In this document: piece after piece, positions 1 through 64,000 of the stretch | Layout: each line of letters begins with the position of its first letter | Numbering within the stretch: position 1 is the stretch's first letter | Assembly (NCBI RefSeq): GCF_014196425.1 | Contig: NZ_JACIDR010000002.1 | Span: forward strand, 62,001-126,000 | Length of the DNA stretch: 64,000 nucleotides | Direction of reading: 5' to 3' | From: Hansschlegelia beijingensis | Lineage (GTDB): Bacteria; Pseudomonadota; Alphaproteobacteria; Rhizobiales; Methylopilaceae | The notes under the pieces: generated by a model | What the model saw: only the letters and a program-made list of their open reading frames with translations | Databases searched by the model: none | What the model was told of the DNA's origin: nothing | Translations under genes and position numbers: made by a program

Positions 1-463
1 CGTCGCGTCGGGTCGCCGAGAGCGCGGCGCTGAGCGCGGTGTCGCCGTCGAGGAGCATGCGGGTGCCGTCGGCGAGGACGACGTCGCGGCGCTCTCCGGG
101 CCGGGTGGCGTGGTCGGCGAAGGCGCGGTCGACCAGCCCCGGGTCCCGCCATAGCGCCGCGCCCGTCACCAGCAGAGCGGCGCAGGCCGCGAGAGCTGCG
201 AGCCTTCCAAACCCCTGGCGCTGCCGCGATCGCTCCCGGTACCAGCCGCCATGTCCGAGCCGCGCGGCAGGCGCCGCAAGATCGCCCCACAGAGCCGTGG
301 TCTCAGCCATCGCACGTTCGTGCTCGGGATCCGCCTCGATCCAGGCGCGGAAGGCCCGCCGGTCAGCCTCGCTCGCACGAGGATCGTTGAGGCGCACGAA
401 CCACGCGATCGCGTCCTGCGCCGCCCGCTCCCCGGGGTCGCCCTCGGTCCCTGACTCAACCAT
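1..463 (-). CDS. fecR: FecR-family anti-sigma factor / sigma regulator (3' end beyond window)
   Basis: This is an inner-membrane regulator that in FecIR-type systems carries a signal from an outer-membrane TonB receptor to an ECF sigma factor. About 154 residues are visible. Residues 12-60 look like the N-terminal DUF4880/FecR_N domain, with the usual pattern of a tryptophan-rich helix, AWIEADPEHERA and LWGDL. A single membrane segment follows at about 88-105, then the start of the periplasmic FecR domain (VVLADGTRMLLDGDT). The ATG at 463 is chosen; a TTG two codons upstream is possible. It lies 73 bp downstream of the sigma gene on the same strand. The TonB receptor usually found next would lie outside the window. 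The family call is secure; the signal sensed is unknown. Confidence 0.85.
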   Translation of the reverse strand, partial: MVESGTEGDPGERAAQDAIAWFVRLNDPRASEADRRAFRAWIEADPEHERAMAETTALWGDLAAPAARLGHGGWYRERSRQRQGFGRLAALAACAALLVTGAALWRDPGLVDRAFADHATRPGERRDVVLADGTRMLLDGDTALSAALSATRRD

Positions 464-536
464 GCTCAAAGTCACTTCCAGATTCGTCCCGCATCTTTAC
501 ATCGGAACGCCTCTGAACCGCCGGCGCCTCAAAAAT

Positions 537-1085
537 TCACTCGCGCCTGCTGCGCCACCTTCGGCAGAATTCGAGCGCCGACGCCATGTCCTTCTCCACG
601 GTGGACAGGGAGACGCCGAGTTCCCGGGCGATCTGCGGATAGCTCATCTCATCGAGCCGGCTCATCAGGAACACCCGCTGCGTGCGCCGCGGGAGGCTCT
701 TCAGCGCCTCGAACAGATCGTTGATTTCCTGCCGGCGCGCTGCCGCCTCGTCGGGCGCCGCCGGCGCGCCGGCGATCTGCTCCGGCCGGATTTCGTCGGC
801 ATACGCCGCCCGCACCCGCTCCGCCCGCATTGCGTCCCGCGCGAGGTTCTGAGCGGTGCGCACCACGAGCCCGACGTCGGCCTGGCCGACGTTCCGGCCG
901 CTGAGCTTCACAAAGGCGTCCTGCACCAGGTCTTCAGCGGAATCCGGGCTGCCCGTGATGCGTCGGACGATCCGCCCGATGCGCGCCCTTTCGGCCACGT
1001 AGAGCCGGCGGAGTTCTTCTCCCGGCGCGCCGAGGGCGAACCCCGCGCCCGCGGACGCGCGCGTCGAAGCGTCTCCCTGTTTCAT
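537..1085 (-). CDS. fecI: ECF RNA polymerase sigma factor, FecI type
   Basis: A 182-residue extracytoplasmic-function sigma-70 factor that directs RNA polymerase to a small regulon. Region 2 is visible at about residues 25-95 (DSAEDLVQDAFVKL) and region 4 at about 125-178, with the helix-turn-helix MSYPQIARELGVSLSTVEKD. The length and the pairing with a downstream FecR are typical of FecI-like factors. The ABC importer genes for an iron chelate lie just upstream on the same strand, so iron acquisition is the likely target. An iron-control-element-like palindrome sits about 90 bp before the start codon. Confidence 0.9.
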   Translation of the reverse strand: MKQGDASTRASAGAGFALGAPGEELRRLYVAERARIGRIVRRITGSPDSAEDLVQDAFVKLSGRNVGQADVGLVVRTAQNLARDAMRAERVRAAYADEIRPEQIAGAPAAPDEAAARRQEINDLFEALKSLPRRTQRVFLMSRLDEMSYPQIARELGVSLSTVEKDMASALEFCRRWRSRRE

Positions 1086-1174
1086 GGGCGGGATCTTCCG
1101 AACAGTTCTTCAGTAGCTGAGAGAATGATAGACGGTATTCCACACCGCCCGTCAATCGACTTGCGCACTATTGA

Positions 1175-1191
1175 TTTTGTACAGTTCTAAA
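1175..1191. promoter_or_regulatory. Irr-type iron control element (ICE-like box) upstream of the sigma factor
   Basis: The 17 bp TTTTGTACAGTTCTAAA fits the rhizobial ICE form (TTTAGAA, three bases, TTCTAAA) with one perfect half-site (TTCTAAA) and a second half with two mismatches. It lies in an AT-rich gap between the ABC ATPase stop and the sigma-factor start. This suggests control by Irr, the heme-responsive Fur-family regulator of alphaproteobacteria. The match is by eye only. Confidence 0.5.
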
Positions 1192-1215
1192 CTACATATC
1201 CCCTGATAATGGCGC

Positions 1216-1974
1216 TCAGAGGTGGTGGAGCACGACCGGAGCGCCGTCGATCTCGGCCACGCGCATGCGATGGCCGAACACGCTCTCCAGCATGTCGGGC
1301 GTCAGCAGGTCCCGGGGCGACCCGTCGGCCGCCACCCCGCCGTCCTTCATCGCCACGATGCGGTCGGCATAGGCCGCCGCGTGGTTGAGGTCGTGCAGCA
1401 CGGCCAACACGGTCCGGCCGCGCTCATCCACGACCCTGCGCAGGCGCCGCATCAGGTCACGCGCGTTGGGCATGTCGAGATTGTTGAGGGGTTCGTCGAG
1501 CAGCAGCACGGGCGTGTCCTGCGCGAGAGCCATCGCGACCAGCGCGCGCTGGCGCTGCCCGCCCGAGAGCGTCTCCACGAAACGGTCGGCGAGCGCCGTG
1601 AGGGCGAAATCCGCGAGCGCGGCGTCGACCACTGCGCGATCCTCCGCGGTGAGGCGGCCGCGGCTGTGCGGAAAGCGACCGAAGCCGACCAGTTCCCTCA
1701 CCTTGAGCCGGCTCGCGGGGGCGGGATCCTGGCGCAGGATCGCGAGGATCTTGGCGAGCTCGCGGCTCGGCGTCGCGTCGACCGGAAGACCCGCGACGCT
1801 GATGCGCCCGCTCTGAAGCGGCTGCAGGCGCCCGATCAAGGACAGCAGGCTCGACTTGCCCGCCCCGTTCGGCCCCACCATCGCCACGAGCCCTTTTTCG
1901 GGGATGTGCAGGCTGACGTCGCTGAGGATCTTCGCGCCGCCGCGGACGAGCGAAACGTTCTCGATCTGGATCAT
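1216..1974 (-). CDS. Iron-siderophore ABC transporter, ATP-binding protein
   Basis: A 252-residue cytoplasmic ATPase that powers import of a ferric chelate. The Walker A motif GPNGAGKSS is at about residue 34, the signature LSGGQRQRALVAMALA at about 137, the Walker B LLLDEPLNNLD at about 156, and the H-loop VLHDLNHAAAYAD at about 190. Its first codons overlap the end of the upstream permease gene by 4 bp, so it is the last gene of a four-gene operon. It belongs to the FecE/BtuD/FepC class; the sequence does not identify the particular siderophore. Confidence 0.92.
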   Translation of the reverse strand: MIQIENVSLVRGGAKILSDVSLHIPEKGLVAMVGPNGAGKSSLLSLIGRLQPLQSGRISVAGLPVDATPSRELAKILAILRQDPAPASRLKVRELVGFGRFPHSRGRLTAEDRAVVDAALADFALTALADRFVETLSGGQRQRALVAMALAQDTPVLLLDEPLNNLDMPNARDLMRRLRRVVDERGRTVLAVLHDLNHAAAYADRIVAMKDGGVAADGSPRDLLTPDMLESVFGHRMRVAEIDGAPVVLHHL

Positions 1975-2921
1975 CGCCGCGCGCTCGCGATCAGGAGGAC
2001 GAGGAACAGCAGGCCGCCGAAGAACTCGACCACCATGGCGAGTTCGCCCGCGCCGCCAAGCCCGTGCTGCAGCGCCGCCTGGCCGCCAACCAGCGCCGTC
2101 ACGGCGACAAGCGCGGAGGCCGGGAGAAGCACCGCGTGTCGGCGCGTCCCGACGAGCCGTTCAGCGAGCGCCACCACCACGAGGCCGAGAAACACCACCG
2201 GGCCGACCAGGGCCGTCGAAACGGCGACCAGCGCCGACACGAGCGCAAGCAGCGCGCCCACCGTCGGCCGCCATTCGAGCCCCAGTCCGGTCGCATGGTC
2301 CTGTCCGAGCGCCAGCACGTCGAGGATGTGCCGCGACCTCCAGACGATCACGGCGCACACGGCCGTCACGACCGCGCCGACAAGCAGCAGGTCGCCGCGC
2401 ACCACGGAGAAGTTCGCGAAGCCTGCGGCGGACGCGATGGCGAAGTCGTTCGGGTTCATCAACCGCGCGAGCAGCGCGCTCAGGCTGCGGAACAGGAATC
2501 CCATGACGACGCCCGCAAGCAGCATCAGCGTCATGTCGAGGCGCGCCCTGAGCATCGGCAGGAACAGCGCGAGCGCGAGCGCCGCCATCAAGGTCGCGTC
2601 GCCGGCGAATTTCAGCCGCGGATCGAGCGTGGCGTAGCCGAGGCCGCCAAGCGAAAACACCAGCGCGGTCTGGCCGAAGCCGTAGAGCGCGTCGAGGCCC
2701 ATGATCTGGGGCGTCAGGATCCGGTTCGCGGTCAGCGTCTGGAACACAACCGTGGAGGTCGCGACCGCGACCGCGACGGTGGCGAGCGACGCGAGACGCT
2801 TCGCCCGGAGCTCCAGCGCGAACGCGATGTTTCCCTTGAGGTCGAGCGCAAGATAGGCCGCGGCGGCCAGCAAAGCGGCGGCGATCAGGGCCGCGATCGC
2901 GACGCCGCTCCGGTCAGCCAC
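1971..2921 (-). CDS. Iron-chelate ABC transporter permease (FecCD family), second subunit
   Basis: A 316-residue polytopic inner-membrane protein, nearly all of it hydrophobic helices, matching the FecCD/BtuC family in length (about 320). It uses a GTG start and overlaps the preceding permease gene by 8 bp and the ATPase gene by 4 bp. With the other permease it should form the heterodimeric channel. The segment GLGLEWRPTVGALLALVSAL resembles the loop that contacts the ATPase. Which subunit corresponds to FecC or FecD cannot be told by eye. Confidence 0.9.
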   Translation of the reverse strand: MADRSGVAIAALIAAALLAAAAYLALDLKGNIAFALELRAKRLASLATVAVAVATSTVVFQTLTANRILTPQIMGLDALYGFGQTALVFSLGGLGYATLDPRLKFAGDATLMAALALALFLPMLRARLDMTLMLLAGVVMGFLFRSLSALLARLMNPNDFAIASAAGFANFSVVRGDLLLVGAVVTAVCAVIVWRSRHILDVLALGQDHATGLGLEWRPTVGALLALVSALVAVSTALVGPVVFLGLVVVALAERLVGTRRHAVLLPASALVAVTALVGGQAALQHGLGGAGELAMVVEFFGGLLFLVLLIASARR

Positions 2922-3885
2922 GGGCCCGCCGTCCGAACAGCAGCCAGAGGAACAGCGCCGCGCCCACGATTCCGACCACCACGCCGACCGGGATCTCGTA
3001 GGGGAAGCGCACGAGCCGGCCGATCAAGTCGCAGGCGAGCGTAAGGCTCGCGCCGACCACCGCGGTCCAGGGGGCGGCGCGCCTGAGGTCGTCGCCGAGC
3101 GCGCGCGTCACAAGGTTCGGGGCGACGAGCCCGACGAAGGGGATCGCGCCGACCACCACGACGGTGAGGGCGGAAATCACGGAGACGATGACGAGGCCGA
3201 GCCGCATCATCCCCTCATAGTCGAGGCCGAGCGCCACGCTGACGTCTCGGCCGAGCGACAGGATGGTGAGCCGGTCCGCGGCCCAGAAGGCGAGCGCCAC
3301 CATGGCGGCGCTGATCCACAGCAGCTCGTAGCGGCCGCGCAGGACCCCGGAGAATTCGCCGCGCGTCCAGATTTCGTAGAACTGGATGAGGTCCATGCGC
3401 CAGGCGACGAACGCCGTCGCGGACCCGAGCACCGCCGCGTAGACGAGCCCGAAAAGCGGCACGAGGAAGGGCTGGTTCGGCGGCAGCCGGTGCGCGACCG
3501 AGAGGAACAGGGACGTCCCGGCGAGCGCCGCCCCGCTCGCGATAAGCGTTTTGGCGGGCAGAGAGGCCGCGGGAAACAACAGGGTGGCGACCAGCACGCC
3601 GGCGGCGGCGCTCTGGTCCGTGCCGGCCGTGGTCGGCTCGACGAAGCGGTTACGCGCCAGCGCCTGCATCACGAGCCCCGCCACCCCGAGGCCGGCGCCG
3701 GCGAGCAGCGCCGCGAGGGTGCGGGGCAGCCGGCTCGCCAGCATCAGCCGCCATGCCTCCGCATCGGACGTCAGCTGGTGCAGGCGGACGTCGCCGACGC
3801 CTACCGCCAGACTCGCCGCGATGAGCAGGATGAGGATCGTTGCAGCCGCCCCTGCGCCAAGCGGCCGCGCGGCGGCGGCGGTCAT
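2914..3885 (-). CDS. Iron-chelate ABC transporter permease (FecCD family), first subunit
   Basis: A 323-residue FecCD-family membrane permease. Recognisable features are MLASRLPRTLAALLAGAGLG near residue 50, the ATPase-coupling segment (SLGRDVSVALGLDYEGM) near 215, and the following GAIPFVGLVAPNLVTRALG, which is highly characteristic of the family. It overlaps the substrate-binding protein gene by 4 bp and the second permease by 8 bp, implying translational coupling. Confidence 0.92.
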   Translation of the reverse strand: MTAAAARPLGAGAAATILILLIAASLAVGVGDVRLHQLTSDAEAWRLMLASRLPRTLAALLAGAGLGVAGLVMQALARNRFVEPTTAGTDQSAAAGVLVATLLFPAASLPAKTLIASGAALAGTSLFLSVAHRLPPNQPFLVPLFGLVYAAVLGSATAFVAWRMDLIQFYEIWTRGEFSGVLRGRYELLWISAAMVALAFWAADRLTILSLGRDVSVALGLDYEGMMRLGLVIVSVISALTVVVVGAIPFVGLVAPNLVTRALGDDLRRAAPWTAVVGASLTLACDLIGRLVRFPYEIPVGVVVGIVGAALFLWLLFGRRARG

Positions 3886-4778
3886 TTGGCGGCGGAGAAG
3901 GCGTCGGTGAGCTGAGCGAGGATGCGGCCCATGGCCTGAACGCCGCCCGCCGCGACATAGGCGTCGGCGGCGGGCAGCTCGACCACCTGGCCCTTGCGCC
4001 AGGCCTTCGTGCCGGCGACCAGCTCATTGTCGAGCGTCGCGCGGGCGCTTCCCTCGTTGGAGCCGATCGCGGCCGCCCGATCCACGACGATCAACCAGTC
4101 GGGGTCAGCCTTGGCGACATACTCGAACGAGACCGCCTCGCCATGGAGACCCGCGGCGGCCTGACCGACGGTCGCCGGCTTCAGTCCGAGCGCGGCGTAG
4201 ATCCAGCCGAAGCGGGAGCCCGGTCCATAGGCGGTGATCTTTGGGCCGTTGGTCATCAGCACAAGCGCCGTGCCCTTGCCGGCCGCAGCCTCTCGCGCCT
4301 TGGCGACGCTCGCGTCGAGTTCGGCCTTGGCGGCCGCCGCCTCCTGCGCCTTGCCGAACAGCGCCCCATAGTCGTCGAGCCGCTCGCGCGCCTCGGCGAG
4401 CAGATCGTCGCCAGTCATCGTCATGTCGATGGTCGGCGCGACCTGCCGCGCCGCCTCGGCGCGCGTGGAAGAACGGCCGCCCACGATGATTAGGTCGGGG
4501 GAAAGCGCGTTCAGCGCCTCCAGGTCCGGGTCGAACAAAGTGCCGACGCGCTTCGCCTTGGCGGTGAGCGGCTTCAGCTGCGGAAGATAAAGCTGGTCGG
4601 GAATCCCGTCCGGCGTGACGCCGAGCCGCTCGAGGGTGTCGATCGCCGCGATGTCGAAGACCGCGACGATCTTGGGATCCGCGGCGACGTCGACGGAACC
4701 GGCAGCGGTCCGGATCTCCAGCGCGGCGGCCGGAACGGCGGCGATCAGGACGGCGGCGATGAGCGTAAGGAGGCGCAT
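3882..4778 (-). CDS. Periplasmic siderophore-binding protein of the ABC importer (FatB/YclQ-like)
   Basis: A 298-residue solute-binding protein with a signal peptide (about residues 1-19, ending AAA before LEIRT). It delivers a ferric siderophore from the periplasm to the permease pair. The fold markers of the TroA-like class are visible: VAVFDIAAIDTLERLGV near 38, then GTLFDPDLEALNALSPDLII near 78 and the long linking helix. The sequence resembles the FatB/YclQ group that binds catecholate or petrobactin-type chelates, but substrate is inference. It is the first gene of the importer operon. Confidence 0.88.
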   Translation of the reverse strand: MRLLTLIAAVLIAAVPAAALEIRTAAGSVDVAADPKIVAVFDIAAIDTLERLGVTPDGIPDQLYLPQLKPLTAKAKRVGTLFDPDLEALNALSPDLIIVGGRSSTRAEAARQVAPTIDMTMTGDDLLAEARERLDDYGALFGKAQEAAAAKAELDASVAKAREAAAGKGTALVLMTNGPKITAYGPGSRFGWIYAALGLKPATVGQAAAGLHGEAVSFEYVAKADPDWLIVVDRAAAIGSNEGSARATLDNELVAGTKAWRKGQVVELPAADAYVAAGGVQAMGRILAQLTDAFSAAK

Positions 4779-5178
4779 GGCGACCCGCTTAGCAGGTCAG
4801 CAGCCGCGGCGGAACGTTCTAGCGGTCAGAAGCGCGGATCTTCCCTCATGGAAGAGCGCGCGTCACCAATGCGGGGGCCGCTCGGCCGAAAGCCGTCCCG
4901 CCACACGGGCCGCACGCTCGCATCGGGGCCAGCCCTCAGCGCGGCCGGAACGGGCTGCAGGATGAGCGGAGCTTGCCGTCATCAAAACCGCGTCCGACGA
5001 TACTCCCTCACGCCACGCATCCTGACGGCGACGTGGCCTGCGCCGCAGGCTTACTCCGCGTTCTCCTCGCCTGGCGCTGCTCGCATCCCCTGCCCTCGCG
5101 CAGGATCCGCCGGGCGTGTTCGCCGGAGATGCGCTTGGGTGAAGCGCGACGGCGGACTGAAGAGGCTGGCGGGAGCGG
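4779..5178. other. Intergenic region, no gene seen
   Basis: This 400 bp stretch lies between the start of the siderophore importer operon and the stop of the SRAP gene, both on the minus strand. It should hold the importer promoter. Open frames here are arginine/proline-rich, lack ribosome-binding sites and look like shadows. I see no clear iron box, hairpin or RNA gene. Confidence 0.6.
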
Positions 5179-5913
5179 TCACGCCGCCTCGGGCAGCCCG
5201 TCTTGCTTCTCGCCCCGCGCCACGACCATGAGGGCGTCATCCGGCAGCGGCCGCTGCAGCGCCTTCGCTTCATCCCAGGGCGCCCGGAGCCAGACGTCGA
5301 TCTCCTCCGGAGTGATGAGGATAACCGGCATGGCCTTCGGGTGGATCGGAGCGACCACGGCGTTCGGCTCTGTCGTGAGGAAGCCGTAGAGGTCGCAGGT
5401 CACCTCCCCCTCCGACTTCTTCCGCACGCAGCTCCAGTTGGTCCAGAGTCCGGCGAACACGCAGAGCGGCCGGCTTTCGTCGAGCGCGAACCACACAGGC
5501 CGCATCTTGCCGGCGGGGCCGCGCTCGTACTCGGAAAAGGACGTCATCGGGACGACGCAGCGGTGCTCGGTCCCAAGCCACCGCCGCCAGTGTTGGGAGG
5601 CGACATTGCGGATGTTGGTCACGCCAATGTCCGGCTCCGCCTTCAGCAGCGCCTGGAAGTCGACCGGCCGCCCCTTCTTCTCCAGCGCCGCCGCGCGCTT
5701 CTTCGTCGCCTCGAAAATGGCGCGGCTGGAGGACGGCATCCCCCAGCGGGCAAGCACGAGTTCGCGGCCTTCGGCGCCGTTGCGGACGATCGGCGCAGGA
5801 TAGTCGGGAAAGATCCCGGGCATCGGCGGCAGGTTGCCGGTGCGGTCGACGAGAGCCTTCGTCAGCTCGCGGATCGCCGCCTGGCCCTTGGTGACGCTGT
5901 AGAGATTGCACAT
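5179..5913 (-). CDS. SOS response-associated peptidase (SRAP/HMCES/YedK family)
   Basis: A 244-residue abasic-site shield that forms a thiazolidine DNA-protein crosslink through its N-terminal cysteine. Cys2 directly follows the start methionine (MCNLYS), which fixes the start. Other active-site elements are visible: an asparagine in [16 protein letters not shown], the glutamate in [12 protein letters not shown] near residue 128, and the histidine in HPKAMPVIL near 190. In YedK these correspond to Asn75, Glu105 and His160. The gene stands alone; no LexA box was identified nearby. Confidence 0.95.
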
Positions 5914-6324
5914 CGGCGCAGTCCGGTTCAGGCCTCACAGCCGCTTCGAGCCGGGCGTTCAGCCGGCGACTGGACGCTGGCGAGCGCGTTCCGGTCGGGG
6001 CGGAGTTTCGCGGCCGCACCCCGAGCGGCGGGATCCGGGCTCCGCGTTGAGCTTCTGGGCGCGCGACCGTTCCCTTTGGAGATCGGCTGCGCCGAAGCGA
6101 CATAGCAGACTTTCAACGAGAGCTGCGCCTCAAGAACCCGCACGAGCTAGCCCCGGCCACCCGCATGCCGGGATCGACGCCGTTGACCCAGCTTCAGGGG
6201 GCAGAAACTCACGCCGATACAGGGCCACAGTTCAGCGGCGATCGACAACCGGGCGCCGGTGTCGCTCCCCGAGCCGGGAACCAAGCCGGCCCGAGACCGT
6301 TCTAGCGGTCCTCGGGAGCGTAGC
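5914..6324. other. Intergenic region, no gene seen
   Basis: A 411 bp gap between divergent genes (the SRAP gene on minus and a small protein gene on plus). It presumably carries both promoters. The open frames passing through it have no family resemblance and no good ribosome-binding site. I see no RNA gene or strong hairpin. Confidence 0.6.
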
Positions 6325-6546
6325 ATGCGATTAGGGTTGGCTGAGCGTGAAGCGTTGGCGCGCATAACGCGAAGGAATTTGTGCAACCCGTTCGACGGAG
6401 CGGTGCTGTCCAGACTCCATCGGCACAGGCTGATCGAGCTTACGATCACCGGTTGGCGCCTGACGGCGCGCGGATGGTCCGCGCTGCTGGAAGGCGGCGT
6501 TTTCGCGCCAGGGACATCAGACGGCATCTCGGATTGTCCGCAGTGA
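6325..6546 (+). CDS. Small winged-helix-like hypothetical protein, paralogue of the one at 62074-62316
   Basis: A 73-residue protein of unknown function. The ATG at 6325 has a GGGAG ribosome-binding site 8 bases upstream. The pattern L-x-EREAL...DGAVLSRLHRHRLIEL...GWRLTARGWSAL recurs in the 80-residue protein at 62074-62316 (EREVL...DGATLHGL...GLAEC...GWAITSAGRRAL). It looks like a helix-turn-helix followed by a wing, as in small PadR/MarR-like domains, but no DNA-binding role is shown. The family is unnamed to me. Confidence 0.6.
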   Translation: MRLGLAEREALARITRRNLCNPFDGAVLSRLHRHRLIELTITGWRLTARGWSALLEGGVFAPGTSDGISDCPQ

Positions 6547-6775
6547 TCGCGCTCGCACGGGCCAGGCGCGCGGCAGCCAAGGTCTGAGCGGTCTTGGGGG
6601 CGTTCGCCGGCCTGGAGGAAGGGCAGAGGGAACCTTCAGCTGCGGCGACGACCGGCGAGGCCGCCAGGGCGCCGCGGTGATCAGGGCGATGTGAGCCATT
6701 CCATTCACCGCCGCTCGAGCCCCGGCCCACACGCGACCGGTCAACCGGATCTGCGGCATAGGGCCGACGAGGTCA

Positions 6776-9700
6776 TCAGACCGGCGCCTTGCTCTCGGCG
6801 GCGCCGTCGCCGTTTTCGCCCGGCGCCGGCTTGTGCGCGTAATGCAGCGGGGCCCGGAAGACCTTTGCGTGGAACCATTCGCGCGTTCGTTCCAGCAGCA
6901 CGTAAAGCATCGGCACCAGGAATATGCCGATGAGCGAGGCGGCGACCATGCCGCTGAAAACCGACGTGCCGACGGCGCGGCGGCTGGCTGCCGCGATGCC
7001 GACCGCCGTCACCAGCGGGACGAGGCCAAGGATGAAGGCGAAGCTCGTCATCATCACCGGCCGGAATCGCTGGCGTGCGCCGACGATGGCGGCCTCGGCG
7101 ATCGACATGCCTTCCTCGCGGCGGTCCTTGGCGAAGGCGACGATCAGAATCGCGTTCTTCGCCGCAAGGCCGATGAGCACCACGATGCCGATCTGGGCAT
7201 AGATGTCGTTGTCGAGGCCGGTGAGGCGCAGCCCCAACATAGCGCCGAGCAGGCCTGCGCTGACCGACAGCAGCACGCCGAGCGGGATGCTCCAGCTTTC
7301 GTAGAGTCCGACCAGGAAAAGATAGGCGAACAGCACCGCAAACCCGAGGATGACGCCGGTCTGTCCGGACGCTTCGAGTTCCTGATAGGCGGTGCCCGTC
7401 CACTGGTAGGAGTAGCCGGCCGGAAGGGTCGTTCTCGAGAGTTGCTCCATGACGGAGATGGCCTGGCCGGAGCTGACGCCCGGCGCAGGGTTCCCCATGA
7501 GCATGGCGGCGCGATAGTTGTTGTAGCGGGTGATGAACTGCGGCCCGACCGTCTCTTCGGCGTCAAGCAATGCGCGAAGCGGAACCATGTCGCCGCTGCT
7601 CGAGCGCACGAAAATCCGATAGATGTCCTCGACGGTTCGGCGATCCTGGGCTTCGCCCTCGATGATCACCTGCCAACTGCGGCCAAAACGGTTGAAGTAG
7701 TTTACGAAGTATCCGCCCAATGTCGCCTGCAGGACATTGAAAATGTCGTTCACATCTACGCCGACATTGAGCGCCTTCTGGCGGTCTATGTTGAGGCGGA
7801 TCTGCGGCGTGGCGGCTGAGAAGGTGGTGAAGACCTGGTCCAGGCTGGGGTTCTGGTTGGCGGCGATCGTCATCGCGCCGGCGACGGAAGCGAGGTCGGC
7901 GGGGGATTTCCCGCTCAGGTCCTCCAGTTCGTACTGGAAGCCCGAGCCGGTGCCGAGGCCGATGATCGGCGGCATGTTGATCGGCAGGATCTGCGCGTCG
8001 CGAATGCCGGCCGTCCTCTCTCGCACCTCTCGCAGGATGTCGAAGACGGACAGGTTCGGACCGAGGCGCTCCGCGAATGGTTTCAGGGTGACGATCAGGA
8101 AGCCGGAATTGGATTCGGCAAGACTGTCGATGAAGCTTCGCCCGATCACCGCGGTGATGCTGGCGACGCCGGGCACCGCCTGCGTGATCTCGCCGACCTG
8201 CTCGACGACGCTCTGGGTGCGGCTGCGCGCGGCGGCGGCCGGCAGGTTGATCTGCACGAAGAACAGACCCTGGTCTTCTTCCGGCAGGAAGCCGCCCGGC
8301 ACCGTCCTGTCCAGCCAGTATGCGCCGCCGCCGAACACCGCCACCAGAAGCAGCGACAGGGCCGCGACCCGCACGAGACGCCGGACGATGCTCCCGTATC
8401 CGTCGCTGATGCGCTCGATAAAGGCGCTGACCTTCCCCATGGCCCGGCTGTAAAGACTGTCCGAATGCCCGTGCTTCAGGAAGACGCCGCAGAGCGCCGG
8501 ACTCAGCGTGAGCGCGTTCACCGCCGATATGAGCATGGCGACAGTGACGGTCACGGCGAACTGGCCGTAGAACTTTCCGGCGACGCCCGGGATGAACCCC
8601 ACGGGCACGAAGACGGCCAGCAGCACCAGCGTGATCGCGATGATCGGCCCGGTGATCTCTTTCATCGCCAGCTTGGTGGCTTCCTTGGCCGGGAGCCCGG
8701 TCGCGGTCATGACGCGCTCGACGTTCTCGACCACCACGATGGCGTCATCGACGACGATGCCGACGGCAAGGATCATGGCGAAGAGCGAGATCGTGTTCGC
8801 CGAGTATCCGATGGCCAGCAGCACGGCGAACGTGCCGATCAGCGACACCGGGACGGCGATGGCGGGAATGAGGGTGGCGCGCAGGTTTCCGAGGAAGACG
8901 AACACGACGACGATCACGAGGGCGAAGGCCTCGAGCAGCGTCTTGATCACCTCCTGGATGGATGACGACACGAAGACCGTGGTGTCATAGGTGATCTTGT
9001 AGTCGATCCCCTCCGGAAAGGACTGCTTGAGCCGCTCCAGTTCCTTGCGCACGCCTTCCGCCGCCGCGACGGCGTTCGAGCCGGGCGCCTGGAACACGCC
9101 GAGCACGGCCGCGGGAGCCCCGTCGAGCCGGCCGACGGTGTCATAGGACTGGGCGCCGAGTTCGATCCGCGCCACGTCCTTCAGGCGGATCTGGGCGCCG
9201 CTGGTCTTGGCTTTGATGACCACGTCCTCGAACTGGCGGACGTCGACGAGGCGGCCCTGCGTCACGAGGTTGAGCTGAAGCTGCTGCTGGTCGGGCATCG
9301 GCGGCGCGCCGAGGCGGCCGACGGCCGCCTGCACATTCTGGCTCTCGATCGCGCTGATAAGATCGGACGGGGTCAGGCCGAGGCTCGCCAGCACATCCGT
9401 CTGGAACCAGATGCGCATGCTGTAATTGAGGGCGCCGAAGGATTGCGCCTCGCCGACGCCGGGCACGCGGGCCAGGGGATCGACGACGTTGATGATGGCG
9501 AAATTGTTCAGAAAGAGCTCGTCATAGAGTTTGTCCGGCGAGTAGATCGTGACGATCTGAAGGAACGCCGGGGACTGTTTTCTGACGCTGAGACCGCTGC
9601 GCGTCACTTCCGTCGGCAAGCTGCTTTCGGCCAGCTGGACCCGGTTCTGGACATTGACGGTCGCGATGTCCGGGTCGGTGCCGAGCGCGAATGTCACGTT

Positions 9701-9973
9701 CAGCGTGTACGACCCGTCATTGCCGCTGGTCGACGACATGTAGATCATGCCGTCGACGCCGTTGACCTGCGACTCGATGACTTGAGCGACCGTGTTCTCG
9801 ACAACCTCGGAACTGGCGCCAGGATAATTCGCCGTGACGGAGACCTGGGCCGGCAGGATGTCGGGAAACTGCGCGACCGGGATGCGCTGCATGGCGATCA
9901 GCCCGGCGAGCGTGATGACGATCGCGATAACGATGGCGAGGCGGGGACGATCAACGAATACGGCCGACAGCAT
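6776..9973 (-). CDS. RND multidrug efflux pump, inner-membrane transporter (HAE-1 family)
   Basis: A 1065-residue proton-driven transporter, the size of AcrB/MexB. It starts [20 protein letters not shown] and carries the proton-relay aspartate pair in [18 protein letters not shown] (near residue 405) and the lysine in [14 protein letters not shown] (near 950). The periplasmic domains contain the usual [19 protein letters not shown] segment. It expels lipophilic or amphiphilic compounds through a trimeric complex with the adaptor encoded 53 bp upstream and a TolC-type channel, which is not encoded here. A MarR gene lies upstream on the same strand. Confidence 0.95.
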
Positions 9974-10026
9974 CGCGGGCCTTTCTTGTTCCTGCCTCGT
10001 CGGCGCTCAATCGACTCGTCGCATCG

Positions 10027-11232
10027 CTAAGACTCGCTGGCCGGGGCGGGGTCTACGGCGACGCCGGGGCGCACACGTTGGAGGCCGTCGACGATGACCT
10101 CGTCGCCCGCTTTCAAACCCTCCCGCACGACCACGTCGGCGCCGAAATTTGCGCCGGTCGTGATGCGCCGTTGCACCGCCTTTCCGTCCTCCACCAGCAT
10201 GACGAAGTTGCCGCCCTGGTCGGTCAGCACCGCCTTCTGCGGGATGACCAGAGCTTCCACGGGATCCTTGCTTTGGGCGAACACCCGGGCGAACTGCCCG
10301 TCGATGAGCGCGCCGCGCGGATTTGGAAACACGGCGCGCAAGGTCAGGGTGTCGGTGTTCGGATCGACCTTCACGCCGGTGTAGTCGATCGTGCCGGTTT
10401 CGGGATATTCCGCGCCGGTCGACAGGAAGAGGTGGACGGCGACGCTCTCCGTCGACTTCGCGCGGTCGCCTTCGGTCACTTGCAGAACGGTTCGGTCGCT
10501 GACCGGGAACGTGACGTAGATCGGGTCCTGGCTGACGATTGTCGCCAGGGTGCCGCTGCTCGGTCCGACCAGGGCGCCGACCGACACGGATGCACGACCG
10601 ACGCGGCCATCGAACGGCGCCTTGATCTCCGTATAGCCGAAGTTGATCTGCGCCTGCTCCACGGCGGACCGCGCCTGTTCGACCGCGGCCTGCGCCTCCT
10701 TCTCGGCCGCGATGCGGTCATCGAGGATCGACTCGGAGACGAAGTTTTGCTTGATCAAGGAGCGGGCGCGGTCCGCCTGCTTGATGGCGTTCCACTCATC
10801 GGCTTCGGCCTTCGCGAGATTGGCGAGCGCGGCGTTGAGTTCTGCCTGATAGGCGTTCTGCTGAATGACGAAGAGCAGGTCGTTGGCCTTGACCATCGCC
10901 CCCTCCGAGTAGGCTCTCTTGGTGAGAAAGCCCTGAACACGCGCGACAAGGTCGACCTTCTGGACGGCTTCGACGCGGCCGATGAAGCTCAGGCCCGGAT
11001 TGGTCGGTCGCTCGGCCGCCTTGATGACAGCCACCGGCACGGGAACCGAGGACGGGGGTTCTTTGCCGGCCGTGTCGCTCTCGCCGCATGCGGCCGTAAG
11101 CAGGCTGGCGGCGATGGAGACGCAGAGGATGAACCCGGTGCGCACGTTGCTGGCGCGGGGCGCGGAAGTCCGCCCCGTGAACCATGACGGCAGCCGTAAC
11201 AACCGATCGCTCGACAATCGATCGTCCATCAT
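10027..11232 (-). CDS. RND efflux periplasmic adaptor (membrane fusion lipoprotein)
   Basis: A 401-residue AcrA-type adaptor. The N-terminus is long before a hydrophobic segment ending in the lipobox LTAAC near residue 49, so it is probably a lipoprotein; the MM start is at 11232. The lipoyl/barrel domain (GFLTKRAYSEGAMVKANDLL near 110), an alpha-hairpin rich in Ala/Glu/Gln (about 125-195), and the downstream beta-barrel (FDGRVGRASVSVGALVGPSS) are all visible. It precedes the pump gene and couples it to an outer-membrane channel. Confidence 0.92.
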   Translation of the reverse strand: MMDDRLSSDRLLRLPSWFTGRTSAPRASNVRTGFILCVSIAASLLTAACGESDTAGKEPPSSVPVPVAVIKAAERPTNPGLSFIGRVEAVQKVDLVARVQGFLTKRAYSEGAMVKANDLLFVIQQNAYQAELNAALANLAKAEADEWNAIKQADRARSLIKQNFVSESILDDRIAAEKEAQAAVEQARSAVEQAQINFGYTEIKAPFDGRVGRASVSVGALVGPSSGTLATIVSQDPIYVTFPVSDRTVLQVTEGDRAKSTESVAVHLFLSTGAEYPETGTIDYTGVKVDPNTDTLTLRAVFPNPRGALIDGQFARVFAQSKDPVEALVIPQKAVLTDQGGNFVMLVEDGKAVQRRITTGANFGADVVVREGLKAGDEVIVDGLQRVRPGVAVDPAPASES

Positions 11233-11589
11233 CCTGCTCTCACCAATGCAACTACAAGCTGGAGGCGTTCATTCTCTCCGAGGACGTGTGCTGCAGCGGA
11301 ACCTCTGTCGGCCGAACGCGGCCGCCGAAGAGAGTGTTGTAACCGGCGCAAGGCGAAGCCGCTTGAGGGAGATCAATGCCGTGTCGCCGCCAGCCACGCG
11401 AAGCATGCATCGGCTTCCGGAGCGGGTCGGCGGCCGCACCGACGGATCTGCGCGCCAGGCAAGCGGTCCCGGGCAGCACGGCCCGCGCCTGTCTCGGAGC
11501 GTCTCCTCTCGAAGGCGCCTCCTACTCAGGAGTCCTCGCCGACGGATGTCGCCCGATGCGGACGCCCGCGGTGTTGGCGCTGGCGAAGG
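11233..11589. other. Intergenic region containing the efflux-operon promoter
   Basis: A 357 bp gap between the stop of the MarR gene and the start of the adaptor gene, all on the minus strand. I find no copy of the marR-ubiD operator (core ATCGTCAG...CTGACGAT) here, so direct MarR control of efflux is not supported by a visible site. No gene or RNA is apparent. Confidence 0.5.
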
Positions 11590-12066
11590 TCAGAGATTGC
11601 GGAGCAGCGCGCGTCCGACGTCGTTGTTGGCTTCCACCAGCCGGTGCAGCTGGGTGATGAACAACCGGCGCTCTTCCTCCGGAAGCGGCTCGATGAGCCG
11701 GCGATGGGCGCGTTCAAGCGCGTCCTGCATCTCGATGATCAGCGTCTGCCCGGCCTCCGTGAGGTAGCTCCGGCGGATGCGTCGGTCCTTCTCTGTCGCC
11801 TCGCGCCGCACGAGGCCGCGCGCCTCGAGCCGCGAGAGCACGTTCGAGGTCGTCGTTCGGTCAATCCCGATGTCCGCTGCGAGCGACACCTGGTCCGCCC
11901 CGGGCCGCATCAGGAGCACCTGCAGAACGCTGGATTGCACCGGCGTGGTGCCATAGGCCTCGCACTCCTGAAGGTAGATCGACACATAGATCTGGTGGAG
12001 ACGGCGGATCATGAAGCCGGGGCGCGCGAACAACCCCTCGGCCTTCGATTTGGCATGCTCGTTCAA
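11590..12066 (-). CDS. MarR-family transcriptional regulator
   Basis: A winged-helix repressor that probably senses an aromatic ligand. The preferred start is the TTG at 12066, with a GGAG 6 bases upstream, giving 158 residues; an ATG at 12258 would add 64 residues with no family resemblance. The dimer helices (GFMIRRLHQIYVSIYLQECE), recognition helix (DRTTTSNVLSRLEARGLVRR) and wing (KDRRIRRSYLTEAGQ) are clear. It is divergent from the ubiD operon, and two palindromic sites lie between them. Downstream on the same strand are the RND pump genes. Confidence 0.85.
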   Translation of the reverse strand: MNEHAKSKAEGLFARPGFMIRRLHQIYVSIYLQECEAYGTTPVQSSVLQVLLMRPGADQVSLAADIGIDRTTTSNVLSRLEARGLVRREATEKDRRIRRSYLTEAGQTLIIEMQDALERAHRRLIEPLPEEERRLFITQLHRLVEANNDVGRALLRNL

Positions 12067-12316
12067 CGCGCGCTCCGTCCGCAAGTCGTCGCCCCGGCTT
12101 CCGACAGTCGTTTCGGCTTGTGATCCATCCGAAATAGGCTCTCCGCCGGCGCACGTTCGGCTGGGGCCGCAGGGGCTCCAGACCCTTGAGTCAAAGGCCC
12201 TTCGGGCCGGGAGCGGCTCAGGCGGCCCTACTATGACGCAGCCGTCATCGCCCCGCACCGGGGTCGGTTGCGCCCTATTTTGGCAGCGGCGCCCAACAAA
12301 CGAGATTGACGACCCC

Positions 12317-12340
12317 GCATATCCTCACAATGCTGACGAT
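12317..12340. promoter_or_regulatory. Second, degenerate copy of the marR-ubiD operator
   Basis: Read on the minus strand this 24-base segment agrees at 20 positions with the core of the perfect palindrome at 12377-12412 (both begin ATCGTCAGCAT). The centres are about 66 bp apart, roughly six helical turns, which is suitable for cooperative binding of two dimers. The proposal rests on sequence only. Confidence 0.5.
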
Positions 12341-12376
12341 CAGGAGCAGGCCAAGGTGAACGCCTTGGCTCTTCTC

Positions 12377-12412
12377 TAAACCATATCGTCAGTATGCTGA
12401 CGATATGGTTTA
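12377..12412. promoter_or_regulatory. 36 bp palindromic operator between marR and ubiD
   Basis: Two perfect 16-base arms (TAAACCATATCGTCAG and its reverse complement) are separated by four bases. It is AT-rich relative to its surroundings, has no T-tract on either side, and lies 155 bp before the ubiD start, so an operator is more likely than a terminator. A MarR dimer is the obvious candidate to bind it. Confidence 0.7.
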
Positions 12413-12567
12413 GATCGTCACAGCCAGGCGGCGCGCATGTCTCTTGCGCGCCTCAGATGGCGGCTGCGCCAGTGGATGCCCCGCCGGTGCTGCTGGGCGC
12501 CGCACGACGGCCGAGCGGCGTTGGGTTTTGCCGCCTGTTGTTCAGGACGCGCTTCGATGGAGTTGAA

Positions 12568-13971
12568 GTGAGCCATTTCGACAATGCCGACCGGCAGAGC
12601 CTTCGCGGGTTCCTGAACATGGTTCGGAACCGGTTCCCCGACGAGTACCTGCAGATCTCCGGGAGGATCGAGACTCTCTACCAGTCGACCTCGATCGTGT
12701 TCGAGCTCGAGCGCGCCGGCCGCAGCCCGGTCGTCATGTTCGACGACATCGGCGGCAAGGGCATGCCTTGCGTCACCAACGTGGCGGCGAGCCGCAAGCT
12801 CCTCGCGGCGTGCCTCGACGTCGCCGAGCAGGATCTTCCGACCGTCTTCCGCGATCGCAGCCAGCGCTACCTGCCCTGCGAGACGGTCGACGAAGCCCCC
12901 TGGAACGACATCGTTCTCGAAGGCGACGACGTCGACCTGACGAGGCTGCCGATCCCGCACCAGTTCACGGTCGACGCCGCGCCCTACATCACGGCCGGCC
13001 AGATCACGGCCCGCGATCCGAAGACCGGCGTGGACACCACCGGCTTCCACCGCCTGATGCTCAAGGGCAAGAACCGGCTGGGCGTGTCGCTGCATTCGCG
13101 CCGCCGCATGCATGAGTTCCACCGCCGCGCCGAAGAAATGGGCCAGTCATTGCCCGCCGCGATCACCATCGGCGTGCATCCGCTCCATTACATGGGCTCG
13201 ATGACCTACGCCTATCCGCCGCATGTGCGGAAATTCGAGATCATCGGCGGCCTGTTCGGCGAGCCTTATCGGCTCGCCCGGTGCGGCGTGCAGGACCTCG
13301 AGGTGCCGGCGGGCGCGGAGATCATCATCGAGGGCGAGATCCTCGCCGACGTTCGCGAGCCGGAGGGGCCGTTCGGCGAATTCACCGGCTACGCCTCCTA
13401 CAGGAGCACCCAGAACGTCTTCGTCGCGCACCGGATCAGGATGCGTCGCGACGCCATGTTCCACAGCGTCGTCGCCGGCATGGCGAAGGATCACATCCTG
13501 ATCTCGTGCATCACCCGCGAGGGCGAGATCCTCAACGCGCTGAAGCGCAACATTCCGAACGTCAAGGCCGTCCACGTGCCGCACTCGACCTGCGGCGCCT
13601 TCATGGCGGTGATCTCGCTGAAGAAGATCGCCGAGGGCGAGCCGCAGATGGCCGCCATGGCGGCGCTCAGCACAGAGCTCTACACAAAGTACGTCATCGT
13701 CGTGGACGACGACGTCGACATCTTCGACATGAACGACGTCTTCTGGGCGATCGCGACCCGCGTGCGGGCGGAGAAGGACATCTTCTTCGTGCCCGGCTGC
13801 AAGGGCGCGATCCTCGACCCGAGCTCGGATCCCGAGAACTTCACGCTCACGAAGATGGGCATCGACGCCACGCGCCCCACCGGCCGCGACTTCGCGGAAC
13901 GCCTCGTCATCTCCGACGAGGAGCGGGCGAAGGCCCGGGAGATCCTCGAACGCGCAGGCGTACGGCTCTGA
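12568..13971 (+). CDS. ubiD: UbiD-family prenylated-FMN-dependent decarboxylase
   Basis: This enzyme reversibly decarboxylates an aromatic or alpha,beta-unsaturated acid using prenyl-FMN made by UbiX. The GTG at 12568 is preferred: GGAG lies 5 bases upstream and the product then begins near the usual SLRGFLNMV helix, giving 467 residues. An ATG at 12394 lies inside the operator and adds 58 unrelated residues. The family motif EGPFGEFTGYASY, holding the catalytic glutamate, is near residue 265. The ubiX gene is two genes downstream. Substrate is not identifiable; hydroxybenzoate or vanillate-type acids are plausible given the MarR regulator and efflux pump. Confidence 0.92.
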   Translation: MSHFDNADRQSLRGFLNMVRNRFPDEYLQISGRIETLYQSTSIVFELERAGRSPVVMFDDIGGKGMPCVTNVAASRKLLAACLDVAEQDLPTVFRDRSQRYLPCETVDEAPWNDIVLEGDDVDLTRLPIPHQFTVDAAPYITAGQITARDPKTGVDTTGFHRLMLKGKNRLGVSLHSRRRMHEFHRRAEEMGQSLPAAITIGVHPLHYMGSMTYAYPPHVRKFEIIGGLFGEPYRLARCGVQDLEVPAGAEIIIEGEILADVREPEGPFGEFTGYASYRSTQNVFVAHRIRMRRDAMFHSVVAGMAKDHILISCITREGEILNALKRNIPNVKAVHVPHSTCGAFMAVISLKKIAEGEPQMAAMAALSTELYTKYVIVVDDDVDIFDMNDVFWAIATRVRAEKDIFFVPGCKGAILDPSSDPENFTLTKMGIDATRPTGRDFAERLVISDEERAKAREILERAGVRL

Positions 13972-14016
13972 GGGGCGGCCGCCCGGCCGCCGACACGGCC
14001 GGCGCGCCCGGCGAGC

Positions 14017-14571
14017 ATGGGAGAGCAAGATGCGCGGCCGCGTGACGGAGAGCCTCGCCTCGTGAGCGCGCCCGATCCAGCGGAGGCGCCGTCGCTGCGC
14101 GACTTCGCCGTCGCGACCTATGGCGGCGACGGCGTGCAGGCCGCGTGTCTGACGCTGCAGGACGCGCATGGGCTTGACGTGAACGTCGTGCTGTTCGCGG
14201 CCTGGGCCGGCGCTGTCGCGGGCCGGGCGCTCGGCCCCCAGGACGCCGCCGCGGCGTCCGAGGCGGTGCGCCGCTGGCGCGAGGAGGTCGTGCGGCCGCT
14301 GCGGTCCGTCCGGCGCGCCCTCAAGTCCATGGAGCCGCTGGCCGACGCGCGCGCGGCGCTCCGGGCCCGGGTCAAGGCGGCGGAGCTCGAAGCCGAATTG
14401 CTGCAGCTGGACGCGCTCGAGGGTTTCGCGGCCAAGCTCGGTCGCCCCTCCGCGCCATGCGCCGCGCTTGTGAGCTCCAACCTCTCGGCCGTCGCCGACG
14501 GCCTTCCTGCAGACGCCCAGGACGCGGTCGCGGCGATCGCGGCCGCCTGCCACTCCGGATCAACCGCATGA
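14017..14571 (+). CDS. TIGR02444/DUF2390-family protein between ubiD and ubiX
   Basis: A 184-residue protein of unknown function. The core is typical of TIGR02444: a FAVATYGGDGVQAACLTLQD segment, then GLDVNVVLFAAWAGAVAGRAL, and a WREEVVRPLRSVRRALK helix. The start is uncertain: ATG at 14017, or GTG at 14062 (15 codons later) closer to the conserved core. It lies 45 bp after ubiD and its stop overlaps the ubiX start by 4 bp (ATGA), so it is translated with the decarboxylase genes. A helper role for UbiD/UbiX is inference from position only; the small BsdD/YclD-type subunit found in some decarboxylase operons is a different family. Confidence 0.8.
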   Translation: MGEQDARPRDGEPRLVSAPDPAEAPSLRDFAVATYGGDGVQAACLTLQDAHGLDVNVVLFAAWAGAVAGRALGPQDAAAASEAVRRWREEVVRPLRSVRRALKSMEPLADARAALRARVKAAELEAELLQLDALEGFAAKLGRPSAPCAALVSSNLSAVADGLPADAQDAVAAIAAACHSGSTA

Positions 14572-15146
14572 AACGCCTCATCGTCGCGATCACCGGCGCC
14601 TCAGGGGCGATCTATGGCGTCCGCGCGCTGGAGATGCTGCGCGACGTCGGCGTCGAGACCCACCTCATCCTCACGGTCGCCGGCATCCGGACGATCAACG
14701 CGGAGCTCGATCTCGGCGTCGACGCCGTGCGGGCGCTCGCGGACCACACCCACAACCCCAAGGACATCGGCGCGTCGATCTCGTCGGGCTCCTACGTGAC
14801 GGACGGCATGCTGGTGGCCCCCTGCTCGATCAAGAGCCTGAGCGGCATCGCGCATTGCTACAATGACGAGCTGGTGGTCCGCGCCGCGGATGTGTGCCTC
14901 AAGGAGCGCCGCCGCGTCGTCCTGCTGCTGCGCGAGACGCCGTTCCACCTCGGCCATATCGAGCTGATGGCGCAGGCCACCCGCAACGGCGCGATCGTGA
15001 TGCCGCCCGTGCCGGCCTTCTACCACCGCCCGGCGACGATCGACGACATCGTCAACCAGACGGTCGCCCGGGCGCTCGACCTGTTCGGCGTCTCCGTGCA
15101 GGCGATCCGGCGCTGGAACGGCCGAGCCTCCATCGGGGCGGCCTAG
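14568..15146 (+). CDS. ubiX: UbiX-family flavin prenyltransferase
   Basis: This enzyme attaches a dimethylallyl group to FMN, producing the prenyl-FMN cofactor that UbiD needs. It has 192 residues, the normal size. The FMN-binding start MKRLIVAITGASGAIYGVRA, the SSGSYVTDGMLVAPCSIKSL segment and RRVVLLLRETPFHLGHIELM are diagnostic. Its ATG overlaps the stop of the TIGR02444 gene. Because it is coupled to ubiD, it probably serves this dedicated decarboxylase rather than only ubiquinone synthesis. Confidence 0.95.
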   Translation: MKRLIVAITGASGAIYGVRALEMLRDVGVETHLILTVAGIRTINAELDLGVDAVRALADHTHNPKDIGASISSGSYVTDGMLVAPCSIKSLSGIAHCYNDELVVRAADVCLKERRRVVLLLRETPFHLGHIELMAQATRNGAIVMPPVPAFYHRPATIDDIVNQTVARALDLFGVSVQAIRRWNGRASIGAA

Positions 15147-15216
15147 TCGACGCGCGCCAACGCTTCGACCGGTCGCCTCAATCACAAGAACCGCAGGCTT
15201 CCGCCGTAGCGAAGGT

Positions 15217-15633
15217 TCACTTGGCGCGCGTCCAGACCTGCGTCTTGCAGAAAACGCCCAGCGCGCAGCCTTGCACCTTCAGCTTCTGATCGCTCGGCTG
15301 AGACATGTACGCCTTGTAGGTCCGGCCATCCTCGGGATTGTAGATCTGGCCCAGCCACTGATCGCCCGAGGGCTTCATGCCGCTCAGCAGCGACAGGCCG
15401 ACGATCGGCCGATCCCGCTTCGAGGCGTCGGGATTGTAGATGTCGAGTTTCGGCTTGCCTTCCGCAGTGTTCGGCTCCTGAAGCGACAGGATCGTGGCGC
15501 AAAGCGCCTGACCGCAGTCGGCCACGCGGACGCGGGCCTGGTTCTTTGGCGTGTTCCACACGCCGACCGGATCAGCCATCGCGGCGCCGGTCGAGAGGAT
15601 GACAAGCGCGGATGCGAGCGCCTCACGGATCAT
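15217..15633 (-). CDS. DUF2147 secreted protein
   Basis: A 138-residue exported protein with a signal peptide (about residues 1-20, ending AMA before DPVGVW). The DUF2147 pattern is clear: GVWNTPKNQARVRVADCG..LCATI at the start, GLSLLSGMKP in the middle, and W.GQIYNPEDGRTYKAYM..L.VQGC near the end. The fold is a small beta-barrel of the lipocalin type by family knowledge. Function is unknown; no clear operon partner. Confidence 0.85.
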   Translation of the reverse strand: MIREALASALVILSTGAAMADPVGVWNTPKNQARVRVADCGQALCATILSLQEPNTAEGKPKLDIYNPDASKRDRPIVGLSLLSGMKPSGDQWLGQIYNPEDGRTYKAYMSQPSDQKLKVQGCALGVFCKTQVWTRAK

Positions 15634-15686
15634 GATTGGTCTCCTTGGCAGAGGTGAGCGAAAGCCGGGTGAGCGCCGGAGCGGCG

Positions 15687-16814
15687 CTAGTCCGCCTGAA
15701 GCAGGATGGCCGAGGGCCGGATGCGGGTCGCCGCGGCGACGGCCGCGAGCGTCGCGGGAAACACGCGGGCGACGGCCGCGCCCGCGGTCTGGGCGACGCT
15801 AAGCATCAACGCCTGCGAGAGGAGCGTCGCGAGACCCACCTGCCTCGTGACGTCCGCGGCCAGGCGGCGCTGGAACGTCTGGCTGTCCGCTCCGCCGAGC
15901 ATCGTCAGCGCCGCGAGCCGGGCGCTGTGCAGGGCGATCGACATGCCCTCCCCGGCGAAGGACGGGATCACCGCCGCCTGGTCGCCAAGCCGCCAAAGGC
16001 CGTCCTCCGCGTCCGGTCGCACGAGGCCATAGGGGATCCGGGCGACGGCGAGCGGGCGCTCATGCCGGGGCGAGGCCCCCTTCAGGAGTTCGCCGAGCCG
16101 CGGCGCCGCGGCCATGACTGCCGCAAGCAGGGACGCCCACTCGCGGCCGTGCCCGGCGAACGTTTCGGCCCGAACCACGAGACACAGGTTGGCGATCCCG
16201 TCCTCGACAAGCTCGAGTCCGGCGTAGCCTCCCTCGAACAGGCCGATCTCGACGGCGCGGGCGAGCTCGGCCGTCGCCGACGGCCTAAGCCGAAAATGCG
16301 CCTTCAGGCCGATCAGGTCGTTCTGCCTGCCAGGCGGGCGCCGTCGCCCCCGGAGGTCATGCTTGCCGGTCGCGAGCGCCGCCTCCCTGGCGATCAACTC
16401 CGTCCCGTTCTCGAGCCGCGCCGACCAGCCGCCAAGGACCTGCCGGAGGTCTCGAACGGCTGATCCGCGCAGGACCGCAACGCCGGCGCCGGCGGCGCGG
16501 GCGAGCAACGCCTCGTCGAGGCGCCGCCGCGAAAGGCTTGCGGCCCGGAAGGGCAGCGCCCGCTGCGCCGAGACGGATCCATGCGAAACGCGCACGATCT
16601 CCACTGGAACGGCGCCGAGCGCGCCGACGTCGACGCCCAGCGCCGCCAGGTAGCCGAGCGCTTCGCCGCTCAGAAACTCTCCGCAGACCTTGTCGTGCGG
16701 GCCGCCTTCGCGTTCGACCAGGACCACGTCGCGCCCCGCCCGCGCGAGTTCGACCGCGAAGGCCGCGCCCGCGGGGCCGCCGCCCACGACCGCGACGTCA
16801 TGGCGGGCGGTCAT
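15687..16814 (-). CDS. FAD-dependent oxidoreductase of the type III polyketide operon
   Basis: A 375-residue flavoprotein of the geranylgeranyl-reductase/aromatic-hydroxylase type. The Rossmann motif VAVVGGGPAGAAFAVELARA is at residue 6, followed by an ERE-type acidic turn and the KVCGEFLSGEAL segment. The second FAD motif (LWRLGDQAAVIPSFAGEGMS) is near residue 285. Its start overlaps the methyltransferase stop by 4 bp, so it is the third gene of the operon. By analogy with SrsC in Streptomyces phenolic-lipid clusters it may hydroxylate or oxidise the polyketide ring. Confidence 0.88.
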   Translation of the reverse strand: MTARHDVAVVGGGPAGAAFAVELARAGRDVVLVEREGGPHDKVCGEFLSGEALGYLAALGVDVGALGAVPVEIVRVSHGSVSAQRALPFRAASLSRRRLDEALLARAAGAGVAVLRGSAVRDLRQVLGGWSARLENGTELIAREAALATGKHDLRGRRRPPGRQNDLIGLKAHFRLRPSATAELARAVEIGLFEGGYAGLELVEDGIANLCLVVRAETFAGHGREWASLLAAVMAAAPRLGELLKGASPRHERPLAVARIPYGLVRPDAEDGLWRLGDQAAVIPSFAGEGMSIALHSARLAALTMLGGADSQTFQRRLAADVTRQVGLATLLSQALMLSVAQTAGAAVARVFPATLAAVAAATRIRPSAILLQAD

Positions 16815-17539
16815 GCGGGTTTCGTCCGGTCTACGCAGAGCCGGAACGGAAACCGCCGGCTGACCCGGGCTGCGTCGGGCCGTATGCCGGCTTCTGCGAG
16901 CATGCGGCGCCAGTCGGCCGCGACAAAGCTGCGCGCGAACGACACGGGTCCGTCGTGCTGGACGAAGGGGTGCAGCCGCAGCGCTCGCGAGGCGGCCTTG
17001 AAGCCCGAGAAGGCCAGCTGATGACGGTGGAGATCGTTGATGAACCAACCGAGCGCGGCGGCGCCCTCCATCCAGACCAGGAAGCGCAGAAGCGCCGTAT
17101 CGTCGAGGTGATGTGCGAACAGCGAGCTGACGATCACGTCGACGCTGTCGTCGGGGCGATAGTCGAAGATGTCCGCGGTGCGCCACGCGATGTTCATGCC
17201 CTGCGGGGTCGCCTCCGCGGCCGCGCGCGCAGACCAGCGGTTGCGGTCGACGCCCGTGAGATCGATCGCGAGGCCACGCTTCGCCGCCCAATGCGCGATC
17301 GCGCGGAGCGTGTCGCCGTAGCCGCAGCCGACATCGACCACGCGGAGGGCGCGATCCCTGGGCCATCTTCCGTCCCGAGCCAGGCGATGCAGGAACTCGA
17401 GCGTCGGCCGGTAGCCGAGCGACATACGGTTCACGGTCGCCAGATCGGAGAGGCACCCGCGGAACGTGTCATAGTCGACATCGTCGGCGTCCATGAGTTC
17501 CGCAGCATCGGACCGCCGCCTGCGGTCGAAGGGGGTCAT
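16811..17539 (-). CDS. SAM-dependent methyltransferase of the type III polyketide operon
   Basis: A 242-residue class I methyltransferase. Motif I, RVVDVGCGYGDTLRAIA, is near residue 68, motif II (DLTGVDRNRW) follows, and the conserved SSLFAHHLDD motif is near 138. The start at 17539 (ATG) overlaps the polyketide synthase stop by 4 bp; the longer frame upstream lies within the synthase gene. It most likely methylates the resorcinol or pyrone product, as SrsB does in Streptomyces, but that is inference by gene order. Confidence 0.87.
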   Translation of the reverse strand: MTPFDRRRRSDAAELMDADDVDYDTFRGCLSDLATVNRMSLGYRPTLEFLHRLARDGRWPRDRALRVVDVGCGYGDTLRAIAHWAAKRGLAIDLTGVDRNRWSARAAAEATPQGMNIAWRTADIFDYRPDDSVDVIVSSLFAHHLDDTALLRFLVWMEGAAALGWFINDLHRHQLAFSGFKAASRALRLHPFVQHDGPVSFARSFVAADWRRMLAEAGIRPDAARVSRRFPFRLCVDRTKPA

Positions 17540-18609
17540 CGCCCGGCGGTCCGGAACATCATCGTTTCGGCCACCAGGCCCGGGCCGAAAGCCAGCGCGC
17601 AGCCGAGCCGGCCGGCGCCTGCGTCGCGCATGATCTCTTCCAGCACGAAGAGAATTGTCGCCGACGACATGTTGCCATTGGCGCGCAGCACTTCGCGTGA
17701 GGCGGACAGCGCGTCGCCGCCAAGGCCGAGGCCCGTCTCGACGGCGTCCAGCACCGAGCGGCCGCCCGGATGCACCGCCCAAAGGTCGATCTCGTCGACC
17801 GGCCGACCGACCAGGATGCGTTCGATGCTGTCTTTCAGTGTATGGCCGAGCTCCGCCGGAACCTTGCCTGAAAGGAACATGTCGAAGCCAAGGTCACGGA
17901 TGTTCCAGCGGATCTCCTCGGCGGTACCGGGCGCCATCACGGCATGGAAGCTGTCGAGCGAGATCCCCCAAGGCTCAGCGGTGACAAGCGCGGCCGCACA
18001 GCCGTCGCCGAACACAAGGAACGACAGCAGCTGCTCGAGGCTCGGGCTTTCGTTCAGGTGCAGGGTGCAGAGTTCGAGGCAGACGAGCAGGACCTTCGAC
18101 CTGGGCTCGGACCGCACGATGTGCCGCGCCAGCTTCAGGCCGTTGATCGCTGCGTAACACCCCATGAACCCGATCGAGGATCGTTCGATCGAGGTGTTGA
18201 GGCCGAACCGCGCGATCAGATCGAAGTCGACGCCGGGCGCGGAGAGCCCGGTGCAGGACACGACGATCAGGTGGGTGAGAGACTTGGCGTCAGGCCCGAG
18301 GTCGAGACGCTCCACCGCCTCGGCGGCCAGCCGCGGAGCGTCCGCTTCATAACGCTTCATGCGAGCGGCGGTGCTCGGAAAACGGCCGACCACATAGAAG
18401 CTGTCGCGGTCGAGCGCGCCATTCTCCTGAGGGTCGTCGGCCGAGAGAAAGGACCAGCGATGCTCGATCTGAGCGCGGGACGCCATGCGCTGAAACAGGC
18501 GGCTTTCGCGGGTCCCCTCGAGCTGTCGCTCCGCAAAATCAACGAACGCGCCGTGCACGTCATTTGGCGGCGTGGCGCTTGCGATCCGGTTCACATAGGC
18601 CTGGGTCAC
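17536..18609 (-). CDS. Type III polyketide synthase (chalcone/stilbene synthase-like)
   Basis: A 357-residue homodimeric ketosynthase that condenses malonyl-CoA onto a starter acyl-CoA. The catalytic triad is intact: Cys in SSIGFMGCYAAINGLKLA (near 150), His in LWAVHPGGRSVLDAVE (near 275), and Asn in LRANGNMSSATILFVLEE (near 308). It starts with GTG after AGGAAG and leads the operon. Bacterial relatives make alkylresorcinols, alkylpyrones or tetrahydroxynaphthalene; product size cannot be read from the sequence. Confidence 0.95.
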   Translation of the reverse strand: MTQAYVNRIASATPPNDVHGAFVDFAERQLEGTRESRLFQRMASRAQIEHRWSFLSADDPQENGALDRDSFYVVGRFPSTAARMKRYEADAPRLAAEAVERLDLGPDAKSLTHLIVVSCTGLSAPGVDFDLIARFGLNTSIERSSIGFMGCYAAINGLKLARHIVRSEPRSKVLLVCLELCTLHLNESPSLEQLLSFLVFGDGCAAALVTAEPWGISLDSFHAVMAPGTAEEIRWNIRDLGFDMFLSGKVPAELGHTLKDSIERILVGRPVDEIDLWAVHPGGRSVLDAVETGLGLGGDALSASREVLRANGNMSSATILFVLEEIMRDAGAGRLGCALAFGPGLVAETMMFRTAGR

Positions 18610-19081
18610 TTGAGTGCTTCCTATGATCGACGCTCGCGGATGGCGTCCCGGGCAGACAGGTAAGCCGCCACCGCTCCCGGAAAATAGGACCCAAGCGTGC
18701 CCCGCCTATACGTAGGTATCGGGCTTCAGACCTGTCACCCAGATAATATACCCGAGCATAAACTCCAGAAATGCCCCATAGAGGCCAAGCTCAGGCAAGA
18801 CAGCGCCCAACTTGGCCAGTATGCCGGCAGCATCCATCTGCAATAATGGCGCAGTGGGCATGTACACCCAGAGAAGTCTCAGCGGGGCGCTCCTGCCCTG
18901 CTCCAGGCAAGTCAAGGCGCTGGCGGCGCACGATCGCCCTTTCCAGCGCAGCGACTGCGCCGGCTCAACCTGTTCGCCCGAGGACTTCGATTGATCGGCG
19001 GCGAACCCCTCCGCAGCGGGCGATCGGGCAAGCGCCCGCGTGTTCACGCCGGCGACGAAGCGTCTCGCCTGGCTCGGCCCG
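18610..19081. other. Intergenic region with polyketide promoter and one doubtful small ORF
   Basis: A 472 bp gap between two minus-strand genes. The part at about 18700-18870 is less GC-rich than its surroundings. A 51-codon minus-strand frame (18706-18861) would encode a hydrophobic peptide ending in LGYIIWVTGLKPDTYV, but no ribosome-binding site precedes its ATG. The rest should hold the promoter of the polyketide operon. I see no RNA gene. Confidence 0.4.
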
Positions 19082-19843
19082 TCAGGTTCCTCGCGGCCTG
19101 AGCGCGGCGGGCGGAGCGAGCCCCGTCCGCAACGCGTGGGCCCAGTCGGGCCGTCCATTCCGCTCGGCCTGCTCCGCGGCGCCGGCGCAGTCGTATTCGA
19201 CGGCCCGGAAAACCGAGCGGACGCGGCCGCCCTGAACGTCGACAACAGCGTAGCGGGCGTGGGGCGCGCCAGCCTCGCAGACATAGGCGGGCGCCCGGTT
19301 GCGGTAGGCCGGCCAGCCGACGCTGCCGGGGTTGATCGCGGCCGCGCCATCGTCCGTCACGCATTCGCCGGCCGTGTGGCTATGCCCGCACAGCGTGACC
19401 CTCGCGGCCGCGATCCGGAGGCGTTCGGCGACCGTCTCACGGTCCAGAGCCACGATGCGTCCTTCGCGAACCTCATGCATCAGAAACGCCTCGTCGCTGT
19501 CGTGGCGCCCGTGAAGGCACAGAACCTCCCCGAGCCGCAGCGCCGGCGGCAGCGTGGCCAGCCACGCGCGCTGCTCGGCGCCGAGGCGATCCCAGGTCCA
19601 TCGGTCGGACCGCCCCAGTCCGACGCCGTCCGACGACATCCCGACCAGCCGGTCGTGATTGCCCCGAACGGTCGCCCAGCCGAGTTCGCGCAGGAGATCG
19701 ATGGTTTCGGCCGGCCAGAGAGGGCCGGACGCGCAGTCCCCGAGATTGACCACTTGATCCGGCGCGAACCTGGCGATGTCGTCCACGACAGCGCGAAGGG
19801 CCGGAAGATTGCCGTGCACGTCCGAAACCGCTGCGATCCGCAT
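19082..19843 (-). CDS. Metallophosphoesterase (YfcE/MJ0936-like)
   Basis: A 253-residue calcineurin-like phosphoesterase. The metal-binding motifs are complete: AAVSDVHGNLPAL at residue 4, VNLGDCASGPL near 33, RGNHDR near 60, LHGRHDSDE near 110, and CGHSHTAGE near 151. The family hydrolyses phosphodiesters or phosphomonoesters; the physiological substrate is unknown. It stands alone, starting at 19843 (ATG). Confidence 0.9.
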   Translation of the reverse strand: MRIAAVSDVHGNLPALRAVVDDIARFAPDQVVNLGDCASGPLWPAETIDLLRELGWATVRGNHDRLVGMSSDGVGLGRSDRWTWDRLGAEQRAWLATLPPALRLGEVLCLHGRHDSDEAFLMHEVREGRIVALDRETVAERLRIAAARVTLCGHSHTAGECVTDDGAAAINPGSVGWPAYRNRAPAYVCEAGAPHARYAVVDVQGGRVRSVFRAVEYDCAGAAEQAERNGRPDWAHALRTGLAPPAALRPRGT

Positions 19844-20030
19844 GACCTGTCGATCATAGGCGAGGCCGGAATGTCCGGGACAGCCGGTTGAGAGCGAGGG
19901 CTCAAGAGATTGGACGACGCCGGCCGCAGGGGCGGCCGGGCCTTCGACCGCGCCGCCTGGTCAGGCCTCTTCCTGACGCGGCGGCGCAGGACTAGGCTGG
20001 CTCACCGGATGACGAGACGGATGCCGCGAC

Positions 20031-21047
20031 GTGACCGGCGCTCTGATCGGACTTCTGACCGCGAGCCTTCTGTTCGCCGCGAGCGCCGCCGCGAAACCCT
20101 TCGTGGTGATCCTCGGCGACGCGCGCGGCGCCGAGGCGGCCGATCTGCTCACGCCCTATGCCATCCTGGCCGAGAGCGGCGCCGTCGAGGTCAAGGTCGT
20201 CGCCGCGACGCCCGAGAAGATCAGGCTCACGCCAGGCATGGCCTGGGCGACGCCGCAGATGACTTTCGACGCGCTCGAGACGCGCCCGCCCGACGTCGTG
20301 ATCGTCCCTGCGATGACCGTCGAGGACGACCCCGCGCGCTCCGACTGGCTGCGCGCGAGGGTCCGGGACGGCGCCCGCCTCATGTCCATCTGCAACGGCG
20401 CGAGAGTGCTGGCTGCGGCCGGCCTGCTCGACGGCCGCGAGGCCGTCGTCCACTGGTACAGCCGCGACGAACTTGCCCGAAAACACCCGGCCGTTCGCTG
20501 GCGCGGCGATGTCCGCTGGATCTCCGACGGGCCGATCACCACGACCGCGGGGATCAGCGCCTCGGAGCCCGCCACGCTTCAGCTGCTGCGGGAGCTCGCG
20601 GGGGAGGAGGTCATGCGCGCGACCGCGAGCCGACTCGCGCTTCCGCCGCCGGACCAGCGCCACGACGGCGAGGACTTTCGCCTGACGTTCGCGGCCGCGG
20701 CCCTGACCGTGAGGAACAGGCTGTCCTTCTGGCGGCACGAGGCGGTCGCCGCCCCGCTCGCCGACGGCGTGGACGAGCTGGCGCTCGGCGCAGTCCTCGA
20801 CGCCTGGTCGAGGACCTATCTCTCCACCGCCTGGGCGGTCGGTCCGGCCACGGTCGTCTCGCGGCGCGGTCTGCTGCTTCACCCCAGCCCCTCGCCGCCG
20901 GCGCGACTGGACCGCGAGGTTCCAGTTCCGGACTCCGGACCGATGGCGGCGACCTTCGAGCCGATCGGGGCGGCTTATGGAGAACCGACCGCCCGGCTGG
21001 TCGCGCTGCAGTTCGAGCACCCTTACGGCGCGGCCAGCGCCTGGTGA
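20031..21047 (+). CDS. Secreted DJ-1/PfpI-family protein
   Basis: A 338-residue protein with a GTG start and a signal peptide (about residues 1-21, ending AAA before KPFVV). The DJ-1/PfpI (glutamine amidotransferase-like) domain covers about 22-205, with the nucleophile elbow RLMSICNGARVLAAAGLLDG near residue 125. The C-terminal 130 residues do not match a domain I recognise. Periplasmic or surface-located relatives are annotated as transcriptional-regulator or protease-like, without proven function. Confidence 0.8.
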   Translation: MTGALIGLLTASLLFAASAAAKPFVVILGDARGAEAADLLTPYAILAESGAVEVKVVAATPEKIRLTPGMAWATPQMTFDALETRPPDVVIVPAMTVEDDPARSDWLRARVRDGARLMSICNGARVLAAAGLLDGREAVVHWYSRDELARKHPAVRWRGDVRWISDGPITTTAGISASEPATLQLLRELAGEEVMRATASRLALPPPDQRHDGEDFRLTFAAAALTVRNRLSFWRHEAVAAPLADGVDELALGAVLDAWSRTYLSTAWAVGPATVVSRRGLLLHPSPSPPARLDREVPVPDSGPMAATFEPIGAAYGEPTARLVALQFEHPYGAASAW

Positions 21048-21106
21048 CGCCCTGAAATCCGCCGGCGGCGCCGACCGAGAGTCCAACCCGGCTTCGGCCC
21101 GCAGCC

Positions 21107-21946
21107 TCAGGCGAAACTCGTGGAGAGCGAGACAGGCGTCCAGTCGGCGATCTCCTTCTTCATATGGTCCATCTCGCCGGCGACGAGCGCGAGCGCGTCC
21201 TCGCCGAGGAACAGCCGCACGGGCGGTGCCTCGCACTCGACGAGCTTGAGCAAAGCCTCGCCCGCCTTGGCCGGGTCGCCCGGCTGGTTCCCGCTCTTCG
21301 CTTGCCTGGCCGCGCGCACCGGATCCATCACCGCGTCATAATCGGCGATGCTGCGCGGCGTGCGTTGCATCGAGCGACCGGCCCAGTCCGTGCGGAACTG
21401 ACCAGGCGCGAGAGAGGTGACATGCACGTTGAACGGCGCGACCTCCTTGCCCAGCGTCTCCGAGATGCCGTCGAGCGCGAACTTGCTGCCGCAGTAGAAG
21501 CTGATGCCCGGCATGGTGATGAAGGCGCCCATGGAGGTGACGTTGACGATCCGTCCGCGGCGCCGGCTCCGCATGCCCGGCAGAACCGCCTTGATCAGCG
21601 CGACCGGGCCGAAGACGTTGACGTCGAACTGCCGGCGAAGCTCCTCGATCGTGGATTCCTCCAGGGCGCCTTCGTGGCCATAGCCGGCGTTGTTGACCAG
21701 CACGTCGATCGGCCCGAGGGCGCGCTCGGCGTCGGCGACCGCCGCCGGCATCGCGTCGAAATCAGACATGTCGAGCTGAATGGCGCGCGTGCGTCCAGGC
21801 GCGAGCGCCTCGAAGGCCTGCCCGGCCTCGCTGGAGCGCACCGTGCCGGCGACGCGGTGACCGGCCCGCAACGCTGCGGTCGCGAAGGCCTGGCCGAGGC
21901 CGGAGCTGACGCCGGTGATCAGGAAGGTCTTGCATTCATGGGACAT
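21107..21946 (-). CDS. Short-chain dehydrogenase/reductase
   Basis: A 279-residue NAD(P)-dependent classical SDR. The cofactor motif TFLITGVSSGLGQAFA is at residue 8, the NNAG motif in DVLVNNAGYG near 85, the catalytic serine in VNVTSMGAF near 137, and the YxxxK pair in FYCGSKFALDG near 150. It is transcribed divergently from a TetR gene, with a palindrome at 21999-22012 between them, so it is probably the target of that repressor. Substrate unknown. Confidence 0.9.
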   Translation of the reverse strand: MSHECKTFLITGVSSGLGQAFATAALRAGHRVAGTVRSSEAGQAFEALAPGRTRAIQLDMSDFDAMPAAVADAERALGPIDVLVNNAGYGHEGALEESTIEELRRQFDVNVFGPVALIKAVLPGMRSRRRGRIVNVTSMGAFITMPGISFYCGSKFALDGISETLGKEVAPFNVHVTSLAPGQFRTDWAGRSMQRTPRSIADYDAVMDPVRAARQAKSGNQPGDPAKAGEALLKLVECEAPPVRLFLGEDALALVAGEMDHMKKEIADWTPVSLSTSFA

Positions 21947-21998
21947 CGGAAAATTCCTCGGCAGTGGCTGGTCGCGCCGTGCGCGTTGGCGAGATATT

Positions 21999-22012
21999 TA
22001 TATCATGATATA
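21999..22012. promoter_or_regulatory. 14 bp palindrome in the SDR/TetR divergent promoter
   Basis: TATATCATGATATA is a perfect inverted repeat in a very AT-rich patch of an otherwise GC-rich region. Its place between the divergent SDR and TetR genes fits a TetR operator overlapping both promoters. It lies 33 bp before the TetR start. Confidence 0.6.
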
Positions 22013-22045
22013 GTTCTGCAATGGATGGAGCCATGGTGACAACGA

Positions 22046-22672
22046 ATGAGTGAGGCGCCGCGCGCGCAGGCGCGGACCCTGGCGTCCCGGGCGAAAGTCC
22101 TCGCCGCCGCCGAGCGGCTGATGCGGGCTGACCCCTCATCGTCGTTCTCGATGCGGGAACTCGCGGCCGAGGCGGGCGTGAGCTTCGCCACGCCGTTCAA
22201 CCTGTTCGGAAGCAAGGCCGCGATCGCGCGCGCCTTGTCGGTCGCGCGGATCGAGCAGATGACAGAGCGCGTGCGCGACCGCCCGCTTGGCGGCGACGCG
22301 ATCGAACGCCTCCTCCAGGCCGTCGCGGTCGCCGCCGGCCTCCTGCTCGAGGAGCCTGTCCTGAACAGGGCGATGATGGCGGCTCTCGGCGGATGGACCG
22401 AGGAGCCCGGCGACGTTCGGGCGCGCTCCCGGGCGCTTTGGGCGCTCGCTCTGGGGGGTGGCGACGGGCTCGATCCTTCGCTGCGGACGAGCGCCGTCGA
22501 ACGCCTCCCGGATCAGGTGGCCCTGGTGTTCCGCGGCTGCCTGTCGTTCTGGGTCGCGGGCGAGGTCACGGATGAAGACCTCCCCGCCGAAGCGAACGCA
22601 GCGGTCGCCATGGCGGTCGCCGCCTTCGCTGCTCCAGACCGCCGGGCGACGCTTCTCGCGAAAGCCCGCTAA
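22046..22672 (+). CDS. TetR/AcrR-family transcriptional regulator
   Basis: A 208-residue repressor. The N-terminal helix-turn-helix is at about residues 14-60 (SMRELAAEAGVSFATPFNLFGSK is the core, with the usual final lysine). The remaining helical domain would bind the inducer. It is divergent from the SDR gene and likely represses it and itself through the palindrome at 21999-22012. Confidence 0.88.
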   Translation: MSEAPRAQARTLASRAKVLAAAERLMRADPSSSFSMRELAAEAGVSFATPFNLFGSKAAIARALSVARIEQMTERVRDRPLGGDAIERLLQAVAVAAGLLLEEPVLNRAMMAALGGWTEEPGDVRARSRALWALALGGGDGLDPSLRTSAVERLPDQVALVFRGCLSFWVAGEVTDEDLPAEANAAVAMAVAAFAAPDRRATLLAKAR

Positions 22673-22867
22673 CGTCCCGGATCATCCGTCCCCGCCGGAT
22701 CGACGCCGACGCGCTGGAAACCGCCTGAGGTTGAAGGCGCCGCCGCGTCACATCGCGGACGAAGGTCGCGCAACCCGCTTGCATCGCCCGAACAACCGGC
22801 GGGGCCGGCCGCCCTATAATGCTCCCACGACGCCTCGCGCCGCTCACACGAAACGGAGGGATCCGAC

Positions 22868-23923
22868 ATGTTCGCCTGCACGGGATACGCCGCCGACGCC
22901 GCCGACAAGCCGCTCCAGCCGTTCGACTTCTCCCGCCGCGATGTCGGTCCTGCCGACGTCAAGATCGAGATCGCCTATTGCGGGGTGTGCCATTCGGACC
23001 TGCATCAGGTTCGCGACGAGTGGAAGAACACCGTCTATCCGTGCGTTCCGGGCCACGAGATCGTCGGCAAGGTCGTCGAGGTCGGCTCGGACGTCACGCG
23101 CTTCAAGGTCGGCCAGAACGCGGCCATCGGCTGCATGGTGGACAGTTGCCGCACCTGCGCGAGCTGCCGCGAGGGGCTTGAGCAGTATTGCGAGAACATG
23201 TTCGTCGCGACCTACAACGGCGTCGACAAGAAGACCGGCGAGAACACTTACGGCGGTTACTCGGACTCGATCGTCTGCGATCAGGACTTCGTGCTGAGCC
23301 TGCCCGAGAACCTCGACCTCGCCGCCGCCGCTCCCCTGCTGTGCGCGGGCATCACCACCTACTCGCCGCTCCGGCGCTGGAAGGTCGGCCCGGGGATGAA
23401 GGTCGGGATCGTGGGTCTCGGCGGCCTCGGCCACATGGCGGTGAAGCTGGCCCACGCCATGGGGGCCCATGTCGTCCTGTTCACGACCTCGCCCGGAAAG
23501 GTCGAGGACGCCAAAAGGCTCGGCGCCAACGACGTCGTCATCTCGAAGGACAAGGAGCAGATGGGCGCGCACGCCTCGAGCTTCGACTTCATCCTCGATT
23601 GCGTCGCCGCCGACCACGACATCAACGAATACATCGCGCTGCTGAAGCGCGACGGGACCCTCTGCCAGGTCGGCGCGCCCGAGGAGCCGCTCGCGGTCGC
23701 GGTGTTCAGCCTGATCCTCGCGCGGCGCAACTTCGCCGGTTCGCTGATCGGCGGCATCGCCGAGACGCAGGAGATGCTCGACTTCTGCGGGCAGCACGGC
23801 ATCACGTCCGACATCGAGCTCATCCCGATCCAGGATATCGAGAAGGCCTATGAGCGCATGCTGAAGAGCGACGTGAAGTACCGCTTCGTGATCGACATGA
23901 AGTCGCTCAAGCAGGCCGCCTGA
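22868..23923 (+). CDS. Zinc-dependent NAD(P) alcohol dehydrogenase (YahK/cinnamyl-alcohol type)
   Basis: A 351-residue medium-chain dehydrogenase that interconverts aldehydes and alcohols. Catalytic zinc ligands are in AYCGVCHSDLHQV (Cys37 region) and PGHEIVG (His/Glu near 62); the structural zinc cysteines are in CRTCASCREGLEQYC. The nucleotide-binding GLGGLGHMAVKLA is near 180. It has an AACGGAGG-type ribosome-binding site just upstream of ATG 22868. Members of this subgroup prefer NADPH; substrate range is broad. Confidence 0.92.
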   Translation: MFACTGYAADAADKPLQPFDFSRRDVGPADVKIEIAYCGVCHSDLHQVRDEWKNTVYPCVPGHEIVGKVVEVGSDVTRFKVGQNAAIGCMVDSCRTCASCREGLEQYCENMFVATYNGVDKKTGENTYGGYSDSIVCDQDFVLSLPENLDLAAAAPLLCAGITTYSPLRRWKVGPGMKVGIVGLGGLGHMAVKLAHAMGAHVVLFTTSPGKVEDAKRLGANDVVISKDKEQMGAHASSFDFILDCVAADHDINEYIALLKRDGTLCQVGAPEEPLAVAVFSLILARRNFAGSLIGGIAETQEMLDFCGQHGITSDIELIPIQDIEKAYERMLKSDVKYRFVIDMKSLKQAA

Positions 23924-23935
23924 ACCCGCCATCGA

Positions 23936-23959
23936 GAGAGCCGCCGCGGGCGGCCTCTC
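23936..23959 (+). terminator. GC-rich hairpin after the alcohol dehydrogenase
   Basis: A stem of GAGAGCCGCC and GGCGGCCTCTC (one bulged C) with a three-base loop starts 12 bp after the stop codon. There is no clear T-tract after it, so it may stabilise the mRNA end rather than terminate on its own. Confidence 0.4.
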
Positions 23960-23990
23960 ACGAGCGACGGCGGATGAGCGGCCGCCGTCG

Positions 23991-24197
23991 CTAGCTGAGC
24001 TCGGCCGCCGCGCCCCGCGCGCGGTAGAGGCCACCCGGATGGTCCTCACCGGCGGCCCAGCTGAGCCAGATCTCGGCGAGCTGGACCGCGAGGTCGAGAC
24101 CGATCGCGATGAGGAAAATGCCGACCAGCGCGGCGACCGCCTCGCAGACGCGGCCGACCGGATCGCGCAGATCGTCGGGATCCAGCAGCATGAGCAT
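23991..24197 (-). CDS. Small predicted membrane protein
   Basis: A 68-residue open frame with one or two hydrophobic segments (VAALVGIFLIAIGLDLAVQL at about 21-40) and an acidic N-terminus. The ribosome-binding site is poor, and I recognise no family. It sits between the alcohol dehydrogenase terminator and the HAD-KdsB gene. It could be a genuine small inner-membrane protein or a chance frame. Confidence 0.45.
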   Translation of the reverse strand: MLMLLDPDDLRDPVGRVCEAVAALVGIFLIAIGLDLAVQLAEIWLSWAAGEDHPGGLYRARGAAAELS

Positions 24198-24292
24198 CCC
24201 CTGAGAGGCGCGAGCAACCTGACCTTCACTATCAGCTGGAGACGTCAGCGCTTCAATCCCCCGCGATGCTCGGCGGCTTCCGCTTCTCCGGG

Positions 24293-25567
24293 CTACGCCG
24301 TCAGGGCTCCCGCCATGATCTCGCGCGCCCGTTCGAGGTCCTCCGGCGTGTCGACGCCGAGCGGGACGACGTCCACCGCGACCGCGTCGATGCGCATGCC
24401 GGCCTCGAGCGCCCGCAGCTGCTCGAGCTTCTCGCGCAGCTCGAGCGGCGACGGCTTGAGCCGTACGAAGCGCTCCAGCGCCTCCCGCCGGTAACAGTAG
24501 AGGCCGATGTGGTGATAGAGCGCCCCGGGCCCGGCGGGCGCGGTCGCGCGCGTGAAATACAGGCAGCGGAAGCGGCCGGGCGCGATCTCCGCGCCCACCA
24601 TCTTGACCACGCTCGGGGCGGTCTTCTCCTCCTCGCGGCGGATCTCGGCGACCAGCGTGGCGACCTCGACCTCCGGCTCCTCGAGCGGCACGAGGCTCCT
24701 GCGGATCGCCTCGGGGTCGAGCGTCGGCAGGTCGCCCTGGACGTTGACCACGAGGTTGAAGTCGCGGTCCGGGTCGATCGCCGTCAGGGCCTCGTGGATG
24801 CGGTCGGAGCCCGAGGCGTGGTCGGCGCGGGTCAGCACGGCCTGGCCGCCGACGCGCGAGACGGCCTCGGCGACCTCCGGCGAATCGGTCGCCACCACCA
24901 CCGGCCCGACCCCGGCCTCGCTCGCCCGCCGCCAGACATGCGCGATCATCGGCTCCCCGGCGATCTCCGCCAGCGGCTTGTTCGGCAGCCGGGTCGCCCC
25001 AAGCCGCGCAGGAATCAGCACAAGAGGCCGCATGGCGGATCCGGCGGCGACCGGCCCGCCGCCGCCTGCGCGGATCAGCGCCTCGCAGAGCTCGCGCAGC
25101 GCGCCGCGGCCGCCCGGCGCGGAGGTGACGTGGCGCGCGACCGCGAGCGCCTCCGGCCGCGCGTCGCACGGCGCGACCGGGAAGCCGACCGCGTTCAGGC
25201 AGTCGAGGTCGTTGACGTCATTGCCGATATAGGCCGTCTCGGCGCGCGTCACGCCGTTCTCGGCGAGCCAGCGGTCGAGCTCGGGCAGCTTGTCCTCGAT
25301 GCCCTGGCGGGCCTCAATCTTCAGCTTGCGCGCCCGCGCCGAGACCACCGGGTTGACCTCCTTCGACAGGATCAGCGTGCGGATCGCGGTCAGCTTGCGC
25401 AGCCGGTCGAGCCCCATGCCGTCGGAGCGGCTGGCGAACACCGCCTCGCGGCCGTCCTGGTCGACCAGCACGCGGTCGTCGGTGAACACCCCGTCGAAAT
25501 CCATCACCAGCGCCTTCACCCCCGCCGGGAAGGCGAGCGGCGCGGGCCCCGAAAGCCGTCTCGGCAT
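24293..25567 (-). CDS. kdsB: HAD phosphatase (KdsC-like) fused to CMP-Kdo synthetase (KdsB)
   Basis: A 424-residue single reading frame with two enzymes of Kdo synthesis. Residues about 18-172 are a KdsC-like HAD phosphatase: [15 protein letters not shown], the [13 protein letters not shown] segment, and [20 protein letters not shown]. Residues 179-424 are CMP-Kdo synthetase: [28 protein letters not shown], the [13 protein letters not shown] motif and [16 protein letters not shown]. The internal KdsB methionine (25033) has no good ribosome-binding site, supporting a real fusion. Last gene of a four-gene operon, 2 bp after the FkbM gene. The HAD half could instead act on another sugar phosphate. 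Confidence 0.9.
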
Positions 25568-25569
25568 GG

Positions 25570-26655
25570 TCAGCTCGCGATCCGCTCGACGGGCGCCGCG
25601 TAGAGGTCGGTCTCCGTGCTGTAGCTGTTGTGGTGACCGAGATAGAACCTGTAGTCCGGAAGCATCCGGGCGAGCGCCAGCGGTATCTCGAACAGGTGCT
25701 CCATGGCGTGGTAGATGCTGACCTGCAGCATCGGCCGCCTGTTGTTGAGCGTGTCGCGAGCGCCCTCCAGAACCGCCTGCTCGAACCCTTCGACGTCGAG
25801 GCTTATCAGGTCGCAACGGCGCGAAGCATCCTCCGCCAGGAAGCCGTCGATCGACGTCGAGCGGACGATCGCGTCGCCGTCGTCGTCGATGTTCGAAGAA
25901 CCTGACCCGCTCGCCTTGAGGCGCACGAAGCCTTCCTTGTCGGTGAGCGCCGCCTCGACGATCTCGATCTGGCCGTGCTCGGGCGTGAGCTCGTCGGCGA
26001 TCACCTTCTCGATCCGCTTGACGTTCGATTTGTCGGGCTCGAAGGCGTAGACCTTGCCGCCGGCCCCCACGCGCCGCGCGAAGTCGAGCGACGTCCGACC
26101 GTCATAGGCTCCCGCGTCGATCACGCCGTAGCCGTCGCGCGCGCGGACCTGCGGGTGGCTGTACTCCGGATACTCGGCCATCCGCAGATAGCCGTGATCG
26201 CCAGAAATCCGGTGGCGGATCACCGAGCCCAGGGTCCGCCGGCTCTCGTCATCCGCCAGCAACCCGAACAGTTCGGAGAGCGCAGCCTTGTTCTTTTCGA
26301 GATAATCGTACTGCGTCCGGCCGCCGCGATACTTCTGGTCCTCGCGAAACAGCACGTTACGGAACCCGTTCAGCGCCAGCGCGATGCATTTGCGTCGGAC
26401 CTGCCGGCCGAACGCGACCACTGCGAGATCGGGCCGCTCGCGGAGACGATCGACGTCGACATTGCCGATCACGGTGAGGTTCCGCTGGGCCTGCAGCCCG
26501 CCGATGAACTCGGACTTGCGGCCCGCCGCGGCTTTGAACCACTTGCTGGCCTTCTCCATTTCATCGACGTCGCACACGATGAAAGTCGGTCGCGCGAAAT
26601 CCGCTTTCTGGTGGACGCGCCTGTAGAGAGGCGCCTCGGAGACCATCCGGATCAT
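25570..26655 (-). CDS. FkbM-family methyltransferase
   Basis: A 361-residue protein; the ATG at 26655 with GGGGA a few bases upstream is preferred over a GTG 5 codons earlier. The C-terminal FkbM methyltransferase domain (about 180-345) shows [31 protein letters not shown] and [19 protein letters not shown], which are the SAM-site and acidic motifs. The N-terminal 150 residues are not recognised. In glycan loci such enzymes O-methylate sugars. It lies between the KpsC/S-like gene and the HAD-KdsB gene. Confidence 0.87.
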
Positions 26656-26701
26656 ATCGTTCCCCGTCACGTTTGATGCCCCGCCTCACTGCCTTCGCCG
26701 G

Positions 26702-28639
26702 CTAGAAGAACCGCGACGCGAACGCGCGACGCAGGGAGCCGAAGAAGTTCACGCTCTTTTTGCTTTCGATATAGTCGAGGACCCTGGCGCGTATCTCGGC
26801 GCCTGCGGTTATCCGGTCGCTGCAATCGATGAAATGCGAATGGTGGATCCAGTACAGATAGCGCTTCAACGTCGCTGACGTGAGCAACGGAAGCTCGCCC
26901 CGGAACATCGACGCGAAATCGCCGGCGCACCGAACCTCGAAGCAGGCGTGCCGGTAGTCGCTCTTCCCGAACAGGTAGACCGGCTTCATGTGGAACAGCG
27001 CCTCGAAGCCGACGCCGGAATTCACCACGCAGACCGCGGTCGCGCCGCGGATCAGGTCATGGACGGAGGCCGAGGAGACGATGAACTCGCCGGTTCGCTC
27101 GCCTGTCTTGAGGCGCTCCGCCACCGCCGGCGAGGTGCAGAGCGGATGCCGCTTCACGACAAGGTTCATGCCGTTCGCGCGGCAATAGTCCGAGACCTCC
27201 TGCAGCATCTCGAGCATCGGCACATAGGCGAGGCGCTGGACCGAGTCGTTGATGATCTGGAGGCCGACGAACAGATACGGCGTCGGCAGCTCCTGCCGGG
27301 CAGCGTCGGGCTGCTCGTATTTCGAGATGTTCCTGGCGATCAGGGCGCCGGCGCGCTCCTGGAAGAAAGCCTCCGCTTTCTCAAGGCTGATCGCGCCGAG
27401 GTTGAGATCATCGAGGCCGAGTTCGGCGACTGAACACCAGCCCGCATATCCTTTCGGATCGAGCGTGATGTAGCCGGGGTGATAGGCCTCCTTGAAGTGC
27501 AGGCTCAGACCCGGCTCGTCCTGCGTGTGATAGGACAGCAGGCATCTGTTCTTCCGGCCCGGGACCACGGTCTGGCTGTCGAGCTTCGAACGGATACGGA
27601 TCGGCCGCCCCGTCGCTCGCGCCGCGGCGAGAATCTCGCCCTGAGCGAAGCGCAGCGTCGACCTGAACAGCCGGTTCTCGTCCGGCTTGAAGGTGAGCGC
27701 CGCCGAGGAGAGCACCACCTCGACCGCGTCCGGCGGCGTCGGCAACTTCACGCCCCGGATGCGCCTCTGGAGGTCGAGCCGCGCCGCTTCGACGTGGTCC
27801 AGCCAACCGCCCGCCTCGCGTCGCACGAGCGCCAGCATCCCGGCGAGGTCGTCGACACCCGAAAGCTTGCGTTTGCGCGCCAGCGCCAGCACGCGCTCGG
27901 CGCGATCGACTTCGTAGACGTCGAGCCAGAACCGCGCGAGCCGCACATACTCCCGCTTGAACAGCTTCGGCTGCTTCTCGCACTCCTTGGCGTCCCTGAT
28001 CGCGCGCTTCAGCGCGAACTTCATCACGCCGAACTTGCCGATCCGCTCGGCGACCAGCGCAAGGCCCTTGGCGAAGCGGAATTTGACGCCGGGCGTCAGC
28101 TCCAGATAGCGCCGGCCGGCGTCCACGGAGGCCTCGACCATTCCGCCATAGCGGCAGATGAACCAGACAGCGCGCCAGACATCGGCGTTCGGGCCCGTGG
28201 TCTTCAGAAGTTCGTGCAGCTGATCCCGGGCGCCTGCGACGTCGCCCTGTCCCGCCAGCACGAAAGCTTTCGTCATGCGCGATTGGAAACCGCCCATGTG
28301 ATGACTGCGTGCGAGGTCCGAAATCCTGGTCGCGTGCCGCGGATAAACGACCTTCTGGATGTACTCCATATAGCAGATGTCGCTGATCGGTCCGGTCAGC
28401 GCGAGGCGGACGATCCTTCGCTCCGCGGCGCCGAAGTCCTTCGCCTTCATCAGCGCGAGGGCGCCCGATTCCAGCCGGGCCCGAGCGACCGCGGAGGCCC
28501 GGCTGCGCCTTGCCGGGACCGCTCCCACGAGGGCGGGCCGAGGCTGCGGCCGGAGAGCGTCCGGTCCCGCCATGGCGGGCGGCGGAAAGGCGCCGTCCTG
28601 CGCCGACCAGTCGCGCAGGGCTGGGAGAGCGTCCGCCAC
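26702..28639 (-). CDS. KpsC/KpsS-like capsule glycosyltransferase (Capsule_synth domain)
   Basis: A 645-residue cytoplasmic protein with GTG start 3 bp after the kdsD stop. Residues about 60-300 are helical and tetratricopeptide-like; about 310-620 resemble the capsule synthesis domain, with VVKRHPLCTSP near 500, GATAVCVVNSGVGFEALFHMK near 540, and PVYLFGKSDYRHA following. In KpsC and KpsS the equivalent HP and NS-x-x-G-x-E elements belong to beta-Kdo transferases that build the linker of group 2 capsules. With all Kdo-supply enzymes nearby, transfer of Kdo to a lipid or glycan is likely but unproven. Confidence 0.75.
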   Translation of the reverse strand: MADALPALRDWSAQDGAFPPPAMAGPDALRPQPRPALVGAVPARRSRASAVARARLESGALALMKAKDFGAAERRIVRLALTGPISDICYMEYIQKVVYPRHATRISDLARSHHMGGFQSRMTKAFVLAGQGDVAGARDQLHELLKTTGPNADVWRAVWFICRYGGMVEASVDAGRRYLELTPGVKFRFAKGLALVAERIGKFGVMKFALKRAIRDAKECEKQPKLFKREYVRLARFWLDVYEVDRAERVLALARKRKLSGVDDLAGMLALVRREAGGWLDHVEAARLDLQRRIRGVKLPTPPDAVEVVLSSAALTFKPDENRLFRSTLRFAQGEILAAARATGRPIRIRSKLDSQTVVPGRKNRCLLSYHTQDEPGLSLHFKEAYHPGYITLDPKGYAGWCSVAELGLDDLNLGAISLEKAEAFFQERAGALIARNISKYEQPDAARQELPTPYLFVGLQIINDSVQRLAYVPMLEMLQEVSDYCRANGMNLVVKRHPLCTSPAVAERLKTGERTGEFIVSSASVHDLIRGATAVCVVNSGVGFEALFHMKPVYLFGKSDYRHACFEVRCAGDFASMFRGELPLLTSATLKRYLYWIHHSHFIDCSDRITAGAEIRARVLDYIESKKSVNFFGSLRRAFASRFF

Positions 28640-28642
28640 GGC

Positions 28643-29659
28643 TCAGGCGACGCCCAGCTTGATCAGGTCGTGCATATGCACGACCCCGATTTCCGAGCCC
28701 TGGTCGACCACGAACAGAGCCGAGATCACATTGGCCTGCATCTCGCTCAGGGCGGTGGCGGCCAGTTCCTCCCCCGAGATGGTCTGCGGCGCCCGCGTCA
28801 TGACGGCGTCCACCGTCATGTCTGTGAGTCGGGGACCCATGTGCCGGCGCAGGTCGCCGTCGGTGATGACGCCGATGAGCCCGCCCGACGCGTCCGTGAC
28901 GGCCACGCAGCCCAGGCTCTTGGCCGACATCATGATCAGCGCCTCGGCCATGCCGGCGCCGGAGCGCACCACCGGCGCCGCCTCGCCCGATCGCATGACG
29001 TCCCTGACGAGGGTCAGCACGCCGCCAAGCCTGCCGCCCGGGTGGAACCGCTTGAATTCGAGCGGCGTGAACCTGCGCCGCTCGAGCAGCGCCACTGAAA
29101 GCGCGTCGCCGAGCGCGAGCTGCATCAGCGTCGAGGTCGTCGGCGCAAGCCCATGCGGGCAGGCCTCCGAGACCGCCGGCAACACAAGCGCGACGTTCGC
29201 GGCCTTGCCGAGCGCGCTGCGGCCGTTCGACGTGATCGCGACCAGCGGCACCCTGAAGCGGCCCGCATAGTTCACCAGATCGCGCAGCTCAGCGGTCTCT
29301 CCCGACCAGGACAGGGCGAGCACCACGTCCTTCGTGGTGATCATGCCGAGGTCGCCATGGCTCGCCTCCGCCGGATGGACGAAGAAAGCCGGCGTTCCGG
29401 TGGAGGCGAGCGTCGCGGCGATCTTGCGCGCGATGTGGCCGCTCTTGCCCATGCCGGTGACGATCGTTCGGCCCGGGGCGTCGCCGATCAGATCGACCGC
29501 CTCCGCAAAGCTCCGCCCCAGCGCGCCTTCAAGAGACTTCCGGAGGCGCGCGACGCCCGCGACCTCGACGTCGACGGTCCGCAGCGCGGAATCCACGGAA
29601 GCAGCGAACGTCCGGCCCGGAGCCCGCGCGCTGAGCGGCTGCTGCACTGCCATATCCAT
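28643..29659 (-). CDS. kdsD: D-arabinose 5-phosphate isomerase (KpsF/GutQ family)
   Basis: It converts ribulose 5-phosphate to arabinose 5-phosphate, the first step to Kdo. The ATG at 29659 has AAGGAG 8 bases upstream, giving 338 residues. The SIS domain (about 50-185) has TIVTGMGKSGHIARKIAATL, the metal-site HPAEASHGDLGMI and SWSGETAEL; two CBS domains fill about 215-335. It is the first gene of the operon with the KpsC/S-like, FkbM and HAD-KdsB genes, so it is a capsule-dedicated KpsF-type copy. Confidence 0.93.
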   Translation of the reverse strand: MDMAVQQPLSARAPGRTFAASVDSALRTVDVEVAGVARLRKSLEGALGRSFAEAVDLIGDAPGRTIVTGMGKSGHIARKIAATLASTGTPAFFVHPAEASHGDLGMITTKDVVLALSWSGETAELRDLVNYAGRFRVPLVAITSNGRSALGKAANVALVLPAVSEACPHGLAPTTSTLMQLALGDALSVALLERRRFTPLEFKRFHPGGRLGGVLTLVRDVMRSGEAAPVVRSGAGMAEALIMMSAKSLGCVAVTDASGGLIGVITDGDLRRHMGPRLTDMTVDAVMTRAPQTISGEELAATALSEMQANVISALFVVDQGSEIGVVHMHDLIKLGVA

Positions 29660-29928
29660 TGCGCCATCTCCTTGGTGGAACTGGGCGGCGGGCGCCGCGA
29701 GAAGGCTGCAAAGCGCACCCACTCGGCGACCGCCTATATTCACCCACTAGATGGCGATGCTGTCACAAACAAGCGCAATTCGGACTAGACGCCAGAAAAG
29801 GTCGTCGATGGCGCGTTTATTACATATCCATGACTGTCATAAATCGTTCATCTACGAGATCTAACCTGTCGTGACTATCCTAGGCGGGATGGAGCGAAAT
29901 ACCTGATGACGGAAACGCGGGCGGGCGG

Positions 29929-31272
29929 ATGAAGGCCGGCCATCTGTTCACCCCTGGTGCGACGCAGCATCGCCAGCCTGCCCGTCCGGTCGCGAGCGGA
30001 CCGACGGCGGCCATCCTCGCCGCAGCGTGCGCCCTGGCCTGGCCCGCGACCGCACAGGCGGAGCGAAGCGGCCATTCCGAGGCGGCGGACGCCGCGCCAT
30101 GTCCGCCGCCGCAGACCTCGGACCGGCTCATCGTGCTCGACGAAGGCTGCGTCTACGACGCGCCGATCGTCCTGAAGACGAGCGGCGTCGCGCTGGACTG
30201 CCGCGGCGCGCTGATCGACCTGCGGCGGCGGCATCGCTTCGGCATCGAGATCGGCGTGGAGGCCGGAGTTCGGGACGTGACAGTCAGGAACTGCCGCATC
30301 GCCAACGCCGCCAGCAGCGGCGTGGCGGTCGGCTGGCAAGCTCCCGCCTCGGTGCGGGAGAAGACGTATACGGAGGAAGAGCGCTACGCCGCGGCCACCC
30401 GGAAGGTCACGCTCGACAACGTCACCTCAACCGACAACGACATCGCCGGGATTTATATCCTGGCCTACTCTCAGGACGTGCGGATAACCGGCTCTCACCT
30501 TAGCCGGAACGCGGGCGTCGGAGTCTATATCGGGCCGCAGTCCATGCGGACCACGGTCGAAGACAGCGAACTTGGCGCGAACGGCCTGGGCTCCCCGCGT
30601 CACGAGCGCAGAGGCCTCGGCCGGCGCGAGGCCGTGGCGATCGACGCCTCGAGCGACAATGTCATCCGCCGCAACACGTTTCGCGGCAATGGCGGCGCGG
30701 TCTATCTCTACAAGAACTGCCAGGAGATGGTGTCGGGCCACGGCAGGAACTTCAAGCGCACCAAGCCGAGCGAGCGGAACCGGATCGAGGACAACACGAT
30801 CCAGGGCTCGCTGATCGGCGTCTGGGCGGCGTCGCGGCAAAGCCGCATCCTGAGTTCATCGGACTGCGGAGATCCATATTACGGCGACGGCAACTACGTG
30901 CTGGACCGGGCGCCGGACAACATCATCGCCCGGAACGTCTTCTCGGACGTCGGCGTCGCGGCGGTGATCGAGGACGACGGCAACCGCTTCGTCGACAACG
31001 TCATCAGCGGCGCGGCCAGCTCCTGCGCCGTGGTCGGGACCGGGCCCCGCTCGGAAAAGCTCGGCCGGCCGGTCGTCGACGTCGTCGTGGCCCGTAACCG
31101 CTGCCAGTCCGGCCGGGACGGCTATGTGTTCGCGTTCGGGGCGCCGGCGTCGGGGTTCGCCGCGAACGAACTGAACGGCCAGGAAGCCTCGCCGACGGCT
31201 GTGCGCTGCGCAGGCGGCGTCATGCCGTTCAAGGGGCTTGGCTATGCCGACGCGTGCAGCCGCGCGCAGTGA
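29929..31272 (+). CDS. Secreted right-handed parallel beta-helix protein
   Basis: A 447-residue protein with a long signal peptide (cleavage likely after AQA at about residue 43). Residues about 60-410 form repeated beta-helix coils (VTVRNCRIANAASSGVAVG, VRITGSHLSRNAGVGVYIG, NVIRRNTFRGNGGAVYLY). Several cysteine pairs are spread through it. Such folds occur in polysaccharide lyases, epimerases and glycan hydrolases; no catalytic triad is obvious by eye. It is divergent from kdsD and followed by an acetyltransferase gene, so it may process the surface glycan in the periplasm. Confidence 0.8.
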   Translation: MKAGHLFTPGATQHRQPARPVASGPTAAILAAACALAWPATAQAERSGHSEAADAAPCPPPQTSDRLIVLDEGCVYDAPIVLKTSGVALDCRGALIDLRRRHRFGIEIGVEAGVRDVTVRNCRIANAASSGVAVGWQAPASVREKTYTEEERYAAATRKVTLDNVTSTDNDIAGIYILAYSQDVRITGSHLSRNAGVGVYIGPQSMRTTVEDSELGANGLGSPRHERRGLGRREAVAIDASSDNVIRRNTFRGNGGAVYLYKNCQEMVSGHGRNFKRTKPSERNRIEDNTIQGSLIGVWAASRQSRILSSSDCGDPYYGDGNYVLDRAPDNIIARNVFSDVGVAAVIEDDGNRFVDNVISGAASSCAVVGTGPRSEKLGRPVVDVVVARNRCQSGRDGYVFAFGAPASGFAANELNGQEASPTAVRCAGGVMPFKGLGYADACSRAQ

Positions 31273-31300
31273 CTTTCAGCCCTGCCTCGAGGAGACGCCT

Positions 31301-31939
31301 GTGACCGTTGAGCACGTGAACGAGTGCGACCAGAGGAACAACAGGGTCACGTTCTGCGGGGAACGGTCCGCGATGCCTTCCGCGATCTCGGTCGCCGGAG
31401 AGTCGAACCGTCTGGACCTCGGCTCAGGCGGGAAGCTGGCCGGCCTCCAGGTCACCGTCAAAGGCTCGCGCAACCGGCTGATGATCGGCGACGACTGCAT
31501 CCTCAACGGGCGGATCATCATCAAGGGCGACGCCCAGACGGTCCGGATCGGCGCGCGCACCTCGTTCCAGAACGTCTCCGTCTACAGCGTCGAAGGCTGC
31601 GACGTGACCATCGGCGAAGACTGCATGTTCTCGAAACGCATCGAGATCCGCACCTCGGACTCGCACTCCATCATCGACCGGGCGACCGGGCTGCGGCTCA
31701 ACCGGCCGGGCTCGGTGACGATCGGAGACCATGTCTGGATCGGGCTCGAGGCGGTCGTGTCGAAGGGCGTGCGGGTCCCGGACAATTCGATCGTGGGCGC
31801 CAAGTCCTTCGTGAACAAGTCGTTCCACGAACCTTACGTTCTCATCGCCGGGGCGCCGGCCGCGATCATCCGGCGGAACGTCGACTGGGACCGCCGGCTG
31901 CTCCCGGTCGAACCGGAACTCGCGCTGCGACAAGCCTGA
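31301..31939 (+). CDS. Left-handed beta-helix O-acetyltransferase (hexapeptide repeat)
   Basis: A 212-residue acyltransferase; GTG 31301 is chosen for its GAGGAG site 6 bases upstream. Hexapeptide repeats run through about 40-190 (IGDDCILNG, IGEDCMFSK, IGDHVWIGLEAVVSKGV). The catalytic histidine is likely that in RTSDSHSIID near residue 125. The pattern is typical of acetyltransferases that decorate capsular or exopolysaccharides. It lies 28 bp after the beta-helix gene. Confidence 0.87.
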   Translation: MTVEHVNECDQRNNRVTFCGERSAMPSAISVAGESNRLDLGSGGKLAGLQVTVKGSRNRLMIGDDCILNGRIIIKGDAQTVRIGARTSFQNVSVYSVEGCDVTIGEDCMFSKRIEIRTSDSHSIIDRATGLRLNRPGSVTIGDHVWIGLEAVVSKGVRVPDNSIVGAKSFVNKSFHEPYVLIAGAPAAIIRRNVDWDRRLLPVEPELALRQA

Positions 31940-31976
31940 GGCGAGACGGCGGGCGCCGCGCCCGGCTGCGCCTCAG
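31936..31976. terminator. Two-sided hairpin between the acetyltransferase and kdsA stops
   Basis: Arms CTGAGGCG and CGCCTCAG enclose a second nested GC stem. The hairpin overlaps both converging stop codons. There is no T-tract, so its role as a bidirectional terminator is tentative. Confidence 0.4.
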
Positions 31977-32821
31977 CCTGCCTTGGCGAGCCTGTCGAAC
32001 GCCATCAGGCGCTCCAGCAGCGCCGGCATGTCCTTGAGCGCCAGCATGTTGGGGCCGTCCGAGGGCGCCCGGTCCGGATCCGGATGCGTCTCGATGAAGA
32101 CGCCGGCGACGCCCACCGCGACCGCGGCGCGGGCCAGCACCGCGACGAACTCGCGCTGCCCGCCCGAGGACGTGCCCTGCCCGCCCGGCTGCTGCACCGA
32201 ATGGGTGGCGTCGAAGATCACGGGCGCGCCGGTCTTCGCCATCTCGGGCAGAGCGCGCATGTCGGAGACGAGCGTGTTGTAGCCGAAGGAGACGCCGCGC
32301 TCCGTGAGCAGGACGCGGCGGTTGCCCGCGCCCGTCAGCTTGTCCACGACATTGCGCATGTCCCAGGGCGCGAGGAACTGGCCCTTCTTGACGTTGACGG
32401 CCCGTCCGGTCGCCGCGGCGGCGAGCAGCAGGTCCGTCTGCCGGCACAGGAAGGCGGGGATCTGCAGCACGTCGACCGCCTCGGCGACGGGCGCGCACTG
32501 CGCCGCGTCATGCACGTCGGTGAGCACCGGCAAGCCAAGCCGCTCGCGCACCTCGGCGAACACCGGCAGCGCCGCCTTCAGGCCGACGCCGCGCTGGGCG
32601 GAAGCGCTGGTGCGGTTGGCCTTGTCGAACGAGGTCTTGAAGACGAGCCCCATCCCGAGCTTGTCCGTCATCTCCTTCAGCGCGGAGGCCACCTCCAGCG
32701 CATGGTCGCGGCTCTCGAGCTGGCACGGCCCCGCGATCAACGCCAGCGGCAGCTCGGCGCCGAAACGCGCCGAGCCGATTTCGACGACGGCCTCGGGGCG
32801 GTTCTGGACGGGAGCGTTCAT
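31973..32821 (-). CDS. kdsA: 3-deoxy-8-phosphooctulonate synthase
   Basis: It joins arabinose 5-phosphate and phosphoenolpyruvate into Kdo 8-phosphate. 282 residues. [20 protein letters not shown] near residue 26 has the cysteine that marks metal-dependent (class II) KdsA, where E. coli has asparagine. Other motifs: [20 protein letters not shown] near 61, [20 protein letters not shown], and the metal-binding [12 protein letters not shown] near 205 and [15 protein letters not shown] near 245. It is unlinked in operon to kdsD but is part of the same locus. Confidence 0.96.
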
Positions 32822-32941
32822 TTGGCGGTTCTCCGATGCGTTGGGCCGCAGATAAGCAAGCCGCAGTGTCGTGCGTATGACGAAATCGTCACAAGCGCGA
32901 GCCGCGATCTCGCGCCGGCCGCCCGCTCGCCTGCCGGACCG

Positions 32942-33382
32942 TCATGCCGGCGCGCGAGGTTCCTGCGGCTTCGGCAGCACCACCGGGCTTGATCCGCGCT
33001 GGCTGATCCTCTCGCCCGGGACCGCCGTGCTCAGGCTGCCGGGCCGCGGCAGGTAGACCACCCTGCACCACGGCCGCAGGAAGTCCAGCCGGCCGGTCCA
33101 CTCGCCGCCGACCCCGAGAATGTCGACGCCGAGCCGTTGGACGTCGCCGGGCTTCTGCTCCCAGCCATGTTCGGGGATGACCCCGCTGACGCACCGCAGC
33201 GCGCCCACCAGCCTGATGCGGGCCTCGAAGCCGATCAGGCAGCGCTCGCCCTTCAGACGGCTGAACGCGTCGGTCGAGACGCCGACATAGAGTTCGTCGC
33301 CGAGCGCGGCCGCTCGCTCCAGGAAGTCCAGATGGACGGCGCGCAGCAGGTCGAACGTGCCGTAGGTGATGACCCTGACCAA
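32942..33382 (-). CDS. Cytidylyltransferase-like protein with a degenerate HxGH motif
   Basis: A 146-residue protein of the TagD/RfaE nucleotidyltransferase fold. The start is placed at TTG 33382 (GGAG 5 bases upstream, product beginning VRVITYGTFDLL as in relatives); a GTG at 33409 is also open. The family motif normally reading HxGH is RAVH here, losing the first histidine and the glycine; GDELYVGVSTDAF and the later EWTGR segment are kept. It may have lost catalysis or act differently. Glycerol- or polyol-phosphate activation is the family role. Confidence 0.7.
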   Translation of the reverse strand: MVRVITYGTFDLLRAVHLDFLERAAALGDELYVGVSTDAFSRLKGERCLIGFEARIRLVGALRCVSGVIPEHGWEQKPGDVQRLGVDILGVGGEWTGRLDFLRPWCRVVYLPRPGSLSTAVPGERISQRGSSPVVLPKPQEPRAPA

Positions 33383-33522
33383 ATCGACTCCGGGACGAGC
33401 GGACCCCACGCCGCCCCGCGTTCTACGGCTGCTCCCTGACAGGCGGGTGACAGCCGCAGGCCGTCGGCGGCTGCGCCCGACGCCTCGCGCCAGGGAACCA
33501 GCCCGCAGCGCGGGTGTTCCCG

Positions 33523-34329
33523 ATGCAGGCAGAACGAACAGGAACGAGAGAGCAGCGCGTGCGTGAGATCGTAGCCAAGGCCGAACCCGAACTGTCGCAG
33601 CCCGGCGCGGCCGCGTTCTACGAAGAGGCTTTGGCCGAACTGCACGCCGCGTCGATCCCCTTCCTGCTGGCGGGGACCTATGCGGTGAGCGCCTATACGG
33701 GGATCACCCGCGAGACCAAGGATCTCGACGTTTTCTGCAAGGCGAGCGACTTTCCGCGCATCCTCGGACACTTCAAGAACCGCGGCTTCGACATCGTCGT
33801 CGAGGATGAGCGCTGGCTGGGCAAGGTGATCCGCGGCGACCTGTTCTTCGACGTGATCTTCGCCTCCGCCAACGGCACGATGCCGGTCGGCGACGCCTGG
33901 TTCGAGCACGCGCGCCAGGTCGAGCTGTTCGGTCAGAAGCTCAAGATCGTCTCCCCGACAGAGCTGATCTGGTCGAAATGCTTCATCCAGCTGCGGCATC
34001 GCTATGACGGGCCTGACATCGCCCATGTCATCCTGAAGGCCCGCGACGACATCGATTGGTCCCGCCTGCTCAAATACATGGAGCTGCACTGGGAGGTGCT
34101 GCTCGCCCATCTGGTCAACTTCCGATGGTGTTACCCGACCGAGCGGGACGCCATCCCGGACTGGCTGCTGGATGAACTGCTCGGCCGGATGGCGCGGCAG
34201 CGCGAGCTCCCGCGGCCGCAGATGAAGGTCTGCCGCGGCCGCATGTTCTCACGCGTGGACTACGCGATCGACGTCGCCGAATGGGGCTTCGCCGACGTCG
34301 GCGGCGAAGGCGACTGGCGGAACGACTGA
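33523..34329 (+). CDS. Nucleotidyltransferase-fold protein paired with a phosphoesterase
   Basis: About 268 residues. The ATG at 33523 is used, but GTG 33514 and GTG 33559 are also possible. The minimal nucleotidyltransferase pattern is visible: FLLAGTYAVSAYTGITRETK near residue 50, then the acidic KDLDVF pair and the third acid in FFDVIFAS near 107. The remainder is helical and not recognised. The metallophosphoesterase gene follows after 16 bp, suggesting joint action. Function unknown. Confidence 0.75.
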   Translation: MQAERTGTREQRVREIVAKAEPELSQPGAAAFYEEALAELHAASIPFLLAGTYAVSAYTGITRETKDLDVFCKASDFPRILGHFKNRGFDIVVEDERWLGKVIRGDLFFDVIFASANGTMPVGDAWFEHARQVELFGQKLKIVSPTELIWSKCFIQLRHRYDGPDIAHVILKARDDIDWSRLLKYMELHWEVLLAHLVNFRWCYPTERDAIPDWLLDELLGRMARQRELPRPQMKVCRGRMFSRVDYAIDVAEWGFADVGGEGDWRND

Positions 34330-34345
34330 GCGGGGCGGAGAAGCG

Positions 34346-35065
34346 ATGACGGCCAACGGCGTTCTCAAAGTCGCAGCGATCGGCGACCTGCACGTGAAGG
34401 AGGAGGCGACCAGCTCCTTCAGGGAGTTGTTCGCGGAAATCTCCCGCGAGGCGGACGCGCTGGTCCTCGCGGGCGACCTCACCGATCTCGGAAAGCCCCG
34501 CGAGGCGGAGCTGCTCGCCGAGGATCTGCGCGCTTGCTCCGTGCCGGTGGTCGCCGTCCTCGGCAATCACGACTTCGAGTCCGACGCGGTCGATGAGGTG
34601 TCCACGATCCTGCGGCAGGCGGGCGTCCGGCTTCTGGACGGTCAGGCGACCGAGATCGAGGGCGTCGGCTTCGTCGGCGTGAAGGGCTTCGTCGGCGGGT
34701 TCGGGAAGGCGATGCTGGGCGCGTTCGGCGAGCCGGCCATCAAGGCGATCGTGGCCGAGAGCCTCGGCGAGGCCATGCGGCTCGAGAACGCGATGCGCAA
34801 GGTCTCGTCAGAGCGCGCGCTCGTCGTGCTGCACTACGCGCCGATCCCCGAGACGGTCGCGGGCGAGCCGCTCGAGATCTTCCCGTTTCTCGGGTCGTCC
34901 CGCCTCGCGGAGATCATCGACCGGTTTCCGGTCAAGGCGGTGGTTCACGGCCACGCGCATCGCGGGGTCTTCGAGGGGCGCACCCCCGGCGGGGTCCCGG
35001 TTTTCAACGTCGCCCACCACATCGAGAAGCCGGGCGGCCGGCCCTACGCCCTGCTCGAGTTGTGA
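34346..35065 (+). CDS. Metallophosphoesterase paired with the nucleotidyltransferase-fold protein
   Basis: A 239-residue calcineurin-like enzyme. Metal-site motifs: AAIGDLHVKEE at residue 9, VLAGDLTDLG near 40, LGNHDFESD near 73, VLHYAPIPET near 155, and VHGHAHRG near 197. It is in an operon with the preceding nucleotidyltransferase-fold gene. Substrate unknown; nucleotide or phosphosugar conjugates are possible. Confidence 0.88.
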   Translation: MTANGVLKVAAIGDLHVKEEATSSFRELFAEISREADALVLAGDLTDLGKPREAELLAEDLRACSVPVVAVLGNHDFESDAVDEVSTILRQAGVRLLDGQATEIEGVGFVGVKGFVGGFGKAMLGAFGEPAIKAIVAESLGEAMRLENAMRKVSSERALVVLHYAPIPETVAGEPLEIFPFLGSSRLAEIIDRFPVKAVVHGHAHRGVFEGRTPGGVPVFNVAHHIEKPGGRPYALLEL

Positions 35066-35134
35066 GCCTCCGCGTGTTCGCGGAGCGAGGCCGGGAGCGG
35101 CCGGCAGGTGCGGCCGCCCGCGGCGTTCAGGACG

Positions 35135-35162
35135 AAAAAGGCCGGCCCCAGGGGGCCGGCCT
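35135..35162 (-). terminator. Rho-independent terminator of the TonB-receptor gene
   Basis: On the minus strand an 11-base-arm GC stem (AGGCCGGCCCC and its complement, tight loop) is followed directly by five T. It lies 27 bp past the receptor stop codon, so it ends that transcript. Confidence 0.8.
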
Positions 35163-35188
35163 CGTCATCGCTGGTCGTGAGCCTGGGC

Positions 35189-37630
35189 TCAGTCCTTGGT
35201 GGTCAGCACCGGCGTGGCGTCCGCGGTGAACTTGTAGGCGATGCCGCCGTAGAAGCCGCGCGGACGGGCCGGCGTGATGCTCCGGCTGCCCCTGAGGTTC
35301 AGGAACTCGATGTCGTCGTTGTCGTAGAACGTCCCGTAGGTCGCGTACTTGTTGTTGAAGACGTTGTCGACGAGGCCGAACACCCGGATCTGGTCGGTGA
35401 CCTGATAGGACGCGTTGGCGTTGAAGACCACGTAGCCCTTCAGCTTCTTCTCCTGGTTGGACTCGTCGCCCACGAAGTACTGGCTCGACATCGCGACCAC
35501 GTCGGCGCCCAGGGTCAGCTTCGGCAGCGGCTTGAAGGCGAAGCCGGCCTTGAACTGATGCTCGGGGATGCCGGGCAGCTTGTCGCCCTTCCGCACGCGG
35601 ATCTCGCCGCGGCCGTCAGCCGAGGGGCTGTTCGGCGAACCGAGGATCATGTTCTTGCGGAAGGTCGCGTCGATGTAGCTGTAGTTCGCGTAGAGGCCCC
35701 AGGTCTCGGTCTGGTAGTCGGCCGAGAGCTCGACGCCGGCGCGGCGGGTGTTGCCGCCGTTGATGAAGTAGCCGCGGCCGGTCAGCGGGCTAGGAACCGT
35801 CAGAATGTCGTTGTGGTTCTGAGCGAAGTAGCCGCCGATCTTCCAGTTCATGACGCCGCCGAAGTTCGAGGTGCGGCCGCGCAGGCCGATCTCGCCGGTG
35901 CGGGTCACGACCTGCTTCAGGGGCGGATCAGAGACCAGGAAGCCCTCGAGCTGGCAGGGGTTCGACGGATCCGCGCAGCCGAGTTCGAGCGGCGTCGGAG
36001 CGCGGTTGCTCTCCGAGTAGCCCGCATAGGCGGTCATTTCGGGAGTGATCTTGTAGGTCAGGCCCGCCATCGGGTTGAAGCGGGTGAAGTTGTGCGACCC
36101 GTCGAGGCCCGCGCCGGCGGGATTGCCGTTGAGGTCGACGTTGAAGAACTGGCCTTTGTCGCGAAGCTTGATGTGCGCGTAGTTCAGCCGCGCGCCGAGC
36201 GTCGCCGACAGCCGGTCGGTGAGGTCGAGCGTGTCGCTGACGTAGAGGCCGAGATAGTTGTTCCAGGTCTTCACGTCCGACGGCAGGATGCCGCCCGGAA
36301 TGGTGGTGTGATAGATGTCGCCGGTCCCGATCACCTGCAGGTTGTCGGGGATGATGCCGAGCTCGCTGTAGCCGCTGAAGTCGCTCCAGCCGTGGTCGTA
36401 GCTGACGCCGGCCACGAAGTGGTTGGTCTTGCCGAACAGCTGACCCGTGTTCGTGACCTGCGCGGTGCCGCCGACGGTCTGGTTCTTGGTGCGCGAGCGC
36501 TCGATCGAGCCCGGGCGGGCGGCGAAGCCCGCGGGAGTGGCGATCGGGTTGCCGTTGCGGTCGCGCACGATCAGGCGGGGATCATCCTCGTCCGGGTTCT
36601 GGCCGGTCTCGGGATCGATGATGTCGTCGGCCTCGAGGCAGAGCAGCGCCGGATTGTCTTCGCACGGCCGCACGTCGGTGTCGTTGCCGTCGACGTGCTT
36701 CTGCTTGAAGCGACGGTAATAGACGTTGGTCTGCAGCCCCCAGCTGTTCCCGAGGTCGAAGTCGCCCGTCAGGTTGAGCTGGGCGGCCTGGTTGTCGGTG
36801 GTCTGCGGGCCGGTGTAGACGCTCTTGCGGCCGCCGCGCTCCAGCAGTTCGCGCGGCGTCGGGCCCACCACGCCGAGATTCGTGTCCGCGAGCGAGAAGT
36901 TCAGGTGAATCTCCGCGGCGTCGCCCTTGTAGCCGACGTCGCCGTAGACCCGCTTGACGTCCGACTTCGAATAGTCGCGCCAGCCGCCGTCACGCTCGCC
37001 TTCCAGGGCGAGGTAAGTGGCCCAGTTTCCGAACTGCTGGCCCCACTGGGCGTTGCCGGAGAACTTGCCGAACGAGCCGGCGAGGAACTCGGTCTCCAGA
37101 CCCTGATAGGTGAAGCCGTTCTTCATCTTGATGTTGAGCGCGCCGCCGAGCGCGTTCAGGCCGAACACCGGATTGTTGGTCCAGATGTCGACACGGTCGA
37201 CCGCGACCTCGGGAATGAGGTCGAAGTTCACGGTGTCGCCGAACGCCTCGTTCTGACGCACGCCGTTCTGGTAGACCGCGATTCCCTGCGGGATGCCGTT
37301 CAGCGGCGAGGCGACGAAGCCGCGGAAGTAGAAGTCCTTGAAGTACGGGTTGCCCTGCACGTCGCTGAGATTGACCGACGGCGCCCTGCGCGCGATCGCT
37401 TCCGAGATCGAGCTCTGAGAAATGTTGGAGAAGTCGCTCTGCGTGAGCGTCGTCACGCTCGCCGGAACCTTGTCGCGGTCCAGATCGTCGCCGCCGAGCG
37501 GCGTGGTGCCGATCACGTCGATTTCCTCGAGCGCGGTGGCGCCCACATCCTGCGCCAGGACAGGCCCAAGCGACGCGAGCGTCGCTAGACTCACTGTCCC
37601 CAACAGCGCGGCCGATCTTCTAAGCCCCAT
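35189..37630 (-). CDS. TonB-dependent outer-membrane receptor
   Basis: An 813-residue receptor with a signal peptide (about 1-26, ending LAQ). The plug domain (about 45-165) shows VPASVTTLTQSDF, IAVYQNGVRQNEAFGD and NNPVFGLNALGGALNIKMKNG; the remaining residues form the 22-strand barrel, ending in aromatic FYGGIAYKF before a short tail. A loop at about 313-360 is rich in Asp/Glu (15 or so acids) and has two cysteines. An AT-rich upstream region contains one ICE-like half-site (TTTAGAA, 37686-37692). The ligand (siderophore, metal complex or cofactor) is unknown; the nearby quinoprotein genes make a metal chelate needed for them one option. Confidence 0.93.
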   Translation of the reverse strand: MGLRRSAALLGTVSLATLASLGPVLAQDVGATALEEIDVIGTTPLGGDDLDRDKVPASVTTLTQSDFSNISQSSISEAIARRAPSVNLSDVQGNPYFKDFYFRGFVASPLNGIPQGIAVYQNGVRQNEAFGDTVNFDLIPEVAVDRVDIWTNNPVFGLNALGGALNIKMKNGFTYQGLETEFLAGSFGKFSGNAQWGQQFGNWATYLALEGERDGGWRDYSKSDVKRVYGDVGYKGDAAEIHLNFSLADTNLGVVGPTPRELLERGGRKSVYTGPQTTDNQAAQLNLTGDFDLGNSWGLQTNVYYRRFKQKHVDGNDTDVRPCEDNPALLCLEADDIIDPETGQNPDEDDPRLIVRDRNGNPIATPAGFAARPGSIERSRTKNQTVGGTAQVTNTGQLFGKTNHFVAGVSYDHGWSDFSGYSELGIIPDNLQVIGTGDIYHTTIPGGILPSDVKTWNNYLGLYVSDTLDLTDRLSATLGARLNYAHIKLRDKGQFFNVDLNGNPAGAGLDGSHNFTRFNPMAGLTYKITPEMTAYAGYSESNRAPTPLELGCADPSNPCQLEGFLVSDPPLKQVVTRTGEIGLRGRTSNFGGVMNWKIGGYFAQNHNDILTVPSPLTGRGYFINGGNTRRAGVELSADYQTETWGLYANYSYIDATFRKNMILGSPNSPSADGRGEIRVRKGDKLPGIPEHQFKAGFAFKPLPKLTLGADVVAMSSQYFVGDESNQEKKLKGYVVFNANASYQVTDQIRVFGLVDNVFNNKYATYGTFYDNDDIEFLNLRGSRSITPARPRGFYGGIAYKFTADATPVLTTKD

Positions 37631-37819
37631 CCCCCGAAGTCCCCCTCACGCGACAATCCTGCCTGTCCCCGGCAGTCACGATTTTTTTAGAACGACCGCA
37701 GAGTGGCCATCAATCCGACACGCATGTGGCGAGGTCGGATTCCTGACGTTAAGGTGCTGATTTACAACATTATTATTATCGCCGGGCAGGTCTGGCGCAT
37801 TCCCTTGGAACTCGTTCCC

Positions 37820-37836
37820 GATGTTCCGGGAACATC
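37820..37836. repeat. Inverted repeat between the TonB-receptor and oxidoreductase genes
   Basis: GATGTTCC and GGAACATC flank a single G, 10 bp after the oxidoreductase stop codon. It could be a transcript-end hairpin for that gene or an operator for the receptor 190 bp away. No T-tract is seen. Confidence 0.4.
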
Positions 37837-37846
37837 TGGCAACCGC

Positions 37847-39220
37847 CTACGGCAAAGCTTCCTGAATGATCGTCGGAATGAGCTCCGACACTGTAGGGTG
37901 AATCGGCACGGCGCGCTCGAGCTCGGAGTAGCGCGCGCCGAGATTCATCGCGTCGAGAACGCCATGGATCGCCTCGTCGCCGCCGACGCCGAGAATTGCG
38001 GCGCCCAGGATCTCCTCGCTCTCCGCGTCGAGCACGATCTTCATGAAGCCGTCGGTCTCTCCCTTCTCGACGGCGCGCGCCACCCGCGTCATCGGCCGCT
38101 TCCCGACCCTGATCGTCCGCCCCGTCGCCCGCGCCTGCGCCTCCGTCAGTCCGACCCGGCCGAGAGGCGGATCGGTGTAGAGCGCATAGGCCGGAATGCG
38201 GTCGCTTAGCCGGCGGGAAGCGCCGTCGAGCAGGTTCGCGGCCACGATCTCGAAGTCGTTGTAAGCCGTATGCGTGAAGGCGCCGCGGCCGTTGCAGTCG
38301 CCGAGCGCCCAGACATTGGGGGCCGTGGTCCTGAGCTCGTCGTCGACCTTCACATAGCCTCGGCCATCAAGCTCGATCCCCGCGTTCGCGACGTCGAGGT
38401 CGTCGGTGTTCGGGCGGCGGCCGATGGCGAGCAGCACCTGGTCGCCCACGATCTCGGTCGCGCCCGACGCGCAGTCGAGCCCGACCGCGACATCGTCGCC
38501 GCGCCGCTCGAAGCGGATGCACTCCGCCCCCACCCGCACTTCGACGCCCTCGCGCTCGAGAACGCCCGTGATGGCGTCGGAGACGTCCTCGTCCTCGCGG
38601 CTTGCGAGCCGCGGCCCCTTTTCGATCACCGCCACCTCGCTGCCGAAGCGCCGGAACATCTGCGCGAATTCGAGCCCGATATAGCTGCCGCCGATGACCA
38701 CGAGCCGCCGGGGCAGGCGCTGCAGCCTCAGGATCGAGCTGTTGGTCAGGTGCTGGATTTCGCCAAGGCCCGGCATGTCCGGCGTGAGCGCCCGGCCGCC
38801 CACGTTGAGGAAGATGCGATCGGCGGCGAGCAGTTCCTCGCCGACCCTGATCTCGCGCGGCGACACGAAGCGCGCGTGGCCTTGGTGGACCGAGCAGCGC
38901 TCCATCCCACGCAGCCAGGACTCCACGCCGTCGCGGGACTTGCCCGAGATGGCGTCCTTGCGCGCCATCACGGCCGCGAAGTCGACGCTCACGCCGGCCG
39001 GCACATGCACGCCGTAGTCCGCGGCGCGGCGGGCGAGATGAGCCGCATAGGCGCTCGCCACCATGGCCTTGGTCGGCGTGCAGCCGGTGTTCACGCAGGT
39101 GCCGCCGAACAGGTTTCGCTCGACGACAGCGACCGTCATGCCGGCGGAGGTCAGCCGGCCGGCGAGCGCGGGTCCGGCCTGGCCCGCGCCGACGATGATG
39201 GCGTCGAACCGGGCGCTCAC
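37847..39220 (-). CDS. FAD-dependent pyridine nucleotide-disulfide oxidoreductase (mercuric-reductase-like)
   Basis: A 457-residue flavoprotein with GTG start 39220 and GGAG 8 bases upstream. FAD motif DAIIVGAGQAGPALAGRL is at residue 6; the redox cysteines are in FGGTCVNTGCTPTKAM near 42; the NAD(P) motif VVIGGSYIGLEFAQMFRRFG is near 172; the C-terminal interface has the conserved VPIHPT. There is no N-terminal HMA domain. The substrate is unknown. The start overlaps a 21-codon micro-ORF by 4 bp (GTGA), indicating translational coupling. Confidence 0.9.
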   Translation of the reverse strand: MSARFDAIIVGAGQAGPALAGRLTSAGMTVAVVERNLFGGTCVNTGCTPTKAMVASAYAAHLARRAADYGVHVPAGVSVDFAAVMARKDAISGKSRDGVESWLRGMERCSVHQGHARFVSPREIRVGEELLAADRIFLNVGGRALTPDMPGLGEIQHLTNSSILRLQRLPRRLVVIGGSYIGLEFAQMFRRFGSEVAVIEKGPRLASREDEDVSDAITGVLEREGVEVRVGAECIRFERRGDDVAVGLDCASGATEIVGDQVLLAIGRRPNTDDLDVANAGIELDGRGYVKVDDELRTTAPNVWALGDCNGRGAFTHTAYNDFEIVAANLLDGASRRLSDRIPAYALYTDPPLGRVGLTEAQARATGRTIRVGKRPMTRVARAVEKGETDGFMKIVLDAESEEILGAAILGVGGDEAIHGVLDAMNLGARYSELERAVPIHPTVSELIPTIIQEALP

Positions 39221-39282
39221 GGCAGCGCTCCGACGGACGTGGCCGCGAGGCCGATGAGCAAGGCGGCGAGCAGCGTGAGCAT
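39217..39282 (-). CDS. 21-residue hydrophobic micro-ORF coupled to the oxidoreductase
   Basis: The frame starts at ATG 39282 after an excellent AGGAGG site 7 bases upstream and encodes a 21-residue peptide that is one hydrophobic helix (MLTLLAALLIGLAATSVGAL plus one proline). Its TGA overlaps the GTG start of the downstream flavoprotein. It may be a membrane micro-protein or serve only to recruit ribosomes to the weak GTG. It is too short for usual gene finders. Expression is not proven. Confidence 0.55.
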   Translation of the reverse strand: MLTLLAALLIGLAATSVGALP

Positions 39283-39423
39283 CGGGAGGCCTCCTGAACG
39301 GCGGTCTTGCGGCTGGCTCCCGCAGAACATCGCACATGACGACCGGGACCGCGAAGGTCCCGCTTGGCGCGGCGCCCGTGTTGATCGATGGTTTGCGCAG
39401 TTCGCGAATGGGGGAAGCCGTCT

Positions 39424-41229
39424 GTGAGTCGCCGCGCCCGGATCCTCCTGCCCCTGGTGTTCGCTCTCGCGCAGCTCGGGCCCGCGGCGGCCGCGCCAGT
39501 CGATGACGCACGCCTGCTGGCCGCCGACGCCGACGCCGCGAACTGGCTGTTGCCCGGCCGCGACTACGCGGATCGGCGCTTCTCGCCGCTCCGGCAGATC
39601 GACGCGAGCACGGTGAAGCGGCTGGCGCCGAAGTGGATCTACCAGACAGGCACGGCCGCGACCTTCCAGACGTCGCCGATCGTGGCTGACGGGGTCATGT
39701 ATCTCTCCGCGCCGTTCTCCCACGTCATGGCCATCGACGCGAAGACCGGCCGCGAGATCTGGCGTTACGAGCACAAGGCGCGGACGAGGAAGCTCTGCTG
39801 CGGGCCGGCGAACCGCGGCGTCGCGATCGGCTACGGCAAGATCTTCGTCGCGACCGTCGACGCCCGCCTGGTCGCGCTCGACCAGACGACCGGCAAGGTC
39901 GTGTGGGACGCGTCCCTCGCCGATCCTTCGAGCGAGCCCGAGCCGACCGAGGACCGCGCGTCGCTCGGCAAGGCCGATCCCGCGCTGAAAGGCGCGGTGT
40001 CAGGCTCGACCGGCATCGGCGCGAACTCGGCGCCGCTGGTCTTCGACGGCAAGGTCATCATCGGCATCACCGGCGTCGGCTACGGGCTGCATCTCGACAG
40101 CGACCGGCCCGGCGCGCCGCTCGGGGCCGTGGTGGGCGTCGCGGGTCGCTATGGCCGCCCCGGCTTCATCGCCGCCTTCGACGCCTCCTCGGGCGCAGAG
40201 GTCTGGCGGTTCGACACCACCCAGCAAGGATGGGAGGGCGCGTTCCGCCAGACCACGCCCTACGGCGTTCCGCTGGACCGCGACATCGCCGCCGAGAAGG
40301 CGGCCGCGCCAGAGCACAAGGACGCCTGGCGCTATGGCGGCGGCTCGATCTGGCACGCGCCTGCGCTCGACCCGAACACCGGCGTTCTGTTCCTCGGGGT
40401 CGGCAACCCCTCGCCGCAGGCCGCCGGCGAAAGCCGGCCCGGCGACAATCTCTACACCTCGTCGCTCATCGCCCTGAACGCCCGTACTGGCAAGCTGGTC
40501 TGGCACTATCAGCAGACCCCGCACGACATGTGGGGCTACGACGTCGCGAGCCCGCCCTCGCTGTTCAGCCTCGACGTGGATGGAAAGAAGCGCGAGGTGG
40601 TCGGACAGGCGAGCAAGCTCGGCTGGTACTTCGTGCATGACCGCGCGACCGGCGAACTGCTGTTCCGGTCGGAGCCCTTCATCCCCCAGTCCAACATGTT
40701 CCGGGCGCCCACGCCGGAAGGCGTCGTCATCGCGCCGGGCGTCGGCGGCGGCGTGAACTGGTCGCCGGCCTCGATCGACGAGGCGAACGGGATCGCCTTC
40801 GTGGCCGCGATGCACTGGCCGTCGACCTACCGGGCGCAGGAAATTCCGGCGACCGCCGACAAGCCTGCGGTGCGCTACTTCAACATCGAGCCGGCGAAGT
40901 CCGGCATGTACGGCCTGATGACGGCGATCGACCTCAGGGCCGGCGGCAAGCTGCTGTGGCAGCAGAAGACGGATGAGCCACTGATCGGCGGCGTGCTGGC
41001 GACCGCCGGCGGTCTCGCCTTCACGGGCGAGGGCAATGGCGACTTCTCGGCTTTCGACGCCCGAAGCGGCGAGAAGCTGTGGAGCTTCAACTGCGGCGCC
41101 GGGGTCAACGCGCCGCCGATCGCCTTCATGGTCGACGGCAAGCAGTATGTCGCGGTCGCGGCCGGCGGAAGCCAGATCTGGGGCTTCCGCCAGGGCGGCG
41201 CGGTGATCGCCTTCGGCCTGCCGGACTGA
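39424..41229 (+). CDS. PQQ-type quinoprotein dehydrogenase (methanol/alcohol dehydrogenase-like), altered active site
   Basis: A 601-residue periplasmic eight-bladed propeller; GTG 39424 after GGGGGA gives a signal peptide ending AAAA (about 23). The adjacent-cysteine pair (KLCCGPANRG, near 125) forms the rare vicinal disulfide ring that stacks on PQQ. W-motif blades recur (LVALDQTTGKVVWD, IALNARTGKLVWHY). Where relatives read D-x-W-D-x, with the catalytic aspartate after tryptophan, this has HDMWGYD (near 370): that Asp is Gly, while an Asp two residues later, at the lanthanide-binding position of XoxF enzymes, is present. No heme motif. Activity and substrate uncertain. Confidence 0.85.
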   Translation: MSRRARILLPLVFALAQLGPAAAAPVDDARLLAADADAANWLLPGRDYADRRFSPLRQIDASTVKRLAPKWIYQTGTAATFQTSPIVADGVMYLSAPFSHVMAIDAKTGREIWRYEHKARTRKLCCGPANRGVAIGYGKIFVATVDARLVALDQTTGKVVWDASLADPSSEPEPTEDRASLGKADPALKGAVSGSTGIGANSAPLVFDGKVIIGITGVGYGLHLDSDRPGAPLGAVVGVAGRYGRPGFIAAFDASSGAEVWRFDTTQQGWEGAFRQTTPYGVPLDRDIAAEKAAAPEHKDAWRYGGGSIWHAPALDPNTGVLFLGVGNPSPQAAGESRPGDNLYTSSLIALNARTGKLVWHYQQTPHDMWGYDVASPPSLFSLDVDGKKREVVGQASKLGWYFVHDRATGELLFRSEPFIPQSNMFRAPTPEGVVIAPGVGGGVNWSPASIDEANGIAFVAAMHWPSTYRAQEIPATADKPAVRYFNIEPAKSGMYGLMTAIDLRAGGKLLWQQKTDEPLIGGVLATAGGLAFTGEGNGDFSAFDARSGEKLWSFNCGAGVNAPPIAFMVDGKQYVAVAAGGSQIWGFRQGGAVIAFGLPD

Positions 41230-41249
41230 GGCTTGCGCGAGCGGCGGCC

Positions 41250-43241
41250 TCAGGCCGCCGCCGCCGCCTCGTTGTCCTCTTCGACTTCGCCCATCGCGGC
41301 GTTGAACATGTCGTGCCGCTCGAGGAAGGCGTGAGCGTCTTCCTTGCGCTCGAACACGTGAGGCGCGAGCCCCCGCTTCTTCAGCGCCTCCTGCATCTTA
41401 AGCCGCAGGAAGGCGTTGGTCGTGTAGCGGGTGGTCGTCGCGTAATGGTGCTCCATCAGATATTCGATCATCTCCGCATAGTCGTCGTAGAACGCCTCGC
41501 TGATGCGGAAGCCGTCATGATTGACGACGGAGTTGACGCGTTTGCCGGCCTTTTCGCAGGCCTCCACGAGCACGCGGCGGAGATCGTCGATGTCGCTCTT
41601 CTGCCGGACCTGCCAGCCCTCGAGATTGAGGAACAGGATATTCCGGTCGGAATCGTAGCTGACCCGCTCGCACAGCTTGAGATTGAGCAGGTCCGACAGC
41701 AGGTCCATCGGCTCGTCGAGGAAGATCCGGCGGTCCATCAGGATCGGCTTGTTGATGATCGGCTGGAAATCCATGTGCGGGAGGATGTCCCGCTCGATGT
41801 CGACGCCCGGCGCGACCTCGATCAGCTCCAGCCCCTCCTTGGTGAGCTGGAACACGCAGCGCTCGGTCACGTAGATCACCGGCTGGCTGCGCTGCTTGGC
41901 GTAGGGCCCGCTGAACGTGTTCTGCTCGACGAGCTTCAGGAACTTGCGCGAGCGGCCCTCCTTGAGGATCTTCAGCTCGCCGTTCTCGATCTCGACCTCG
42001 AGGCCGCCGGCCGTGAAGGTCCCGGCGAAGACGACGCTGCGAGCGTTCTGGCTGATGTTGATGAAGCCGCCGCAGCCGTTGAGCTTGCCGCCGAAGCTCG
42101 AGGTGTTGACGTTGCCCTCCTGGTCGCACTCGGCCATGCCGAGGCAGGTCATGTCGAGGCCGCCGCCGTCGTAGAAGTCGAACATCTGGTTCTGGTCGAT
42201 CACGCAGTCGGCGTTTGTGGCCGCGCCGAAGCTTGAGCCGGACGCCAGCACGCCGCCGACCGCGCCGGCCTCGGTGGTCAGCGTGATGTAGGGCGTGACC
42301 TTCTCCTCGTTGGCGACCGAAGAGATGCCTTCGGGCGCGCCGACGCCGAGGTTGACGACGCCGTTCGGCGGCAGCTCGAACGCCGCGCGGCGCGCAATGA
42401 TCTTGCGGGCGTCGAGCTTCATGCGCGCGATGCCGGTCACCGGCACGCGGATCTGCCCGGCGAGCGCCGGATCGTGCTGCACCCCGTAGTTCATGCGGTG
42501 GTGCTCGGCGTCGGCGAGCACCACGCAGTCGACCAGGATGCCCGGAATCCGCACGTCCTTCGGCAGCAGGAAGCCGTCGTCGACGATGCGCTCGACCTGC
42601 GCGATGACGATGCCGCCATTATTGTGGGCCGCCATCGCCTGGGCGAGGCAGTCGAGCGTCAGCGCCTCCTTCTCCATCGAGATGTTGCCCGAAGGGTCCG
42701 CGCTTGTGCCGCGGATGAAGGCCACGTCGATCTTGGTGGCCTTGTAGAACAGCCACTCCTCGCCATCGACGTCGACGACCTTGACGATCTCCTCGTCGGT
42801 CAGCGTATTCACCTTGCCGCCGCCATGGCGCGGGTCGACATAGGTGTGTAGGCCCACTTTCGAGAACAGCCCCGGCTGGCCCGCCGCGCAGGCGCGGTAG
42901 AGCTGCGAGATCACCCCCTGCGGCAGGTTGTAGCCGCGGATGCGGTTCTCCTTCGCGGCCTGGGCGACCTTCGGCATGCGTCCGAAATTCGCGGCGATGA
43001 CGCGGCTCAGCAGGCCTTCATGGTGCAGCCGGCCGGTGCCGAGGCCTTTGCTGTCGCCGGCGCCGGCCGTCATGATCAGGGTCAGGTCGCGGGGCGCGCC
43101 GGTCTCGACGTAGCGCTTCTCGAGCGCCGCGTGCAGCGCCTCCGGGATGCAGCTCTGGACGAAGCCCGTGGTGGTGACGACGTCGCCGTCCCGGATCAGC
43201 GCCATGGCCTCCGCGGCCGAGGTGACCTTGTTCTTCTTCAT
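41250..43241 (-). CDS. Family I CoA-transferase (YdiF-like) with a C-terminal extension
   Basis: A 663-residue protein. Residues 1-520 match fused-subunit acyl-CoA:acetate or 3-ketoacid CoA-transferases: GDVVTTTGFVQSCIPEALH near 19, GTGRLHHEGLLSRVI, and the catalytic glutamate in TTEAGAVGGVLASG near 326. Relatives such as YdiF have about 530 residues; here about 130 extra residues (RRIFLDEPMDLLSDLLNLK onwards) form a separate domain I do not recognise. It moves CoA between carboxylic acids. It converges on the quinoprotein gene, 20 bp away. Confidence 0.9.
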   Translation of the reverse strand: MKKNKVTSAAEAMALIRDGDVVTTTGFVQSCIPEALHAALEKRYVETGAPRDLTLIMTAGAGDSKGLGTGRLHHEGLLSRVIAANFGRMPKVAQAAKENRIRGYNLPQGVISQLYRACAAGQPGLFSKVGLHTYVDPRHGGGKVNTLTDEEIVKVVDVDGEEWLFYKATKIDVAFIRGTSADPSGNISMEKEALTLDCLAQAMAAHNNGGIVIAQVERIVDDGFLLPKDVRIPGILVDCVVLADAEHHRMNYGVQHDPALAGQIRVPVTGIARMKLDARKIIARRAAFELPPNGVVNLGVGAPEGISSVANEEKVTPYITLTTEAGAVGGVLASGSSFGAATNADCVIDQNQMFDFYDGGGLDMTCLGMAECDQEGNVNTSSFGGKLNGCGGFINISQNARSVVFAGTFTAGGLEVEIENGELKILKEGRSRKFLKLVEQNTFSGPYAKQRSQPVIYVTERCVFQLTKEGLELIEVAPGVDIERDILPHMDFQPIINKPILMDRRIFLDEPMDLLSDLLNLKLCERVSYDSDRNILFLNLEGWQVRQKSDIDDLRRVLVEACEKAGKRVNSVVNHDGFRISEAFYDDYAEMIEYLMEHHYATTTRYTTNAFLRLKMQEALKKRGLAPHVFERKEDAHAFLERHDMFNAAMGEVEEDNEAAAAA

Positions 43242-43505
43242 GCGCCCCTGCGTTCCTCCGGCAGCCTAAGCTTCGGCAGCCTCAGTCATGGCATTCCAAG
43301 TTAGGCAAGCTTCTTGGATTTGCGGATGAGGCGCGAGCCTAGAGAGCGGTCCGAAGCTTCGCAATGCCGCCAATGTCTTAGTGCGCCCAGCCGCCGCAGG
43401 GCGGGCGGCGGGCGGCGAGCGGCCCGGCGGCGCTCCCGATGTGGCGCCGACGAAGCCGGCCAGGTCGGCAGGTTTCTCGGCTACAGGAGCCGCCGGCTCC
43501 AGCCG

Positions 43506-44225
43506 CTAGAGCCGGGTGCTGAGGTCGGTCAGCCAGTCGGGAGAGCGGTCCAGCAGGGCGGTCTCGAGGGTCTTGTCGTAGCCGCTCAGCACGCCGGCGC
43601 CGAGCAGCACCAGCAGCGCCCCCAGGACGGCTCTCGCGCCGCGGCCGGCGGAAGCGAGGCGGGAACGCCAACGCATGAGCGCCTCCCTGGAGACGAGGCC
43701 GATCAGCAGCAGCGGCGCGGCGGCGCCGAGGCCGAACGCGGTCATGGTGAGCCCCACCTCCCCCAGCCTCTCGGCGCGCGCCGCGAGCATCGAGGCGGCG
43801 CCGAGGGTGGGGCCGACGCAGGGGCTCCACACCGCGCCGAGCAGCAGGCCGACGCCGAACTGCGCGCCGGCGCCCGTGCGGGGCATGCGGTCGAGCCGCG
43901 CGCCAGCCCAGTCGGCGGCCGGCGCGGCGGCGCGCGCGAAAGCCCTTCCGCCCGCCGGAAGCAGCAGCACGACGCCGATGGCGATCAGCAGGACGGCGCC
44001 GACCGATCTGAACACAGAGGAATCGAGGCCGGCCGCGAAGCCGATGGTCGCGACGAACAGGCCGATCGCGACGAAGGAGAGCGCCAGCCCCGCCGCGAGC
44101 GCCAGCGGCCCGAGCCTGTGCTCGGAGGCCGCGGCGGCGAACACGATCGGCAGCAGCGGCAGAACGCAGGGCGACAGCACCGACAGCACGCCTGCCCCGA
44201 AGGCGAGAGCGAGCGTCGCGAGCAT
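43506..44225 (-). CDS. ccdA: CcdA/DsbD-type transmembrane thiol-disulfide carrier
   Basis: A 239-residue, six-helix membrane protein that moves electrons from cytoplasmic thioredoxin to periplasmic thiols. The paired cysteines are in VLSPCVLPLLPIVF (helix 1) and WSPCVGPTLGAA (helix 4). It lies 6 bp after the thioredoxin gene and is the last gene of a four-gene operon with the CXXCW and SoxYZ-like genes, so it likely keeps those thiol proteins reduced. Confidence 0.9.
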   Translation of the reverse strand: MLATLALAFGAGVLSVLSPCVLPLLPIVFAAAASEHRLGPLALAAGLALSFVAIGLFVATIGFAAGLDSSVFRSVGAVLLIAIGVVLLLPAGGRAFARAAAPAADWAGARLDRMPRTGAGAQFGVGLLLGAVWSPCVGPTLGAASMLAARAERLGEVGLTMTAFGLGAAAPLLLIGLVSREALMRWRSRLASAGRGARAVLGALLVLLGAGVLSGYDKTLETALLDRSPDWLTDLSTRL

Positions 44226-44231
44226 GACGCG

Positions 44232-44621
44232 TCAGAGCGCCTTCGCGAGCAGATCCTCGATCCACTCCGGCTGCCTCTCGCCGACCGAGCGGGCGACCTC
44301 GCGCCCCTCCTTGAAGACGATCAGCGTGCTCTGCGCCCGCGCCTCCACCTTCCGCACGCTCGGCTGATCGCCGTCGAAGTCGATCTCGAACCCCTTCATG
44401 GCGGCGAAGCGCGGCTCGGCCAGAAGGCTGGCGAGGATCGGCTTCTGCGCCCGGCAGATCGGGCACCAGGCCGCGTGGATATGGACCAGCACCGGGCCGC
44501 CCTGCTTCAGCGCGGCGTCGAACGCCTCGGCGGAGAACGGCGCGATCGGGGCTGCGTGAGCGGCGCCCGACCACAGGGCGGCGCAGAGGCCGCCCAGAAG
44601 CGTCACGCGGCGGGTCAGCAT
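44232..44621 (-). CDS. Periplasmic thioredoxin-family protein
   Basis: A 129-residue exported thioredoxin-like protein with a signal peptide (about 1-23, ending AHA). The active site is HAAWCPICRAQKPIL near residue 52 (CPIC), with the cis-proline region replaced by a TLIVFKEGREVARS segment near 94. It is encoded between the CXXCW protein and CcdA genes and should pass electrons from CcdA to partner proteins. Confidence 0.9.
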   Translation of the reverse strand: MLTRRVTLLGGLCAALWSGAAHAAPIAPFSAEAFDAALKQGGPVLVHIHAAWCPICRAQKPILASLLAEPRFAAMKGFEIDFDGDQPSVRKVEARAQSTLIVFKEGREVARSVGERQPEWIEDLLAKAL

Positions 44622-44643
44622 TCGGGTCGCTCCTTGAGCCGCC

Positions 44644-45246
44644 TCACTGGCGCGCGGCGGGCGCGCCCTCGGCCTTGGCCGCGGCGGCCCAGACAGAGTC
44701 CGGCTTGATCACCGCGGTCGGCCGGTCGGACTCCTGCCAGCCCTGGACACCCTGCGGAAACCAGAACACGTTCTTGAATCCCCACCCGAGCAGCCGCTTG
44801 CCCATGTTCCAGCTGCCCCAGCAGTCGGGTTGGCAGAACGTCACCATCGGCCGGTCGAGCCGGCCGCCGGCGAGTTCGAGCACGCGCGCCTTGAGCGTCG
44901 CCTCCTGAGCCGGCGACAGATCTCCCGGCCCCGCGCCCGGAAACCAGGCCGAGCCCGGGATCGAGCGATGCTGCGGCGCCCAGACCGCGGTCTTCGGCAG
45001 CGTCGGCGGCTTCCGGTCGGCGGGACCGACATCGATCAGCACGGCGCCCTGCTCGATGAGCGCCGCCGCCCGGGCCACATCCACGACCTCCGCGCCCTTG
45101 AGCGTCGAGGGCGTGTAGCTCTGCATCGGCCCGGTCCAGAGGCCCTCGGGCTCCGGCGCCGAGCCCGGCCCGCCTGCGGCGTGCGCCGCCGTCGCGATCG
45201 CCAGCGCGACGCCCGCGAGCCGGGCTGCGCGCAACAGGCCGGACAT
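44644..45246 (-). CDS. PQQ-associated CXXCW-motif rhodanese-like protein
   Basis: A 200-residue exported protein (signal peptide about 1-23). It matches the TIGR03865 type seen beside PQQ-dependent dehydrogenases: GAEVVDVARAAALIEQGAVL near 52, then the signature FCQPDCWGSWNMGKRLLGWG near 138 and NVFWFPQGVQGW. The rhodanese-like fold and two cysteines point to sulfur or disulfide handling. Its ATG overlaps the SoxYZ-like stop by one base. Precise role unknown. Confidence 0.9.
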   Translation of the reverse strand: MSGLLRAARLAGVALAIATAAHAAGGPGSAPEPEGLWTGPMQSYTPSTLKGAEVVDVARAAALIEQGAVLIDVGPADRKPPTLPKTAVWAPQHRSIPGSAWFPGAGPGDLSPAQEATLKARVLELAGGRLDRPMVTFCQPDCWGSWNMGKRLLGWGFKNVFWFPQGVQGWQESDRPTAVIKPDSVWAAAAKAEGAPAARQ

Positions 45247-46055
45247 CAGTTGCTCTGCGTCGGGACGTCGAAGGTCTTTTCCCAATGGCCGTCTTCGGTG
45301 TCGGTCGCGGCGACCTTGATCTGCCCCTTGGCCTCGGGCTTGAAGCCGAACTCGATCACCGGATCCGTCGAGAGCGAGATGTCGCTCTCCAGCGTGAAGA
45401 CGTCCTTGTCGTTATAGGTGACCTTGATTTCCTTGATGTATCGCGCCGGCGTGTAGGCGCGGGTGATCTGGTCCATCTGCATGCCGTTGAAGTTCGGATG
45501 ACGGATCATCAGCGTCGCCTGGGCGCTCTTGCCCGGCGTGACCTCGTCCCGGACCTTGAGCCGCATCTCGCCCATGCCGCGCAACGCTTCCGCCTCGCTC
45601 GTACCCGCGGGCGCCGAGCAGCCGCCGCTCGCCTTCACGAAGCGGGCGGTCTGGAACAGCTTGCCGTCGGTGGTCTCCGCGACGGCGTGGACGTTCGTGT
45701 AGGTGTTGACGCGGGTCCGCAGCTTCAGCAGCCCGGCGTCGCCCGCAGGCCCGAACGTGACGCGCGCGGCGACCGGGCCCGGATTCTCGTCGATGACCAG
45801 CGTCAGCCCCTTGATGGAGGCCGGATCCGCTGTCTTGAGGGCCATCGGCACCAGCGAGGCGTCCTCGGCCCGCGCCGGAGCCTCTAGCGACACGACGTCC
45901 TTGGTCTCCTCGACCTTGCGGTCGCCGAAGACTTCCTGACGCAGACTGGTCCAGCGCTGGTCGCGCGCCGCCTCGTCATCGACCGCAAGAGCCGGCGTCA
46001 CGGCGAGCGCGGCGGCGAACAACGCCGCAGCGAGCGGCGCGAAGTCTCTGGTCAT
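45246..46055 (-). CDS. Quinoprotein dehydrogenase-associated SoxYZ-like carrier
   Basis: A 269-residue exported protein (signal peptide about 1-24), start chosen for GGAGG 5 bases upstream. It fuses a SoxY-like half (about 25-155, with the reactive cysteine in KASGGCSAP near 152) to a SoxZ-like half (about 165-268, with LMIRHPNFNGMQMDQ and VTYNDKDVFTLESDISLS). This is the TIGR04557 architecture, known next to PQQ enzymes. SoxYZ carries sulfur intermediates on its cysteine; the cargo here is unknown. First gene of the operon. Confidence 0.92.
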   Translation of the reverse strand: MTRDFAPLAAALFAAALAVTPALAVDDEAARDQRWTSLRQEVFGDRKVEETKDVVSLEAPARAEDASLVPMALKTADPASIKGLTLVIDENPGPVAARVTFGPAGDAGLLKLRTRVNTYTNVHAVAETTDGKLFQTARFVKASGGCSAPAGTSEAEALRGMGEMRLKVRDEVTPGKSAQATLMIRHPNFNGMQMDQITRAYTPARYIKEIKVTYNDKDVFTLESDISLSTDPVIEFGFKPEAKGQIKVAATDTEDGHWEKTFDVPTQSN

Positions 46056-46213
46056 GTCTTCCTCCGGGCGGCGATCTCGCGTCGCCTCTGTTACGGCTTC
46101 CCCGTAACGCGGCATTATAGCTCAGACGATACGCGCCGTCCCGCGCCTCCGTTACATGGCGAAGAGGCGGAGACGCCGGCCGAGGGGCCGCGCGCCTCCG
46201 CAGGAAGCCGACC

Positions 46214-46834
46214 TCAGAAGCGGGCCAGCCACTCGGTGGTGGCCGCGATGTCCGCCTGGCTCAGGCCGTGCCCCGCCGGCAGGGTGCGATGATCCACCTC
46301 CGCGCCTGCGGCGCGCAGCGTCCCGGCCAGCCTCCCGACGTCGTCGCCCGGAACGATCGGATCGAACGCGCCCGACAGCATCAGGACGGGAGTCCCCGAC
46401 AGATCCGCGGCCGGCGCGGCGGCGAGCGGGCTCATGGGGCGCAGCAGCGCCGCGCCCGCGAGCGCTTCCGGGCGAAGCAGCAGGACCGCGGCGGCGATGT
46501 TCGCGCCGTTGGAGAAGCCGAGCGCGACCGGCTTCTGCAGCCCGTAGGCGTCGCGCGCCTCGGCGACGAAATCCGCGAGGTCATGCGCGCGGCGGCGGAC
46601 ATCGTCCTCGTCGAACACGCCCTCCCGCAGTCGTCGGAAGAAGCGCGGCGCGCCGCCTTCGAGCACGTTTCCGCGCGGCGCGAGAAGCGCCGAGCCGGGG
46701 GCCAGCGCCCGCCCTAGGGGGAGCAGGTCGTTCTCGTCGCCGCCGGTGCCGTGCAGCAGGAGCAGCGGCGGGCGGGACGGGTCCGTCGCGGGGACGAAGT
46801 GATGAAGGTGACGGAAGGTCTCTGCGACCGTCAT
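46214..46834 (-). CDS. Phospholipase/carboxylesterase-type hydrolase (MhqD-like)
   Basis: A 206-residue alpha/beta hydrolase; ATG 46834 has GGAGG 6 bases upstream. PPLLLLHGTGGDENDLLPLG near residue 22 is the oxyanion region; the nucleophile serine is in ALGFSNGANIAAAV near 112; the acid is in SGAFDPIVP near 155; the histidine in LPAGHGLSQAD near 189. It follows the ring-cleaving dioxygenase gene by 74 bp, as MhqD follows MhqO in Bacillus, where the products detoxify hydroquinones. That role is inferred here. Confidence 0.87.
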   Translation of the reverse strand: MTVAETFRHLHHFVPATDPSRPPLLLLHGTGGDENDLLPLGRALAPGSALLAPRGNVLEGGAPRFFRRLREGVFDEDDVRRRAHDLADFVAEARDAYGLQKPVALGFSNGANIAAAVLLLRPEALAGAALLRPMSPLAAAPAADLSGTPVLMLSGAFDPIVPGDDVGRLAGTLRAAGAEVDHRTLPAGHGLSQADIAATTEWLARF

Positions 46835-46908
46835 GGCGAACCTCCGGCCGCGACCGCGGCCCAAGCTGGAGAGAAGGCGGCGGGCGCAGGACGCGCCCGC
46901 CGGAACGT

Positions 46909-47862
46909 TCAGCCGACCGGCTCCGCCGCCGCGTCGGCGAGCGGCGGAAGCGCCGCCTCGATGCGCGCCCGGTGCGGCTCCAGGAACTTCGGCAGCTTGA
47001 GCGACCGCCCGAGTTCGTCCGCCGGCTCGTCCACCGCGAAGCCCGGAACGTCGGTGGCGATCTCGAACAGCACGCCGCCGGGCTCCCGGAAGTAGACGGA
47101 CCGGAAGTAGTCGCGGTCCTTCTGCTCCGTGGTCGGGACGCCGTGGACCCGCGCGAGCTTCTCGGCCATCGCCGCCTGCTCGGCGTCGTCCGCCGCCCGG
47201 AAGGCGATGTGGTGGACGGCGCCCGCGCCGGGCCTGCCGGGAAGGAAGCCCGGCGCGGCCCTGAGGTCGATCACGTCGCCCATGCCGTCGCCGGCCCGGA
47301 ACCTGGTGGTCGCTCCCTCGGCCCGCTCCTCGGCGTAGCCGAACACGCCCGTCAGGATCGCGGCCGTTCCGGCGATGTCCTCGAGCAGCAGGCTGACGCC
47401 GTGGAAGCCGCGGATCGCATGCTCGGCCGGCACGTCCCCGCCGCTCCAGGCGGGCTCCGCCTCGGCGCCCGGGACCGCCACGAGCGCGAGCCGCATGCCG
47501 TCCGGGTCCCGGAACGGCAGCACGGTCTCGCCGAAGCGGGTCTCGGGCGCCTCATGCCGCACGCCCTGGGCGACGAAGCGGTGGGTCCAGAAGCCGATCG
47601 CGGATTCCGGGACGCGCAGCGCCGTCTCCTGCGTCTCGCCGACGCCGAGCCTGCCGGGCGCGACATGCGCCCAGGGGAAGAAGGTCAGGATCGAGCCCGG
47701 GGAGCCGTCCCGGTCGCCATAGTAGAGATGGTACGTGCCGGGATCGTCGAAATTGACGGTCTTCTTGACCATCCGCATGCCCAGCACGCGGGTGTAGAAG
47801 TCGACGTTGCGCCGGGCGGAGCCGGCGATCGCGGTGACGTGGTGGATGCCGTTGTGAGCCAT
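46909..47862 (-). CDS. Ring-cleaving dioxygenase, VOC/glyoxalase superfamily (MhqO-like)
   Basis: A 317-residue protein with four beta-alpha-beta-beta-beta modules. Metal ligands are likely His in GIHHVTAIAGSARRNVDFY (residue 7-8), His in AVHHIAFRAADDAE near 217, and Glu in GGVLFEIATDVPGF near 266. Such proteins are Fe(II) extradiol-type dioxygenases acting on hydroquinone-like rings. It is divergent from a LysR regulator and in line with the MhqD-like hydrolase. Confidence 0.9.
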   Translation of the reverse strand: MAHNGIHHVTAIAGSARRNVDFYTRVLGMRMVKKTVNFDDPGTYHLYYGDRDGSPGSILTFFPWAHVAPGRLGVGETQETALRVPESAIGFWTHRFVAQGVRHEAPETRFGETVLPFRDPDGMRLALVAVPGAEAEPAWSGGDVPAEHAIRGFHGVSLLLEDIAGTAAILTGVFGYAEERAEGATTRFRAGDGMGDVIDLRAAPGFLPGRPGAGAVHHIAFRAADDAEQAAMAEKLARVHGVPTTEQKDRDYFRSVYFREPGGVLFEIATDVPGFAVDEPADELGRSLKLPKFLEPHRARIEAALPPLADAAAEPVG

Positions 47863-47953
47863 TGCAGCGCTCCGATGTCGTGGCGCCGTCTGCGCCTGTG
47901 CAAAGCAAGGTGGCCCTGCCGCTCGCGCTTCGCATCCTTTCCAGCTTGATCAT

Positions 47954-47973
47954 GCGCAAGATTCATATTGCGC
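47954..47973. promoter_or_regulatory. Palindrome in the dioxygenase/LysR divergent promoter
   Basis: GCGCAA and TTGCGC arms flank eight AT-rich bases, 59 bp before the LysR start and about 92 bp before the dioxygenase start. The location suits a LysR-family binding site. Confidence 0.5.
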
Positions 47974-48032
47974 GTAGAGTGATGATACTGCTTTGATGCA
48001 AATCATCCGCTGAAAACTCAACTGGTGCGCAG

Positions 48033-48977
48033 ATGGCCGACCTGTTCCGCTCGCTCTCCTGGGATGATCTGCGTCTGGTCAAGGCGATCGCCGAGGCGCG
48101 CGGCATGCCGGGCGCGGCGGCGGCGCTCGGGCTCAACCACTCGACCGTGTTTCGCAGGCTTGGCCAGATCGAGACCACGCTCGGGGTCACGCTGTTCGAG
48201 CGGCGCCGCAACGGCTACGGGCTCACCCCGGCGGGCGAGGAGATGACGCGCCTCGCCGCCGAGGTCGAGGACCGCATCGCGGCCTTCTCCCGGCGCATCG
48301 AGGGCCGCGCGATCTCGCCGGCCGGCGATCTCCGGGTCGCGACCAACGACACCTTGCTGATCCACCTGCTGACGCCGCTGTTCGCGCGCTTCCAGCAGGC
48401 GTGCCCGGACATCCGCCTCGACGTCGTGATCGGCAACCCCGCGCTCAACCTGTCCAAGCGCGACGCGGACGTCGCGATCCGGGCGACTGACAGCCCGCCT
48501 GACAACCTCGTCGGGCGGCGGGTGGCGCGCATCGCATGGGCGCTCTACGGGCGGGCGGCCGACTTCCCGGACCCTGACGCGCTGCCGGACCTCGCCGCGC
48601 TCAAGATGCGGCCATGGGTGTCGCTCGGCGAGGAGCTGACCGGGCTGAAGGTCGTCAGGTTCGCACGCGAAAACATACCGGAGGCCAGGCTGCGCTACCG
48701 GACCAACACGGTGCTTGGCCTCGCCGAGGCGGTCGAGGCCGGGCTCGGCGTCGGCCACATCCCATGCTTCATCGCCGAGACGCGGCCCGCCTTGATCCGG
48801 CTCGCCCCGCCGGACCCAGCCTTCGCGGCCGATCTCTGGATCCTGACCCATCCCGATCTGCGGCAGTCGCCGCGGGTGCGGGCGTTCATGGACCTGATGG
48901 GCGCGGAACTCGCGGCCGCCCGCCCGCTCCTCGAAGGCGCCGGGCTTCCGGACGGCGGAAGCGCCGGAACCGACTGA
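48033..48977 (+). CDS. LysR-family transcriptional regulator
   Basis: A 314-residue regulator. The N-terminal helix-turn-helix (about 10-68) reads LRLVKAIAEARGMPGAAAAL and then HSTVFRRLGQIETTLGVTLF; the effector domain spans about 95-295. HSTVFRRL instead of the commoner QSAVSRQI places it with the LysR subgroup often opposite detoxification genes. It is divergent from the MhqO/MhqD-like pair and probably controls it. Confidence 0.9.
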   Translation: MADLFRSLSWDDLRLVKAIAEARGMPGAAAALGLNHSTVFRRLGQIETTLGVTLFERRRNGYGLTPAGEEMTRLAAEVEDRIAAFSRRIEGRAISPAGDLRVATNDTLLIHLLTPLFARFQQACPDIRLDVVIGNPALNLSKRDADVAIRATDSPPDNLVGRRVARIAWALYGRAADFPDPDALPDLAALKMRPWVSLGEELTGLKVVRFARENIPEARLRYRTNTVLGLAEAVEAGLGVGHIPCFIAETRPALIRLAPPDPAFAADLWILTHPDLRQSPRVRAFMDLMGAELAAARPLLEGAGLPDGGSAGTD

Positions 48978-49020
48978 CGGTCACGGTGTTCCCCAACCTC
49001 TTGCAACGGGGTTGGCGGTG

Positions 49021-50022
49021 ATGAACCAGGGAAACGGGCCGGTCGTCGTGGTGACGGGCGCGAGCGCAGGCGTCGGGCGGGCGATCGCGGTGCGGTTCGC
49101 CGAAGCGGGCTTCCGGCTCGGGCTGATCGCGCGCGACGCGACAGCGCTCGAGGACCTCCGCGAGGAATGCGCGCGTCGCGGCGCACACGCCCTGCCGATC
49201 GCGGCGGACGTCGCAGACGCCCCGGCGATGTTCGCGGCCGCCGAGCGCATCGAGGCGGAGCTCGGCCCTATCCGCATCTGGATCAACGACGCGATGGAAA
49301 CGGTGTTCTCCCGCTTCGGCGAGATGACGCCCGAGGAGTTCCGGCGCGTGACCGAGGTGACCTATCTGGGCTTCGTGCACGGCACGATGGCGGCGCTCCG
49401 GCGCATGCGCGTGCGGGATCGGGGCACGATCATCCAGATCGGCTCCGCCCTCGCCTATCGGGGCATCCCCCTGCAGTCCGCCTATTGCGGCGCCAAGCAC
49501 GCGATCCGCGGCTTCACCGAATCCGTGCGCTCAGAACTGATCCACGACAGGTCCGCCGTGCGGCTCGTGATGGTGGATCTCCCCGCCGTCAACACGCCGC
49601 AGTTCGGGTGGGCCCGCGCCCATCTCGAGAAAGCGCCGCGGCCGATGGGCGCTCCCACTCAGCCCGAACTCATTGCCGAGGCGGTGTTCCGCGCCGCCCA
49701 CGGGAACCGCTCCGACTACTGGATCGGCTGGACGACCGCGCTCACGGTTCTGGGCAACGCGGTCCTGCCGGGGTTCATGGATCGCTATCTGGCCAGGGCC
49801 GTCGAGGGCCAGCAGAGCGACGAGCCGATCGCGCCGGACCGCCGCGACAACCTGCAGGAGCCCGTTCCGGGCCGCCATCGCACGGAGGGATCGTTCTCCG
49901 CGGAGGCGACCGCAGGGGCGCCGCTCATGGCCGCCAATGCGGTCCGGGTCGGCGTGGTGGCCGCGGGCGCCCTGCTGTTCGCGGGGCTCGGCGCCGCGAT
50001 CGCCGCAGCGCGGCGGCGCTGA
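49021..50022 (+). CDS. Short-chain dehydrogenase with a C-terminal membrane anchor
   Basis: A 333-residue SDR; ATG 49021 chosen (a TTG at 49012 is open). Cofactor motif VVVTGASAGVGRAIA is near residue 9, catalytic serine in IQIGSALAYRG near 140, and YxxxK in SAYCGAKHAIRG near 156. The usual NNAG motif is INDAM (near 88), a known variant in this subgroup. A C-terminal hydrophobic helix (VGVVAAGALLFAGLGAAIAA) could anchor it. Substrate unknown. Confidence 0.85.
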   Translation: MNQGNGPVVVVTGASAGVGRAIAVRFAEAGFRLGLIARDATALEDLREECARRGAHALPIAADVADAPAMFAAAERIEAELGPIRIWINDAMETVFSRFGEMTPEEFRRVTEVTYLGFVHGTMAALRRMRVRDRGTIIQIGSALAYRGIPLQSAYCGAKHAIRGFTESVRSELIHDRSAVRLVMVDLPAVNTPQFGWARAHLEKAPRPMGAPTQPELIAEAVFRAAHGNRSDYWIGWTTALTVLGNAVLPGFMDRYLARAVEGQQSDEPIAPDRRDNLQEPVPGRHRTEGSFSAEATAGAPLMAANAVRVGVVAAGALLFAGLGAAIAAARRR

Positions 50023-50044
50023 CGCCTCCCCCAACGGTCGGTCG

Positions 50045-50524
50045 TCAGGGCGCGGCGTGCAGCGCAGGCGTCTCCACGACCGACGCCGCGAGGCTCAGAC
50101 GGGCCTCCATCGCGGGCCGGTTCGCGCCCCCGATCAGGTCCGCCAGCGTCTTGCCGTCCAGTGCGGCCATGAAGGCGCCGAGCGCTTCGCACAGAAGGCC
50201 CTGGAGCCGACAGACATTGATCAGCGCGCAGCCCGGACCGTCGGCCTGGAAGCAGGCCACCAGGGCGAGGTCCTCCTCGGTGAAGCGAACGACGTCGCCG
50301 ACCCTGATCTCCTCGGGAGCGCGCGCCAGCCGGAGGCCGCCGCCCTTGCCGCGCGCGGTCTGAACAAAGCCTCCGCGGCCGAGCTTGTGGATCACCTTGA
50401 CGAGGTGGTTCTCGGAAATCCGGTGCGCCTCCGCGATCTCCCGGATCGAGACGCGCCGATCGTGGCGCAGGCCGAGATAGATCAGCGCGCGCAGGGCGTA
50501 GTCGGTGTGGAGCGTGAGGCGCAT
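50045..50524 (-). CDS. nsrR: Rrf2-family nitric-oxide-sensing repressor NsrR
   Basis: A 159-residue [Fe-S] repressor that loses DNA binding on reacting with nitric oxide. The helix-turn-helix starts MRLTLHTDYALRALIYLGL and includes SIREIAEAHRISENHLVKVI. Three cysteines in ACFQADGPGCALINVCRLQG (near 90-106) would ligate the cluster. It is divergent from hmp with two NsrR-type palindromes between them, giving strong support for both identity and target. Confidence 0.92.
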   Translation of the reverse strand: MRLTLHTDYALRALIYLGLRHDRRVSIREIAEAHRISENHLVKVIHKLGRGGFVQTARGKGGGLRLARAPEEIRVGDVVRFTEEDLALVACFQADGPGCALINVCRLQGLLCEALGAFMAALDGKTLADLIGGANRPAMEARLSLAASVVETPALHAAP

Positions 50525-50529
50525 TGTTG

Positions 50530-50552
50530 AAGGTATATTGGCTTTACACCTT
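50530..50552. promoter_or_regulatory. NsrR box near the nsrR start
   Basis: A 23 bp imperfect palindrome with AAGGT and ACCTT ends, seven of the first eight outer base pairs matching. It lies just 6 bp before the nsrR ATG, where bound repressor would block its own transcription. Confidence 0.55.
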
Positions 50553-50568
50553 TTATCCAAGCCTCTAG

Positions 50569-50591
50569 AAGATGTGCGGGCGGCACATCTT
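50569..50591. promoter_or_regulatory. NsrR box near the hmp start
   Basis: Nine-base arms AAGATGTGC and GCACATCTT are perfectly complementary around a five-base centre, 23 bp in all, closely matching the established NsrR pattern (AAGATG..., CATCTT). It lies 12 bp before the hmp ATG, overlapping the likely promoter or start of transcription. Confidence 0.8.
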
Positions 50592-50603
50592 TCGGGGGAG
50601 CGA

Positions 50604-51818
50604 ATGGCAAGAGAACTCAGCGGGCCGACGATCAGCCTCGTCAAGGCGACCGTCCCGGCCCTGCAGGCGCATGGGCTCGACATCACCCGGCGGATGTATG
50701 AGCGGCTGTTCCAGAACGCGGAGATCCGCGAGCTCTTCAACCAGTCGCATCACGGCGAGACCGGCTCGCAGCCGCAGGCGCTTGCGGGGGCCGTGCTGGC
50801 CTATGCCCAGAACATCGACAATCTCGGCGCCCTGGCCGGCGCGGTCGAGCGCATCGCCCAGAAGCATGTCGGGCTGAACATCCTGCCCGAGCACTATCCG
50901 CATGTCGCAGAGGCGCTGCTCGCCGCGATCAAGGACGTCCTCGGCGAAGCCGCCACGCCCGAGATCCTGGCGGCGTGGGGAGAGGCCTACTGGTTCCTCG
51001 CCGAGATCCTGATCGGGCGCGAGAGCCAGATCTATGCCGAGCACGCCGCTGCGCCCGGCGGCTGGGTCGGGTGGCGCGATTTCGTCGTCGCCGAGAAGCG
51101 TCGCGAGAGCGACGTCATCACCTCGTTCGTGCTGAAGCCCGCCGACGGCGGCAAGACGGCTGCGCACCGGCCCGGGCAGTATCTGACCCTGTGGCTGGCG
51201 GTTCCGGGCGGCGCGCCGCTGAAGCGGAACTACACCATCTCCTCCGCGCCTGGCGATGACGGGTACCGCATCTCGGTCAAGCGCGAGCCTCAGGGCGCCG
51301 CTTCGAACTGGCTGCATGAGGAAGCGCGGCCGGGCGACCGGCTGAAGGTTGCAGCCCCGGCAGGCGAGTTCGTGCTGCCGGAGACCGCCGAGCGGCCCGT
51401 CGTGCTGGTCAGCGGCGGCGTGGGCCTCACCCCGATGGTCAGCATGCTGGGCGCGCTCGCCCGGCAGAGCGCCGGCCATGCCGTCCACTTCGTCCATGGC
51501 GCCATGTCGGGCGCGACCCACGCGCTCGGCGACGAGGTGCGGGCGCTGGCGAAAGCCTCCGGCGGCCGCATCCGCACGACCTTCTTCTACGAGAAGCCGC
51601 GCGCGCAGGACGTGCAGGGCGAGGCCTATGACGAAGCCGGCCTGGTCACGCCGGACTGGCTGGCCCGCCACACGCCGCTGAACGACGCGGACTATTTCCT
51701 GTGCGGGCCCCGCGCCTTCCTGCGCGCCTTCGTGAACGGGCTCGTCAGCCACGGCGTGCCCCCATCGCGGATCCACTACGAGTTCTTCGGTCCCGCCGAC
51801 GAACTGCTCGCCGCCTGA
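50604..51818 (+). CDS. hmp: Nitric oxide dioxygenase (flavohemoglobin)
   Basis: It oxidises nitric oxide to nitrate with O2 and NAD(P)H. 404 residues; ATG 50604 after GGGGGAG. The globin domain (about 1-140) has LFNQSHHGETGSQPQALAGA and the proximal histidine in QKHVGLNILPEHY near 90. The FAD domain (about 150-260) has PGQYLTLWL and KRNYTISSAP; the NAD domain has VVLVSGGVGLTPMVSML near 268. Controlled by NsrR, as its operator shows. Confidence 0.97.
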   Translation: MARELSGPTISLVKATVPALQAHGLDITRRMYERLFQNAEIRELFNQSHHGETGSQPQALAGAVLAYAQNIDNLGALAGAVERIAQKHVGLNILPEHYPHVAEALLAAIKDVLGEAATPEILAAWGEAYWFLAEILIGRESQIYAEHAAAPGGWVGWRDFVVAEKRRESDVITSFVLKPADGGKTAAHRPGQYLTLWLAVPGGAPLKRNYTISSAPGDDGYRISVKREPQGAASNWLHEEARPGDRLKVAAPAGEFVLPETAERPVVLVSGGVGLTPMVSMLGALARQSAGHAVHFVHGAMSGATHALGDEVRALAKASGGRIRTTFFYEKPRAQDVQGEAYDEAGLVTPDWLARHTPLNDADYFLCGPRAFLRAFVNGLVSHGVPPSRIHYEFFGPADELLAA

Positions 51819-51928
51819 GCTCTCCAGAAGCCGTCCAGCGCCCGGCCGCGCCGGCGCCTCATGACCGTCCGGCCACACGCCGATCTCGCGCCGCGTGGGC
51901 TCTCTGCCTGCGGCCTCCAGGAGGAGCG

Positions 51929-53104
51929 ATGCCCCCGCTCGCGGAACTCATGCGGCGCCTTGCGCCTTCGCTCGCCCCGGTCAGCCGCACGGAACGGCTT
52001 CGCGCCACGTTCGGAGCGCTGCTCGGGATCGCGATCACGGGCTTCGCGAGCTCCGCTCTGGTGGGCGGCGGGGCGGCCAATCTGCCGCTGCTGATCGCCC
52101 CGATGGGAGCCTCGGCGGTGCTGCTGTTCGCGGTTCCGTCCAGCCCCCTGGCGCAGCCATGGTCGCTGATCGGCGGCAACATCGTGGCGGCGGTCATCGG
52201 CGTCACGGCCGCCAAATTCGTGCCTGACCTGTTCCTCGCCGCCGCGCTCGGCGTCAGCGGCGCGATCGCGGTCATGCTCGCGCTCCGCTGCGTCCATCCG
52301 CCGAGCGGCGCGGTGGCGCTCACCGCAGTGGTCGGCGGCCCCGCGATCAGCCAGCTCGGCTACCAATTCGTGCTGTGGCCGGTGCTGGCGAACTCGGTCC
52401 TGCTGCTCGCCTCCGCGGTCGCCTACAACAATCTGACCGGCCGCACCTACCCCCATCGCAGCGTCGCGACCTCCGCCCCGCGCGAGAACGAGCCGCCGGA
52501 AAGCGTGCGCCTCGGCTTCAGCTCGGAGGACATAGACGCGGCGCTCGCCGAGCATGACGTGCTGCTCGACGTCGATCGCGGCGATCTGGAGATGATCCTC
52601 CGGCGCGCGGAGGTGCGGGCGCTGCGCCGCCGTTCAGGGGAACTGACCTGCGCCGACGTGATGACCCGGGACGTGATCGGCGTCTCGCCCGAGACCCCGC
52701 TCCTCGAAGCGCTCGACATCGTGCGGCGACATCACGTCAAGGCGCTGCCGGTGACGGACGACAATGCGCGCGTGATCGGAATCCTCACCCAGACGGACCT
52801 GCTCGACAAGGTCGCCTGGGGCCCCAAGGGGCCGCGCCTGAGCCTGACGCAGCGCATGCGCCTCACCGCGCAGAACGGAACGGCGCCCGGCTCGGTGGTC
52901 CGCGAGGTCATGACCTCTCCCGCCAAGACCGCCAGGCCGGAGACGCCGCTCGCCGATCTGGTGAGGTTGATGACGAGCGCCGCGCTTCATCATCTGCCGG
53001 TCGTCGACCGCCACAGCCAGCTCATCGGCATCGTCACCCAGACCGACCTCATCGCGGCCCTGCTGCTCAGCCGGACGCGCCGCTCCGATCAGGCTGCAGC
53101 CTGA
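51929..53104 (+). CDS. HPP-family membrane protein with two CBS domains
   Basis: A 391-residue inner-membrane protein; ATG 51929 after AGGAGG. Residues about 20-175 form four or five helices of the HPP family, with the namesake motif in LRCVHPPSGAVALTAVVGGP. Two CBS domains lie at about 245-300 (VMTRDVIGVSPETPLLEAL) and 330-385 (EVMTSPAKTARPETPLADLV). A plant HPP protein has been linked to nitrite transport; the gene order after hmp suggests handling of nitrite or a related ion here. Role inferred. Confidence 0.88.
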   Translation: MPPLAELMRRLAPSLAPVSRTERLRATFGALLGIAITGFASSALVGGGAANLPLLIAPMGASAVLLFAVPSSPLAQPWSLIGGNIVAAVIGVTAAKFVPDLFLAAALGVSGAIAVMLALRCVHPPSGAVALTAVVGGPAISQLGYQFVLWPVLANSVLLLASAVAYNNLTGRTYPHRSVATSAPRENEPPESVRLGFSSEDIDAALAEHDVLLDVDRGDLEMILRRAEVRALRRRSGELTCADVMTRDVIGVSPETPLLEALDIVRRHHVKALPVTDDNARVIGILTQTDLLDKVAWGPKGPRLSLTQRMRLTAQNGTAPGSVVREVMTSPAKTARPETPLADLVRLMTSAALHHLPVVDRHSQLIGIVTQTDLIAALLLSRTRRSDQAAA

Positions 53105-53199
53105 ACGGCGGCCTGCGTCCGCCCTCCGCGCCGGGGCGGAACTTTCCGCGTCTTGCGGGCCTTTGGAATCACTCTCCGGGATCAAGCGACGCGAGTTTC

Positions 53200-53409
53200 A
53201 TGACCTTCCGGGACCATCCGACGTCAGGCGCCGAGACGCGGCGGAAGCGAAAGTTTCCGCTCGGGACGGTCGCCATGGTGGCCGGGATCGTCCTCGTCCT
53301 CTTCAGCGTCCTCATCGCCTATATCGGCGATCACGGGGTTCCGTCGTCCCCCGACGCCGAGACGCCGGTCAAACCCCAGGCGCGGCAGGACCTTCCGAGG
53401 GCGCCCTGA
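53200..53409 (+). CDS. Small single-pass membrane protein
   Basis: A 69-residue open frame with a basic N-terminus (ETRRKRKFP), one membrane helix at about 22-43 (TVAMVAGIVLVLFSVLIAYI) and a proline-rich tail outside. The topology looks like a genuine small membrane protein, but the ribosome-binding site is only fair and I recognise no family. Confidence 0.5.
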   Translation: MTFRDHPTSGAETRRKRKFPLGTVAMVAGIVLVLFSVLIAYIGDHGVPSSPDAETPVKPQARQDLPRAP

Positions 53410-53447
53410 CGCGCGGGGCCCGTAGTCAACTGGTCGGACGGACCGCC

Positions 53448-53717
53448 ATGGGCGAGGTGATCGAAGAGCTCCGCGAGGCGCTGGGCCAGGCGCGCGTGCG
53501 CGTCAGCGACTGCGAAAGGCGGGCGCTCGAACTGATGTTTCACAGAGCGCTCCTGCAGCGAGCCGGCGCGGATCTGGCGGCGTCCGACGCCCGGCTCGAA
53601 CTGCTCGAGAGCGAACTGGCCGAGCTCCGCGCCGAGCGCGAATTCGCCGAGCACCGGCTCCTGTTCCGTACGCGCGGCGCGCGAAGCCGTCCCGCGGACA
53701 AGGAGAACCGCACGTAG
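53448..53717 (+). CDS. Small coiled-coil protein of unknown function
   Basis: An 89-residue soluble protein, mostly one long helix rich in Glu, Arg, Leu and Ala with heptad spacing (ELREALGQARVRVSDCERRA, LLESELAELRAEREFAEHRL). It may dimerise as a coiled coil. The ATG at 53448 is the best methionine in this frame. No family recognised. Confidence 0.5.
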   Translation: MGEVIEELREALGQARVRVSDCERRALELMFHRALLQRAGADLAASDARLELLESELAELRAEREFAEHRLLFRTRGARSRPADKENRT

Positions 53718-53745
53718 GGGCCATCGGCGGCCGCCTTGACGGCCA

Positions 53746-53757
53746 ACCTACTGGTTA
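53746..53757. promoter_or_regulatory. Small palindrome before a TetR gene
   Basis: AACC and GGTT around TACT lie 12 bp before the TetR ATG, where a self-repressing TetR operator would be expected. The arms are short, so it is tentative. Confidence 0.35.
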
Positions 53758-53769
53758 GCAGGCTGGCGT

Positions 53770-54387
53770 ATGGCGAATGTCTCCAGCACGGCCGACGAGA
53801 TCCTCCGATGCGCGCGCTCCCTGATCATCGGCGGGGGGTATAACGGCTTCAGCTATGCCGACATCTCCGGAGTGGTCGGCATTCGGAAGGCCAGCATCCA
53901 TCATCACTTCCCGAGCAAGGTCGACCTGGTTCGCGCCGTCGTGCAGCGGCATGTCGAGGAGGCCGCGGCCGGAATGGCCGCGCTCGACCGCCATCATCCG
54001 GATCCGGCGGACCGACTTCGGGCCTACGCCCGATACTGGGCCGAATGCGTCCGCGATCCGGCCAACGCCTTCTGCGTCTGCGCCTTGCTGGCGAGCCAGA
54101 TCCCTGTCCTGCCCGAGGAGGTCGTGGTCGAGGTGCGGTCTCATTTTCGCGCCCTCTCGGACTGGCTCACCTCGGTCATCCAGGAAGGCGCCAAGCAGGG
54201 CCGCCTCAATCTTTCATGCGACGCCCGCGCCGAGGCGGAGGTCTTCATGGCGGCGGTCCATGGCGCCATGCTGTCGGCGCGCGCCTATGGCGACGACGCG
54301 GCGTTCAGGACGATCGTCACGCGCTTGATCGACAGGCTCGTGGCCGATCATGACGAGCCGACGAAGCGGGCGGCGCCCGGCGCCTGA
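53770..54387 (+). CDS. TetR/AcrR-family transcriptional regulator
   Basis: A 205-residue repressor. The helix-turn-helix at about 8-55 includes FSYADISGVVGIRKASIHHH and then the conserved FPSK. The ligand domain has a short cysteine cluster (FCVCALLASQ near 98). It has no adjacent obvious target gene: the next gene on each side is unrelated in type. Target and ligand unknown. Confidence 0.88.
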   Translation: MANVSSTADEILRCARSLIIGGGYNGFSYADISGVVGIRKASIHHHFPSKVDLVRAVVQRHVEEAAAGMAALDRHHPDPADRLRAYARYWAECVRDPANAFCVCALLASQIPVLPEEVVVEVRSHFRALSDWLTSVIQEGAKQGRLNLSCDARAEAEVFMAAVHGAMLSARAYGDDAAFRTIVTRLIDRLVADHDEPTKRAAPGA

Positions 54388-54502
54388 GGAGCCCCGCGGA
54401 GTTGACCGATCCTCCCCCCGCTCCTACTTGATGGGGGATGATGAGGAATCCAGCTGCCTCGCGCCGGCCCGGCCGACGCTTCCCTATCGCAGGCATCTAA
54501 GC

Positions 54503-54526
54503 GCGGTCGGATCGCCATCCGACCGC
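54503..54526. repeat. Perfect GC-rich hairpin after the TetR gene
   Basis: GCGGTCGGAT and its complement enclose CGCC. It lies 116 bp after the TetR stop and 103 bp before the Rnk-like gene and has no T-tract. Confidence 0.4.
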
Positions 54527-54628
54527 CGGGCCCGCGCGGCCGCCTCAATCCGCTTCACCTCAATCCATTTGATCTGATCGACCCGCCGAGCTCGTCGCCC
54601 TGGCGGGCGACGCGCATCGGGAACCGCC

Positions 54629-55084
54629 ATGTCCGCCGCCACCCCTACTCGCAAGCCCAAGATCGTCCTGTCGCAGACCGATCACGACCGCCTGTCGACG
54701 CTCGCCCAGACGATCGAGCGCCGCAATCCGGAAGCCGCCGAGGAGCTCCAGATCGAGCTCGCCCGGGCGAAGCTCGTCGCCGATCACCGCCTGCCGGAGG
54801 ATTCGGTCCGGATGGGCTCGGTGGTGACCTACCAGATCGAGGGCGCAGCCCCCCGGACCGTGACGCTCGTCTATCCCGGAGAGGCGGACATCGACGCCGG
54901 CCGCATCTCTGTCCTGACCCCGATCGGCACGGCCCTGCTCGGCCTGTCTCCGGGCCAGACCATGCCCTGGACGTCGCTCTCCGGCGACCTCAAGAGGCTG
55001 CTCGTGATCTCGGTCGTGCAGAACGACGCGCTTATCGCCGCGGCCGACAAGGACCGGCCGACCCTGCACGCGCAGGCAGGATGA
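54629..55084 (+). CDS. rnk: Rnk-type GreA/GreB-family regulator of nucleoside diphosphate kinase
   Basis: A 151-residue protein with a short N-terminal coiled coil (about 15-55; SQTDHDRLSTLAQTIERRN) and a C-terminal FKBP-like Gre domain (about 62-140), with MGSVVTYQIEGA, LVYPGEADIDAGRISVLTPI and GTALLGLSPG as diagnostic stretches. Rnk binds RNA polymerase near the secondary channel but lacks the acidic cleavage tip of GreA. Monocistronic, followed by a hairpin. Confidence 0.92.
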   Translation: MSAATPTRKPKIVLSQTDHDRLSTLAQTIERRNPEAAEELQIELARAKLVADHRLPEDSVRMGSVVTYQIEGAAPRTVTLVYPGEADIDAGRISVLTPIGTALLGLSPGQTMPWTSLSGDLKRLLVISVVQNDALIAAADKDRPTLHAQAG

Positions 55085-55106
55085 TCGCCGCGCCTTCCGC
55101 GGAAGA

Positions 55107-55132
55107 ATGCTGGACGGGCTCCCGTCCAGCAT
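55107..55132 (+). terminator. Strong hairpin after the Rnk-like gene
   Basis: Twelve-base perfect arms (ATGCTGGACGGG and complement) with a two-base apex start 22 bp after the stop codon; a 12 bp palindrome CTTCCGCGGAAG precedes it. There is no T-tract, so efficiency is uncertain. Confidence 0.5.
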
Positions 55133-55264
55133 AAGGCCCCGGCGGAGGCGACCCGCTCCACGGCCGTCGCCGCACCCCGCTTCAGCATTTTGTGAAGGCC
55201 CCAGGTCGCGCTCGGCCCCGGTCGCGTCGTAAGGAGGCGTGGGGACAAGCTGATCGGGGATAAG

Positions 55265-57097
55265 GTGATGGCGGCGGCGGGCCAGGGCGAGCTTGTTCAG
55301 ATAGTGGCCCTGCTGGGGGCCGGCGTCGTCGCCGTGCCCATCTTCAAGCGGCTCGGCCTCGGCTCCGTGCTCGGCTATTTCACAGCCGGCCTGATCATAG
55401 GCCCGTTCGGGCTCGGACTGTTTTCCGATCCAGCCACCATCCTGCACATCGCCGAATTCGGCGTCATCATGCTGCTGTTCGTGATCGGGCTGGAGATGCA
55501 GCCCTCGCGGCTGTGGGGACTGAGACGCGAGATCTTCGGCCTCGGAGCGGGCCAGGTGATCGCGAGCGGCGCGCTGCTGACGCTGGCCGGACATCTTGCG
55601 GGCCTCGACCTGCGCGTCGCCTTCGTCGCCGGGATGGGCTTCGTGCTGTCCTCCACCGCGGTCGTCATGCAGATGCTCGACGAACGCGGCGAGACCTCGA
55701 CGGCGCAGGGGCAGAAGGCGGTCTCGATCCTGCTGCTCGAAGACCTGGCGATCGTGCCGCTGCTCGCGATCGTCGCCTTCATCGCGCCGTCTCAAGCGAG
55801 CGCGACGTCGTCCGACCGCCTGCTCGAGATCGGCGTCGCGATCGGGGCGATCGCAGGGCTCGTGCTCGCCGGGCGCTACCTTCTCAACCCGATGTTCCGC
55901 ATCCTCGCCCGGTCGCAGGCCCGCGAGGTGATGACGGCGGCCGCGCTGCTCGTCGTGCTCGGCTCGGCCCTGCTGATGTCGGTCGGCGGCCTGTCGATGG
56001 CGATGGGCGCCTTCCTGGCCGGCGTGCTTCTGTCGGAATCGACCTTCCGCCACCAGCTCGAGACCGACGTCGAACCGTTCCGCGGCATTCTGCTCGGCCT
56101 GTTCTTCCTCGCGGTCGGCATGTCGCTCGACCTCTCGGCGATCGTCGCGCACTGGCCGACCATCCTGGGCTTCACGGCGCTGTTCATCGCCGTGAAGGGC
56201 GCCGCGATCTTCGCAGTGGCGCGGGCGCTGGGGTCCTCGAACCGGCAGGGGATCGACCGCGTCGCCCTGTTCGCACAGGGCGGCGAGTTCGCCTTCGTGC
56301 TCTATTCCGCGGCTTCGGCGGTCGGCGTCATGGACGCCCCCACCAACGCGATCTTCACCGCGGTCGTGATCCTTTCGATGGCGCTCACGCCGCTCACTGC
56401 GCTCGCGCTGAAGCGGCTCATGCCGCCGGCGCGACAGTCGCTGGACGGCGTCGACGCGGCCGAAGGGCTCACCGGCCAGGTTCTGGTCATCGGCTTCGGC
56501 CGCTTCGCGCAGGTCGCGAGCCAGTCGCTGCTCGCCCGCGGCTTCGACATCTCGATCATCGAGAACGACGTCGAGATGATCGAGGCGGCGGCCACCTTCG
56601 GCTACAAGGTCTATTACGGCGACGGCACGCGGCTCGACACGCTCCACGCCTCTGGCGCGGGCGAAGCACGGGCGATCCTCGTCTGCGTCGACAAGCAGGA
56701 GACGTCGGAGAAGATCGTCGAGCTCGTGAAGCACGAGTTCCCGCTCGCCAAGCTGCTGGTCAGGGCGATCGACCGCGGCCATGCGATCGACCTCATCCGA
56801 ACGGGCGTCGACTTCCAGATCCGCGAGACCTTCGAGTCGGCGATGACCTTCGGCCAGGCGGCGCTGGTCACGCTTGGCGTTCCGGAAGACGAGGCCGTGG
56901 AGGTCACCGAGGATGTCCGGCGCCGCGACGCCGAGCGGCTCGACCTGCAGATCGCGGGCGACATGCGTTCAGGCATCGATCTGCTGAAGGGCAACGCGCC
57001 TGTCCCCGCGCCGCTGACGAAGCCGCGGAAGGAAGGCCAGATCATCGACCAGAAGCATGCGGCGGCCGGCGGCGAGACGGCGGCCCTCCCCTCCTGA
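55265..57097 (+). CDS. Monovalent cation:proton antiporter-2 with TrkA-N domain (KefB/KefC/YbaL type)
   Basis: A 610-residue inner-membrane transporter that exchanges K+ or another cation for protons. About 12 helices fill residues 10-390, with LFVIGLEMQPSRLWGLRREI near 78 and the conserved LLLEDLAIVPLLAI near 160. The cytoplasmic TrkA-N domain begins at about 400 (QVLVIGFGRFAQVASQSLLA) and binds a nucleotide. Starts GTG 55265 or ATG 55268 are equivalent. No KefF/KefG partner is adjacent. Confidence 0.93.
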   Translation: MMAAAGQGELVQIVALLGAGVVAVPIFKRLGLGSVLGYFTAGLIIGPFGLGLFSDPATILHIAEFGVIMLLFVIGLEMQPSRLWGLRREIFGLGAGQVIASGALLTLAGHLAGLDLRVAFVAGMGFVLSSTAVVMQMLDERGETSTAQGQKAVSILLLEDLAIVPLLAIVAFIAPSQASATSSDRLLEIGVAIGAIAGLVLAGRYLLNPMFRILARSQAREVMTAAALLVVLGSALLMSVGGLSMAMGAFLAGVLLSESTFRHQLETDVEPFRGILLGLFFLAVGMSLDLSAIVAHWPTILGFTALFIAVKGAAIFAVARALGSSNRQGIDRVALFAQGGEFAFVLYSAASAVGVMDAPTNAIFTAVVILSMALTPLTALALKRLMPPARQSLDGVDAAEGLTGQVLVIGFGRFAQVASQSLLARGFDISIIENDVEMIEAAATFGYKVYYGDGTRLDTLHASGAGEARAILVCVDKQETSEKIVELVKHEFPLAKLLVRAIDRGHAIDLIRTGVDFQIRETFESAMTFGQAALVTLGVPEDEAVEVTEDVRRRDAERLDLQIAGDMRSGIDLLKGNAPVPAPLTKPRKEGQIIDQKHAAAGGETAALPS

Positions 57098-57452
57098 ACG
57101 CCTGCTGGCGATCCGCCGGGGGCCGCCGCGCTGCGGGGCCCTGAGGCTCAGGCGGCCCGGAAGTTCCGGAAAGTCACGGAGCACTCCCGCCAGCCGATGG
57201 CAGGGAACCCGGCCGAACGGGCGGTCCCCGTCGGCTCGCCGGCTATTCTCCGGGCCCTTCGTCATCTGAACGCCCAACCATGGCGCGCGACGAGGGCGCT
57301 GGCGCGGCGGCTTCCGGGGCGAGCGAATGCGAAACCATGGCCCGGACGCGCGCCCGTTCGTCTCATCGGAGCCCTGCATGCGGTCGGCGGTCCCTACGCT
57401 CCGTTCCGCAGCGCCCTAGAGTAGGCTAAACGCCGCTTCACGTGGATGTCAC
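57098..57452. other. Intergenic region, no gene seen
   Basis: A 355 bp gap before the histidine kinase gene. A 13 bp perfect inverted repeat (CCGGAA, G, TTCCGG; 57157-57169) follows the antiporter gene and may mark its transcript end. The remaining frames look like shadows. No RNA gene seen. Confidence 0.5.
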
Positions 57453-59096
57453 ATGCAGAGCGGCGGGGCGGATCGAGAGCTTCGCATTGGCGTCCGCGGG
57501 GGGCGAATGGATGAGACACCGACGTGGCCGGCCGGGTTTCTCGGCCGAGGCGGAGCAGCCTTGACCAGACGGGACGGAACAAGACGGCTGGACGCCAGCG
57601 CCTACGAGCAGCTGGTGCAGTCGGTCGTCGACTACGCGATCTACATCCTCGACCCGGAGGGGAACGTCTCTAGCTGGAACCCCGGCGCGCAGAGGATCAA
57701 GGGTTATGCGGCCGACGAGATCATCGGCCAGAACTTCTCGCGGTTCTACACCGCCGAGGACCGCGAGGCCGGCCTGCCTCAGCAGGTTCTGAAGCGCGCC
57801 CTGGAGGAGGGTCGCTTCGCCGGCGAAGGATGGCGCGTCCGCAGGGACGGCACCCGCTTCTGGGCGATGATCGTGGTGGACGCCATTCGCGAGGGCGACA
57901 GGGTCGTCGGCTTCGCCAAGGTCACCCGCGACATGACCGAGCATCGCGAGGCGAGCCTCGCCGCTCTCGAAACCGAACGCCGGTTCCGCCTGCTCGTCCA
58001 GGGCGTGACGGACTACGCCATCTTCATGCTCGACCCGGACGGGCTGGTCACGAACTGGAACACCGGCGCGCAGCGCATCAAGGGCTACGCGGCTGACGAG
58101 ATCGTCGGCCAGCATTTCTCGCGGTTCTACACGCCCGAGGATCGCGAGGCGGGCACGCCCCTGAAGGCGCTGGAGACCGCCAAGCGCACGGGCCGCTTCA
58201 CGGCCGAAGGATGGAGGCAGCGCAAGGACGGCAGCCGCTTCTGGGCCAGCGTGGTGATCGACGCCGTGCGGGACGAGAACGGCGAGCTCATCGGCTTAGC
58301 CAAGGTCACCCGCGATCTCACCGAACGGCGGGAGGCCGAACTGGAGCTGGAGCGCTCCCGGGCGGCGCTGTTCCAGTCGCAGAAGATGGAGGCCGTCGGG
58401 CAGCTCACCGGCGGGCTCGCGCATGACTTCAACAACCTGCTGACCGGGATCACCGGCAGCCTCGACCTGATGGCGGCTCGCCTGGCGCAGGGCCGCATCA
58501 ACGAACTGGAGCGCTACATCACCGCCGCCCAGGGCGCCGCGTCCCGGGCCGCGACGCTCACCCACCGGCTCCTCGCGTTCTCCCGCCAGCAGACGCTGGA
58601 GCCGAAGGCGGTCGACGCCAACCGGCTCGTCTCGAACATGGAGGAACTGATCCGGCGCACCGTCGGGCCGAACATCGCCATCGAGACCGTTCTGGCGGCA
58701 GGCCTCTGGCCCTGCTTCTGCGACCCCAACCAGCTCGAGAACGCGATCCTCAATCTCTCCATCAACGCTCGCGACGCCATGCCGGAGGGCGGCCGGATGA
58801 CGATTGAGACGGCGAACACCTGGATCGATCAGGTCGGCGCGATCGAGCGCGACGTGCCGACCGGCCAGTACATCGCGATCTGCGTGACCGACAACGGCGC
58901 CGGCATGCCGCCCGAAGTCGTGGCCCGCGCCTTCGACCCCTTCTACACCACGAAGCCCGTCGGGAAGGGGACCGGGCTTGGTCTCTCAATGATCTATGGG
59001 TTCGCCCGCCAGTCGGGCGGCCATGTCCGGATCTACTCGGAGGTCGGCCGCGGAACCACGGTGAAGGATCTATCTGCCGCGGCACGCCGGCGGTAA
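57453..59096 (+). CDS. Hybrid sensor histidine kinase, kinase part (frameshifted from its receiver domain)
   Basis: A 547-residue soluble kinase with two PAS domains at about 50-170 and 177-297, nearly identical in key stretches (GAQRIKGYAADEI, FSRFYT.EDREAG) and exactly 127 codons apart, then the H-box GGLAHDFNNLLTGITGSLDL near 322, the N-box (LENAILNLSINARDAMPEGG) and G-boxes DNGAGMPPEV and GKGTGLGLSMIYGF. After VGRGTTVK the frame breaks: one extra G in AAGGATC (59066-59067) leads to a premature stop. Removing it restores the usual IYLPRH ending and joins the receiver domain. Real mutation or sequence error cannot be told apart here. Confidence 0.9.
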   Translation: MQSGGADRELRIGVRGGRMDETPTWPAGFLGRGGAALTRRDGTRRLDASAYEQLVQSVVDYAIYILDPEGNVSSWNPGAQRIKGYAADEIIGQNFSRFYTAEDREAGLPQQVLKRALEEGRFAGEGWRVRRDGTRFWAMIVVDAIREGDRVVGFAKVTRDMTEHREASLAALETERRFRLLVQGVTDYAIFMLDPDGLVTNWNTGAQRIKGYAADEIVGQHFSRFYTPEDREAGTPLKALETAKRTGRFTAEGWRQRKDGSRFWASVVIDAVRDENGELIGLAKVTRDLTERREAELELERSRAALFQSQKMEAVGQLTGGLAHDFNNLLTGITGSLDLMAARLAQGRINELERYITAAQGAASRAATLTHRLLAFSRQQTLEPKAVDANRLVSNMEELIRRTVGPNIAIETVLAAGLWPCFCDPNQLENAILNLSINARDAMPEGGRMTIETANTWIDQVGAIERDVPTGQYIAICVTDNGAGMPPEVVARAFDPFYTTKPVGKGTGLGLSMIYGFARQSGGHVRIYSEVGRGTTVKDLSAAARRR

Positions 59097-59166
59097 GCCC
59101 ACGCAAGTCGACGCGGCCGAGGCCCCGAGGGAGCTCCCGCGGGCCGAGGCCGGCGAGACGGTCCTC

Positions 59167-59520
59167 GTGGTGGACGACGAGCCGACGGTCCGCATGCTGG
59201 TCGGAGACACTCTTGCGGAGCTCGGCTACCAGGCGATCGAGGCCGCCGACGCCACCTCAGGGCTGAAAGTGCTCGAGTCGGACGTCAAGATCGACCTGCT
59301 GATCTCGGACATCGGGCTTCCGGGCGGGATGAACGGGAAGCAGATGGCGGACAAGGCACGGTTGCGGCGGCCCGACCTCAAGATCCTGTTCATCACCGGC
59401 TATGCGGAGAACGCGGCGGTCGCGAACGGGCATCTCGAGCCGGGGATGCAGGTGATGAGCAAGCCGTTTGCGATGGACAAGCTCGCGGCGCGCATCCGTT
59501 CGATCATCGAAGAGCGCTGA
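59167..59520 (+). pseudogene. Receiver domain of the hybrid histidine kinase, cut off by the frameshift
   Basis: About 117 residues encoding a CheY-like receiver: LVVDDEPTVRMLVGDTLAEL, the phosphoacceptor aspartate in LLISDIGLPGGMNGKQMAD, and the lysine in VMSKPFAMDKLAARI. The frame extends back without a stop to the frameshift at 59066, so it was, or is, the C-terminus of one 688-residue hybrid kinase. If translated alone it would need the GTG at 59167, which has no good ribosome-binding site. Confidence 0.75.
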
Positions 59521-59672
59521 GGCAGGGCCTCGGAACGACGCCGCGCCGGCGCGTACTGGCTTCGGCCAGTCTGGCGGCCCTGCGTCGCGCGCGTCACTCT
59601 CCCGGGCGCAGAACAATCGGGCTGCGCCAGGTCTTACGGGCGAGAGCGGTTCCGCATCGAGGAGTTCGGCCC

Positions 59673-59810
59673 ATGCGAGTCCTGAGCTTGATCCTGGTGG
59701 CCGCGAGCCTGGCGGCTTGCGCGTCCGGCCCCTCTCGCCCGTTGACCCGGAGCGAGCAGGCCACGATTGACCGGTCGGTTCCGCATTCCGGCGGAATGAT
59801 CATCCGCTGA
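59673..59810 (+). CDS. Very small lipoprotein
   Basis: A 45-residue protein with GAGGAG 8 bases before its ATG. The signal ends in a good lipobox (LILVAASLAACASG), leaving a mature lipoprotein of about 30 residues with no recognised domain. Similar tiny lipoproteins are common in alphaproteobacteria and are missed by gene finders. Confidence 0.65.
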   Translation: MRVLSLILVAASLAACASGPSRPLTRSEQATIDRSVPHSGGMIIR

Positions 59811-59847
59811 GCCCCTCGGCGGCCGTGCTGGTTGGCTGAGCGTCGCT

Positions 59848-60714
59848 CTAGCCGGAGGCCCCCGGGGTCGTCGCGAGCTCGGCCGAAACCGATCCGTGGT
59901 TCAGCATCGCCACAAGCGCGACGCCGCCGATCGTGTTGCCGATCAGCGTCGGCAGCAGGAACTTGACCAGGTAGTCACCCGGCCCGGCCTCCCCGCTGAC
60001 GACCAGAAAGGCGGCCTCGGCCGATCCCGCGACCACGTGCGCGAAGCCTCCGAGCGCGACCACGTAAGTGAGCACGACGATAATGAGGATCTTGGCGGAG
60101 CCGGCCGCCGGCAGCAGCCAGACCATCAGCGCGATCAGCCAGCCCGCAAAGATCGCCTTCACGAGCGTGCCGCCGAACGATCCCTCGATGGTCTTCAACG
60201 CCAGCTCCGTCAGGGCGGACCGTTGCTGCGCGTCGGCCACGTCCGTGCCGGCGATCGCGAGCGCGAAGAGCATGGTGCCCAGCAGGTTCGCGGCGAGCAC
60301 GATCGCCCAGAGGCGGATCGTGAGCGTCATCGTCGCGAGGTCGCGCCGGTACAGCAGGGGCAGCAGCGCGGTGAGCGTGCTCTCGGTGAAGAGCTGCTGC
60401 CGGCCCATGACGACGATCAGGAAGCCCACACAGTAACCCAGCGGCGCCAGCAGCGCGCGGCCGTTCGGGTCGGGCAGCTCCGCCATCATGAAGGCCTGCG
60501 CGAGGAACGAGAAGCCCATCGAAAGACCCGCGGCCAATCCGGACAACGCCAGCGCGCTGACCGGACGAAGGAGCTCGTCCTCGCCCTCCCGGCGGATGAT
60601 CTCGTGCACGAGGACGGCCCGGGGCGCAGCGCCTTCCTGGACGCGCTCCTGCTCGGTCCGGGAAAGGGCCTGGTCAGCGGAGCCGTCGGGCTGGTCTTCG
60701 TCTGGAGTCGACAT
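59848..60714 (-). CDS. Formate/nitrite transporter-family channel (YfdC-like)
   Basis: A 288-residue membrane protein; ATG 60714 follows GAAAGG. After a hydrophilic N-terminus of about 55 residues, six helices form the FNT fold: SALALSGLAAGLSMGFSFLA, the GRQQLFTESTLTALLPLL loop, and the FGGTLVKAIFAGWLIALMVW and LLPTLIGNTIGGVALVAML segments. The long charged N-terminal region resembles the YfdC subgroup rather than FocA or NirC. Substrate is not known; small monovalent anions are typical. Confidence 0.9.
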   Translation of the reverse strand: MSTPDEDQPDGSADQALSRTEQERVQEGAAPRAVLVHEIIRREGEDELLRPVSALALSGLAAGLSMGFSFLAQAFMMAELPDPNGRALLAPLGYCVGFLIVVMGRQQLFTESTLTALLPLLYRRDLATMTLTIRLWAIVLAANLLGTMLFALAIAGTDVADAQQRSALTELALKTIEGSFGGTLVKAIFAGWLIALMVWLLPAAGSAKILIIVVLTYVVALGGFAHVVAGSAEAAFLVVSGEAGPGDYLVKFLLPTLIGNTIGGVALVAMLNHGSVSAELATTPGASG

Positions 60715-60845
60715 CGAGGCCTTTCGGTCAATTCGCGCCACAGCCTGGAAGCCTTCGTCGGGCCCGATGTTCCGGCGGCTCGGGCCGCTGCCCAGCGATC
60801 GGATCCCGCTGCCCCGACCCTGGCGGGCGAGGCGCCGGAGCCACC

Positions 60846-61925
60846 TCAGCCGCGGGAGACGGTGGGCGTGAAATCCGTGTCGGGCCTGACGCGCCTGCAG
60901 TAGGCGGCCATCAGGCGCGCGCAGTTCTCGACGTCCCTCAGGCTAAGCAGCTCGCACGGGGTGTGCATGTAGCGCAGCGGGACGCTCATCAGGCCGGTCG
61001 CCATGCCGGCCTGGTTCAGCTGCATCGGCCCGGCGTCCGTCGGGGTGGCTCCGGCCGACACCGCGATCTGGTACGGGATCGCGTGCTCCTTAGCCGCCTC
61101 GGTGAGCAGCCTGAACACCACGGGGTTGGTGTTCGCCCCCCGCGAGATCATCGGACCGCCGCCGATGTCGCACTGGCCGAGCCGCGCCTTGCTCACGCCC
61201 GGATAGTCGACCGCGTGCCCGACATCGACGGCCAGCCCCGTCTGCGCGCCGATCGCGAAGGCCGAGGTCCTGGCGCCTCTTGCGCCGATCTCTTCCTGCA
61301 CGGTCGCGACAGAGTAGACCCCGACGCTCGGGTCGAGGCCGCCTTCCTCGCGAAGCAGCCGCAGCGTCTCGGCGACCACGAAGCAGCCGACCTTGTTGTC
61401 GAAGGCGCGGGCGGTCGCGCGGTCGCCCAGGAGGTGCTGGAATTCGTACTGGAACGTCACGACGTCCCCGAGTTCGATCAGCTCCGTGACCTCGGCGCGC
61501 GAGCTGGCGCCGACATCGATCCAGAGCTCCTTGAGCTCCGGCTTCTTCTTGCGCTCCTCAGGGTCGAGAAGGTGGATCGCCTTGCGGCCGACCACGCCGG
61601 CGACCCGCTGCTTGCCGTGCACCCAGACCCTCTGGCCCACGGGAATGACGCTGTCATGGCCGCCGATGGGGCTGAAGTAGATGAGGCCTTCGTCGCTGAT
61701 GTGGTGCACGACGAAACCGATCTCGTCCATGTGCCCGGCCAGCATGATCTTCATCTCGGCGCCCGGGTTCAGCGCCGCCGTCACGTTGCCGTGCACGTCC
61801 GTGGCGACCTTGTCGGCATGACGCTCGACATATCCCCGGAAGGCCGCCGCCGCCGGCTGCTCGTATCCGCTCGGCGAGGGCGCCGCCACGAGGTCTTTGA
61901 GGAAGTCGAGGGACTCTTGCCGCAT
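60846..61925 (-). CDS. M42-family metallopeptidase (glutamyl aminopeptidase/endoglucanase-type)
   Basis: A 359-residue two-zinc aminopeptidase. Metal and catalytic residues are clear: His in MLAGHMDEIGFVVHH near 70, Asp in ARAFDNKVGC near 180, the Glu pair in TVQEEIGARGA near 213, Asp in VDVGHAVDYPG near 237 and the final His in RYMHTPCELLSLRDVE near 325. It forms large tetrahedral particles in relatives and trims peptides. ATG 61925 gives the usual MRQESLDFLKDLVAAPSPSG start. Confidence 0.93.
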   Translation of the reverse strand: MRQESLDFLKDLVAAPSPSGYEQPAAAAFRGYVERHADKVATDVHGNVTAALNPGAEMKIMLAGHMDEIGFVVHHISDEGLIYFSPIGGHDSVIPVGQRVWVHGKQRVAGVVGRKAIHLLDPEERKKKPELKELWIDVGASSRAEVTELIELGDVVTFQYEFQHLLGDRATARAFDNKVGCFVVAETLRLLREEGGLDPSVGVYSVATVQEEIGARGARTSAFAIGAQTGLAVDVGHAVDYPGVSKARLGQCDIGGGPMISRGANTNPVVFRLLTEAAKEHAIPYQIAVSAGATPTDAGPMQLNQAGMATGLMSVPLRYMHTPCELLSLRDVENCARLMAAYCRRVRPDTDFTPTVSRG

Positions 61926-62073
61926 GCGAGGTTCCTGGTTGCGCCCGATACGGCGCCGTTCAAGCAAAAAGCGCAGAAGCCGTCGACCGGGTCGCCGGCT
62001 GCGCTCGCCGTGGCGAACCGTCTCAGAGGGTCGAGCGCGGCCGCCTGCGGCGCCGTCTTGCAGCGGAGTGAGA

Positions 62074-62316
62074 TCAGGGCGCCTTGTTCGGCGTGATCCT
62101 CGAGATCAGAGCCTCGCCGTCCAGGACGGTTCGGGTCTCCATCCCGTGCAGCGCGCGGCGACCTGCCGACGTGATCGCCCAGCCGTCGAGCCGGCACTCC
62201 GCCAGCCCCCTGCATGCGAGGCCATGGAGCGTGGCTCCGTCCCATATCAGGCGGCGGTCGCCAAAGGCGAGGCCGGTCAGCACCTCTCGTTCAGCACGCG
62301 ACAGCCCAGGTTGCAT
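62074..62316 (-). CDS. Small winged-helix-like hypothetical protein, paralogue of the one at 6325-6546
   Basis: An 80-residue protein with GGGAGG just upstream of its ATG. It shares with the protein at 6325-6546 the spacing EREVL, DGATLHGL, GLAEC, GWAITSAGRRAL, suggesting a common fold with a helix-turn-helix and a wing. It is downstream of nothing in operon: the peptidase gene starts beyond its stop on the same strand. Function unknown. Confidence 0.6.
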   Translation of the reverse strand: MQPGLSRAEREVLTGLAFGDRRLIWDGATLHGLACRGLAECRLDGWAITSAGRRALHGMETRTVLDGEALISRITPNKAP

Positions 62317-62569
62317 GGGTCCTCCCAGGCGCCTTCAACATCCGCCATAAGCCGTTTGTTCCGCCTCGGATTTCCCTTCCCCGCAGCGCCGCTAGGGGCA
62401 GCCCGCCCGGCCCGTCGGCGGGACCGCCAAAGACGCGCGCCACGCCATCGCCAGCCGGACCCTGGCGCCTCATCGGGTCGCCCGACGCCGACGCCGCGGG
62501 AACGGTTCGGGCGGCCGCGTGTTCTGCCGCCGGAATGCTGGTCGCAGCAGGAGGCGCTCGGGAGATCAC

Positions 62570-63316
62570 ATGACCGCGACAGAGACGCGTTCCGTCTATC
62601 CGCCGCTCGATGTCCTGAAGCCGGTGGCTGACAATCTGTGGCTCGTCGATGGCGGGCCTCTTCACGCCGCGGGACTGCCGATCCCGGTGCGGATGACCGT
62701 CGTGCGGCTGGCGAATGGCGACGTGTGGCTGCACTCCCCCACGCGCTACGACGAAGCCCTCAGAACCGAAATCGAGAAGCTCGGCCCCATCCGGCACCTC
62801 GTCGCGCCCAACGTGGCGCACTGGTCGTTCCTGAAGGATTGGCGAAGCCGTTGTCCGGGCGCGGTCAGCTGGGCCGCCCCCGGTTTGCGCCAGCGCTCGC
62901 AAGTCAGGAAATCAGGCGTCATCCTCGACCATGATCTCGGGGACGCGGCGCCGGCGGCGTGGGCCGGCGACATCGATCAGGTCGTCGTGCCGGGCGGGTT
63001 CGGCTTCAGGGAAGTCGCGTTCTTCCATCGCCCGACGTCGAGCCTCATCCTGACCGATCTCATCCAGAACTTCGAGCCCGAGAAGGTGAGCCGCCTGCTT
63101 CGGCCCCTGCTGCGGCTGGCCGGCTCGATGGCCCCGGACGGCAAGACGCCGCTGCACCTGCGGTTCGTCATCAACGCCCGAAGAAGCGCCGCGGCCGAGG
63201 CGGCCCGCCGCCTCATCCGGCTCGCGCCGGAGCGGGTCATCTTCGCGCATGGCCGCTGGTTCGAAACCGGCGGCGCCGAACGTCTGCGGCGCTCCCTCGG
63301 GTGGCTGACCGGCTGA
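62570..63316 (+). CDS. DUF4336 protein (metallo-beta-lactamase-like)
   Basis: A 248-residue protein; GGGAG sits 6 bases before ATG 62570. The DUF4336 signature is seen in DNLWLVDGGPLHAAGLPIPV near 22, MTVVRLANGDVWLHSPT near 43, LGPIRHLVAPNVAHWSFLKD near 75, and DLIQNFEP near 165. The family resembles the metallo-beta-lactamase fold but lacks the full HxHxDH metal motif, so hydrolase activity is uncertain. Function unknown. Confidence 0.85.
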   Translation: MTATETRSVYPPLDVLKPVADNLWLVDGGPLHAAGLPIPVRMTVVRLANGDVWLHSPTRYDEALRTEIEKLGPIRHLVAPNVAHWSFLKDWRSRCPGAVSWAAPGLRQRSQVRKSGVILDHDLGDAAPAAWAGDIDQVVVPGGFGFREVAFFHRPTSSLILTDLIQNFEPEKVSRLLRPLLRLAGSMAPDGKTPLHLRFVINARRSAAAEAARRLIRLAPERVIFAHGRWFETGGAERLRRSLGWLTG

Positions 63317-63488
63317 GGCCTCAGCGCGCCTGAGGCCGAGCGTCTGAACCCGACGAAGCGCCGCCGACGCTGATCGGCCCGTGACACGGCCGTTCAAAGC
63401 GGCGGGATGCCCGTTCAACGTCATCGGACTCCCCGGGCGATATCGTCCTCTCGCTGTTCGGCGCGCCGCGCCTCCGGAGTTCGAGACG

Positions 63489-64000
63489 ATGATGAGACGC
63501 TTTGTTCGTGGGCTTGCGAACGCGACGGCGCTTTGCGCGATCGGCTTCCCTTCGGCCGTCGCCGCGCAGAGCGCCCCATCGGCGGAATGGCGGACAGCGC
63601 AATATTATGAACGCGAGCGTCGCGGCGAAGGCAGGCCCTACGGCCACAGACCCGGCTACGGGGAGGAGCGCAGATCCGTTCGGTTTCATGTCGGCCAGAG
63701 CGTGCTGGCGCGCTCGGCGGGCGGGCCGCGCTACTTCCCGGGCGTCGTGACGCGCGTCGACGGCGACACGCTGACCGTCTTCTACGCGAGCAGCCTCACC
63801 GAGCGGCGTCCAGCCTGGCAGGTGCGCCCCTATGACTGGCGAAACGGCGACCGGGTGTGGTGTTTTCCCGGACGCCGCCCCGGCGCTCCCCTCGCTCCCG
63901 CGCGGATCGAGCGGCTGGACGTGCCCGGAGCGAACACCGCCATGACGGTCCGCTACGACAATGGCGGCGTCGAGCGCACCACCTCCGCCTGGTGCCACTC
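63489..64000 (+). CDS. Secreted protein with tandem SH3/Tudor-like segments (3' end beyond window)
   Basis: At least 170 residues. A signal peptide (about 1-25, ending AAA before QSAPS), a basic low-complexity stretch (ERERRGEGRPYGHRPGYG), then two beta-rich units: VGQSVLARSAGGPRYFPGVV with TVFYASSLTERR and a second one, GDRVWCFPGRR through MTVRYDNGGVERTTSAW. The pattern of 'quality of movement through a medium' (GDxVxA..GxxYxGxV) is that of agenet/Tudor-like folds. Function unknown. GGAG lies 9 bases before the ATG. Confidence 0.65.
   Translation, partial: MMRRFVRGLANATALCAIGFPSAVAAQSAPSAEWRTAQYYERERRGEGRPYGHRPGYGEERRSVRFHVGQSVLARSAGGPRYFPGVVTRVDGDTLTVFYASSLTERRPAWQVRPYDWRNGDRVWCFPGRRPGAPLAPARIERLDVPGANTAMTVRYDNGGVERTTSAWCH

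Follow-up and report, generated by a model that had tools for sequence, protein, structure and literature searches.

A conserved pair of predicted MarR operators upstream of a ubiD decarboxylase operon in Hansschlegelia beijingensis

Two copies of a 20-bp operator-like core were found between a marR gene and a ubiD operon in a 64-kb window of the H. beijingensis genome (the window being the whole stretch of 64,000 nucleotides that was analyzed). The pair is real, conserved and probably functional, ordinary in kind and new in its detail. Judged from the sequence, both sites are very probably operators for the adjacent MarR-family protein, with the ubiD-DUF2390-ubiX operon as their target. The distal site would block the promoter, the near-by perfect palindrome would act as an auxiliary operator, and an aromatic carboxylate would release the repressor. 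The sites themselves, their conservation and the pairing of MarR genes with the motif across proteobacteria were computed directly. The features of the locus are as follows.

11590 to 12066, minus strand: marR, a MarR-family repressor gene with a probable TTG start at 12066
12306 to 12334, plus strand: candidate sigma-70-type ubiD promoter, TTGACG (12306-12311), 17 nt, AATGCT (12329-12334)
12321 to 12340, no strand: 20-bp core of the distal operator (site 2), placed at 12317-12340 in the earlier note
12375 to 12414, no strand: proximal operator (site 1), a 40-bp palindrome with perfect 18-bp arms
12568 to 13971, plus strand: ubiD, a prFMN-dependent (hetero)aromatic acid decarboxylase gene with a GTG start, assigned by family models
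14017 to 14571, plus strand: gene for a DUF2390/TIGR02444 protein, a candidate accessory, between ubiD and ubiX
14568 to 15146, plus strand: ubiX, a flavin prenyltransferase gene whose start overlaps the stop of the DUF2390 gene
L018 15342-15698, L019 15300-15659, L020 6213-5806 and L022 6209-5874: DUF2390 genes of four related loci

The open frame of marR extends to 12258, and conservation among orthologues begins just past the 12066 start. Its product carries a winged-helix MarR domain that scored above curated cut-offs (PF12802, MarR_2, E 3.6e-12; PF01047, MarR, E 1.8e-10), and a PDB search returned PcaV, 3cjn (a MarR of unknown function), SlyA, HosA and CouR as the nearest solved structures. 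UbiD has all three of its domains (UbiD_N, UbiD and UbiD_C), and its closest solved structure is 6h6v, which we take to be HmfF, a furan-dicarboxylate decarboxylase. The VdcBCD models stayed below their curated cut-offs (VdcC, 284 bits vs 650; VdcB, 232 vs 290), while ubiX scored 254.8 bits with its own model (cut-off 188). The DUF2390/TIGR02444 gene adjoins ubiD/ubiX in five of five related loci, the window included, in an order that varies. By analogy with the role of VdcD for VdcC, its product may be an unrecognized accessory subunit.

Site 1 reads TCTAAACCATATCGTCAG-TATG-CTGACGATATGGTTTAGA, with TATG at its center, and is the longest inverted repeat within the window, the runner-up having 12-bp arms. 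The 36-bp palindrome reported in the earlier note at 12377-12412 is real and nested within it, but the arms measure 18 bp rather than 16. The conserved 20-bp core of site 1 occupies 12385-12404, and its center lies 173.5 bp 5′ of the ubiD GTG. A second copy had been claimed at 12317-12340 (GCATATCCTCACAATGCTGACGAT), and comparison with 12381-12404 confirmed it: 20 of 24 positions are identical, in the same orientation and at an offset of 64 bp, which corresponds to 6.1 turns at 10.5 bp per turn and agrees with the six or so helical turns first estimated. By a simple uniform-base probability, the chance that such a match occurs on one strand or the other in 300 bp is about 2e-6. The distal site is itself symmetric at only 14 of 20 positions. 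In a pattern search of the 3.66-Mb genome, the core ATCGTCAGNNNNCTGACGAT was found exactly once, at site 1, and site 2 is among the few matches to it with two mismatches. A refined consensus, with up to three mismatches allowed, was found at six places in the whole genome, two of which are sites 1 and 2, and these are the only two convincing copies that the genome contains. No copy was found before the RND pump genes, as had been noted earlier, so the pump probably lies outside the regulon. Between the two operators, at 12350-12370, there is also a short inverted repeat, GCCAAGG-TGAACG-CCTTGGC, which is absent in Chenggangzhangella methanolivorans.

The outer arms of the palindrome (12375-12384 and 12405-12414) are unique to the window genome among the sites compared. 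They were set aside as part of the operator because they are conserved in no related site, and the functional operator would therefore be the 20-bp core. Template-switch correction of a quasi-palindrome is one possible origin of arms so perfect.

To locate a promoter, a -35 element was sought 15-19 nt from the central hexamer of each site in the ubiD direction. The distal operator was found to overlie the spacer and the -10 of the candidate ubiD promoter. The distal site of C. methanolivorans has the same -35 and the same spacing (TTGACG-17-CATACT), and the single-site species carry TTGAGC-16-CATACT (Hansschlegelia zhihuaiae) and TTGCGC-16-CATGCT (Methylopila turkensis). No plausible -35 in the ubiD direction was found behind the proximal site of either the window or C. 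methanolivorans. A generic sigma-70 scan did not call the candidate because its -10 fits the consensus at only three of six positions, so the promoter is proposed from its position and conservation. The earlier note had described one perfect palindrome and one degenerate copy. The ranking that this implies is probably inverted, since the distal copy overlies the likely promoter and the palindrome lies downstream of it; in terms of layout, the "degenerate" copy is probably the promoter operator and the perfect palindrome a downstream auxiliary operator.

This ubiD is carried by three of the 12 other genus members searched, namely M. turkensis, H. zhihuaiae and C. methanolivorans. In all four same-genus genomes with this ubiD, the core ATCRTCAGYATRCTGAYGAT lies upstream of it, with the center of the nearest copy 68-174 bp from the start codon; the cores of the three relatives are ATCGTCAGCATGCTGATGAT, TTCGTCAGCATACTGACGAT and ATCATCAGTATGCTGATGAT, respectively. 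Conservation before ubiD in close relatives, on which the earlier note had made its proposal depend, was thus found in every related genome with this ubiD, and it supports the MarR-linked operators predicted for the operon. Conservation of both sites extends to C. methanolivorans, where another copy (ATCATCAGCATACTGATTAT) lies 62 bp upstream of the first, but not to M. turkensis and H. zhihuaiae, which have one site each. When the window is aligned with C. methanolivorans, the TTGACG -35 and both sites align, and the distal copies stand in the same register. Among the matches listed, the nine genus members without this ubiD gave no YATR-centered match with 0-1 mismatches.

The position of marR varies. 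M. turkensis and H. zhihuaiae carry it before ubiD and on the same strand, C. methanolivorans has it in convergent orientation at the other end of the ubiD operon, and in the window the two genes are divergent. With marR in three different places and the core always before ubiD, the motif stays with ubiD. The gene divergent from ubiD in C. methanolivorans encodes a methylguanine-DNA methyltransferase, and with such a neighbor both sites there plausibly serve ubiD. The operons also differ in content. Between their ubiD and ubiX, M. turkensis and H. zhihuaiae (L018 8759-15860; L019) carry genes for a TAXI solute-binding protein, a DctM TRAP permease and an amidohydrolase, none of which was found in the window. 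The ubiD of C. methanolivorans (L020 6311-7738) is split over three frames, which reflects either assembly indels (the genome is about 88% complete) or a decayed gene.

Beyond the genus, a motif-only scan of GTDB genomes returned at least 119 stretches, and tblastn identified a relative of the window MarR in 17 of the 119 listed. The E value was below 1e-20 in 16 of these, the remaining one ending at the locus edge, and in all 17 the relative lies within about 160 bp of the motif, in loci of up to 8 kb. The 17 include the ubiD loci of M. turkensis and H. zhihuaiae, and the rest come mainly from beta- and alphaproteobacteria. Also among the matches listed is the ubiD locus of C. methanolivorans, with its marR outside the stretch; most of the motif matches listed have no MarR relative nearby. 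The strong motif is essentially unique in the window genome and in seven others. Pfam assigned the neighbors of several motif/MarR loci to FAD-binding hydroxylases, one of them with a phenol-hydroxylase C-terminal domain, and to HpaB-type hydroxylases. In the opposite direction, a MarR-first scan was run with the Leptothrix MarR as query. Of its 30 relatives, 15 have the motif upstream (up to three mismatches), while the reversed motif, used as a control, gave 0 of 30; one of the 30 rows lacks independence, since it was through the motif that the Leptothrix MarR had been found. Within the window's own order, a recognizable site lies near only a few of the MarR relatives below 50% identity. No such site was found near a MarR paralogue in the window genome (44% identity), nor near many MarR relatives in the order. 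Several genus members have a MarR paralogue (43% identity) beside ATCGTCATGGTACTGACGAT or a near copy of it, with the same ATCGTCA half-sites. This ATCGTCATGGTACTGACGAT (L192 4962-4981) lies just past the 3′ end of the paralogue gene and ahead of apparent ABC transporter ATPase genes, and the gene divergent from the paralogue reads as a GMC-type oxidoreductase. A search of plasmid records found no similar stretch.

From this arrangement we infer binding, promoter activity, repression as the sign of control, cooperativity and an inducer. A MarR dimer would bind the 20-bp core ATCRTCAGYATRCTGAYGAT. On the distal site (12321-12340), it would cover the promoter spacer and the -10 and so block RNA polymerase. 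The perfect palindrome core at 12385-12404, 64 bp downstream and on about the same helical face, would be an auxiliary operator that strengthens repression, either as a roadblock or through cooperation between two MarR dimers. A (hetero)aromatic carboxylate, probably the substrate of UbiD or a close relative of it, would release MarR. The near-integral helical spacing in two species (64 and 62 bp) would fit cooperativity, and two other species are single-site; a single site in M. turkensis and H. zhihuaiae implies that the operator pair is not essential to control.

The two sites might instead have separate duties, the distal one controlling ubiD and the perfect palindrome controlling marR by autoregulation, without cooperation. 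Regulators of the MarR type are frequently autoregulated (PMC5487221), marR and ubiD are divergent in the window, and on its minus strand site 1 offers CATACT, for which GTGACG at 19 nt would be a poor -35. However, several points make this division unlikely: the same pair is present in C. methanolivorans, whose marR is located elsewhere and does not diverge from ubiD; no motif precedes marR in M. turkensis or H. zhihuaiae; and in the window the probable start of marR is over 300 bp away from site 1.

It is far less probable that the 40-bp palindrome is not an operator but works at the RNA level, as a hairpin of the ubiD leader with a role in attenuation, stability or processing. A transcript begun at the distal promoter would indeed contain the palindrome, folded into a long perfect stem, and the leader folds far better than its shuffles (z -6.0). 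Yet conservation is limited to the 20-bp core, which recurs as a DNA motif before MarR genes across proteobacteria; there is no U-run after the palindrome; and an Rfam search of the leader gave one sub-threshold match and none at gathering score. The least likely reading, by a small step, is that another regulator uses the sites and that the MarR neighbor is coincidental, as the motif pairs with this MarR clade in both search directions, mostly with no ubiD present.

The best reading remains that MarR represses a catabolic decarboxylase and that an aromatic acid serves as inducer, and HosA of E. coli would be its closest functional precedent. The target of HosA is, we assume, a non-oxidative hydroxyarylic acid decarboxylase operon. 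In both systems, the window case being predicted, a MarR protein represses a decarboxylase operon of UbiD/UbiX type and an aromatic acid releases it. They differ in that HosA matches the window MarR only at E 2.8e-9 (PDB search), the third gene in the window operon is DUF2390 rather than VdcD, and the window has two sites 64 bp apart. The effector of HosA is 4-hydroxybenzoate, and its palindromic site is 14 bp long (PMC6261655).

The nearest solved structure to the window MarR is the protocatechuate-responsive PcaV of Streptomyces coelicolor (E 3.4e-13, with an aligned PG-x-RRL segment). Unlike the window MarR with its ubiD operon, PcaV presumably targets protocatechuate catabolism. The best NCBIfam model for the window MarR is Saro_0803, the repressor of nov1 in Novosphingobium, but at 59.8 bits against a cut-off of 200 the window protein is not a member. 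The Saro_0803 operator, GCAATA------TATTGC, lies near the -10 box (PMC10046596), a location like that in the window, although the sequence differs. CouR of Rhodococcus jostii, also a MarR repressor, has an inverted repeat as its operator at divergent promoters of aromatic catabolism, but its site (cATTGA-N5-TCAATg) lies over the -35 and its ligand is a CoA ester (PMC4737184). The likeness to MobR of Comamonas testosteroni, a 3-hydroxybenzoate-responsive MarR, is one of gene context. Betaproteobacterial loci have the motif between a MarR relative and FAD hydroxylases, one of which, in Variovorax, is of the phenol-hydroxylase type. The N-terminus of this Variovorax protein looks MobA-like.

While switches of this kind are well known, this one appears to be undescribed, and no paper with any of six core variants of the motif was found in a literature search that covered few subscription journals. 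We regard as evenly poised a broader proposal, in which an alpha-/betaproteobacterial MarR clade keeps one 20-bp operator code, ATCRTCAGYATRCTGAYGAT, and re-uses it for FAD hydroxylases, HpaB and UbiD decarboxylases, usually with one target per genome, part of the ubiD branch adding a second site, in helical phase with the promoter operator and downstream of it. An uncharacterized MarR clade would thereby gain a predicted operator sequence and target operon, and the locus would offer a ready sensor/promoter pair for a (hetero)aromatic acid. A single common reporter could serve to compare ligand specificity, since the species have the operator code in common and differ in their target enzymes.
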